Source: an uncultured beta proteobacterium (GTDB lineage Bacteria; Pseudomonadota; Gammaproteobacteria; Burkholderiales; Burkholderiaceae_C). Taken from it: 37,867 bases of DNA. This document shows, piece after piece, positions 1 through 37,867 of the stretch (its first letter is position 1; every line of letters starts with the position of its first letter). The stretch lies in the NCBI GenBank assembly GCA_903924955.1, contig CAIYDK010000509.1, forward strand, positions 1 through 37,867, given 5' to 3'. The translations under genes were made by a program, and so were the position numbers. Under the pieces are notes generated by a model. That model made no database searches and had not been told where the DNA came from. It saw only the letters and a list, made by a program, of their open reading frames with translations.

Positions 1-1
1 C

Positions 2-511
2 GACGATGCCGGCCTGCTGGACGAGGCGCGCAAGGTGGCCTCTGCCGTTCCACCCAAGTTGTTGCAGGTTCTCAGCGCTGAAATCGCACAGAGCGGGATT
101 GCCTCTGCGGTGGGTGTGTGCAACGAAAAGGCGCCCCAAATGGCCAAGGCAGCATCGGAACAAAGTGGTTGGGCCATTCGCCGGGTCAGCCTGCGCAACC
201 GCAACCCGAAGGCGGTACCCGATGCGTGGGAGCGTTCCGCACTGGAGGAGTTTGATCGCCGCGCGGCCGCTGGTGAAAGTCCGGCGACCCTGGAAAAATC
301 TGCACTGGTGGAGGAAGCAGGCCGCAAGGAATTTCGTTACATGAAAGCACTGCCCGTGCAGCAGCTGTGTCTGGGCTGTCATGGTTCCAGTGAAGCCGTG
401 CCCGCCGATGTGGCTGCCAAAATTCACACCCTGTACCCGGACGACAAGGCTGTGGGATACGCCTTGGGCCAGATCCGCGGTGCCATGACGATTCGCAAGG
501 CACAACCCTGA
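2..511 (+). CDS. DUF3365 / Tll0287-like heme-binding domain protein, 5' truncated by the window edge
   Basis: Frame is open to the window edge (DDAGLLDEARKVASAVPPKLLQVL...). Contains a CLGCH heme-c motif and the 'YPDDKAVGYALGQIRGAMTI' C-terminus typical of DUF3365. Confidence 0.75.
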   Translation, partial: DDAGLLDEARKVASAVPPKLLQVLSAEIAQSGIASAVGVCNEKAPQMAKAASEQSGWAIRRVSLRNRNPKAVPDAWERSALEEFDRRAAAGESPATLEKSALVEEAGRKEFRYMKALPVQQLCLGCHGSSEAVPADVAAKIHTLYPDDKAVGYALGQIRGAMTIRKAQP

Positions 512-599
512 GCGTGGCACGTGTTGAGATAATGCGACTCTAGCCAGGCGTTGCCTGGCGGACTTTTTCGGAAGTCGATTCTCTTGAATAGAACATCGA

Positions 600-1034
600 G
601 TGTGTATGTCCGTTGCCAAAACCGTTACCATTTTTTTGTCCTGCGCAGTCGCTCTGGCGGCGTGCGGCAAGCCCGAACCTGCAGCGTCCCTGGCCGTTGC
701 CCAAGCAGCATCGGCTGAGCGGATTGCATTTGCGAATGCACCGCCCGTCGTGCCGGTTCCGGCAACCCCTATTGCGCCGGAACACGAGGCTGGCAAGCGG
801 ATTTTTGACAAGACCTGTGGTCTGTGCCACGGCGCAGGCACCGGCGGGTCTCCACGCCCGGGCGACAAAGCCAACTGGGCGCCACGGATCGCGCAGGGTA
901 TGGACGTCTTGTACGAACATGCGCGGGTCGGCTACAACGGTGCATATGGTTTCATGCCGGCCCGGGGCGGCGCCGCAGCGACCGACAGCGAAATCAAAGC
1001 CGGGGTTGACTACATGGTTTCACTGTCGCGCTGA
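600..1034 (+). CDS. c5-type monoheme cytochrome, probable lipoprotein/exported
   Basis: Lipoprotein-like leader (LSCAVALAACGK), CGLCH heme motif, 'GYNGAYGFMPARGG' c5-type C-terminus. The start could be GTG 600 or ATG 606. Confidence 0.85.
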   Translation: MCMSVAKTVTIFLSCAVALAACGKPEPAASLAVAQAASAERIAFANAPPVVPVPATPIAPEHEAGKRIFDKTCGLCHGAGTGGSPRPGDKANWAPRIAQGMDVLYEHARVGYNGAYGFMPARGGAAATDSEIKAGVDYMVSLSR

Positions 1035-2278
1035 TCGCGGCAACCGAGCTTTGCTGCCAAACCCTGTGCGCAGGCAAATCCGCTGGCCCAGGCCCACTGG
1101 AAGTTGTAGCCTCCCAGCCAGCCAGTCACATCGACTACTTCGCCAATGAAATACAGACCGGGTTGCTTTGATTCCATGGTCTGAGACGACAGGGCGCGCG
1201 TGTCCACGCCGCCGGCCGTCACCTCGGCCTTTTTGTACCCTTCGGTGCCGGTGGGGCAAAGTTCCCATTGGCAAAGGCGCTCGGCCAGCGCGGCCAATGC
1301 CTTGTCGGACGCCTCGTTGATGGGTCGGGACCAGTTGTGGCCCAATGCTGCCCCCTGGGCGACCCAGGTGTCGGCCAGTCGGGCGGGCACCAGGGTAGCC
1401 AGTTCGTTGGCAATCAGCTTGCGTGACGTCGCCTTGGCGTGGGCCAGGATTTCGGTTACATCGGCATCGGGTGCCAGGTTCAGTCGGATCGGCGTGCCGG
1501 GCTGCCAGTAGCTGGAGATCTGTAGCACGCCCGGGCCGCTCAGGCCACGGTGGGTGAACAGGAGGTCCTCCAGAAAGGTGACTTTCGCCTTCTTGAGGCC
1601 GGTTTCGATCTTTACGGGTACTGACAGGCCTGACAGTTGCGCAAACGGCGCCCAGGCCTGTTCATCAAAGGTGAGTGGCACCAGAGCCGGGCGCGGGGTG
1701 ACCAGTGCCAGGTCAAATTGCTTGGCCACCCGGTAACCAAAATCGGTGGCACCGATCTTGGGAATAGACAGCCCCCCGGTCGCCACCACCACCGCCGCGC
1801 AATGGATGACTCCACGATCACTATCAATTTCATAGCTGCTTGCGCTTATTCCATGGGGGCTAGAGGCCAAATAGCGTATGGCCTTCAGACTGCTGGGCTG
1901 CCAGCGGGTTACGCCCCCAGCGGCGCACTCGGCCAGCAGCATTTCGATGATGTCTTCGGCCGAACGGTCGCAAAAGAGCTGGCCCTTGTGCTTTTCATGG
2001 TAGCCAATGCCATGCTTGTCCAGCAGGGCGATGAAGTCGCGTGGCGTGTAGCGCGACAGGGCTGAGCGGCAAAAGCGCGGGTTGTCGCTGATGAAGTTGG
2101 CGGGGGTGGTGTCGCGGTTGGTGAAGTTGCATCGCCCGCCGCCCGAGATGCGGATTTTTTCGGCCACCCTCTCACTGTGATCAACCAGCAATACTTTGAG
2201 GCCTAACTGACCTGCCACGCCGGCGCAAAACAGGCCGGCTGCCCCTGCGCCGATGATGGCGACATCAAACTGGTGCAT
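1010..2278 (-). CDS. NAD(P)/FAD-dependent oxidoreductase, HI0933/YhiN family
   Basis: Starts at MHQFDVAIIGAGAAGLFCAGVAGQLG (Rossmann GxGxxG). Contains 'ISGGGRCNFTN' and C-terminal 'GEVVDVTGWLGGYNFQWAWASG'. The ORF track extends upstream, but the family start is at 2278. Confidence 0.9.
   Translation of the reverse strand: MHQFDVAIIGAGAAGLFCAGVAGQLGLKVLLVDHSERVAEKIRISGGGRCNFTNRDTTPANFISDNPRFCRSALSRYTPRDFIALLDKHGIGYHEKHKGQLFCDRSAEDIIEMLLAECAAGGVTRWQPSSLKAIRYLASSPHGISASSYEIDSDRGVIHCAAVVVATGGLSIPKIGATDFGYRVAKQFDLALVTPRPALVPLTFDEQAWAPFAQLSGLSVPVKIETGLKKAKVTFLEDLLFTHRGLSGPGVLQISSYWQPGTPIRLNLAPDADVTEILAHAKATSRKLIANELATLVPARLADTWVAQGAALGHNWSRPINEASDKALAALAERLCQWELCPTGTEGYKKAEVTAGGVDTRALSSQTMESKQPGLYFIGEVVDVTGWLGGYNFQWAWASGFACAQGLAAKLGCRDQRDSETM
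1820..1868 (+). repeat. copy A of the 49-bp dispersed repeat, antisense inside the YhiN-family gene
   Basis: ACTATCAATTTCATAGCTGCTTGCGCTTATTCCATGGGGGCTAGAGGCC. Confidence 0.65.
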
Positions 2279-2288
2279 CAATGCGGGT

Positions 2289-2663
2289 TCAGGCCTGGCC
2301 CATGCAGAACACGTTGAGCTTGTTGCCGTCCAGGTCGCGGAAGTAACCTGCGTAGAAACCGTCACCGCGAGGCCCGTTGGGACCTTCGTCCTGGGCGCCC
2401 AGCTCCATGGCCTTCTTGTAGACGCGGTCCACTTTTTCCTTGGAATCAACCACGATGGCGGCCATCACACCGTTGCCCACCGTGGCGGGCTGGCCGTTGT
2501 AGGGCTTCATGATGCCCAGGCTGCACTGCTGCATGGACACGCCCCATACGATGCCAGTGGGAAACTCCATCAGGCGCTTGGCGCCGACTTCTGCCAGCAG
2601 GGTGTCGTAGAAGGCGGCCGCGCGGGGCAGGTCGTTGGTTCCAAGGGTGACATAGCCGATCAT
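2289..2663 (-). CDS. VOC family protein (glyoxalase/bleomycin-resistance-like)
   Basis: MIGYVTLGTNDLPRAAAFYDTLL ... FYAGYFRDLDGNKLNVF, a typical VOC fold signature. Confidence 0.85.
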   Translation of the reverse strand: MIGYVTLGTNDLPRAAAFYDTLLAEVGAKRLMEFPTGIVWGVSMQQCSLGIMKPYNGQPATVGNGVMAAIVVDSKEKVDRVYKKAMELGAQDEGPNGPRGDGFYAGYFRDLDGNKLNVFCMGQA

Positions 2664-2700
2664 GGGGATCTCCGTGGGTTGAAAACGGCTAGTGTAGGGC

Positions 2701-3504
2701 TCAGGCTGCGCGCGGGGATTGGGTCAGGGCGTCGCCGCCCACATCAGCTGCCAACAGACCTTGCAATACATCGCCCACGATGATGATGCTGGGGCTGGCG
2801 AGGTGTTCACGCGCGATGGTGGCCTCCAGCTCGCCCAGTGTGCACACGGTGTGGCGTTGCTCGGGCAGGCTGGCGCTCTGGACGATGGCCACCGGCGTGT
2901 TGGCATGCAGGCCGTGCATCAGCTCCCGCTGGATGTGGGCCGCGCCGCTGACACCCATGTAGATCACGATGGTCAGGCGCGACTGGCGGGCCGTATTGGC
3001 CAGCGCACGCCAGTCGGTGCCGCTTGCGCCAGGTTTGGCGTGGCCGGTGATGAACACCACGCCATGTGCCTGTTCCCGGTGGGTCAGCGGCACACCCAGA
3101 GACGACACCGCCGCAATACCGGCCGTGATGCCGTTGATCACGCTGACCCGCACACCAGCGGCCTGCAGGGCCTCCACTTCCTCGCCGCCGCGCCCGAAGA
3201 TGAAGGGGTCGCCGCCTTTGAGGCGCACCACGTTCTCGCCTTCGAGTGCAGCGGTGACCATCAGCCTTTCAATGAAGGACTGGGGCGTGGACTTGCAGCC
3301 GCCGCGCTTGCCTACGTAGACGATACGGGCAGTGGCTGGCGCATAGGCCACGATGGCCTCGTTGACCAGGTCGTCCACCAGCACCACGCTGGCCTGTTGG
3401 ATGGCCTTGAAGGCCTTGAGGGTCAGCAGTTCAGGGTCGCCGGGGCCTGCGCCTACCAGAGTGACGTGGCCACGAGCCGGGGCGCTGGATAAATCATGTT
3501 TCAT
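2701..3504 (-). CDS. cobA: uroporphyrinogen-III C-methyltransferase (siroheme synthesis)
   Basis: VTLVGAGPGDPELLTLKAFKAIQ, VRLKGGDPFIFGRGGEE, PLTHREQAHGVVFITGH: SUMT motifs. Confidence 0.93.
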   Translation of the reverse strand: MKHDLSSAPARGHVTLVGAGPGDPELLTLKAFKAIQQASVVLVDDLVNEAIVAYAPATARIVYVGKRGGCKSTPQSFIERLMVTAALEGENVVRLKGGDPFIFGRGGEEVEALQAAGVRVSVINGITAGIAAVSSLGVPLTHREQAHGVVFITGHAKPGASGTDWRALANTARQSRLTIVIYMGVSGAAHIQRELMHGLHANTPVAIVQSASLPEQRHTVCTLGELEATIAREHLASPSIIIVGDVLQGLLAADVGGDALTQSPRAA

Positions 3505-4406
3505 AGTGCTTGCACCAGACGCAAGATATGGGCCACTTGCTGGGCGATAGGGGCTGGCACCGGTTGCGTGCCGTCGATCACCTGGCGAATAAAGGCAGCG
3601 GTGCTGGCGGCATCAATGGCGCAGGGCAGGTTCGGCAGGCTGTGCAATGGCCCGCTTTGGTGCTCCTGTTGGTCCACGACTTTGCCGCCAATAAAACCCT
3701 GCATTTTGGGTGTGCGCCGGGCGTCGGCCACGGCTTCGCCTTCGGTGCCGCGCAATAGTAGTGCGTTGCCACCCATCAGCGCCAGGGTGTCGGCCATGGA
3801 CACCGCATACTCGGGGTGGGTGTAACTGGTGACCAGCAGGCTCCTGCCCTGAACCGGGTTCATCAGTTTGACCACGCTGTGGGCCGGATTACGCAGCCCC
3901 ACTACGCGGCGCACGTCCAGCAGGCGCTGCAGGCCGGCGTGCAGCAGGGCCGTCGGGACAAACGCCACGCTGCCAGGTGCTACTGATTCGATAGCTGCCT
4001 GCGCAGGTATGGCGAGGGCTAGCAGCACTTCTGATGTAAAGATCCGGCTGGATTCGGTGGCTGTGCCGTGCACCAGTACCGGCAAGCCTTCGCGCGCCAG
4101 CAGAAGCGCCAGCAAGGGCGTAAGCACCGGCAACTTGCGCGCGCCGTTGTAACTGGGGATGACGATGGTGGGCTTTGCGCTGGCTGGCAGCTTGTTCAGA
4201 CGCTGGTGCGTGGCATCCAGAAAACCGGCCATCTCGTTTGCCGTTTCGCCTTTGATACGCATGGCCAGGCAAAAGGCGCCGATTTCGAGGTCAGTGACCG
4301 CGCCCTCCAGCACCTGGCCGAACAAATCGGTGGCCTGCTCGCGCGTCAGCGAGCGCGCACCCTCTTTGCCACGGCCGATTTCCTTGATGTAGTTTCCAAT
4401 TCCCAT
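3501..4406 (-). CDS. ybiB: DNA-binding protein YbiB (TrpD2-like glycosyltransferase-fold)
   Basis: MGIGNYIKEIGRGKEGARSLTREQATDLFGQVLEGAVTDLEIGAFCLAMRIKGET. 4-bp overlap with cobA. Confidence 0.88.
   Translation of the reverse strand: MGIGNYIKEIGRGKEGARSLTREQATDLFGQVLEGAVTDLEIGAFCLAMRIKGETANEMAGFLDATHQRLNKLPASAKPTIVIPSYNGARKLPVLTPLLALLLAREGLPVLVHGTATESSRIFTSEVLLALAIPAQAAIESVAPGSVAFVPTALLHAGLQRLLDVRRVVGLRNPAHSVVKLMNPVQGRSLLVTSYTHPEYAVSMADTLALMGGNALLLRGTEGEAVADARRTPKMQGFIGGKVVDQQEHQSGPLHSLPNLPCAIDAASTAAFIRQVIDGTQPVPAPIAQQVAHILRLVQAL
3979..4026 (+). repeat. copy B of the 49-bp dispersed repeat, antisense inside ybiB
   Basis: GCTACTGATTCGATAGCTGCCTGCGCAGGTATGGCGAGGGCTAGCAGC. Confidence 0.6.
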
Positions 4407-4506
4407 GTGGCGACTCCCAATTCACCCCTCAAAGAACACTGCCAGTCTGCGATGACTGCTTCAGAGTGCGCAGCAGAGGTAGCCCAATGGCAATGAAACC
4501 CCTTGC

Positions 4507-4932
4507 CTAACCCAGTTTGGAAATCAGCGCAGACAGGGCTGCCCGGCCCACCGGCTTGGGAACGGTTCCCAGCAGCGTGAAGCGGCGCAGCTTGGCCACC
4601 ATGCTGGCGGCGTGCATGACGTCGTCGCTTTGGCCCGACACAATGATCAGCGCACCGGAGTAGCCCGCCTTGGCCAGGGATTCCATGAACTTGAAACCGT
4701 CCATGCCCGGCATGTGCAAATCGAGCAGCAACAGGTTAAAGCGCTGCGCGCCTCCCGCCAGTTTTTGCAGGGCCTGCTCGCCACTGTTGGCCTGCGTGAT
4801 GTCGGTTACTGCCAGGCTTTCCAGAATGCCCGAGATCATCTCCAGCTGAAACGAGTCGTCGTCTACCAGCAATACCTTGAGCGCATTGCGGCTAATGGGC
4901 GCGGTGGCGGGTGTGATGCTTGGGTTATTCAT
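4507..4932 (-). CDS. single-domain response regulator (CheY-like REC)
   Basis: VLLVDDDSFQLEMISGIL ... LLLLDLHMPGMDGFKFM ... VPKPV. Confidence 0.9.
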   Translation of the reverse strand: MNNPSITPATAPISRNALKVLLVDDDSFQLEMISGILESLAVTDITQANSGEQALQKLAGGAQRFNLLLLDLHMPGMDGFKFMESLAKAGYSGALIIVSGQSDDVMHAASMVAKLRRFTLLGTVPKPVGRAALSALISKLG

Positions 4933-4944
4933 ATCGATTGAGGG

Positions 4945-6111
4945 TCACCGTTTGGAGCGTTGGTAAAGTTGATCATCCATGTTGGATGATTGATTCAGGG
5001 CGTCAATCCAGTCTTCGGCGTTTGGCAAGCCTTGCGTGTCAACCTGCTCAAGGGTTTGCTGCATGAGGCTCATGTTATTTTCCACGCCACATAGTATCTG
5101 TGAAACACGGTCCTGGAACTGCATCGCCATGAGCAGCGTCTCAACTTCCTTGCGCACCACCATGCCGTGGCGGTGCATGGACTCGGCGGAAGCTCCCAGC
5201 TTGCGCACATGGCCCAGCACGTGCTCCACCAGCTCACCTGAGAGCGACACCGCGTGTTTGTCATCCACCGCAGCGGCTTCTGCTCCGGCCATGGTGGTGT
5301 TCATGATGCCGGCAATTTGACCCACCCGCTGCCCGATGCGGGTGCCGGTTTCGGCCGAACGCTGCGAGAGCATGCGCACCTCGGAGGCCACCACCGCAAA
5401 CCCGCGCCCGGACTCCCCGGCACGCGCAGCCTCAATGGCGGCGTTCAGGGCCAACAGGTTGGTTTGGGCGGCAATGCTGCGTACCTCGGCGGCCATGGCC
5501 TGCAACTCCAGCGTTTCCTTGGCCAGATTGCGGATGTTGATCAACAAGGCGTCCTTGCCTTCAATCACATTGGTCAGGGACAGCACCACCGGCTGCAGTT
5601 CCCGCTCGCACAGGTCCAGCAGGCCGATGGTGTTGCTGGAGTCCGTATTTCCGGCGGCGCTGGCGCCGCCAATGCCTGCCAGATCAAACTGCTGCAGCAC
5701 CGTAGAAAAACTCGAAGTCAGTTGGTTTACCGCGCTTTCGGTCTGATTTTTTACGGTCTCCACGTGGAAGTTCCAGGCAGGCAGTACGTTTTGCATCAGC
5801 ACGGCGAGTTCTTGTGTGGACAGACTCGCCAACTCCTGTGCATCGATGTTGGCCTGTTCGGTACGGGCGTTAGCGGCATGCACTTGCGCCATCAGCCAGC
5901 CAACAGCGGCGAATGACAGCAGGCCGACACCACCCGCCGTCGCCCATGGCGCCCAGGATTCGCTGATCCAAAGCGGCAAGGTTGCGATACATGTGATGGC
6001 AAATGGTGCTACCAGCCACACCGGTGCCGGCGCGTTGCGTCGTGCCGGGTCGATGGGGAGGTCGCTTGAAGCTGAATTCATCCTTTGATATTCTCGTGAG
6101 TGATGTGCCAT
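4945..6111 (-). CDS. methyl-accepting chemotaxis protein with two close TM segments
   Basis: MCP signalling hairpin '[44 protein letters not shown]'. Two hydrophobic stretches near the N-terminus. The start could be internal (MNSASSD, about 6081). Confidence 0.85.
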
Positions 6112-6277
6112 GTCTAGTCAGGGCGCCATTTTAATGCCATCATAGGCTAGCAAGCACTGCGACGGCAACACAATACCAAGCGCAGTGCACAACATCACCT
6201 GATGGGAAAGTAATATGCGCAGTAAAACAAAGGCCACAAGAACACCCACGCGTTTTAATTGAAAAACTAGTATCACC

Positions 6278-7462
6278 GTGCCCTCTCAAACTATTCTTCT
6301 GGTCGATGACGATGAGCTACAGCTGGCCCTGCTGGGTATTCAGCTGGCCAACCTGGGGTACACCGACGTTATTTTGGCCCATGGCGGTGACGAGGCGTTG
6401 GCCGAGTTTGAACGCCATGGCGCGCAGATTGGCGTCATCATCAGCGACCTGGCCATGCCCGACATGGATGGCCTGGTGCTGATGCGTCACCTGGCGCAGC
6501 GCGGGTTTTCAGCATCGTTCATTTTGCTTTCTGGTGCGACCGATGAAATTTTAAGCAGCGCAGCGGGCCTGGCGCAGGCGCACCACCTTGATTTGCTCGG
6601 TGTGCTGAGCAAGCCCTGTGAACCCGAGCGCCTGAGCGCGATGCTGGCGGCGCGCCAACCCCGCAGCACCGGTCTGAGCGCACGGCGCATGGGAGAGTCG
6701 CTATCTCTGATGCGTCTGGTCCAGGCTCTGGGGACTGGTGAATTTATACCCTGGTACCAGCCCAAGGTCGATCTTCATACCGGAAAAACCGTCAGTGTCG
6801 AGGCCCTGGCACGCTGGCCGGTGGAGTCGGGCGGCATGATCGGGCCGGCCCATTTTGTGCCTGCCATCGAGGCCGCGGGGCTTTCTAACCAGTTGTTTTT
6901 TGCCATGGCCCGGGCCGTGCTGGCCGACCTGACGCTGTGGCGCACGCAGGGCATCCTGATCAAGGCCGCCATCAATATGTCGATGGACACCGCGCTCAAC
7001 CTGAACATGCCAGAGCAACTGCAGGAACTGGTGCGCGCCAACGGTCTGCACCCGGCGGACCTGATCATTGAGGTCACCGAAAGCAAGCTGATGGTTGAGC
7101 GCAGCCTGGCCATGGAGACGCTGACCCGGCTGTCCCTGATGGGTTTTGTACTGTCAATTGATGACTTTGGGACCGGCTATTCCAGTCTGGTCCAGCTGGT
7201 CGATTTGCCATTCAAGGAATTGAAAATTGATGGCAGTTTCGTGCAACGCGCCAATGCGGAGCGCAAAGCCGAGGCCATTTTGCGCATCTCGGTCACGATC
7301 GGACTCACCCTGGGCATGGGTGTGGTGGCCGAGGGCGTAGAGACCGCCGAACAATTGGAATTTTTGCGCAGCTGCGGCGGCACCGTGGTCCAGGGCTACC
7401 ACCTGGCCCGTCCCATGCCGTTGGCCGACTGCACGGCATGGCTACAGCGTGAGCGGGCTTAG
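6278..7462 (+). CDS. response regulator with EAL c-di-GMP phosphodiesterase domain
   Basis: N-terminal REC (ILLVDDDELQLALL, IISDLAMPDMDGL). EAL motifs VEALARW, DDFGTGYSS, KIDGSFV, GVVAEGVET. GTG start. Confidence 0.92.
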   Translation: MPSQTILLVDDDELQLALLGIQLANLGYTDVILAHGGDEALAEFERHGAQIGVIISDLAMPDMDGLVLMRHLAQRGFSASFILLSGATDEILSSAAGLAQAHHLDLLGVLSKPCEPERLSAMLAARQPRSTGLSARRMGESLSLMRLVQALGTGEFIPWYQPKVDLHTGKTVSVEALARWPVESGGMIGPAHFVPAIEAAGLSNQLFFAMARAVLADLTLWRTQGILIKAAINMSMDTALNLNMPEQLQELVRANGLHPADLIIEVTESKLMVERSLAMETLTRLSLMGFVLSIDDFGTGYSSLVQLVDLPFKELKIDGSFVQRANAERKAEAILRISVTIGLTLGMGVVAEGVETAEQLEFLRSCGGTVVQGYHLARPMPLADCTAWLQRERA

Positions 7463-7490
7463 GCAGCCCCCCGCCGTCAGTCTCCAGTTT

Positions 7491-7538
7491 GCTATAAAAA
7501 TAATAGCTTAAACCGCATATTTCATGGGCGCTGGTGCC
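7491..7538 (+). repeat. copy C of the 49-bp dispersed repeat (see findings)
   Basis: GCTATAAAAATAATAGCTTAAACCGCATATTTCATGGGCGCTGGTGCC. Aligns without gaps to the other copies up to its last bases. Confidence 0.6.
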
Positions 7539-7545
7539 ATAAACG

Positions 7546-10500
7546 ATGAATAGACTCAATCCTCCCCAAAGAGCGACTGAAGTGCTGCGCCTCTTGGGCG
7601 TGGCTCTTTTTTATGGGCTGATCGCGCTACTGGTCAATCATTATTTTTCGATCAGTGGACGCGCCAGTGTGTTCTACCTGGCTAGCGGTCTGGCGCTGGC
7701 GGCCGTGCTGATAGGCGGGCCGCGCTACTTTTGGGCGGTGTTTTTGGGTTCGCTGGTCAATAGCCTGGTGGGCGGCGTGGAGTGGTGGGGTGCAACCGGC
7801 GCGGCCCTGGGCAGCGCCCTGGCGGCGTTGGCGGGGGCATGGCTGATTCGCCGCAATGGCAAATTCAACGCCGATCTGCCATCCTTGCGTAATGTGTGGG
7901 CCGTGGTCAGCTGGGGTGGGGCAGTGGCTTGCACCATCAGCGCCACCGCCGGAAGCACCACCTTGCTGCTGCGTGGTGTGCTGGGTTTGGATGATTTTGT
8001 TCAAAACCTGGTTTATTGGTGGATGGGTGATGTATTTGGCGTGGTGGTGCTGACGCCGCTACTGCTGGTGTGGTGGTCGGTGGCCAGCCAGAAACACCCT
8101 CTGCCATCCGTACGACAAGTGGCCGAAGCGGCACTGATTTTTGCAACGACCGCCCTTGTGGGTACCGTGATTTTTCTGGACTGGGGTCACGATGGACTAC
8201 CCATGGTGGTCCATCTCGCGGTGGATGAGGTTGCGCAGGGCTACTGGATGTTTTTGTTTGTCGCCTGGACTGCGCTTCGCCTGGGCCAGCGGGGCACTTC
8301 ACTGGTGCTGCTGCTGATAGCCTGCATGGGCGCAGCAGGGGTCGTGCAGGGCACGGGGTTCTTCCGCAACAGCGTGTCGCTCTCGGACATGACGGGCTAT
8401 TGGTTCTTTAATCTGATTCTCTCCATGGTGGGGTTGTCTTTGGCCACCTATGTCACGGCCAGCAGAAAGGCGTTGGAGCGACTGGCTCGCAGCGAGGCCC
8501 GGATCAGTCTGCAATACACCAACGCGTTGGCCGCGCTCGATCATCACGCCATTGTGGCCACAGCCGATGTGCAGGGGCGCATTCTGTCGGTCAACGAGAA
8601 GTTTTGCCAGATCAGCGGCTACACGCGCGAGGAGTTGCTTGGGCAAGACCACAGCAAGCTCAACTCGGGCATCCACACCAAGGGTTTTTTCAAGGAGATG
8701 TACCTTACATTGGCCAGCGGAGAGTCTTGGCATGCTGAGGTGTGCAACCGCGCCAAAGACGGTCAGTTGTACTGGGTGCAGTCAACCATCTCCCCTTTCA
8801 TGGGCAAGGATGGAAAACCCACCATGTATGTGGCCATCCACACCGACATTACCGGGCGCAAGCGTATCGAGCTGCAATTTCAGCAGAGCCAGGAGCGTTT
8901 GCTAGTGGCCACGCGATCGGGCGGTATTGGCATTTGGGATTGGAACCTGCAGACCAATGAGTTGATCTGGGACGACATGATGCTGGTCCTCTACGGCCTG
9001 CAGCGCGAAGGCTTTTCGGGTGCCATTGATGCCTGGCAGGTCGGAATCCACCAGGATGATCTGGAAGCGCAGTTGGTCAATACACAAAACGCCATCGCGG
9101 GCACCCATGTGTTTGACACCGAGTTCAGGGTCGTGCACCCCGATGGCAGCATTCGTCACCTGAAGGCCAACGCTGACGTGGTCCGCGACTCCCAAGGCAC
9201 CGCCCTGCGCATGGTGGGCGTTAGTTGGGACATCACCGAGACAAGAAAACAGGACGCTGAACTTGCCAACTACCGCAGCAACCTGGAGCAGTTGGTCGCC
9301 AAAAAGACTGCCGAGGTGCAGGGTAGTGCTGATGCCGTCAAGCACGCGCTGTTTGAGTTGAAGCAGCAACGGCAAGTGATTGATCAGCACGCTATCGTCA
9401 CCCTGTGTGGCCTGGACGGGCGCATTACCTATGGCAACCCCAAGTTCACCGAGGTGAGCGGCTACACGCAAGACGAATTTTTGGGCCAGGACCACAAACT
9501 GGTCAACTCGGATCATCATCCGAGGGGCTTCTTTAAGGATATGTACGACACCATCAATATGGGTGGCGTGTGGCGCAGTGAAGTATGCAATCGCACCAAG
9601 GACGGCAGCCTGTACTGGGTGGACAGCACGGTGGCGGCGTTCATGGGTGAAGACGGCAAACCGCGCGAATACATTGCGGTTCGCACGGACATCACGGAGC
9701 GCAAGCGCTCCGAACACTTCGAAGTAATGCGAAGCCAGACCATGGAGCAGCTGGCTGCAGATGCGCCGCTGACCCAGGTTCTCCAGGACATTGCGCACCA
9801 TGTTGAGAGCATCAGCCCCATGCTGATTTGCAGCATCATGCTGCTCACCGAGGACGGCACTCACCTGCGCCTGGGCGCCGCACCCAGCCTGCCGGATTTT
9901 TATAACGAGGCCATCGAGAACATTGCCATTGGCCAGGGCGTAGCGTCGTGCGGTACGGCGGCCTTCACCGGCCGGCCGGTATTGGTGAACGACATTGCCA
10001 GCCACCCGTATTGGGAAAAGTACCGGGACCTGGCGGCGCGCGCCGGTCTGGGCGCCTGTTGGTCAGAGCCGGTTATCGCCATGGACGGAAAAATACTTGG
10101 CACGTTTGCCATTTATCACCGCAGTGCTCACACGCCCCAACCGGCCAACCTGGTTTTCATCTCGCTGTGCTCGCAACTGGTCGGCAGTGCGATCGAACAG
10201 CGGCGCGCCAGCACCGAGCGCAAACAAGCCGAAGAAGCCGCCCACGCCGCCAACCGCAGCAAATCGGAGTTTCTGGCCAACATGAGCCACGAGATTCGCA
10301 CGCCCATGAACGGCGTGATTGGCATGGTCGACATCCTGCAGCAAACCTCCTTGTTGCCCGAGCAGGCGCGCATGTTGGAGACCATCCATGGCTCGTCCAT
10401 GGCATTGCTGAGCATACTGAACGACATTCTGGACTTCTCCAAGATCGAGGCCGGCAAGCTCGAAGTCGAAAACATCCCAACCCATTTGCGCGAGGTCACC

Positions 10501-12351
10501 GAAGGCGTGGCGCAGTTGATGCTCAACGTAGCGGGCAGCAAAGACGCCCAAATCTCCCTGTTTGTCGACCCGGCTTTGCCCGTCTGGGTGATGTCTGACC
10601 CCACGCGCCTGCGCCAGGTGCTGTTTAACTTGCTGGGCAATGCACTCAAGTTCATCCCCAAGGGGGTGGGCCGGGCGATGCTGCATGTGCACCCCATGGT
10701 GCGACCTGACGGCGTGGACTGTGTGCAGTTCTCTGTCATCGACAACGGCATTGGCATGAGCCCCAAGGTGGTGGCAAAGCTGTTTCAACCCTTTACGCAG
10801 GCCGATGCCACGACTGCACGCAAGTTCGGCGGCACTGGCCTGGGCCTGTCGATCACGCAGCGGCTGGTGGAGATGATGGACGGGCGTATCAGCGTAACCA
10901 GCACCCCCGGTGTGGGTTCGGAATTTATGGTCGAGTTCCCGTTGCGGGCAGCCATTGCACCGAGTGGCCGCGCACCCAGCAGGACGCCCGACCTGAGCGG
11001 CCTGCGCGTGCTGGCGGTCACCCCGCTGGCAGCCTGCTCGACCTTGTTTCAGGTGTACCTGGGAGCCGCCGGTGCGCAGGTTCGCGTCGTGCCTGACCTG
11101 AGCACGGCGCGTGCCGAACTGGCCGGTATGGCTAACATCGCGCACACCGCGCAACAGCCTGGCGACATTGTGTTGCTGCTAGACCTGGATGAAGCGGGTG
11201 ACGAAGCCGATGCTCCACCCGCCGACCCAAGCGCAACTGACACTCCCTTGCCCGCCGGCGTGCGGGTGGTGCGGCTGGTGAACCGCGCCGACCACCAGGA
11301 GCCAGTGCCCGAAAGCCAGGTCCTTGAAATCCGGGTGCTCGCACGCCCCCTGTTGCACCACGACCTGATTCACGCTGTAGCCGTGGCTGGTGGGCGTGTG
11401 CGCGAGACCGATACCGTCCAGACCATCGAGAGGCGTCGCACTCCAAGGTTCAAGGCCCCCAGCGTGCAAGTAGCCGCGCAAACGGGCTGCCTGATTTTGA
11501 TTGCCGAAGACAACGAGACCAACCGCGATGTGATGCGCGAGCAACTGCGCCTGCTGGGCTACGCCTGTGAGATGGCCAACGACGGCGCGCTGGCCTTGCA
11601 GATGTGGCGGGACGGTCTAGCGGCGCGTGATGGCCAGGCGGACCGCTATGCCCTGCTGTTGACCGACTGCCATATGCCCAATATGGACGGTTTTGAGTTG
11701 ACCGAGGCGATTCGCACAACGCAGGCCGCGCTGGCGCACCTGCCCATCATCGCCATCACCGCCAACGCCATGCAAGGTGAAGCCCAGCGCTGTCGCGCGC
11801 GTGGCATGGATGACTATTTGTCCAAGCCTCTGCGCTTGAACGAGCTCGGCCCCATGCTGGCCAAGTGGATGCCCGAGGCCGTGCCCGTCATGGTGCAGCC
11901 GGACTCCGAGTACCCCGAACCCTTGCCCGTTCAAGCCGCGCTGATTCAGGGGCTCGACTCGGCTGGGGGCGATGACACCCGTGCCGTCTGGAACCAGGGC
12001 ACCCTGAATGATCTGGTGGGCGACAACCCGGTCATGCACAAGCGCCTGCTCGAAAAGTTCATGGTCAATGCCAAAGAGCAGTTGACCAGCATAGCCACCA
12101 GCACCGCCGCAGGCAAACTGAGTGAGGCCGCAGGCGTTGCCCACACGCTCAAGTCAGCCGCGCGCAGCGTGGGCGCACTGGCCCTGGGAGAACAGTGTCA
12201 GGCCATCGAGACCGCAGGCAACGCCGGCGATGCTGCCACTTGCACCGCTCTGGCGCCGGGCCTGACAGCGGCCTTTGCAGCCGCGGCACTGGCCATTAAC
12301 AGCCATTTGGCGCCACAGAGCGTTGGCATCCAGGAGAGTACTGTCACATGA
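7546..12351 (+). CDS. hybrid sensor histidine kinase: MASE1-like membrane domain, PAS/PAC repeats, GAF, HisKA-HATPase, degenerate REC, REC, Hpt
   Basis: N-terminal multi-TM region; PAS/PAC blocks ending in 'DITGRKR', 'DITETRK' and 'DITERKR'; GAF 'IGQGVASCGTAAFTGRPVLVNDIASHPYW'; H-box MSHEIRTPMNGVIGM; GGTGLGLSI; REC ILIAEDNETNRDVM...LLLTDCHMPNMDGFEL; Hpt AHTLKSAARSVGA. Confidence 0.9.
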   Translation: MNRLNPPQRATEVLRLLGVALFYGLIALLVNHYFSISGRASVFYLASGLALAAVLIGGPRYFWAVFLGSLVNSLVGGVEWWGATGAALGSALAALAGAWLIRRNGKFNADLPSLRNVWAVVSWGGAVACTISATAGSTTLLLRGVLGLDDFVQNLVYWWMGDVFGVVVLTPLLLVWWSVASQKHPLPSVRQVAEAALIFATTALVGTVIFLDWGHDGLPMVVHLAVDEVAQGYWMFLFVAWTALRLGQRGTSLVLLLIACMGAAGVVQGTGFFRNSVSLSDMTGYWFFNLILSMVGLSLATYVTASRKALERLARSEARISLQYTNALAALDHHAIVATADVQGRILSVNEKFCQISGYTREELLGQDHSKLNSGIHTKGFFKEMYLTLASGESWHAEVCNRAKDGQLYWVQSTISPFMGKDGKPTMYVAIHTDITGRKRIELQFQQSQERLLVATRSGGIGIWDWNLQTNELIWDDMMLVLYGLQREGFSGAIDAWQVGIHQDDLEAQLVNTQNAIAGTHVFDTEFRVVHPDGSIRHLKANADVVRDSQGTALRMVGVSWDITETRKQDAELANYRSNLEQLVAKKTAEVQGSADAVKHALFELKQQRQVIDQHAIVTLCGLDGRITYGNPKFTEVSGYTQDEFLGQDHKLVNSDHHPRGFFKDMYDTINMGGVWRSEVCNRTKDGSLYWVDSTVAAFMGEDGKPREYIAVRTDITERKRSEHFEVMRSQTMEQLAADAPLTQVLQDIAHHVESISPMLICSIMLLTEDGTHLRLGAAPSLPDFYNEAIENIAIGQGVASCGTAAFTGRPVLVNDIASHPYWEKYRDLAARAGLGACWSEPVIAMDGKILGTFAIYHRSAHTPQPANLVFISLCSQLVGSAIEQRRASTERKQAEEAAHAANRSKSEFLANMSHEIRTPMNGVIGMVDILQQTSLLPEQARMLETIHGSSMALLSILNDILDFSKIEAGKLEVENIPTHLREVTEGVAQLMLNVAGSKDAQISLFVDPALPVWVMSDPTRLRQVLFNLLGNALKFIPKGVGRAMLHVHPMVRPDGVDCVQFSVIDNGIGMSPKVVAKLFQPFTQADATTARKFGGTGLGLSITQRLVEMMDGRISVTSTPGVGSEFMVEFPLRAAIAPSGRAPSRTPDLSGLRVLAVTPLAACSTLFQVYLGAAGAQVRVVPDLSTARAELAGMANIAHTAQQPGDIVLLLDLDEAGDEADAPPADPSATDTPLPAGVRVVRLVNRADHQEPVPESQVLEIRVLARPLLHHDLIHAVAVAGGRVRETDTVQTIERRRTPRFKAPSVQVAAQTGCLILIAEDNETNRDVMREQLRLLGYACEMANDGALALQMWRDGLAARDGQADRYALLLTDCHMPNMDGFELTEAIRTTQAALAHLPIIAITANAMQGEAQRCRARGMDDYLSKPLRLNELGPMLAKWMPEAVPVMVQPDSEYPEPLPVQAALIQGLDSAGGDDTRAVWNQGTLNDLVGDNPVMHKRLLEKFMVNAKEQLTSIATSTAAGKLSEAAGVAHTLKSAARSVGALALGEQCQAIETAGNAGDAATCTALAPGLTAAFAAAALAINSHLAPQSVGIQESTVT

Positions 12352-13175
12352 ATCTCGAAAATCTGTTTCAGCAACCCAGAGCGTTGCCGACTATTCCCAA
12401 AGTCATGCAGGAGCTGATTACCAGTTTCAACGACGAAGATGTGGCGGTCGCACGTCTGGTGGCGCTGATCTCGAGCGACCAGGTGCTCAGCGCCAATGTG
12501 CTGCGCATGGCCAACTCGGCGTATTTCGAGGTGCCCTACACGGTGGGCACCGTGACCGATGCGGTGGCCAAGCTGGGCTTTACCAATGTGCGTTCGCTGG
12601 TGATCAGTATTGGGCTGACGGGTAGCTTCAAAAGTATTCCCGGTATCGATGCGCGACAGTTCTGGCGGCACAGTCTGCACACGGCAGTGGTCTCTCGGCA
12701 CTTGGGCGCACAAGTGGCCATCAAGCCAGATCTGGCGTTTACCGTGGGTCTGATGCACGCCATTGGCGAACTGGTGATGCACCTGGGCATGCCTCAGGAG
12801 ATGCAGGCAGTCGATGCCGCGCAGCGCCTGCTGGATCCCAACCGTCTGGCCACCGAGCAGGCTACCTTTGGCTACACGCACGCTGACGTGGGAGCTGAGT
12901 TGGCGCGCCGGTGGAAGTTTCCGACCCAGTTCTCAAAGGCCATTGCCGGCGCGGCCAACCCGCTGGCACAGACGGACTTTGATCCGCTGGCAGCCCTGGT
13001 GAATATTGCCGCCTGGCGCTCCCGGTCTCAGGAAAACCAGCTCAGCCCCCAAGAGCTGGAGGCTGACTGGTCGAGCAAGCTGGCCGCCAAAATTCCGTTG
13101 TCGCGCAATGCCGTGCTGCAAGACCTGCCGAGTCTGGAGGTGCTGAGTCAGGGGCTGGAGAGTTTGCTGGCCTGA
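12348..13175 (+). CDS. HDOD domain-containing protein
   Basis: LPTIPKVMQELI ... ISSDQVLSANVLRMANSAYFEVPYTVGTVTDAVAKLGFTNVRSLV. 4-bp overlap with the upstream kinase. Confidence 0.9.
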   Translation: MNLENLFQQPRALPTIPKVMQELITSFNDEDVAVARLVALISSDQVLSANVLRMANSAYFEVPYTVGTVTDAVAKLGFTNVRSLVISIGLTGSFKSIPGIDARQFWRHSLHTAVVSRHLGAQVAIKPDLAFTVGLMHAIGELVMHLGMPQEMQAVDAAQRLLDPNRLATEQATFGYTHADVGAELARRWKFPTQFSKAIAGAANPLAQTDFDPLAALVNIAAWRSRSQENQLSPQELEADWSSKLAAKIPLSRNAVLQDLPSLEVLSQGLESLLA

Positions 13176-13181
13176 TCTGGC

Positions 13182-16037
13182 CTACGAATTCAAAGTGGCA
13201 TCTCGCTGGCTTGCCGGAATTGACACCCGTACCATGTTCTTGACTTCGGGCAGGCAGGAGCCGCAGTTGGTGCCGCACTGAAGCGCAGCCTGTAATTGCA
13301 CCAGGCGCTGATCCTCATTGCCTTTGCAGTTGACCAGTTGTGTGGCGATGGCGCTCTCGGTCACGTTGAAGCAGGTGCAAATCTGTTTGCCGCGCGATTG
13401 CACGGCCGCCGGGGGCTTGGCACTTGGCGCGAGCAGCATGCGGCCAAAGGCCTGAGCGGGGAGTTCGTCCTGCAGCAGGGTTTTGATCCAGCTCTGGGCG
13501 CTGGTGTCGCCGGCCAGCACAAAGGCGTTGAGGCGACGTTCACCCGCCGCGTCGGCTGGCAACAACTGTATGGCGCGGCGTTGGCCGCGCTTTTTGTCGG
13601 CATAGCGCAGCACATCAATGCCGCCCAGACCCAGCACACGTTCAATGGTGGCAAGGACGTTGTCGGGTGGCGCTTCATAGGCGGCAGCGCGAAACAGGAG
13701 GCCACTGCGCTCGCGGCCAAATGGCGTGCAACTGGCAAACGAAAATAGCGCCATCAGTTCCTTGAGCTTGGCGCGCGCCTGCAGGGCCGCCTCGTCGGGC
13801 AACCAGGCCACGGCCAACAGCGACCAGGGCAGCTCGGCCTTGAGCACCTTGATGGCGGCGTGTTTGAACTCGGGCTGCTTGGAGGTGGGGCAAAAGGCCG
13901 GGCTGGTTAGCGCATTCACCCCCGACAGGCGCTCGCCAATGCTGCTGGAGCCACTTAGAAACTCTTCGCCCCAGTGCATGGCCATGAAGGTTTGTTGTGG
14001 AGCCATTGTGGCGCTGCCCAGTACGGGTACAACGATGGAGCCTCGTTTGCTGGTGACGTGCACGAGGTCGCCATCCAGCAGGCCCTGGCGGGTCATGTCC
14101 TGACGGTTCATCTCGATGGATGGCTCGCCCACATGGCCGAAAAGTCGACCCAGTGTGCCGGTACGGCTCATGCCGTGCCACTGGTCGCGCAGTCGCCCGG
14201 TGTTGAGTGAGAACGGGTAGCGCGTCTCACGCGGCTCGGCCACTGGCTTGTAGACCGTATCGGCAAATTTTGCCCTGCCATCTGCGGAGGGAAAAATGCC
14301 GTCTGCATAGAGCCGCTGCAATCCCGCTGTCTGTCCTTCGGCAAGCGGCCATTGCTGTGGGGCTTGGTCGAGCATGGCGTAGGACATGCCGGTGATGTCG
14401 AGGTCACGGCCCCGCGTGGATTCGCGGTGCTCGTTCCAGATGGACTCGGGGCTGGTGTAGGGGAATATCGGTTTACCGTGGCCCATTCCAATAGCCTCAA
14501 GGCAGCGTGCGAAGTCGATGGCTATTTTCCAGTCGTGACGCGGTCCATTTTCACGCTGCCCGGGGGGTGCGACCGCGGCCCGCACCCGAGAAATCCGGCG
14601 CTCGCTATTGGTAACGGTGCCTTCTTTTTCGCCCCAGGTGGTGGCAGGCAGCAGCAGGTCGGCGTAACGGCAGGTGGCGGTGTTGTTAAAGGCTTCCTGC
14701 ACCACCACGAACTCGGCGCGCTCCAGCGCACGGCGCACGGTGGCCTGGTCGGGCATGCTTTGGGCCGGATTGGTGCATGCAATCCACAGGGCTTTGATCT
14801 CGCCGTCGGCGGCAGCCTGGAACATCTCTATGGCGGTCTTGCCGGGTTTTTCTGGCACCGAAGGGACACCCCACAGTGCGGCAACTTCAGCGCGATGCTT
14901 TGGGTTGCCCAGGTCACGATGCGCGGACAACAGATTGGCCAGTCCACCCACTTCGCGCCCGCCCATCGCATTGGGCTGGCCGGTCAGGGAAAACGGGCCG
15001 GCCCCGGGCTTTCCGATCTGGCCGGTAGCCAGGTGCAGGTTGATGAGGGCTGCGTTCTTGGCCGTGCCACTGCTGGACTGGTTGAGGCCCTGGCAGTACA
15101 GGCTGAGCGTGGGTGTGCGCGCCGAGCCATTCAGGTGCTGCATACCGGCAAACAGGCGGGTCGCCTTGAGTAGGGCATCCTTGGTGATTCCGCAGGCCTG
15201 TGCCACCACAAATGGGTTGTAGTCGAGCACCGTGTTTTTGAGCGCTTTAAAGTCGTTCGTGTGGTTGGCGATAAAGGCCTCATCCAGCCAGCCTTCCCAG
15301 GCCATGATGTGCAGCATGCCGTTGAAGAGCATCACGTCGGTGCCTGGCTGAATGGCCAGATGCACATCGGCGATGCCGGCCGTGTCGGTGGTGCGCGGGT
15401 CAACCACCACCACGCGCAGGTTGGGGTTGGACTTTTTTGCATCTTCGATCCGGCGAAACAAAATGGGGTGCGCAAACGCGGTGTTGGAGCCTGCGATGAA
15501 GATGCACTGCGCGTGGTTGATATCGTCATAGCAGGCCGGTGGCGCGTCGGCACCCAGAGTCTGTTTGTAGCCGGCCACGGCGCTGCTCATGCACAGGCGC
15601 GAATTCGTGTCGATGTTGTTGGTGCCAATCAGACCCTTGGCCAGCTTGTTGAAGGCGTAATAGTCTTCCGTGAGCAGCTGGCCGGAAACATAAAACCCCA
15701 CAGCGTCGGGGCCCTGGCTGCGGATGATGCGCGCAAAATTATCTGTAGCAACAGCAAGCGCGGCATCCCAAGACACCGGCTGGGGCGCCTCGCCCCGATG
15801 CAAACGTTGCAAGGGTTGCAGTAGGCGGGTTTGCTGCGTGACCGCTGTGCTGGCGGTCAGGTGCAGGGTGGCACCCTTGGTACACAGGCGGCCAAAATTG
15901 GCCGGGTGATCGGGGTCCCCTCGCACCCCGGTGATCTGGCCGCCCTCGGACTCTATGATGACGCCACAGCCCACACCGCAGTAGGGGCAGGTTGATGGGG
16001 TCTGGCGAAGTGCGGTCATGGATGGGCTTGCGTGCAA
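13182..16037 (-). CDS. nasA: assimilatory nitrate reductase catalytic subunit, C-terminal BFD-like [2Fe-2S] domain
   Basis: CPYCGVGCGVIIE Fe-S motif; molybdopterin oxidoreductase motifs (GFYVSGQLLTEDYYAFNKLAKG, NSRLCMSSAVAGYK); C-terminal ICTCFNVTESAI...CGTNCGSCLPEVK. Confidence 0.95.
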   Translation of the reverse strand: MHASPSMTALRQTPSTCPYCGVGCGVIIESEGGQITGVRGDPDHPANFGRLCTKGATLHLTASTAVTQQTRLLQPLQRLHRGEAPQPVSWDAALAVATDNFARIIRSQGPDAVGFYVSGQLLTEDYYAFNKLAKGLIGTNNIDTNSRLCMSSAVAGYKQTLGADAPPACYDDINHAQCIFIAGSNTAFAHPILFRRIEDAKKSNPNLRVVVVDPRTTDTAGIADVHLAIQPGTDVMLFNGMLHIMAWEGWLDEAFIANHTNDFKALKNTVLDYNPFVVAQACGITKDALLKATRLFAGMQHLNGSARTPTLSLYCQGLNQSSSGTAKNAALINLHLATGQIGKPGAGPFSLTGQPNAMGGREVGGLANLLSAHRDLGNPKHRAEVAALWGVPSVPEKPGKTAIEMFQAAADGEIKALWIACTNPAQSMPDQATVRRALERAEFVVVQEAFNNTATCRYADLLLPATTWGEKEGTVTNSERRISRVRAAVAPPGQRENGPRHDWKIAIDFARCLEAIGMGHGKPIFPYTSPESIWNEHRESTRGRDLDITGMSYAMLDQAPQQWPLAEGQTAGLQRLYADGIFPSADGRAKFADTVYKPVAEPRETRYPFSLNTGRLRDQWHGMSRTGTLGRLFGHVGEPSIEMNRQDMTRQGLLDGDLVHVTSKRGSIVVPVLGSATMAPQQTFMAMHWGEEFLSGSSSIGERLSGVNALTSPAFCPTSKQPEFKHAAIKVLKAELPWSLLAVAWLPDEAALQARAKLKELMALFSFASCTPFGRERSGLLFRAAAYEAPPDNVLATIERVLGLGGIDVLRYADKKRGQRRAIQLLPADAAGERRLNAFVLAGDTSAQSWIKTLLQDELPAQAFGRMLLAPSAKPPAAVQSRGKQICTCFNVTESAIATQLVNCKGNEDQRLVQLQAALQCGTNCGSCLPEVKNMVRVSIPASQRDATLNS

Positions 16038-16066
16038 ATCGGGCGTCGCTATTGGGTAGGGCGGTG

Positions 16067-16450
16067 TCAGGAAGCGGCGCAGCCGGACTTGGGTCCGGCA
16101 ACGGGGCGGGTCTGGTCAATGGCGTGGCTGGCCAGTTCTACGGTTTTGAGTGACACCTGAGCGCCTTCTACCTTGACTGCAAACTTGGGCGTGCAGCCTG
16201 CGTCGGGCGCTGCCGCCTGGCCGGTGCACAGGCCAATCGTCCAGTTGTGCAGTGGGCAGGCCACGCTGGTTCCAAACACAATGCCTTGTGACAGCGGTCC
16301 GCCCTTGTGCGGGCAGTGGTCCAGCAGAGCGAAGACTTCGTTGGCGTCGTTGCGGAACACGGCCACGTCCAAGCCTTGGGTACGGGCGACGCGGCGCGAG
16401 CCCAGTACGGGGATGTCTTCAACGTGGCAAATCGGGGTCCATTCACTCAT
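16067..16450 (-). CDS. nirD: nitrite reductase (NADH) small subunit, Rieske-type
   Basis: ICHVEDIPVLGSRRVARTQGLDVAVFRNDANEVFALLDHCPHKGGPLSQGIVFGTSVACPLHNW, with CxH...CxxH ligands. Confidence 0.93.
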   Translation of the reverse strand: MSEWTPICHVEDIPVLGSRRVARTQGLDVAVFRNDANEVFALLDHCPHKGGPLSQGIVFGTSVACPLHNWTIGLCTGQAAAPDAGCTPKFAVKVEGAQVSLKTVELASHAIDQTRPVAGPKSGCAAS

Positions 16451-16453
16451 TTT

Positions 16454-16502
16454 GCTATTCCTTTTGTAGCGGCATCATCAGTATTAACGGGGGCTATAGG
16501 CC
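16454..16502 (+). repeat. copy D of the 49-bp dispersed repeat
   Basis: GCTATTCCTTTTGTAGCGGCATCATCAGTATTAACGGGGGCTATAGGCC, between nirD and the P-box protein gene. Confidence 0.65.
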
Positions 16503-16513
16503 CATTTAGAACT

Positions 16514-17314
16514 TTATGTTCGTTGGTTGGCGTACATTCCGGTTACGCGATCCATGACGATCAGCAGGTTCTCGCTGGCCTGGAAAACGTCGATCAGCGC
16601 TTTGGGCGTGCTCGACTCGGTAAGGGTTACCTTTTTCAATGCCGACTCAAAGAACAGCCACTGGCCGTCGGCGACTTTGAGGTCGTCTTCAATTTTTTGT
16701 GTGGTCTCGGGTGCCTTGTGCAGAAGGACCATGGCACCACTGAACTCGCTGCGTGCTTTCTCGATTTCGGCGCTGGCCGTTGCTGCATCAACCGGGAGCC
16801 TTGCCGCCATGAAATACATGGCCATGCGTTGACTCAGCATGCGTTGGCGCCCGGCAATATTGACCAGTTTTCCCAAGGGCTTGGCTTGCACCATCTCATA
16901 TTGCACCGTGCCTTGATGGGCCAGTGTCAGCACACCGGCGTTGAGCTGCAACATATTTGCAGCATTCTCGCGGGAGGGCGCGCTGCCTACCAATGCGGCT
17001 TTGTAGCCGTTCCAGGACGTTTCCAGTTTGGAGTAGGTGTCCTTGATGTCGGCCGATGAGGCATAGGATTTGAGCTCGACCAACTGGCGGTCAAACAGGG
17101 CCATTGATTTGTCCAGGGCGGCCTGTGCGGTGGATTTTTCGATGCCATGCACTAGCGCCAGCCAGGCCTTGCCCATGCGCTGGCTCAGCATACGCTGGCG
17201 CCCCGCCTTGTTGATGGCGTCGCCCAGGTCGGTGACCTGGGCATGCACGCTCAGCAGGGGCAGGCCGACGGCGGCAATCATCAATGTTCTACGGCTTAGC
17301 AGGCTTGGTTTCAT
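16514..17314 (-). CDS. exported PilJ-N/NarX P-box-like protein with two P-box motifs and no output domain
   Basis: Twin-arginine-like leader MKPSLLSRRTLMIAAVGLPLLSVHA; INKAGRQRMLSQRM and VNIAGRQRMLSQRM. The rest is helical, with no further TM or signalling domain recognised. Confidence 0.85.
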   Translation of the reverse strand: MKPSLLSRRTLMIAAVGLPLLSVHAQVTDLGDAINKAGRQRMLSQRMGKAWLALVHGIEKSTAQAALDKSMALFDRQLVELKSYASSADIKDTYSKLETSWNGYKAALVGSAPSRENAANMLQLNAGVLTLAHQGTVQYEMVQAKPLGKLVNIAGRQRMLSQRMAMYFMAARLPVDAATASAEIEKARSEFSGAMVLLHKAPETTQKIEDDLKVADGQWLFFESALKKVTLTESSTPKALIDVFQASENLLIVMDRVTGMYANQRT

Positions 17315-17429
17315 GGCATCCTCAATTCAGAAAAGCGCCAGTGTCTCGCGGACGGGGTTTTTCAAAAATGGGGTAGTTAAAGAATTTCATAAAAACACAA
17401 CAATTGGTAACAAAGCGTCATGGAGGTGT

Positions 17430-19895
17430 TCAAGCGCCCAGTGCTTCGAACTGCCGGGTGTCCACTGCGGCTTCCTTGAAGTCAAACCACGGGTCAGGCT
17501 CTCCCTCGAGTGCCTGCTGCAATTGCACCCACAGTGTCTTGCGGCCTTTATGGTCATCCAGGATGCGCTTTTTGACGTAATCCAGGCCGACGCGGGCAAC
17601 AAAATGCACCGTGCGCTCCAGGTACCAGCCTTCCTGGCGGTAGAGCTGGCAGAAGGCACCGGTGTACTCCAGCACCTCAGCCGCCGTCTTGACCTTGACC
17701 AGGAAGTGGGCGACTTCGGTCTTGATGCCGCCGTTGCCGGCCACATACATTTCCCAGCCACTGTCCACACCGATGATGCCCACGTCCTTGATGCCGGCCT
17801 CGGCGCAGTTGCGCGGGCAGCCCGACACGGCGAACTTGACCTTGTGGGGTGCATACATTCCCACAAAAGCACGCTCCAGGTCCTTGCCCATCTGCGTGCT
17901 GTCCTGCGTACCCATGCGGCACCACTCACTGCCTACGCAGGTTTTCACCGTGCGCAGCGCCTTGGCGTAGGCGTGTCCGCTGGGCATGCCGATGTCCTTC
18001 CAGACGTTGACCAGGTCTTCCTTCTTCACACCCAGCAGGTCGATACGCTGGCCTCCGGTGACCTTGACGGTAGGAATTTTGTACTTGTCCACAGCGTCAG
18101 CAATGCGGCGCAATTCACTGGCCGTGGTTTCGCCGCCCCACATACGGGGAATGACGCTGTAGGTGCCGTCCTTCTGGATGTTGGCGTGACTGCGCTCGTT
18201 GATGAAGCGGCTTTGCGGGTCATCTTTTGCCTCTTTGGGCCAGGTGCTGATCAGGTAGTAGTTAACGGCAGGGCGGCACGATGCACATCCGTTGGGTGTC
18301 CTCCACTCCATGAACTGAAACACGCTGGCAATGGTCAGCAACGTGTTGGTGCGGATCGCGTCGCGCACGGCCTGGTGGCCATGGTCGGTGCAACTGCACA
18401 GGGCCTTGAGCTTGGGCGTGGCCGAGTAGTCGCCGCCGGCAGTGAACATCAGCAACTGCTCCACCAGGCCGGTGCAGGAGCCGCACGACGCGCTGGCCTT
18501 GGTGTGCTTGCGTACCTCGTCCAGCGTGAACAGCCCCTTTTCCTTGATGGCCTTGCAGATGGCGCCCTTGGTCACGCCATTGCAGCCGCACACCTCGGCG
18601 CTGTCAGGCATGGATGCGGCCTTGCAATGGCCTTCGTGGCCCACATCACCGATGTTGGACTCGCCGAACATCAGCTTGTCGCGGATGTCGCTTACGCTGC
18701 GCCCATCGCGTAACAGCTTGAAGTACCAGCTGCCGTCCACTGTGTCGCCATACAGACAGGCGCCGACCAGCTTGTCGTCCTTGATGACCAGCTTTTTGTA
18801 GACACCGCCATAGGGGTCGCTCATGATCAGTTCTTCGGTGCCTTCGCCCCCCGTGAAATCGCCCGCGCTGAACAGGTCAATACCGGTGACCTTGAGCTTG
18901 GTCGACGTGAGGGAACCTTTGTACTGGCCAATGCCGAACTGTGCCAGGTGGTTGGCTGCGACCTTAGCCTGTTCAAACAGCGGCGCGACCAGACCGTAGG
19001 CAATGCCACGGTGGGCCGCACATTCTCCAACCGAGTAAATGCGCGCATCGGTGGTGGTCTGCATGGTGTCGTTGACCACAATACCCTTGTTGCAGTGCAG
19101 GCGCATGCTTTCCGCCAACTGGGTATTGGGGCGAATGCCCACCGCCATCACCACCAGGTCGGCGGCAACGCAAGTGCCGTCCTTGAATTGGATGGATTGG
19201 ACGCGGCCACCTTTGCCATCGCAGGCGTTGCCGACCAGCGCTTGCGTTTGCGCGCCCATCAAAAACTTCAGGCCGCGGTCTTCGAGCGACTTTTGCAGCA
19301 TCTTGCCAGCCACGGTGTCCAACTGGCGTTCCATCAGCGTGGGCATCACGTGCACGACGGTCACGTTCATGCCACGCAGCATCAGGCCATTGGCCGCTTC
19401 GAGGCCCAGCAGGCCACCACCGATGACGACGGCGTTCCTGTACCGCTTCGACGCGTCAATCATGGCCTCGGTGTCTGCAATGTCGCGGTAGGCAATGACG
19501 CCTTCGAGCTCTTTGCCGGGAACGGGCAGGATAAAGGGGTTGGAGCCGGTGCACAGTAGCAGGCGGTCGTACGCGGACTCGGTGCCGTCGTTGGCGCGCA
19601 CGATGCGCTTGATGCGGTCGACTTCGACTACTTTTTTTCCGGCGTGCAGGGTGATGTGGTTGTCTTTGTACCAGTCCCAGGAGTTGAGCACGATCTCGTC
19701 AAGGGTCTGTTCGCCGGCCAGCACCGGCGAGAGCAAAATACGGTTGTAGTTGGGGTGTGGCTCAGCGCCAAATACGGTGACGTCGTAGAGTTCGGGGGCA
19801 ATCTTCAGTAGCTCTTCTAGAGTGCGCACACCCGCCATGCCATTGCCGACCATGACGAGCTTCTGTTTTGTTTTGACTTGCATGTCCATGGTCAT
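17430..19895 (-). CDS. nirB: nitrite reductase (NADH) large subunit
   Basis: VGNGMAGVRTLEELL FAD motif; CGCNGVTKGAI, CGSCTGLVEQLL BFD-type domain; siroheme/4Fe-4S CVGSEWCRMGTQDS...SGCPRNCAEAGIKDVG. Confidence 0.96.
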   Translation of the reverse strand: MTMDMQVKTKQKLVMVGNGMAGVRTLEELLKIAPELYDVTVFGAEPHPNYNRILLSPVLAGEQTLDEIVLNSWDWYKDNHITLHAGKKVVEVDRIKRIVRANDGTESAYDRLLLCTGSNPFILPVPGKELEGVIAYRDIADTEAMIDASKRYRNAVVIGGGLLGLEAANGLMLRGMNVTVVHVMPTLMERQLDTVAGKMLQKSLEDRGLKFLMGAQTQALVGNACDGKGGRVQSIQFKDGTCVAADLVVMAVGIRPNTQLAESMRLHCNKGIVVNDTMQTTTDARIYSVGECAAHRGIAYGLVAPLFEQAKVAANHLAQFGIGQYKGSLTSTKLKVTGIDLFSAGDFTGGEGTEELIMSDPYGGVYKKLVIKDDKLVGACLYGDTVDGSWYFKLLRDGRSVSDIRDKLMFGESNIGDVGHEGHCKAASMPDSAEVCGCNGVTKGAICKAIKEKGLFTLDEVRKHTKASASCGSCTGLVEQLLMFTAGGDYSATPKLKALCSCTDHGHQAVRDAIRTNTLLTIASVFQFMEWRTPNGCASCRPAVNYYLISTWPKEAKDDPQSRFINERSHANIQKDGTYSVIPRMWGGETTASELRRIADAVDKYKIPTVKVTGGQRIDLLGVKKEDLVNVWKDIGMPSGHAYAKALRTVKTCVGSEWCRMGTQDSTQMGKDLERAFVGMYAPHKVKFAVSGCPRNCAEAGIKDVGIIGVDSGWEMYVAGNGGIKTEVAHFLVKVKTAAEVLEYTGAFCQLYRQEGWYLERTVHFVARVGLDYVKKRILDDHKGRKTLWVQLQQALEGEPDPWFDFKEAAVDTRQFEALGA

Positions 19896-20719
19896 GCCGC
19901 CTTTTCTACGTGGGCTTGCCGTGTGTACAGAAAGTCGATCACGGCCTTGCGGTAACCCAGGTATTGCGCACTGTCAGCCAGCGCTACGCGGTTGCGGGGA
20001 CGGGCTAGATCCACATGCAGCACTTCGCCAATGGTTGCAGCAGGTCCGTTGGTCAGCATCACGATCTTGTCGGACAGCAGCACGGCCTCATCTACGTCGT
20101 GCGTCACCATCACCACGGTGCTGTGGGTGCGCGCCACGATGTCAAGCAACTCGTCTTGCAACTTGGCGCGTGTCAATGCGTCCAGCGCACCAAAGGGTTC
20201 ATCCATCAGCAGGACCTTGGGTTCCATGGCGAGGGCCCGAGCAATGCCCACGCGTTGCTTCATGCCTCCGGAGATTTCGCCAGGGCGCTTTTGGGCAGCC
20301 GGCGTCAGGCCCACCAAGGCCAGCGCGGCATCGGTGCGCGCCATGAGTTGCGCTTTGTTCTCAGATGGTGCGCCGGTGCTCCTGGATGCTGCACCAAAGA
20401 CGCGCTCCACACCCAGGTAAACGTTCTCAAAGCAGCTCAGCCAGGGCAGCAGGGAATGGTTCTGGAAAACCACTGCGCGTTCTGGGCCCGGGCCTGCGAT
20501 CTCGCGGTTGGCGCAGAGCAGGGTGCCTGCGGTGGGCAGGGTCAGTCCGGCAATCAGGTTCAACAAGGTTGATTTGCCGCAACCGGAGTGGCCGATCAGG
20601 GTCACGAATTCGCCCTTTGCCACGGTCAGGTTGACTTCGCGCAACGCGGGGAAAAAGCCTTTGCGGGTTCTGAAGGTTTGTTCAACGTTCTGGATATCGA
20701 TGTATTTCAAGTTGGTCAT
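19892..20719 (-). CDS. nitrate ABC transporter ATP-binding protein
   Basis: Walker A GHSGCGKSTLLN; signature region 'GEISGGMKQRVGIARALAMEPKVLLMDEPFGALD'. 4-bp overlap with nirB. Confidence 0.93.
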   Translation of the reverse strand: MTNLKYIDIQNVEQTFRTRKGFFPALREVNLTVAKGEFVTLIGHSGCGKSTLLNLIAGLTLPTAGTLLCANREIAGPGPERAVVFQNHSLLPWLSCFENVYLGVERVFGAASRSTGAPSENKAQLMARTDAALALVGLTPAAQKRPGEISGGMKQRVGIARALAMEPKVLLMDEPFGALDALTRAKLQDELLDIVARTHSTVVMVTHDVDEAVLLSDKIVMLTNGPAATIGEVLHVDLARPRNRVALADSAQYLGYRKAVIDFLYTRQAHVEKAA

Positions 20720-21666
20720 GACTTCACCTCTTCAAACGTAAATGCGGTGGCGATTTTGATCAGGGCGTATTCCAGTACCAGGCCCACAATGCCAATCACG
20801 AAGATGGCAATGATGATGTTCTTGACGTTGAGGTTGTTCCACTCGTCCCACACCCAAAAGCCGATGCCCACGCCGCCCGTTAGCATCTCGGCGGCCACGA
20901 TCACCAGCCAGGCGGTGCCCACGGCCAGGCGCACGCCGGTCAACATATAGGGCAGCACGGCGGGGAACAGGATTTTGGTGACGATCTTCCACTCGGAAAG
21001 GTTCAGCACACGCGCCACATTCATGTAGTCCTGGGGTACACGCTGCACACCGACCGCGGTATTGATGACCATGGGCCAGATGGAGCAGATGAAGATGGTC
21101 CAGATGGCCGCCGGGTTGGCTCCCTTGAATACCATCAGACCAATCGGTAGCCAGGCCAGTGGGGACACCGGACGCAGCAGGCTGATCAGCGGGTTGAACA
21201 TGCGGCCGAGAAATTCGAAGCGGCCAATTGCAAAACCAGCCGGTATGCCCACGGCTGCCGCCAGGCCAAAGCCTATTGCCACGCGCTCCAATGACATCAG
21301 CACATTCCAGCCCACGCCCTGGTCGTTGGGCCCCTTGCGGTAGAACGGATCGCTGAACAGCACCACGGCCTGCTTCCAGGTTTCCCATGGGCTGGGAATG
21401 TTGCTGGCCGTGCTGATGCTGACTACGGCCCAGATGCCGATGAGCAGGCACAGGCCCAACAAGGGCGGCAACACTGCCATCACCAGGCCGCGCCAGTCGC
21501 GCGGGGAGCGTACCGCAGTCGATGCGGAGGTCATCACCGTCTGGGTCGAGGAATCCAAGGCTTTTAGGCCGATAGCCCCCGTGGAATGTGCGTGGGCAGC
21601 TTCTTTTTTCATAGCAATTCTATCGGTCGCCGCGGCCAAGGGGGAGTGGAAAACTGCGCTTACCAT
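20716..21666 (-). CDS. ntrB: nitrate ABC transporter permease
   Basis: MVSAVFHSPLAAATDRIAMKK...; permease motif 'AVGIPAGFAIGRFEFLGRMFNPLISLLRPVSPLAWLPIGLMVF'. ATG at 21666 with a GGAGCTC-type RBS upstream. 4-bp overlap with the ATPase gene. Confidence 0.93.
   Translation of the reverse strand: MVSAVFHSPLAAATDRIAMKKEAAHAHSTGAIGLKALDSSTQTVMTSASTAVRSPRDWRGLVMAVLPPLLGLCLLIGIWAVVSISTASNIPSPWETWKQAVVLFSDPFYRKGPNDQGVGWNVLMSLERVAIGFGLAAAVGIPAGFAIGRFEFLGRMFNPLISLLRPVSPLAWLPIGLMVFKGANPAAIWTIFICSIWPMVINTAVGVQRVPQDYMNVARVLNLSEWKIVTKILFPAVLPYMLTGVRLAVGTAWLVIVAAEMLTGGVGIGFWVWDEWNNLNVKNIIIAIFVIGIVGLVLEYALIKIATAFTFEEVKS
21567..21615 (-). repeat. copy E of the 49-bp dispersed repeat, inside ntrB
   Basis: Minus strand GCTATGAAAAAAGAAGCTGCCCACGCACATTCCACGGGGGCTATCGGCC, encoding IAMKKEAAHAHSTGAIGL. 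Confidence 0.65.
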
Positions 21667-21676
21667 GGTGAGCTCC

Positions 21677-22933
21677 TTAGGCTTTGATCTTGAAACCGTC
21701 GGCGTACTTCTTGGGATCTTTGCCGTCCCACACCACACCGTCCATGAACTTGGCCGAGCGCATCGCGTCCTTCGGAATCGGGGCCTTGGCAGCAGTGGCG
21801 GCCTGCTTGTAAATGTCGACCTGGTTGATCTGCTTGGCCACTGCCAGGTAGTCGGGGTGGTCTTTGAGCAAGCCCCAGCGCTTGTGCTGGGTCATGAACC
21901 ACATGCCGTCGGACAAATAGGGGAAGGTGACTGTGCCTTCGTTGAAAAACTTCATGTGGTTGGGGTCGTCCCAGGTTCTGCCCATGCCGTTCTGGTAGCG
22001 CCCCAGGATGCGCTGGTTGATCGCGTCGACGCTGGTGTTGACATAGCTCTTGTCGGCAATGGTTTCAGCCATTTTGTTTTTGTTGGACAGACTGGCGTCA
22101 ATCCACTGGCCGGCCTCAATGATGGCGGCTGTCACCGCGCGGGCCGTGTTGGGGTATTTTTTGACGAAATCGCCTGTGGTGCCCAGCACCTTTTCGGGGT
22201 GATCTTTCCAGATGTCTTGCGTAGTCGCGGCCGTCACGCCAATGCCGTCAATGATGGCTCTGTGGTTCCAGGGTTCGCCCACGCAGTAGCCATCCATGTT
22301 GCCCACACGCATGTTGGCCACCATTTGCGGAGGTGGTACCGTGATGACCTTGGCGTCCGTCATGGGGTTGATGCCGTTTGCCGCCAGCCAGTAGTACAGC
22401 CACATGGCATGGGTGCCGGTGGGGAAGGTTTGGGCGAAGGTGTAGTCCTGACCCGGCGGGCGCTTTTCGGCGGCCATCAATTTTGCAAGGCCGGCACCGT
22501 CCACCGCACCCTTGTCGGCGAGCTTTTTCGACAGGGTGATTGCCTGGCCATTCTGGTTCAGGGTCATCAGCACAGCCATGTCCTTTTTGGGGCCGCTGAT
22601 GCCGAGGTGCACACCGTAGATCAGGCCGTAGAGCGCGTGGGCAAAGTCCAGCTCGCCGTTGACCAGTTTGTCGCGCACGCCGGCCCAGGAGGCTTCCTTG
22701 CTGGGAATGATCTTGACCCCGTATTTCTTGTCAAAACCCAACACGCAGGCCATGACCACGCTGGCGCAGTCAGTCAAAGGGATGAATCCGATCTTGACCT
22801 CGGCCTTCTCCGGTGCGTCGGAGCCAGCGGCATAGACCGCTGCACGCAATGCTGGGTTGATGCCGATGGCGCCCACGGCAGCCGACTGAAGCACCGAGCG
22901 GCGGCTGAGCTTATTGTTTAAAAGGTTGGTCAT
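21677..22933 (-). CDS. nrtA: CmpA/NrtA family nitrate ABC substrate-binding protein, Tat signal
   Basis: MTNLLNNKLSRRSVLQSAAVGAIG (Tat-like leader); EKAEVKIGFIPLTDCASVVMA; VGNMDGYCVGEPWNHRAI. Confidence 0.92.
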   Translation of the reverse strand: MTNLLNNKLSRRSVLQSAAVGAIGINPALRAAVYAAGSDAPEKAEVKIGFIPLTDCASVVMACVLGFDKKYGVKIIPSKEASWAGVRDKLVNGELDFAHALYGLIYGVHLGISGPKKDMAVLMTLNQNGQAITLSKKLADKGAVDGAGLAKLMAAEKRPPGQDYTFAQTFPTGTHAMWLYYWLAANGINPMTDAKVITVPPPQMVANMRVGNMDGYCVGEPWNHRAIIDGIGVTAATTQDIWKDHPEKVLGTTGDFVKKYPNTARAVTAAIIEAGQWIDASLSNKNKMAETIADKSYVNTSVDAINQRILGRYQNGMGRTWDDPNHMKFFNEGTVTFPYLSDGMWFMTQHKRWGLLKDHPDYLAVAKQINQVDIYKQAATAAKAPIPKDAMRSAKFMDGVVWDGKDPKKYADGFKIKA

Positions 22934-22971
22934 GGCATACATCCTTCGTAAAGTTGACGACTGCAAACGAG

Positions 22972-23033
22972 AAAAGGCGTCCTCACGCTGCGGGGACTTG
23001 TCGGGCAAGTCGTGTACAGGTGGGGACGCCTTT
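22972..23033 (-). terminator. intrinsic terminator-like hairpin (attenuator) in the nrtA leader
   Basis: Minus strand AAGGCGTCC ... GGACGCCTT followed by TTC; an inner hairpin GACTTG-CCCGA-CAAGTC (22995-23011) sits in its loop. Lies about 40 nt upstream of the nrtA ATG. Confidence 0.75.
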
Positions 23034-23044
23034 GTCCGGGAGAG

Positions 23045-23074
23045 CTGGCTTCACCCGCCGTTGGGTGGTGCCAG
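23045..23074 (-). promoter_or_regulatory. ANTAR-target RNA hairpin P2
   Basis: Minus strand CTGGC-AC-CACCC-[AACGGC]-GGGTG-AA-GCCAG: hexaloop with A1 and G4. Confidence 0.78.
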
Positions 23075-23078
23075 TCGT

Positions 23079-23092
23079 GACCTTCATTGGTC
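23079..23092 (-). promoter_or_regulatory. ANTAR-target RNA hairpin P1
   Basis: Minus strand GACC-[AATGAA]-GGTC: hexaloop with A1 and G4, immediately 5' of P2. Confidence 0.75.
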
Positions 23093-23106
23093 TCGTTTGG
23101 ATATAC

Positions 23107-23121
23107 GCAATGAACGTGCCA
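23107..23121 (-). promoter_or_regulatory. sigma-54 (-24/-12) promoter of the nrtA operon
   Basis: Minus strand TGGCACGTTCATTGC, matching TGGCAC-N5-TTGC, with +1 predicted at about 23095. Confidence 0.75.
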
Positions 23122-23138
23122 ACAAATTCTTGCCTTGC

Positions 23139-23155
23139 CGCACCGGTTTTGTGCA
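23139..23155. promoter_or_regulatory. possible NtrC-binding site
   Basis: CGCACCGGTTTTGTGCA against TGCACC-N5-GGTGCA: 10 of 12 specified positions match. Confidence 0.4.
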
Positions 23156-23212
23156 TTGCACCCACTACATGTCGTGCCTAAAGAAATGCACCAACGTGCC
23201 GAAAAATAAGCT

Positions 23213-23587
23213 ATGCAAACCGAATCGTCCAAAGCAAGAACCAACCGCTGTGTTCCGGTCGAGCAGTGGCCAGAATCACTGGAGCTGCTGCGCTATCTTG
23301 CCATCCAAAAAAATCCCTTGTCGGTTAGGGATTTGTCTCACGAAGTGAGCGCTCCGGAGATCTCCACACGCAATCGACTGGCTCGACTGGAGGCTGAAGG
23401 TGCGGTGAGTGCATCGCGTGCCACTTCTATCCTGGGTCCTGGCAAACAGGTGGTATGCGCGCATTACGTCATCACGCAGTACGGCAGGGATTGCGCGGGC
23501 CTGCGCTCGCAGGCCACGGAAAATGCACCACGTCCGTGCGTTAACAGCGTCTTCGCGTTGGCGAAGGCGATGAATCTCGGGTTCTGA
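23213..23587 (+). CDS. small winged-helix-like protein divergent from the nrtA operon
   Basis: ELLRYLAIQKNPLSVRDLSHEVSAPEISTRNRLARLEAEGAVSASR resembles a wHTH with recognition helix and wing. 124 aa. Confidence 0.6.
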   Translation: MQTESSKARTNRCVPVEQWPESLELLRYLAIQKNPLSVRDLSHEVSAPEISTRNRLARLEAEGAVSASRATSILGPGKQVVCAHYVITQYGRDCAGLRSQATENAPRPCVNSVFALAKAMNLGF

Positions 23588-23624
23588 AATTCAGACATTC
23601 CGATTCCACCGCCCTCAGGTGCGG

Positions 23625-24284
23625 TCAGCCTAATAGCTCGGCCACGTCCAGCATGCGCTGGGCGACATCAATTATTTTCAGGTTCTTGTCCATCGCGGTC
23701 TTGCGTAATTTCTCGTAGGCAACCGGCTCGCTCAGGCCCTGGCGCTGCATCAGCAGGCCCTTGGCACGTTCAATGATGCGGCGGTTTTTGAGTTCGGTAC
23801 TCAGGTCCAGCAGTTCGGTCTTCGCATCCGCCAACTCAGCCCGCAACGCCTGTTCGTGTTCAAAGCGTGCCATTGCAACATTCAAAATGGGGCGAATGCG
23901 ATGCGGTGACAGACCGGCCACGATGTAGGCCGACACCCCGGCCGCCACGGCGGCGCGCGCGTTGGAGGTGTCGTCATCGTTGGTGAACATGACAATGGGG
24001 CGTCGCGCATTGCGCGTGGCTACGACGACATGTTCGAGCGCATCGCGAGCGTCGCTTTCAGCGTCCAGAATGATCAGATCCGCCTGCAATTGTCCTAGGC
24101 GCTCCTGTAGGTAGGTGTCGGCCGGAAGTACTGCGACCAGGTTGAAGCCGCTTTCCAGCAAGGCGATGCGCAGACTGCGCGAACGCTCGGCCTGTTGCAG
24201 GGCGTGGGCATCGTCCTGGTCGGCAATGTCCAGATCGGGGGCTACAACAACAATTCGCAGGGCTTCAAGCATGGTGTTGAACAT
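23625..24284 (-). CDS. nasT: ANTAR-domain response regulator, NasT-like
   Basis: C-terminal ANTAR block ELKNRRIIERAKGLLMQRQGLSEPVAYEKLRKTAMDKNLKIIDVAQRMLDVAELL; N-terminal REC-like domain (ADLIILDAESD). Confidence 0.88.
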   Translation of the reverse strand: MFNTMLEALRIVVVAPDLDIADQDDAHALQQAERSRSLRIALLESGFNLVAVLPADTYLQERLGQLQADLIILDAESDARDALEHVVVATRNARRPIVMFTNDDDTSNARAAVAAGVSAYIVAGLSPHRIRPILNVAMARFEHEQALRAELADAKTELLDLSTELKNRRIIERAKGLLMQRQGLSEPVAYEKLRKTAMDKNLKIIDVAQRMLDVAELLG

Positions 24285-24301
24285 GCAAAATTCGGGCCAC
24301 T

Positions 24302-25072
24302 TCAGTTACGGCGCCAGTAGTGGTAGCGCCAGGCGGTTGTAAAGCCTGCGCGGCGGTAGAGAGCCAATGCGGAGGTATTGTTTTCTTCGACCTGTAGAAA
24401 GACGCGATTCAGTTTGGATTCTGTCGCTCTATCAGCGAGACCCGCTAGCACGCGGGCAGCCAGCCCCCGACCACGTTGCGCGGGTAGTGTGCGCATGCCG
24501 TGCACACTGCACCAGTTCTGGCTCATGGCAGCAGTGCCGGCAGCGACGGCGTGCCCATTTTCCACAACGCAGGCGTAAACCACATGGGGACTGCGGCTCA
24601 GAGCGTGAACGCGGTGTGCACCGTCGATGGGATCAAAGCCCTCGGCCAGATAGACGCTGGACCAGCTGGCATCAGGCTGGCTGCTTACGCTGGCAGACTG
24701 GTCAGAGCAGATGACGCGCATCTGTTGCACGGAGCCCACTTGCACCAGCGTGGGTTGGCTTGCCTGGTAGCCACGGCGGGCGAGTTCGGCGTGAACTGGG
24801 GCCAAGCCCGCAACGTCCGCCAATCTGAAAGCGGCTTGAAGGCCGCGGTCGCTGTACAGGGCCTCAATGGTGGGGATCTGTCGGATATCGATGCCTTGAT
24901 GGCGCACGGGAACGGCACTCTTTGCGCGGCCGATGGTGGATACATCAAATGGCAGCAACCAACCTTCAATTTCCTGGACGGCAGGCGGCGCGACGGCGTC
25001 CAGCGTGGCGCGTTCCAGGCTTGCGATGTCGCCGTCCTCCAACGGTGGGCTTAAGGTGTGTGTGGTTCTCAT
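24302..25072 (-). CDS. GNAT family N-acetyltransferase
   Basis: C-terminal 'GMRTLPAQRGRGLAARVLAGLADRATESKLNRVFLQVEENNTSALALYRRAGFTTAWRYHYW'. Confidence 0.9.
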   Translation of the reverse strand: MRTTHTLSPPLEDGDIASLERATLDAVAPPAVQEIEGWLLPFDVSTIGRAKSAVPVRHQGIDIRQIPTIEALYSDRGLQAAFRLADVAGLAPVHAELARRGYQASQPTLVQVGSVQQMRVICSDQSASVSSQPDASWSSVYLAEGFDPIDGAHRVHALSRSPHVVYACVVENGHAVAAGTAAMSQNWCSVHGMRTLPAQRGRGLAARVLAGLADRATESKLNRVFLQVEENNTSALALYRRAGFTTAWRYHYWRRN

Positions 25073-25147
25073 ATTTGCAGTCCGCCCCTATTGTGCCAAC
25101 GGTGTCAGGCTCGTTTCCTCTAAACTCGCGGCCTCATAGGGGAAAAC

Positions 25148-26254
25148 ATGCTGGTTTTGGGGATTGAGTCGTCCTGTGACGAAACGGGTGTGGCCCTGGT
25201 GCAGTGGGAGGGGCAGGCCGTCCCGACGTTGCTGGCCCATGCGCTGTACAGCCAGATTGAAATGCACCAGGCGTTTGGCGGTGTTGTGCCCGAGCTCGCC
25301 AGTCGTGATCACATTCGCCGCGTGTTGCCGCTCACCCGAGAAGTTTTGGCGAACGCACATCGGTCACTGGCGCAGGTGGATGTGGTGGCTTACACGCGTG
25401 GCCCCGGTTTGGCCGGTGCCTTGCTGGTGGGTGCCGGCGTGGCATGTGCAATGGGGGCAGCATTGGATAAGCCGGTTCTCGGTGTGCACCATCTGGAGGG
25501 GCATTTGTTGTCACCCTTCTTGAGTGCTGATCCCCCGCAGTTTCCGTTTGTAGCCCTGCTGGTGTCGGGTGGACACACGCAACTGATGCAGGTGAAAGGG
25601 GTGGGGCGCTACGCGCTGCTGGGGGAAAGTATCGATGATGCTGCGGGGGAGGCATTTGACAAGTCTGCCAAGCTCATGGGGTTGGGGTATCCGGGTGGAC
25701 CTGCACTGGCGAAAATGGCGGAGGATGGAGACCCCAACGCTTACGCGTTGCCTCGTCCCTTGCTCAAGAGCGGTAGTCTGGATTTCTCGTTTGCCGGTCT
25801 CAAGACGGCGGTGCTGGTGCAAGCACAGCGCATGGTGGCAGCGGACTTGGCCCTGTCGCTGGGACAACGGCCTGCGCAAACCCAACCCACAGGCAGTAGT
25901 ACTGCGGGATTTGATGCCCTGCCTCGCTCACAACAGTGCGACCTTGCGGCGTCTACGCAAGCGGCCATTGTGGAGGTGCTGGTGAAGAAATCCATGCTGG
26001 CGCTCAAACAAACGGGTCTGCAGCGGCTGGTGGTTGCCGGTGGTGTGGGCGCCAATCGCGCGTTGCGCGAGCAACTTAACGCCGCGTGTGCAAAGCGCGG
26101 CGTGCGGGTGCATTACCCGGAACTGCATCTGTGTACTGACAACGGCGCCATGATCGCCATGGCCGCTGCGATGCGGTTGCAAAGCGGCTTACAAGAGGCT
26201 GTCAAGGCCTACGCGTTTGATGTCAAGCCGCGTTGGCCACTGGACAGCCTTTGA
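25148..26254 (+). CDS. tsaD: tRNA N6-adenosine threonylcarbamoyltransferase
   Basis: [49 protein letters not shown]. Confidence 0.97.
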
Positions 26255-26635
26255 TCAATGCACGATCAACTCGGTGGCGCTGCTGACGGGCAGCTTCTTG
26301 ACCAGCTTGAGCGTTAAAACCCCGTTTTCCAGTTTGGCGTCGCTCAAGGCCGTGTCGATGTCCTGCGGCAGTTCGTAAGCCACGTTGTAGCGGCGTGCAG
26401 CGCCTTCCTTGCTGGCAATGCGAACCACGGCACCTTCGATGGTGATGGACAACTGATCCTTGGCTATACCGGGCATATCCAGACTGAGTGTGTGCGACGT
26501 CTCGTCCTGGGTGGTTGTGCCGGGCTTGCTGGCGGTGGAGCGCAGCGCATCGTCCATGAAGCGCTCCAATGTGCGACTTGCGTTGACATAGGCATGGCGA
26601 CGCAGTTGGGGCTGGGCGGTAGTGGCAAAAAACAT
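26255..26635 (-). CDS. Hsp20 family small heat-shock protein
   Basis: SHTLSLDMPGIAKDQLSITIEGAVVRIASKE...YELPQDIDTALSDAKLENGVLTLKLVKK: alpha-crystallin domain. Likely start MFFATTAQ at 26635. Confidence 0.88.
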   Translation of the reverse strand: MFFATTAQPQLRRHAYVNASRTLERFMDDALRSTASKPGTTTQDETSHTLSLDMPGIAKDQLSITIEGAVVRIASKEGAARRYNVAYELPQDIDTALSDAKLENGVLTLKLVKKLPVSSATELIVH

Positions 26636-26728
26636 GGCGAGTCTCCTAGTACACTGCGCGGCTCTCACAGTGATCGCCGCATGCATTCAAGCTGCGCCTC
26701 ATTGTGGAAATTTCAAGAAAAAAATCAT

Positions 26729-28015
26729 ATGTTTATTGTTTCTCGTTGGGCCTTGAAATTTTGCACCGCAGCACTATGCGCGCTGGCGTTGCCGTGTTCA
26801 TTCGTACTTGCGCAGACACCCGTTGCGCCCATCAAGCTGGCCATGATCGAGGGTCTGAGTGGGCCCAATGGCAATGCCGGTGAGGCGGTGTATCGCAACC
26901 TGATCTGGGCCGTTGAGCGGGTCAATGCGCGCGCGGGAGTGAAACTATTACTGGAACGGTACGACAGCAAAGGTCAAAACGAGGAGGCTTTGTCAGCCCT
27001 GCGCTCAGCGATTGACAACGGCGCGCGCATCATCCTGCAGGGCAATTCGTCCGCCAACGCAGCGGCTCTGATTGATGCCATTAACAAGCACAACTCGCGT
27101 GAACCTGACAAGCGGGTGCTGTTTCTAAACTACTCCGCAGTCGATCCCTCGCTCACCAATGAAAAGTGCAGTTTCTGGCATTTCCGTTTCGACGCCCACG
27201 CTGATATGCGCATGGCGGCGCTGATGGATGTCATCAAGGACGACAAGGCGCTCAAGGGCGCTTATTTGATTGGGCAGGACTACAGTTTTGGTCAGGCTGT
27301 ATTGCGGGAGGCGCGCCGCCAGTTGGGCGCACTGCGTCCGGATGTGCACATCGTGGGGGAGGAATTGCACCCCATGGCGCGGGTGAAGGACTTTTTACCC
27401 TATGCCACCAAGATCAAGGCCAGCGGTGCGCAGGCCGTGATCACCGGAAATTGGGGCAATGATCTGACCCTGTTGATCAAGGCGGCCAAGGAGGTGGGTT
27501 TTGAAGGAAAGTTTTACACCTTTTACGGCAATGCGCTGGGCGCGCCTGCTGCCATTGGCGAGGCAGGCATTGGCAGAGTGGTCGCTGTGGCGGAGTGGTT
27601 GCCCAATGTGCAGACCGCCGGTAGCGACGCCTTTTACCGGTCCTTCCGGGTTCGCTATCCGCAGGCCGCTGACGACTATGTGCACATGCGTATGCAATTG
27701 TTGATCGAAGCGCTGGTGCAGGCCATTGACTCTGCCAGCAAGGCGAACGCCGTCGGCTCGCACATTGCGCCGGATATTGCATTGGTTGCTGCGCATATGG
27801 AGCGCGTCAGCGTCACCCTAGGTGGACAGTCTGGCACCATGCGTGCGCAAGATCACCAGTTCCAGCAACCCCTGGTGGTAGGTGTCATGGACCGACAAGG
27901 TACTTCGGGTGTCAAATACGATGTTGAAGGATCGGGCTACGGTTTTCGCGTCGTAAAAACAGTCACGGCGGAATCTGCCGAGTTGCCCAGTAGCTGCAAG
28001 ATGCTGCGCCCCTGA
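26729..28015 (+). CDS. branched-chain amino acid-type ABC transporter substrate-binding protein
   Basis: Signal peptide MFIVSRWALKFCTAALCALALPCSFVLAQ; IKLAMIEGLSGPNGNAGEAVYRNLIWAVERVN; GAYLIGQDYSFGQAVLREARRQ. Confidence 0.88.
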   Translation: MFIVSRWALKFCTAALCALALPCSFVLAQTPVAPIKLAMIEGLSGPNGNAGEAVYRNLIWAVERVNARAGVKLLLERYDSKGQNEEALSALRSAIDNGARIILQGNSSANAAALIDAINKHNSREPDKRVLFLNYSAVDPSLTNEKCSFWHFRFDAHADMRMAALMDVIKDDKALKGAYLIGQDYSFGQAVLREARRQLGALRPDVHIVGEELHPMARVKDFLPYATKIKASGAQAVITGNWGNDLTLLIKAAKEVGFEGKFYTFYGNALGAPAAIGEAGIGRVVAVAEWLPNVQTAGSDAFYRSFRVRYPQAADDYVHMRMQLLIEALVQAIDSASKANAVGSHIAPDIALVAAHMERVSVTLGGQSGTMRAQDHQFQQPLVVGVMDRQGTSGVKYDVEGSGYGFRVVKTVTAESAELPSSCKMLRP

Positions 28016-28190
28016 TTTCACCCGTCGCCAGGCTGTTTTGCTTGAAACCCGGATTCTGGCGCGTGACAGGCTATAATTGAGCGGCTTTGCATACGGCAGA
28101 GCGCACGCCAGGAGCAGTTCCAGCACCCGGCGCAAGTTTAAAAACCAGGGGCGCACCCAGTGTCTAGCCCCGAAAATACAGGAAATCGAA

Positions 28191-28457
28191 ATGATTGCAT
28201 CCAGCATCAAAGCCGCTGTTGTCAAAGACAACGCGCGCAGCCCATCTGATACCGGTAGCCCTGAAGTGCAAGTTGCGCTGTTGACCGCCCGTATCAACGA
28301 ACTCATGCCCCACTTCAAGACCCACGCCAAAGACCACCACGGTCGTCGCGGTCTGGTGCGCATGGTTAACACACGCAAAAGCCTGCTGGCTTACCTGAAT
28401 CGCGTGGACCACGATCGCTACGTTGCGTTGATCGCCAAGCTGGGTCTGCGTAAGTAA
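28191..28457 (+). CDS. rpsO: 30S ribosomal protein S15
   Basis: [69 protein letters not shown]. Confidence 0.98.
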
Positions 28458-28476
28458 TCGTTGCACCAAATGACAG

Positions 28477-28512
28477 ACGCCTGAGTTAGTTCACTAGCTC
28501 AGGCGTTTTTTA
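28477..28512 (+). terminator. Rho-independent terminator after rpsO
   Basis: CGCCTGAGTTAGTTCACTAGCTCAGGCG followed by TTTTTT. Confidence 0.9.
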
Positions 28513-28546
28513 CTTCGGAGACGGCAAAAACAGAGCGAAGCTGTGT

Positions 28547-28600
28547 CATTCCAAGGAAATTGGCGGTTTTTTGAACCGGAATTTGAGTTTCTCTGGAATG
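28547..28600 (+). promoter_or_regulatory. long interrupted hairpin in the pnp 5' leader
   Basis: CATTCCA...AAATT-GG-CGGTT-TTTTG-AACCG-G-AATTT...TGGAATG; a second hairpin GGCAGGT...ACCTGCC lies at 28633-28653. Confidence 0.6.
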
Positions 28601-28685
28601 GCATCGTGTTCTGCGTTGTTGCCTCCGGGCTTGGCAGGTGGCCTTTACCTGCCAGCGGGTTCCCGCACTATCAGGAGATAAAACA

Positions 28686-30803
28686 ATGAGCATTTTCAAT
28701 AAAGTTAGCAAGACCTTCCAATGGGGTCAGCACACGGTCACCATGGAAACGGGTGAGATCGCACGCCAGTCCACTGGCGCAGTGCTGCTGGATATGGATG
28801 GAACCGTCGTTCTGGCTACTGTGGTTGCCAAGACTGAAGGTAAAGCCGGGCAAGACTTTTTCCCCTTAACCGTTGATTACCTTGAAAAAGCTTATGCCGC
28901 TGGCAAGATTCCCGGCAGTTTCTTCAAGCGTGAAGGACGCCCCAGCGAGTTCGAGACGCTGACCAGTCGCCTGATCGACCGTCCTATTCGTCCGTTGTTT
29001 CCCGAAGGCTTCTTTAACGAAGTGCACGTTGTCGTGCATACCGTGTCTTTGAATCCTGAAGTGGATGCAGATATCGCTGCCTTGATTGCAGTCAGCGCAG
29101 CCTTGTCCATCAGCGGCGTGCCGTTTAACGGTCCTATCGGCGCAGCCCGCGTGGGTTATGTCAACGGCGAATATGTGTTGAATCCCGGCCAGACCCAGCG
29201 CAAGGACTCGATTCTTGACCTGGTGGTTGCAGGTACCGAAGCCGCCGTTCTGATGGTGGAGTCAGAAGCCCAGCAGCTGTCTGAAGAAATCATGCTTGGC
29301 GCCGTGGTCTATGGCCATACCCAAGGAAACATTGCGATCAATGCCATCCACGAGCTCGTGCGTGACGCTGGCAAGCCCGTGTGGAACTGGAAAGCGCCCG
29401 CTAAAGACGAAGTACTGATCGCGAAGATCGACGGCTTGGCCAAAGATAAACTGGTTGCCGCGTACCAAATCCGCAATAAGCAAGCCCGCACACAGGCTTG
29501 CCGTACTGCTTATTCTGAAGTCATGGCGGCGCTCAAAGCCGAAGGCGCTGCATTTGACAGCGTAGCCATCGAAGGCCTGTTGTTTGAAATCGAAGCCAAG
29601 ATCGTTCGCGGCCAGATTTTGGCAGGTGAGCCCCGTATTGACGGCCGCGACACGCGTACGGTGCGTGCCATTGAAATTCGCAATGGCGTGTTGCCCCGCA
29701 CGCACGGATCTGCATTGTTCACCCGTGGTGAAACACAGGCCCTGGTGGTTACCACGTTGGGTACCGAGCGCGACGCACAACGTATCGACGCATTGAGCGG
29801 CGACTATGAAGATCGCTTCATGTTGCACTACAACATGCCTCCGTTTGCTACCGGCGAAACCGGTCGCGTTGGCACACCCAAGCGCCGGGAAATCGGTCAT
29901 GGCCGTTTGGCCAAGCGCGCCTTGGTGGCGTGCTTGCCTTCGAAAGAAGACTTCCCTTACACCATGCGTGTGGTGTCGGAAATCACCGAGTCCAATGGAT
30001 CATCTTCCATGGCTTCGGTCTGCGGTGGCTGCCTGTCCCTGATGGATGCCGGCGTTCCCATGAAGGCACACGTGGCGGGTATTGCCATGGGCTTGATCAA
30101 GGAAGACAACCGCTTTGCCGTTTTGACCGACATCCTGGGTGATGAAGATCACTTGGGCGATATGGACTTCAAAGTGGCTGGTACTACGAACGGCATTACT
30201 GCACTGCAGATGGACATCAAAATCCAGGGCATCACCAAGGAAATCATGCAAGTCGCTTTGGCACAGGCTAAGGAAGCGCGCATGCACATTCTGGGCAAGA
30301 TGCAAGAAGCGATGGCCGAAGCCAAGACCGAAGTGTCCAACTTCGCGCCCCGCCTGTTCACCATGAAGATCAACCCCGAGAAAATCCGTGACGTGATCGG
30401 CAAGGGTGGTTCGGTGATTCGTGCCCTGACCGAAGAGACCGGTACCCAGATCAACATTGACGAAGACGGCACTATCACCATCGCGTCTGCTGACCCTGAA
30501 AAAGCTGAAATGGCCAAGCGCCGCATCGAGCAAATTACAGCTGAAGTGGAAATTGGCAAGGTCTACGAAGGCCCGATCACCAAGATTCTCGACTTTGGTG
30601 CTTTGGTCAATTTGCTGCCTGGTAAAGACGGCCTGCTGCACATCAGCCAGATCGCCCATGAGCGCGTCGAGAAGGTGTCTGATTACCTGACTGAAGGCCA
30701 GGTCATCAAGGTCAAGGTCATGGAGACTGATGAAAAAGGCCGCATCAAGCTGTCCATGAAGGCTTTGTTGGACCGTCCATCACAGTCGTCGGATCAGGGG
30801 TGA
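28686..30803 (+). CDS. pnp: polyribonucleotide nucleotidyltransferase
   Basis: [44 protein letters not shown]-terminal KH ([29 protein letters not shown]) and S1 domains. Confidence 0.98.
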
Positions 30804-30812
30804 TCGTCAACT

Positions 30813-30861
30813 GCTAGCAATTTGGTAGCATCTTGCGCAATATTGGCGGGGGCTACCGGTT
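30813..30861 (+). repeat. copy F of the 49-bp dispersed repeat
   Basis: GCTAGCAATTTGGTAGCATCTTGCGCAATATTGGCGGGGGCTACCGGTT, between pnp and the quinone oxidoreductase gene. Confidence 0.65.
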
Positions 30862-30870
30862 GGAAATGCT

Positions 30871-31890
30871 ATGAACGTTATTGAAATTGCATCCTTTGGC
30901 GGGCCAGATGTTTTGCGTATGGCAACTCGACCCTTGCCTGTTGCGGGCGATGGTGAGGTGCTGATTCGCGTTGGTGCGAGCGGCATCAATCGCCCCGACG
31001 TGCTGCAACGGGCCGGCATGTATCCGGCACCTGCAGGTGCGTCCGACATTCCGGGGCTGGAGATCGCTGGCACCATTGTGAGTGGCGATGAGCAGGCCCT
31101 GAACAAAGTCGGTCTTCAAGTGGGTGACCGCGTTTGCGCGTTGGTCGCTGGCGGAGGATACGCCGAGTATTGCGTTGCGCCCGTGGGCCAATGCCTGCCA
31201 GTGCCACGAGGTTTGAGCGACGTGGAGGCGGCATCCCTGCCCGAGACGTTCTTTACCGTCTGGAGTAATGTTTTTGACCGCGGTGGCTTGAAGGCGGGTG
31301 AGACCCTGCTTGTGCAAGGCGGATCCAGTGGAATCGGGGTCACGGCTATTCAAATGGCCAAAGCCTTGGGTGCGCACGTGATTGCCACGGCTGGTAGCGA
31401 TGCAAAGTGCGAGGCGTGCTTGGCGTTAGGTGCAGACCATGCCATCAATTACAAGACGCAGGACTTTCAAGTGGAGGCTTTGCGCCTGACCGATGGGCGT
31501 GGCGTGGACCTGGTGCTGGATATGGTTGCCGGAAGCTATGTGGCCAAGGAATTGCAATGCTTGGCCGAAGACGGGCGACTGGTGATCATTGCGGTGCAGG
31601 GCGGATTGCAGGCTGAAATCAATGCGGGACTGGTGATGCGCAAGCGCTTAACCATTACCGGTTCCACGTTGCGTGCGCGCCCAGTTGCGTTTAAGGAAAG
31701 TATCGCTAGAGCCTGTTTACAGCATGTCTGGCCATTGCTGGAGGCTGGACGCATTAAGCCGGTCGTACACAGTATTTTTCCGGCCATCGACGCGGCCCAC
31801 ACCAGCGGCAGCGGTGCATCGCAGGCTCATACGCTGATGGAGTCTAACCAGCATGTTGGCAAGATTGTTTTGACTTGGAGTGCAGCATGA
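30871..31890 (+). CDS. NAD(P)H-quinone oxidoreductase, PIG3/zinc-independent MDR family
   Basis: [74 protein letters not shown]. Confidence 0.93.
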
Positions 31891-32630
31891 AAAAGCAGCT
31901 GATTGCAGGTAATTGGAAGATGAATGGCTCGTCCGTAACCAACGAAGCGCTGTTGAGTGCGTTGGTGGCGGGAATGGGGAGCGCGACGTGTCAGGTGGCC
32001 GTTTGTGTACCGGCGCCGTACCTGGCGCAAGTGCATGGTCTGGTGGCGGGAACTGCCATTGATTTGGGTGCACAGGATGTATCCCAGCATGAGTCTGGTG
32101 CATTTACCGGCGAAGTTTCAGCCAGTATGTTGCGCGACTTTGGCACACGTTATTGTTTGGTTGGTCATTCGGAGCGACGCCAATACCATGGTGAAACCGA
32201 TGCCATGGTGGCCATAAAGGCTCAACGTGCTCTGGCGACTGGCATCACGCCCATTGTGTGTGTTGGTGAAACCTTGGCTGAGCGTGAGGCAGGTCGAACG
32301 GAAGAAGTTGTAAAACGCCAGTTGGCTGCCGTGATTCATACCAATGGGCACTGCATCAGCGAGATCGTGGTGGCTTATGAACCCGTCTGGGCTATTGGAA
32401 CGGGCAAAACTGCCAGTCCGCAAGAGGCACAGCATGTCCATTCCGTATTGCGTGGGCAACTACGTGCAGCCACTGAACAGGCTGACCGAATGCTGATTTT
32501 GTACGGCGGCAGCATGAATGCTGCGAACGCGGCACAACTGCTTTCGCAGGACGATATTGACGGTGGTCTCGTCGGCGGTGCCTCACTCAAAGCAGTCGAT
32601 TTTCTATCCATCGTTGCGGCAGCCCACTGA
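31887..32630 (+). CDS. tpiA: triosephosphate isomerase
   Basis: [55 protein letters not shown]. Confidence 0.98.
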
Positions 32631-32675
32631 TCTCAGGTTGTGCTTTTTGCACGTTTCCCTATTTAGGAGTTGAGT

Positions 32676-33032
32676 ATGAATGTTCTATTGACGATTATTT
32701 TGACGGTTCAAATGCTTTCCGCGTTGTCCATGATTGGCCTGATTTTGGTTCAACATGGCAAGGGTGCTGATATGGGTGCTGCGTTCGGTAGTGGGGGCTC
32801 AGGCAGTCTGTTTGGCGCAAGCGGAAGCGCGAACTTCCTGTCACGGACGACTGCAGTGCTTGCAACGGTGTTTTTCGTTTGTACTTTGGCTCTTGCTTAC
32901 TTTGGCAACTTGCGGCCAGCGACTTCCGGTAGCGTTTTAGAAGGCGCAGCAGTCATTGCTCCTGTGGTTGTCGAAGCGGCTTCTGCCCCGACCATCGCTG
33001 CATCGGGTGTTGGTCAGATTCCTGCCAAATAA
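32676..33032 (+). CDS. secG: preprotein translocase subunit SecG
   Basis: VLLTIILTVQMLSALSMIGLILVQHGKGADMGAAFGSGGSGSLFGASGSANFLSRTTAVLATVFF. Confidence 0.95.
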   Translation: MNVLLTIILTVQMLSALSMIGLILVQHGKGADMGAAFGSGGSGSLFGASGSANFLSRTTAVLATVFFVCTLALAYFGNLRPATSGSVLEGAAVIAPVVVEAASAPTIAASGVGQIPAK

Positions 33033-33148
33033 TTGCTACTTTAATTGCCTTGTCCCTTGGGGAGTAGGGGTAAATTCAGGGTAAACTCTAGGCTTGTCTT
33101 AAAAGCAAAACACCTTCGGGTTCCTCATGCAATAAAGACAAAAAAGCC

Positions 33149-33233
33149 GCCGTCGTGGTGAAATTGGTAGACACGCTATCTTGAGGGGGTAGTGGCGAGA
33201 GCTGTGCGAGTTCGAGTCTCGCCGACGGCACCA
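33149..33233 (+). tRNA. tRNA-Leu (anticodon GAG), CCA encoded
   Basis: Acceptor GCCGTCG/CGACGGC, anticodon stem CTATC/GGTAG with loop TTGAGGG, GTTCGAGTC T-loop, long variable arm, 3' CCA. Confidence 0.95.
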
Positions 33234-33292
33234 AATGGCATTCGGTTTGCTCATTTTTTGAGTGAGCCTTAAGTGGTGATAAGAAACGCAAG

Positions 33293-33652
33293 ATGAACCT
33301 CGATCAATATCTTCCCGTTCTCTTGTTTATGTTGATTGGACTGGTGACTGGGGTTGCGCCTCAGATCATTGGCTATGTGCTGGGACCTAATCGACCATAC
33401 CCGGCAAAAAACTCACCCTACGAATGCGGCTTTGAAGCATTTGGCGATGCCCGCATGAAATTCGATGTGCGGTACTACTTGGTCGCTATCCTCTTTATTT
33501 TATTTGACTTGGAAACCGCTCTGCTGTTTCCTTGGGCGGCATCGCTTAAAGAAATTGGTTTCGGTGGATTTTTGCTCGGCCTGGAGATCGTTCTTGTTCT
33601 CACTATCGGCTTTGTGTATATGTGGTTAAAAGGCGCCCTGGACTGGGAGTAA
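33293..33652 (+). CDS. nuoA: NADH-quinone oxidoreductase subunit A
   Basis: [35 protein letters not shown]. Confidence 0.97.
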
Positions 33653-33656
33653 AGCA

Positions 33657-34136
33657 ATGATTGAAGGTATTCTCAAAGAGGGCTTCATCACGACGAGTTA
33701 TGACTCGGTGGTGAATTGGGCCAAGACCGGATCCATGTGGCCTATGACCTTTGGCCTGGCTTGCTGCGCGGTCGAAATGATGCATGCGGCAGCGGCTCGG
33801 TACGATATCAGCCGGTTCGGTGCTGAAGTGTTTCGTCCAAGCCCTCGTCAATCGGATTTGATTATCGTGGCGGGAACCTTGACCAATAAAATGGCACCGG
33901 CTTTTCGTAAGGTTTACGATCAAATGGCTGAGCCGCGGTGGGTGTTAAGCATGGGTTCTTGTGCCAATGGCGGCGGCTATTACCACTATAGCTATTCGGT
34001 TGTTCGGGGATGTGATCGTATTGTTCCGGTTGATGTGTATGTCCCGGGTTGCCCCCCTACTGCTGAGGCTTTGATTTACGGGATTTTGCAGTTGCAGCAG
34101 AAAATCCGACGCACGCAAACGATTGCGCGGGTGTAA
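33657..34136 (+). CDS. nuoB: NADH-quinone oxidoreductase subunit B
   Basis: [37 protein letters not shown]. Confidence 0.97.
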
Positions 34137-34146
34137 GGTACCAAGC

Positions 34147-34755
34147 ATGACAACATTTTCCGTATCGCCTGACGCTACCCTGCATGCCGTAAAGGTTGCA
34201 TTGGGAGAAAAAATAAAGAGTATTTCCGTTGCATTGGGTGAGGTGACGGTTCTGGTTTCTGCTGAAGACTATGTTGATTCAGCGAATGCGCTCAAAGATG
34301 ATCCGGCTTGCAAGTTTGAGCAGCTAATGGATTTGTGCGGGGTTGATTATTCGGAGTATCTGGATGGCAGCCCTGATGGTTTGCGCTTTTGCGTGGTTTG
34401 CCACTTATTGTCGGTAAGCCTTAATCAACGGGTCCGTTTGAAAGTTTTTGCGACTGACGATTTTGCACCAATGTTGCCGACTCTGATCGATGTGTGGAGT
34501 GCTGCCAATTGGTTTGAACGCGAGGCCTTTGATTTGTTTGGGATTGTTTTTGACGGGCACACTGATTTGCGTCGTATTCTTACTGATTACGGATTTGTCG
34601 GGCACCCGTTTCGTAAAGATTTTCCGCGTACGGGGCATGTCGAAATGCGTTTTGATGCTGAGCTTGGGCGTATTATTTATCAGCCGATAACGATCGAGGA
34701 TCGCGAAATTACGCCGCGCATCATTCGTGAAAGTAACTATGGAGGCCTGCAGTAA
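34147..34755 (+). CDS. nuoC: NADH-quinone oxidoreductase subunit C
   Basis: [41 protein letters not shown]. Confidence 0.96.
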
Positions 34756-34767
34756 GCAGTTGAATGC

Positions 34768-36021
34768 ATGGCTGAAATACACAACTACACACTTAACTTC
34801 GGGCCTCAGCATCCTGCTGCCCATGGCGTGTTGCGTCTGGTGCTTGAGTTGGATGGCGAGGTTATTCAACGGGCGGACCCGCATATTGGACTGTTGCACA
34901 GGGCTACCGAAAAGTTGGCGGAGAGTAAGACCTACATGCAGTCTTTGCCCTACATGGATCGTCTTGACTACATGTCGATGATGTGCAACGAGCACGCCTA
35001 CTGCCTGGCATTGGAGAAAATGCTGGGATTGGAGGTGCCGGAGCGTGCCCAATACATTCGCGTCATGTTCTCTGAGATCACACGGATGTTGAATCATTTG
35101 CTGTGGGTTGGTGCATCGGCAATTGACTGCGGTGCAATGACCGTCATGCTCTTTGCTTTCCGCGAGCGTGAAGATTTGATGGATATGTACGAGGCAGTTA
35201 GCGGAGCGCGTATGCATGCGGCTTACTTCCGCCCCGGTGGTGTATATCGGGACTTGCCAGACACGATGCCACGGCATGAGTCCAGTAAAGTGAGGTCCGC
35301 AAAGTCGACTGAAGCGCTCAATCGAAATCGCGGAGGAAGTCTGTTGGACTTTATCGATGATTTCACTCAGCGGTTCCCGACCTTTTTAGGTGAATACCAT
35401 ACCTTACTCACTGATAACCGCATTTGGAAGCAGCGAACAGTTGACATTGGCGTAGTCACTGCGGAGCGTGCGTTGAATTTGGGCTTCACTGGTCCAATGC
35501 TTAGGGGGTCTGGCGTCGCGTGGGATTTGCGTAAAAAGCAACCTTACGACGTTTATGACAAACTGGATTTTGATATTCCCGTAGGTGTTACCGGGGACAC
35601 CTATGATCGTTACCTCGTGCGCATGGAAGAGATGAAGCAATCCAATCGGATCATCAAACAGTGTGTGGATTGGTTGAAAGTTAATCCTGGCCCTGTGATT
35701 TCAGATAATCGGAAAGTCGCACCTCCTGATCGTGAGTCAATGAAATCAAAAATGGAGGATTTAATCCACCATTTCAAGTTGTTTTCCGAAGGCTTTTGCG
35801 TACCCAAGGGCGAGGCCTACGCGGCTATTGAGCATCCTAAAGGCGAATTTGGTATCTACTTCATTAGCGATGGCGCAAACAAGCCATACCGTTTGAAGAT
35901 TCGTCCGCCGGCATTTGTGCACTTGGCTGCGTTGGATGAAATGGGGAAGGGGCACATGATTGCGGATGCTGTGGCCATTATTGGGACTATGGATATTGTG
36001 TTTGGGGAAGTGGATCGATGA
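34768..36021 (+). CDS. nuoD: NADH-quinone oxidoreductase subunit D
   Basis: [44 protein letters not shown]. Confidence 0.98.
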
Positions 36022-36506
36022 TTTCAGAAGAATCCCAATTGCGCTTCGCTCGCGAAGTTGCCAAATACCCGGCGGATCAAAAGCAGTCCGCAGTTATGGC
36101 ATGTTTAGCCATTGCACAACAAGAACTTGGTTATGTTAGCCAAGAGGCCGAGCGAGATATCGCAGCCTATCTTGGAATGGCGCCCATGGCTGTGCATGAG
36201 GTGACAACCTTTTACAACATGTACAACCAGCATCCAGTTGGGAAATACAAGCTCAATGTGTGCACTAATCTTCCGTGTCAGTTGCGAGACGGTGTTAGTA
36301 CGTTGAAGTATCTAGAGGCCAAGTTGGGAATCTCCATGGGAGAGACGACAGCCGATGGAATGTTTACTCTGCAGCAAAGCGAGTGCTTGGGTGCTTGTGC
36401 TGATTCGCCGGTCATGTTGGTAAATGATCGCTCGATGTGCAGTTTCATGACACCGGAGAAGTTGGACCAATTGGTAGATGGTTTGCGGGCGACGGGAGCA
36501 AAATGA
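36018..36506 (+). CDS. nuoE: NADH-quinone oxidoreductase subunit E
   Basis: [49 protein letters not shown]. Confidence 0.97.
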
Positions 36507-37858
36507 TGACGGCGCAGCATATTCTGTCTCAGTTTCGCGCTACGGGCGTGCAAACATGTTTTCACGATCGTCACATCGATCCACAAATTCTTGCGGGTTT
36601 GAATGGCGCGAATTGGCGCTTAAAAGATTACGAATCACGGGGCGGTTATCAGGCATTGCGCAAGGTTTTGGGTATCGATGGTGGCGAGGCGATGACTCAA
36701 GATCAAGTGATTGCCACTGTTAAAGAATCTGCTTTGCGTGGTCGTGGTGGTGCGGGCTTTCCAACCGGATTGAAATGGAGCTTCATGCCGCGTCAGTTTC
36801 CGGGGCAAAAGTATTTGGTTTGCAATTCGGACGAGGGCGAGCCTGGTACTTGCAAAGACCGGGACATCATGGAATTTAATCCACATATCGTCATTGAGGG
36901 TATGGCGATTGCGGCATTCGCCATGGGTATTTCGGTAGGTTACAACTACATCCATGGCGAGATTTTTTCGACTTATGACCGGTTCGAAGAAGCGTTAGAG
37001 GAGGCGCGTGCTGCTGGTCTTCTTGGCAATAACATTTTGGGCAGTAATTTCAGCTTCCAATTGCACGCGGCTCATGGCTTTGGTGCGTATATTTGCGGAG
37101 AAGAAACTGCGTTGCTGGAGTCGCTTGAAGGCAAGAAGGGACAGCCTCGCTTTAAGCCTCCTTTTCCTGCCAGCTTTGGCCTTTATGGCAAGCCGACGAC
37201 TATTAACAATACGGAAACATTTGCTGCCGTTCCCTGGATCATTCGCAATGGTGGTCAAGCTTATCTGGAATGTGGCAAGCCAAACAATGGTGGCACGAAG
37301 ATTTACTCGGTCAGTGGAGACGTAGAACTGCCGGGCAACTTCGAGGTTCCTATGGGAACGCCTTTTTCCAAAGTTTTGGAGTTGGCGGGTGGAGTGCGCG
37401 CGGGACGAAAGCTTAAGGCGGTGATTCCTGGTGGTTCGTCTTCGCCCATCTTGCCTGCCTCCATCATGATGGATTGCACAATGGACTACGACTCAATAGC
37501 CAAGGCGGGCTCTATGTTGGGGTCAGGTGCGGTGATTGTGCTGGATGACAGCCGATGCATGGTTAAGAGTCTGCAGCGATTGAGCTATTTTTATATGCAC
37601 GAGTCGTGCGGGCAATGTACGCCGTGTCGCGAGGGAACAGGATGGTTATCCCGTGTTGTCGACCGCATCGAAACCGGGCATGGTAGACCAAGCGATATGG
37701 ATTTACTGGACAGCGTTGCCGAAGACATACAAGGTCGAACGATCTGTGCATTGGGTGATGCGGCGGCGATGCCGGTGCGCGCCATGATCAAGCATTTCAG
37801 GCAAGAATTTGAATATCACGTTGAGCACAAGACCTGCATGGTCCCCGCTTACGTTTGA
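36503..37858 (+). CDS. nuoF: NADH-quinone oxidoreductase subunit F
   Basis: [49 protein letters not shown]. Confidence 0.98.
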
Positions 37859-37867
37859 GCGAGTCAC

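Follow-up and report, generated by a model that had tools for sequence, protein, structure and literature searches.

Background

In McpN, NarX and NarQ one nitrate is held between two N-box helices. Those PilJ domains with an N-box that PMC6381276 covers are parts of transducers (kinases, chemoreceptors, cyclases and regulators), and the pattern [IVL]-[ND]-x-A-G-x-Q-R-M-L-[ST]-Q was derived by Martin-Mora et al. for those that bind nitrate (PMC6381276). The ligand-binding domain of McpN (PA2788, PDB 6GCV, PF13675) is a single four-helix PilJ bundle, anchored in an MCP with transmembrane and signalling parts, and the R61A mutant loses nitrate binding (PMC6381276). NarX and NarQ are membrane histidine kinases with HAMP and one sensor domain per chain, in which the P-box helix carries G-x-x-R. 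Not every PilJ domain binds nitrate: the P. aeruginosa chemoreceptor PilJ has two consecutive PilJ domains and an MCP output, yet it has no N-box and binds no nitrate (PMC6381276). In the cytoplasm, the NIT-ANTAR protein NasR (PDB 4AKK) is an eight-helix single-chain nitrate receptor that controls a nas operon, with an asymmetric site in which both arginines are present (review, PMC8199190).

The PilJ module, its nitrate chemistry and the nitrate assimilation operon are already known. Here we describe a gene, called X below, which places two such modules in a free exported protein. It lies in a contig of 37,867 nucleotides (CAIYDK010000509.1, the window) from an uncultured beta proteobacterium of the Burkholderiaceae_C. 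Within the open-licence PMC literature we found no description of stand-alone exported tandem N-box proteins, though an earlier mention elsewhere is possible.

Results

A tandem N-box protein encoded between nirB and nirD

The features of the locus are listed in Table 1. On the minus strand the gene order is nasT-nrtA-nrtB-nrtC-nirB-X-nirD-nasA, and X starts with an ATG preceded by a GAGG Shine-Dalgarno sequence of its own. No terminator-like sites were found on the strand of X in the gaps at either side of it, and X is probably cotranscribed with the flanking nir and nas genes. An Rfam scan of the operon gave zero matches at the gathering score. Between nasT and nrtA a terminator-like hairpin with a T-run is present (23311-23334, minus strand), a plausible target of NasT antitermination. 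At its other end, the operon meets a block of the opposite strand 3' to 3' (window 7546-16037), where nasA faces a hybrid sensor kinase and an HDOD-like gene.

Table 1. Features of X and its operon in the window, with residue numbers referring to X.
Feature	Position	Strand	Evidence
X, exported tandem-PilJ protein, 266 aa	16514..17314	-	Pfam PilJ, AlphaFold, dN/dS
Tat-like signal peptide (SRRTLM; SVHA, cleavage before Q), residues 1-25	17240..17314	-	leader alignment
PilJ domain 1, residues 30-144; helices H30-56, H60-84, H88-109, H115-143	16883..17227	-	Pfam, AlphaFold
N-box 1 INKAGRQRMLSQRM, residues 34-47; predicted nitrate Arg R41, Gly G38	17174..17215	-	motif, alignment
PilJ domain 2, residues 146-262; helices H146-170, H177-200, H206-227, H237-262	16529..16879	-	profile search, AlphaFold
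N-box 2 VNIAGRQRMLSQRM, residues 151-164; predicted nitrate Arg R158, Gly G155	16823..16864	-	motif, alignment
nirB, upstream of X, 115 nt gap	17430..19895	-	TIGR02374, 918 bits
nirD, downstream of X, 63 nt gap	16067..16450	-	TIGR02378, 82.7 bits
Assimilatory nitrate reductase (nasA/nasC type), C-terminal BFD-like Fe-S domain	13182..16037	-	profile matches
nrtC-type ABC ATPase	19892..20719	-	Pfam
nrtB-type permease	20716..21738	-	Pfam
nrtA nitrate-binding protein (NMT1_2; own twin-arginine leader)	21677..23008	-	Pfam
nasT-type ANTAR regulator (REC-like + ANTAR), without the PilJ tail of sister taxa	23625..24284	-	

Against Pfam, X matches PilJ (PF13675) in two stretches with E=6.5e-26 (91.1 bits, gathering threshold 26.6), and in the whole-genome search each repeat singly exceeds the curated PilJ cut-off (57.1 and 40.1 bits). 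The single NCBIfam match, below threshold, is to the NarQ sensor region. The two halves align with each other (35% over 80 aa, E=1e-12) and are hence homologous, which makes X an internal duplication. Both repeats fit the N-box pattern perfectly, and the arginine of the box is the counterpart of McpN R61; where NarX and NarQ read G-S-L-R-M-Q-S-Y-R, X reads G-R-Q-R-M-L-S-Q-R. Given the length and composition of X, chance alone would yield about 5e-9 matches to the pattern, which rules out a chance motif. The two motifs lie exactly where they had been reported, 117 residues apart.

Neither Pfam nor NCBIfam finds a HAMP, kinase or MCP domain in X, and no transmembrane helix or hydrophobic segment follows the leader, in agreement with the preliminary description, which had recognised no output domain. 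X therefore lacks what defines the NarX/NarQ kinases (transmembrane helices, HAMP, histidine kinase) and the MCPs (transmembrane part, MCP signalling domain). It also differs from NrtA-type proteins, having neither an alpha/beta two-lobed fold nor an NMT1_2 match. NIT (PF08376) gives no Pfam match in X.

The leader of X reads MKPSLLSRRTLMIAAVGLPLLSVHA, with the mature protein beginning at the following Q. A twin-arginine-like leader had been noted beforehand, and the comparison bears this out: among X and its relatives 78 of 81 leaders contain RR, and 78 of 80 have a cleavage site of the AxA type. Leaders are Tat-like in the nirB clade, whereas those of the Sulfurimicrobium, gammaproteobacterial and other-family relatives are Sec-like, indicating that export rather than the Tat route is the conserved trait. 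Judged from the leader and the missing further hydrophobic stretch, X is predicted to be soluble and periplasmic. With nirB and nirD identified by profile at either side, X thus stands as initially portrayed: a stand-alone exported protein with two motifs.

An AlphaFold model (built on a 53-sequence alignment; pLDDT 90.5, pTM 0.86) shows eight helices arranged as two four-helix bundles, with a two-residue break at 144-145. The preliminary description had proposed a comparison with the four-helix bundles of NarX-type sensors, and the predicted structure is indeed of the McpN/NarX kind: the most probable Foldseek match is the nitrate-bound McpN ligand-binding domain 6gcv (probability 1.00, 2.5 A over 124 columns). 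All eight helices also match NasR (4akk), but the superposition is weak (TM 0.37-0.42, 9.5-9.8 A). From the model, the short linker would be compatible with side-by-side bundles sharing one site, as in the NarX and McpN dimers, and a single-chain pseudo-dimer is plausible.

Conservation and genomic contexts

We fetched 80 relatives of X with peptide patterns that partly overlap the N-box, for which reason this set is biased to intact boxes. The order nirB-X-nirD-nasA is kept in 64 of the 80, a positive outcome for the synteny survey that had been suggested. In 11 further loci the gene upstream of X can be aligned with NirB over the N-terminal, FAD/NAD(P)-binding part alone and nirD is absent, with nasA downstream of X in 10 of these; 3 of the 80 place X in a cd1-nitrite-reductase/heme d1 cluster. 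In the last two the neighbour is a different molybdenum reductase (L068) or an ammonium transporter (L027). With a dN/dS of 0.06-0.22, X is a real gene under purifying selection. G38, R41, G155 and R158 do not vary among 53 aligned relatives, the most distant of them at 34% identity.

A less biased view comes from searching 201 genomes of the family with an HMM and comparing X with nirB and nasA there. A strong X is present in 38 genomes; from the coordinates, it lies directly 3' of nirB in 26 and beside nasA in 4 of these. nirB is found in 37 of 38 genomes with X against 119 of 163 without (Fisher p=4e-4, ignoring the kinship of the genomes), and since 119 genomes hold nirB without X, the latter is an accessory gene. 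Among retrieved copies, all 24 adjacent to nirB and all 4 adjacent to nasA have an unbroken G-x-x-R in both boxes; for copies elsewhere this holds for 8 of 12, with the 4 losses all in box 1. At the level of the class, 25 of 369 genomes match, mostly with stand-alone proteins of 260-320 aa with two intact N-boxes. There, nap genes (L135), narX-narL (L132) and an arrangement nasT-nrtABC-nasS-X, whose X carries a stop codon, add independent N-oxyanion contexts, alongside neighbourhoods of housekeeping genes.

Some intact copies adjoin housekeeping genes, one of them between ubiA and proC (L150) in a genome (G384) without a nirB or nasA match, and consequently the link of X to N-oxyanions is strong, not universal. 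The earlier suggestion of co-expression with nitrite reduction fits the operon and its conservation, but the association is with nitrate and nitrite metabolism at large and not with nirBD only, as X also occurs with nasA without nirD, with cd1-type nir genes and, in a few genomes, alone.

Several loci deserve separate mention. X is tandemly duplicated in L004:6001-7671 (nirB-X-X-nirD), in G493 (same genus, L158), in L127 and in L146. In L146 and L159 the molybdenum cofactor gene moaA has as its neighbour an exported tandem-PilJ paralogue whose first N-box is broken. A fusion of a CAP12/Pycsar-type TIR domain with ATP-grasp adjoins the pair of X genes in L127 (8330-9775, minus strand). A PP2C phosphatase/Ser-Thr kinase fusion occupies the interval from the MFS transporter to nirB in both MFS-type clusters tested (L032:1455-3260 and L066:2626-4470, both minus strand). 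Several nasA-type reductase matches (e.g. G408:C82, G536:C29) hold one TGA within the matched stretch.

An ANTAR-fused relative of X

In 19 of the 80 loci a REC-like/ANTAR protein with two C-terminal PilJ domains (ANTAR-PilJ2) is encoded divergently from nirB, for example at L002:1826-3136 (minus strand); in 4 of the 19 the reading frame was not recovered intact. Its last 237 residues align with X end to end (32% identity, E=1e-20). Unlike X, it has no leader and is fused to the RNA-binding ANTAR domain; box 1 reads VNRxGQLRM. In the tree, the modules fused to ANTAR group in a single clade that excludes X, which argues against X being a recent fragment of such a protein. A search of the window genome found no ANTAR-PilJ2 protein, and a plain NasT takes its place.

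The AlphaFold model of ANTAR-PilJ2 (pTM 0.62) matches ANTAR/REC structures such as EutV, with NasR absent among the best 50, and the final ANTAR helix seems continuous with the first N-box helix (H176-214). The protein looks like a cytoplasmic analogue of NasR in which PilJ replaces NIT, and its domain make-up suggests an apparent nitrate-responsive antiterminator. As such an analogue it would tie the tandem module to nitrate control of the nirB operon. This architecture is likewise without a description in the open-licence PMC literature, with an earlier mention elsewhere possible.

Discussion

Taken together, we propose that X is a soluble stand-alone periplasmic receptor for nitrate, and possibly nitrite, with two N-box bundles, made along with the cytoplasmic assimilation enzymes (probability about 0.65). 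The nitrate/nitrite-binding protein originally envisaged is thereby upheld as regards export, the two NarX/McpN-type modules and the operon, while binding itself is predicted from the motifs. A Tat-type leader would export the product, two PilJ four-helix bundles each with an intact N-box. Most likely the bundles would either face each other within the chain (a pseudo-dimer with one shared site) or dimerise domain by domain. The ligand would then lock or stabilise one conformation, and the response to it may come from a membrane partner, from a transporter or just from the pool of free ligand. Acting with a lineage-specific membrane partner, or on the ligand pool, is possible for X. NasR may offer a parallel as an eight-helix single-chain receptor.

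Several other explanations can be given for the same locus. It might be argued that the N-box helix is conserved just because folding or dimerisation requires it and that X has a role other than N-oxyanion binding, as intact copies away from nirB and nasA (L150, L152 and L154) could suggest. Paralogues with a degenerate first box, however, retain the two domains in tandem and still score about 1e-45 to 1e-54 against the X profile, which shows that the glycine and arginine are dispensable for the fold; given that both are invariant wherever X adjoins nirB or nasA, they are not merely structural, and we regard this explanation as rather unlikely. We think it quite unlikely that X does no more than buffer the ligand, or that it is a redundant remnant split from the ANTAR-PilJ2 regulator. 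Its module is homologous to the C-terminal half of that protein and most nirB-bearing relatives do without X, but the ANTAR-PilJ2 modules make up a separate clade that is not nested in X, the two proteins are both present in 19 loci, the exported form also occurs widely in other families, and a remnant would hardly keep a signal peptide and both boxes. A decayed regulator fragment as such is ruled out by the dN/dS values and the tree.

The remaining explanations give X a partner. Capture of substrate for an uptake system, whether NrtABC or NarK-type, would fit the export leader and the position of X behind nrtABC on the same strand. Still, NrtA is already a dedicated binding protein, an MFS transporter normally works without one, and the fold and site of the predicted structure are of the sensor type instead of the Venus-flytrap type. 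Nrt genes are nearby in only 13 of the 80 loci and an MFS transporter in about 32, and 18 of the 19 ANTAR-PilJ2 loci have neither in view. Delivery to NrtA, as had been put forward, is therefore improbable as the role of the family, given that X is also retained with MFS transporters, and we hold feeding of any uptake system to be very unlikely. Somewhat tentatively, X could be a periplasmic accessory subunit which modulates a membrane sensor or transducer (as TorT does for TorS), such as a NarX-type kinase or a chemoreceptor. This would account for a sensor-type module without an output domain; narX-narL and X share one cluster in L132, MCP-type genes seem, by the look of the sequence, to flank distant relatives in L137 and L140, and among the proteins of the window genome is a P-box-bearing NarX-type kinase (L082). 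On the other hand, X has no conserved partner in the family, and its nirB neighbourhoods show no recurrent sensor kinase. The particular idea of an adaptor for a NarX-type kinase finds no backing in co-occurrence (20 of 38 genomes with X against 19 of 38 without), and such a kinase is unsupported as an obligate partner.

Returning to the receptor reading, one can speculate, with considerable reserve, that the X pseudo-dimer reports periplasmic nitrate to a membrane partner while the ANTAR-fused module senses the cytoplasmic pool on behalf of the same operon. If true, two compartments would be sampled by one receptor design. A single-chain pseudo-dimer, should it exist, would be handy for dissecting the helix movement that one nitrate causes between two N-boxes, and ANTAR-PilJ2 suggests a further, easily assayed nitrate-sensing route besides NasS-NasT and NasR. 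Overall, a conserved free exported form whose gene separates nirB from nirD would count as a new component of the nitrate assimilation machinery, in hosts that are common freshwater and soil Burkholderiales such as Rhodoferax, Acidovorax, Hydrogenophaga and Polaromonas.

What the first reader, a model, noticed from the sequence alone, without database searches (positions are those of the whole stretch)
22972..23092. Tandem hexaloop ANTAR hairpins followed by an attenuator upstream of the nrtA-ntrB-nirB-nirD-nasA operon
Seen directly on the minus strand: GACC-[AATGAA]-GGTC (P1), then CTGGC-AC-CACCC-[AACGGC]-GGGTG-AA-GCCAG (P2), then AAGGCGTCC...GGACGCCTT-TTC about 40 nt before the nrtA ATG. Both loops are 6 nt with A at position 1 and G at position 4. 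Established: this is the RNA motif recognised by ANTAR antiterminators (NasR, NasT, EutV), and an ANTAR protein is encoded about 0.7 kb away (23625-24284). Inference: the whole nitrate assimilation operon is controlled by ANTAR-mediated antitermination. An extra hairpin, GACTTG-CCCGA-CAAGTC, nests in the terminator loop and could stabilise or compete with it.
Basis: partly seen in the sequence, partly recalled or inferred. Interest (0 to 1): 0.8.

Follow-up and report, generated by a model that had tools for sequence, protein, structure and literature searches.

The report
NasT-controlled RNA switch before nitrate operon

Summary
The hairpins are real (minus strand 23092-22972) and fold far better than chance (z -6.5). 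A sigma54 -24/-12 box and an NtrC-like site precede them. The ANTAR-antitermination idea is well supported, but the anatomy was misassigned. One column changes together with both its HP3 and its terminator partner, as a mutually exclusive switch should. Pseudomonas NalA (Rfam P11) and Ramesh's P1/P2 motif define this kind; here the leader gains a third, covarying hairpin.

The surprise is sensing. No NasS was found in the genome or in most NasT-bearing relatives; the only such protein beside nasT is Tat-exported NrtA. Where another transporter replaced NrtA's own, an NrtA ortholog persists beside nasT (4/4 NasT genomes; 0/6 without NasT at the locus), has lost its signal peptide in three and kept its nitrate-binding residues. 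NrtA doubling as NasS is a testable inference, not shown.

The parts
23139..23155 (-). NtrC-like site TGCACAAAACCGGTGCG (1 mismatch to TGCAC-N7-GTGCA)
   Evidence: sites with <=2 mismatches in 64 of 70 leaders, 13.1 expected from Markov shuffles; in this window it lies unusually close (34 nt) to the -24 box
23106..23121 (-). sigma54 -24/-12 promoter TGGCACG-TTCA-TTGCG; start of transcription predicted near 23095
   Evidence: sequence; TGGC[AC]C-N5-TTGC in the same place in about 70 of 80 loci
23079..23092 (-).
   Evidence: 97.8% of cells paired and all 4 pairs with two-sided changes; loop A1/G4 only 30/57; gapped or absent in 7
23045..23074 (-).
   Evidence: loop A1/G4 in 62/63; 9 of 10 pairs with two-sided changes
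23024..23037 (-).
   Evidence: loop A1/G4 59/64, G4 64/64; A1/G4 hexaloop overlapping a perfect terminator arm in 62 of 79 relatives against 4 of 1600 shuffled leaders
22972..23032 (-). intrinsic terminator: 5' arm AAGGCGTCC 23032-23024, distal hairpin GACTTG-CCCGA-CAAGTC, 3' arm GGACGCCTT 22982-22974, T-tract
   Evidence: 99.3% of cells paired; alignment column 135 pairs C-G 55 / U-A 8 / U-G 1 with the 3' arm and G-C 55 / A-U 9 with HP3; -31.7 kcal/mol
21677..22933 (-). nrtA, Tat-signal nitrate-binding protein, first gene after the attenuator; proposed NasS-equivalent
   Evidence: best PDB match 2g29 NrtA E=1.3e-78; SRRSVLQ Tat motif; W102/Q155/H196/K269 conserved
20716..21711 (-). nrtB, nitrate ABC permease (start approximate)
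   Evidence: TIGR01183 over its cut-off
19892..20719 (-). nrtD-type nitrate ABC ATPase
   Evidence: TIGR01184 over its cut-off
17430..19895 (-). nirB, nitrite reductase large subunit
16514..17314 (-). stand-alone twin-PilJ protein with a Tat-like signal, inside the operon
   Evidence: PF13675 91.1 bits, two stretches
16067..16450 (-). nirD, nitrite reductase small subunit
   Evidence: TIGR02378 over its cut-off
13182..16037 (-). nasA, assimilatory nitrate reductase
23625..24284 (-). nasT, REC-ANTAR antiterminator
   Evidence: PF03861 72.2 bits; 43% identical to Shinella NasT, which has a NasS next to it

Best explanation
A sigma54 (probably NtrC-dependent) promoter starts the nas operon under nitrogen limitation. 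The nascent leader folds HP1, HP2 and HP3. If nothing holds HP3, RNA polymerase runs on, the far more stable terminator takes HP3's 3' arm and loop, and transcription stops about 40 nt before nrtA. NasT, active when nitrate is present, binds the hexaloops of HP2 and HP3 as a dimer, keeps HP3 closed and lets transcription through. HP1 is an extra hairpin added in this bacterial group whose role is unknown. Shown here by sequence and covariation: the promoter box, three hairpins, the mutually exclusive HP3/terminator, the neighbouring ANTAR protein. Inferred from characterised relatives: NasT binding, antitermination, nitrate response, NtrC activation. Separate and less certain inference (about 0.4): because NasS is missing, NrtA itself, before export by the Tat pathway, holds NasT when nitrate is absent; as the first gene behind the switch it would also close a negative feedback loop.
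For: HP2/HP3 loops conserved at A1/G4 in 62/63 and 59/64. Stems covary. One column covaries with both alternative partners. Terminator-overlapping A1/G4 hairpin in 62/79 leaders against 4/1600 shuffles. A covariance model of HP2+HP3 finds one strong site in the own genome (E=1.8e-15, next 0.118) and sites in 58/121 family genomes, most between nasT and nrtA. Energetics: leader to the end of HP3 folds as HP1+HP2+HP3 (-28.9 kcal/mol); full leader prefers the terminator (-60.1 against -47.6 with HP3 forced). Same layout as Pseudomonas NalA, sigma54/NtrC plus NasT (review PMC12830290), and sub-threshold match to Rfam P11, E=9.7e-6. For the NrtA part: no NasS by two searches of the own genome; 26 of 41 NasT genomes have only the one NasS/NrtA-family hit (my count); NrtA kept beside nasT in 4/4 NasT genomes whose transporter was replaced, against 0/6 without NasT at the locus, signal lost in 3 of the 4, binding residues kept.
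Against: No experiment. The nine A-U changes in HP3 are all in one clade (Polaromonas-like), so few independent events. HP3's conservation is partly that of the terminator it overlaps. The CM and alignment were built from leaders selected for a sigma54 box and an HP3-like stem. The window's T-tract is short. For NrtA as sensor: it has an export signal; the four retained copies form one clade (98/97), so they may be a single event; Tat signals are usual in this protein family (my knowledge); the own genome is a 91.5%-complete draft.
Confidence: 0.87

Rival explanations
1. One reading: HP1 and HP2 are the NasT-binding pair; the terminator is a separate element downstream.
For: Both loops obey A1/G4 in this window; HP1's stem is clearly selected.
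Against: HP1 is absent in several Polaromonas and its loop breaks the rule in about half the relatives; neither HP1 nor HP2 overlaps the terminator, while HP3 does and obeys the rule.
Confidence: 0.08
2. NasT here needs no NasS-like partner: it is constitutively active, or gated by something else (phosphorylation, PII, c-di-GMP), and nitrate specificity is lost or comes from elsewhere. (Rival to the sensor part only, not to the attenuator.)
For: No NasS found. c-di-GMP is reported to inhibit P. putida NasT (PMC12830290). NtrC-like sites suggest strong general nitrogen control.
Against: NrtA is retained beside nasT even when its transporter is replaced, with nitrate-binding residues intact and signal peptide lost; nasS loss in Paracoccus makes nas expression constitutive (PMC3795266), which would be a costly default.
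Confidence: 0.35
3. The nitrate sensor for NasT is another protein of the operon, for example the stand-alone twin-PilJ protein (16514-17314). (Rival to the sensor part only.)
For: PilJ domains resemble the sensor domain of NarX/NarQ, and relatives carry NasT-PilJ fusions (L003:11432-12844).
Against: The window protein has a Tat-like export signal and no output domain; it was not tested for co-occurrence with NasT.
Confidence: 0.1
4. The leader is mainly a stable small RNA made by termination, as Rfam files P11, and not a regulated attenuator.
For: Rfam types the Pseudomonas homolog as a gene for an sRNA.
Against: Conserved position between sigma54 promoter and nrtA, loop rule, dual covariation, nasT next to it; NalA is described as the nirBD leader.
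Confidence: 0.04

Closest known systems
NalA / Rfam RF00625 P11, leader of Pseudomonas nirBD (NasT, sigma54, NtrC)
   Same: sigma54 box, HP2-like hairpin, GGACAAAGGCGUCC...GGACGCC antiterminator/terminator in the same order
   Different: Scores 32.2 bits, below Rfam's gathering score of 70; the P11 model shows no paired HP1; longer terminator arm here; regulates nrtA first instead of nirBD; NasS absent here
ANTAR dual-hairpin antiterminator (Ramesh et al. 2012, PMC3369931; EutV, NasR/nasF, AmiR)
   Same: Two hexaloop hairpins with A1/G4, the second overlapping the terminator
   Different: A third upstream hairpin, HP1, with a covarying stem but relaxed loop
NasS-NasT of Paracoccus, Azotobacter and Pseudomonas (PMC3795266)
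   Same: NasT REC-ANTAR protein, leader before the nas genes
   Different: No signal-less NasS; the only NrtA/NasS-family protein at the locus is Tat-exported NrtA, behind the attenuator
NasR (NIT-ANTAR), Klebsiella nasF
   Same: In Variovorax-type relatives a NIT-ANTAR protein sits where nasT sits, before the same kind of leader
   Different: The window's regulator has no NIT domain

Membership tests
ANTAR dual-hairpin antiterminator (Ramesh 2012) | Two tandem hairpins, stem >=3 bp, hexaloop with A1 and G4 | tested here: met
   HP2 62/63 and HP3 59/64 across relatives; both met in the window
ANTAR dual-hairpin antiterminator (Ramesh 2012) | Second hairpin overlaps an intrinsic terminator, mutually exclusive | tested here: met
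   column 135 covaries with both partners
ANTAR dual-hairpin antiterminator (Ramesh 2012) | Bound by an ANTAR protein, giving antitermination | not testable with these tools
   ANTAR gene 0.7 kb away; no experiment
Rfam RF00625 P11 (NalA) | Score at or above the gathering cut-off of 70 bits | tested here: not met
   32.2 bits, E=9.7e-6: same layout, not a member by the curators' threshold
NasS-NasT two-component system | NasT: receiver-like plus ANTAR domain | tested here: met
   ANTAR 72.2 bits; Response_reg 20.2 bits, under its cut-off of 30.2; 43% identity to a NasT that has NasS beside it
NasS-NasT two-component system | Cytosolic, signal-less NasS next to nasT | tested here: not met
   Only NrtA (31%) found in the own genome; same in 26 of 41 NasT genomes; draft 91.5% complete
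NasR | NIT domain fused to ANTAR | tested here: not met
   No NIT in the window protein
sigma54/NtrC-controlled nitrogen operon | -24/-12 box and NtrC sites | tested here: met
   sigma54 box conserved; NtrC-like sites 64/70 against 13.1 expected; binding itself not testable here

The most novel reading that the evidence does not exclude
In this group of Burkholderiales the exported nitrate-binding protein NrtA is also NasT's nitrate sensor: Tat substrates fold in the cytosol, so unexported NrtA could hold NasT when nitrate is absent. Transport and gene control would share one protein, itself made behind the switch it controls. In lineages with a replaced transporter, NrtA has become a dedicated signal-less sensor, that is, a second origin of a NasS.
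Probability: 0.4. Interest if true: 0.72.

Novelty: new variant of a known kind. Interest (0 to 1): 0.47.

Why it matters
The attenuator itself is a known kind and its mechanism can be taken over from Pseudomonas NalA and EutV, with the correct hairpin (HP3) now named for mutagenesis. What matters more is the missing sensor. NasT without NasS in many Burkholderiales poses a direct question of how nitrate reaches the RNA switch, and the retained, signal-less NrtA orthologs give a concrete, cheap test. If NrtA is the sensor, a transport protein would control its own operon through an RNA switch, and genome annotations of nrtA/nasS would need revision.

Tried and rejected
Rfam at gathering threshold: no match to the leader. 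Sigma70 promoter/terminator scan: no promoter, and the real terminator was missed because its loop is too long for the scan. PF13379 hits elsewhere in the genome (C21, C251, C296) considered as possible NasS: they look like other ABC-type binding proteins with their own N-terminal leaders, and none was found with a NasS query. Second ANTAR protein of the genome (C89): a response regulator next to a histidine-kinase gene, not NasT/NasR-like. 38-40% NasS-query hits in G003, G067, G079, G039, first taken as NasS: they are Tat-bearing type-2 NrtA proteins. Rhodoferax sediminis paper: 'ANTAR' was only 'antarcticus'. The covariation counts were not corrected for phylogeny.

Full report
WHAT IS THERE. 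Reading the minus strand: sigma54 box TGGCACGTTCATTGCG (23121-23106); HP1 GACC[AATGAA]GGTC (23092-23079); HP2 CTGGC-AC-CACCC[AACGGC]GGGTG-AA-GCCAG (23074-23045); HP3 GGAC[AAAGGC]GTCC (23037-23024); terminator arms AAGGCGTCC (23032-23024) and GGACGCCTT (22982-22974) with T-tract to 22972; nrtA ATG at 22933. The leader folds at -75.5 kcal/mol, z -6.49 against shuffles. The operon is nrtA, nrtB, nrtD, nirB, a twin-PilJ protein, nirD, nasA; nasT (23625-24284) lies upstream on the same strand.

THE MISSED HAIRPIN. A scan for 4-bp stems around hexaloops with A1 and G4 in the leaders of 80 NrtA homologs returned GGAC[AAAGGC]GTCC almost everywhere. Its loop (positions 2-6) plus 3' arm are exactly the terminator's 5' arm, so HP3 and the terminator cannot coexist. 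A terminator-overlapping A1/G4 hairpin occurs in 62 of 79 relatives and in 4 of 1600 Markov-shuffled leaders.

CONSERVATION AND COVARIATION. In an alignment of 64 leaders (A1; selected for a sigma54 box and an HP3-like stem, loop unconstrained) A1/G4 holds in 62/63 HP2 loops, 59/64 HP3 loops (G4 in all 64) and 30/57 HP1 loops; HP1 is gapped in 7 rows, mostly Polaromonas, where it is deleted. Stems: HP1 97.8% paired with two-sided changes in all four pairs; HP2 two-sided changes in nine of ten pairs; HP3 100% paired. Column 135 pairs G-C/A-U (55/9) with HP3's 5' arm and C-G/U-A/U-G (55/8/1) with the terminator's 3' arm: the change was made in three places together, as a switch requires. The nine changed sequences are one clade, so the number of events is small. 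HP1 is therefore a real structural element, but not part of the conserved ANTAR pair.

ENERGETICS. RNA up to the end of HP3 folds as HP1+HP2+HP3 (-28.9 kcal/mol); the full leader prefers the terminator (-60.1, against -47.6 with the three hairpins forced). This order (HP3 first, terminator later and stronger) is what an antiterminator needing protein help looks like.

PROMOTER. The sigma54 box recurs in about 70 of 80 loci at a fairly constant distance from HP3 (mostly 80-92 nt; about 65-70 where HP1 is lost). NtrC-like sites occur upstream in 64 of 70 leaders against 13.1 expected. In Acidovorax citrulli, another member of the Comamonadaceae, ntrC deletion lowers expression of the gene called nasS and abolishes growth on nitrate (PMC10052978).

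KNOWN RELATIVES. Rfam P11 matches the whole arrangement at E=9.7e-6 but 32.2 bits, under the gathering score of 70. That P11 and NalA are the same RNA is my reading of shared sequence and context; NalA is described as the NasT-dependent, sigma54/NtrC-driven nirBD leader (review PMC12830290). The dual-hairpin rule, with P2 overlapping the terminator, is from Ramesh et al. 2012 (PMC3369931). By these the window's leader is a further member of a known kind, with an added HP1.

REGULON. A covariance model of HP2+HP3 (R1) finds one strong site in the own genome (E=1.8e-15; next 0.118), and sites in 58 of 121 family genomes, most between nasT and nrtA.

THE MISSING SENSOR. In Paracoccus NasT is held by NasS, a cytosolic NrtA relative without signal sequence (PMC3795266). 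The own genome has only NrtA by NrtA and NasS queries. In 121 family genomes, 41 have a NasT at least 50% identical to the window's; in 26 of them (my count) the NasS query hits one protein only, the NrtA near nasT. The others have further NrtA-family hits that were not all inspected. All 80 NrtA loci bear a twin arginine at the N-terminus (77 match a strict Tat pattern).

NATURAL EXPERIMENT. Ten of 400 family genomes carry a different NrtA2 transporter. Four of these have nasT (G003, G067, G181, G317), and all four keep an ortholog of the window NrtA between nasT and nrtA2; in three it has no signal peptide. The six others (three with NasR, one with a NasT-PilJ fusion, two with no regulator seen in 8 kb) have none genome-wide above 40% identity. 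W102, Q155, H196 and K269 (nitrate ligands in 2g29, numbering from my memory and consistent with the alignment) are kept in all four. Caution: these four form one clade (98/97), so this may be one evolutionary event; a naive probability of 1/210 overstates the evidence. NasT was not searched genome-wide in G360 and G397.

READING. The attenuator works like NalA with high probability. That NrtA is the NasT partner is the simplest account of its retention, but is an inference at about 0.4. Regulator swaps at the same leader (NIT-ANTAR protein in L050, PF08376 at 1.1e-51, and similar short ANTAR matches in other Variovorax-type loci) show that the RNA switch is not tied to one way of sensing nitrate.

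Noticed in passing
L003:11432-12844 (-); L160:1042-2463 (+); L184:3160-4746 (+): REC-ANTAR protein fused to a twin PilJ domain near nas genes in relatives (domains checked in L003 only): a candidate one-component nitrate sensor/antiterminator. A paper search for PilJ, ANTAR and nitrate listed no title or abstract that describes it; the papers were not read through.
   Followed up: partly
window 16514-17314 (-): Stand-alone twin-PilJ protein with a Tat-like signal inside the nas operon, with two AGRQRMLSQRM motifs resembling NarX-type sensors and no output domain.
   Followed up: partly
window 23213-23587 (+): Small winged-helix (IclR-type HTH, just under cut-off) gene between nasT and the leader, divergent from nrtA; about 75% identical copies at the same place in L003 and L047; most other relatives have no room for it.
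   Followed up: partly
L050, L053, L054, L059, L062, L063, L065, L066, L068, L070, L073, L075: In place of NasT only an ANTAR-domain match; shown in L050 to be a NIT-ANTAR (NasR-like) protein, with the leader kept.
   Followed up: partly
L031, L038, L046: Shortened leaders with one upstream hairpin plus HP3 only (distance from sigma54 box to HP3 48-49 nt).
   Followed up: no
G037:C4:97123, G068:C11:976229, G009:C4:410451, G001:C34:313721: Matches to the HP2+HP3 model away from nrtA in some relatives: possible further NasT targets.
   Followed up: no
L098 (G098:C1:3277879-3278526): nasT with one in-frame TGA although the leader is intact.
   Followed up: no
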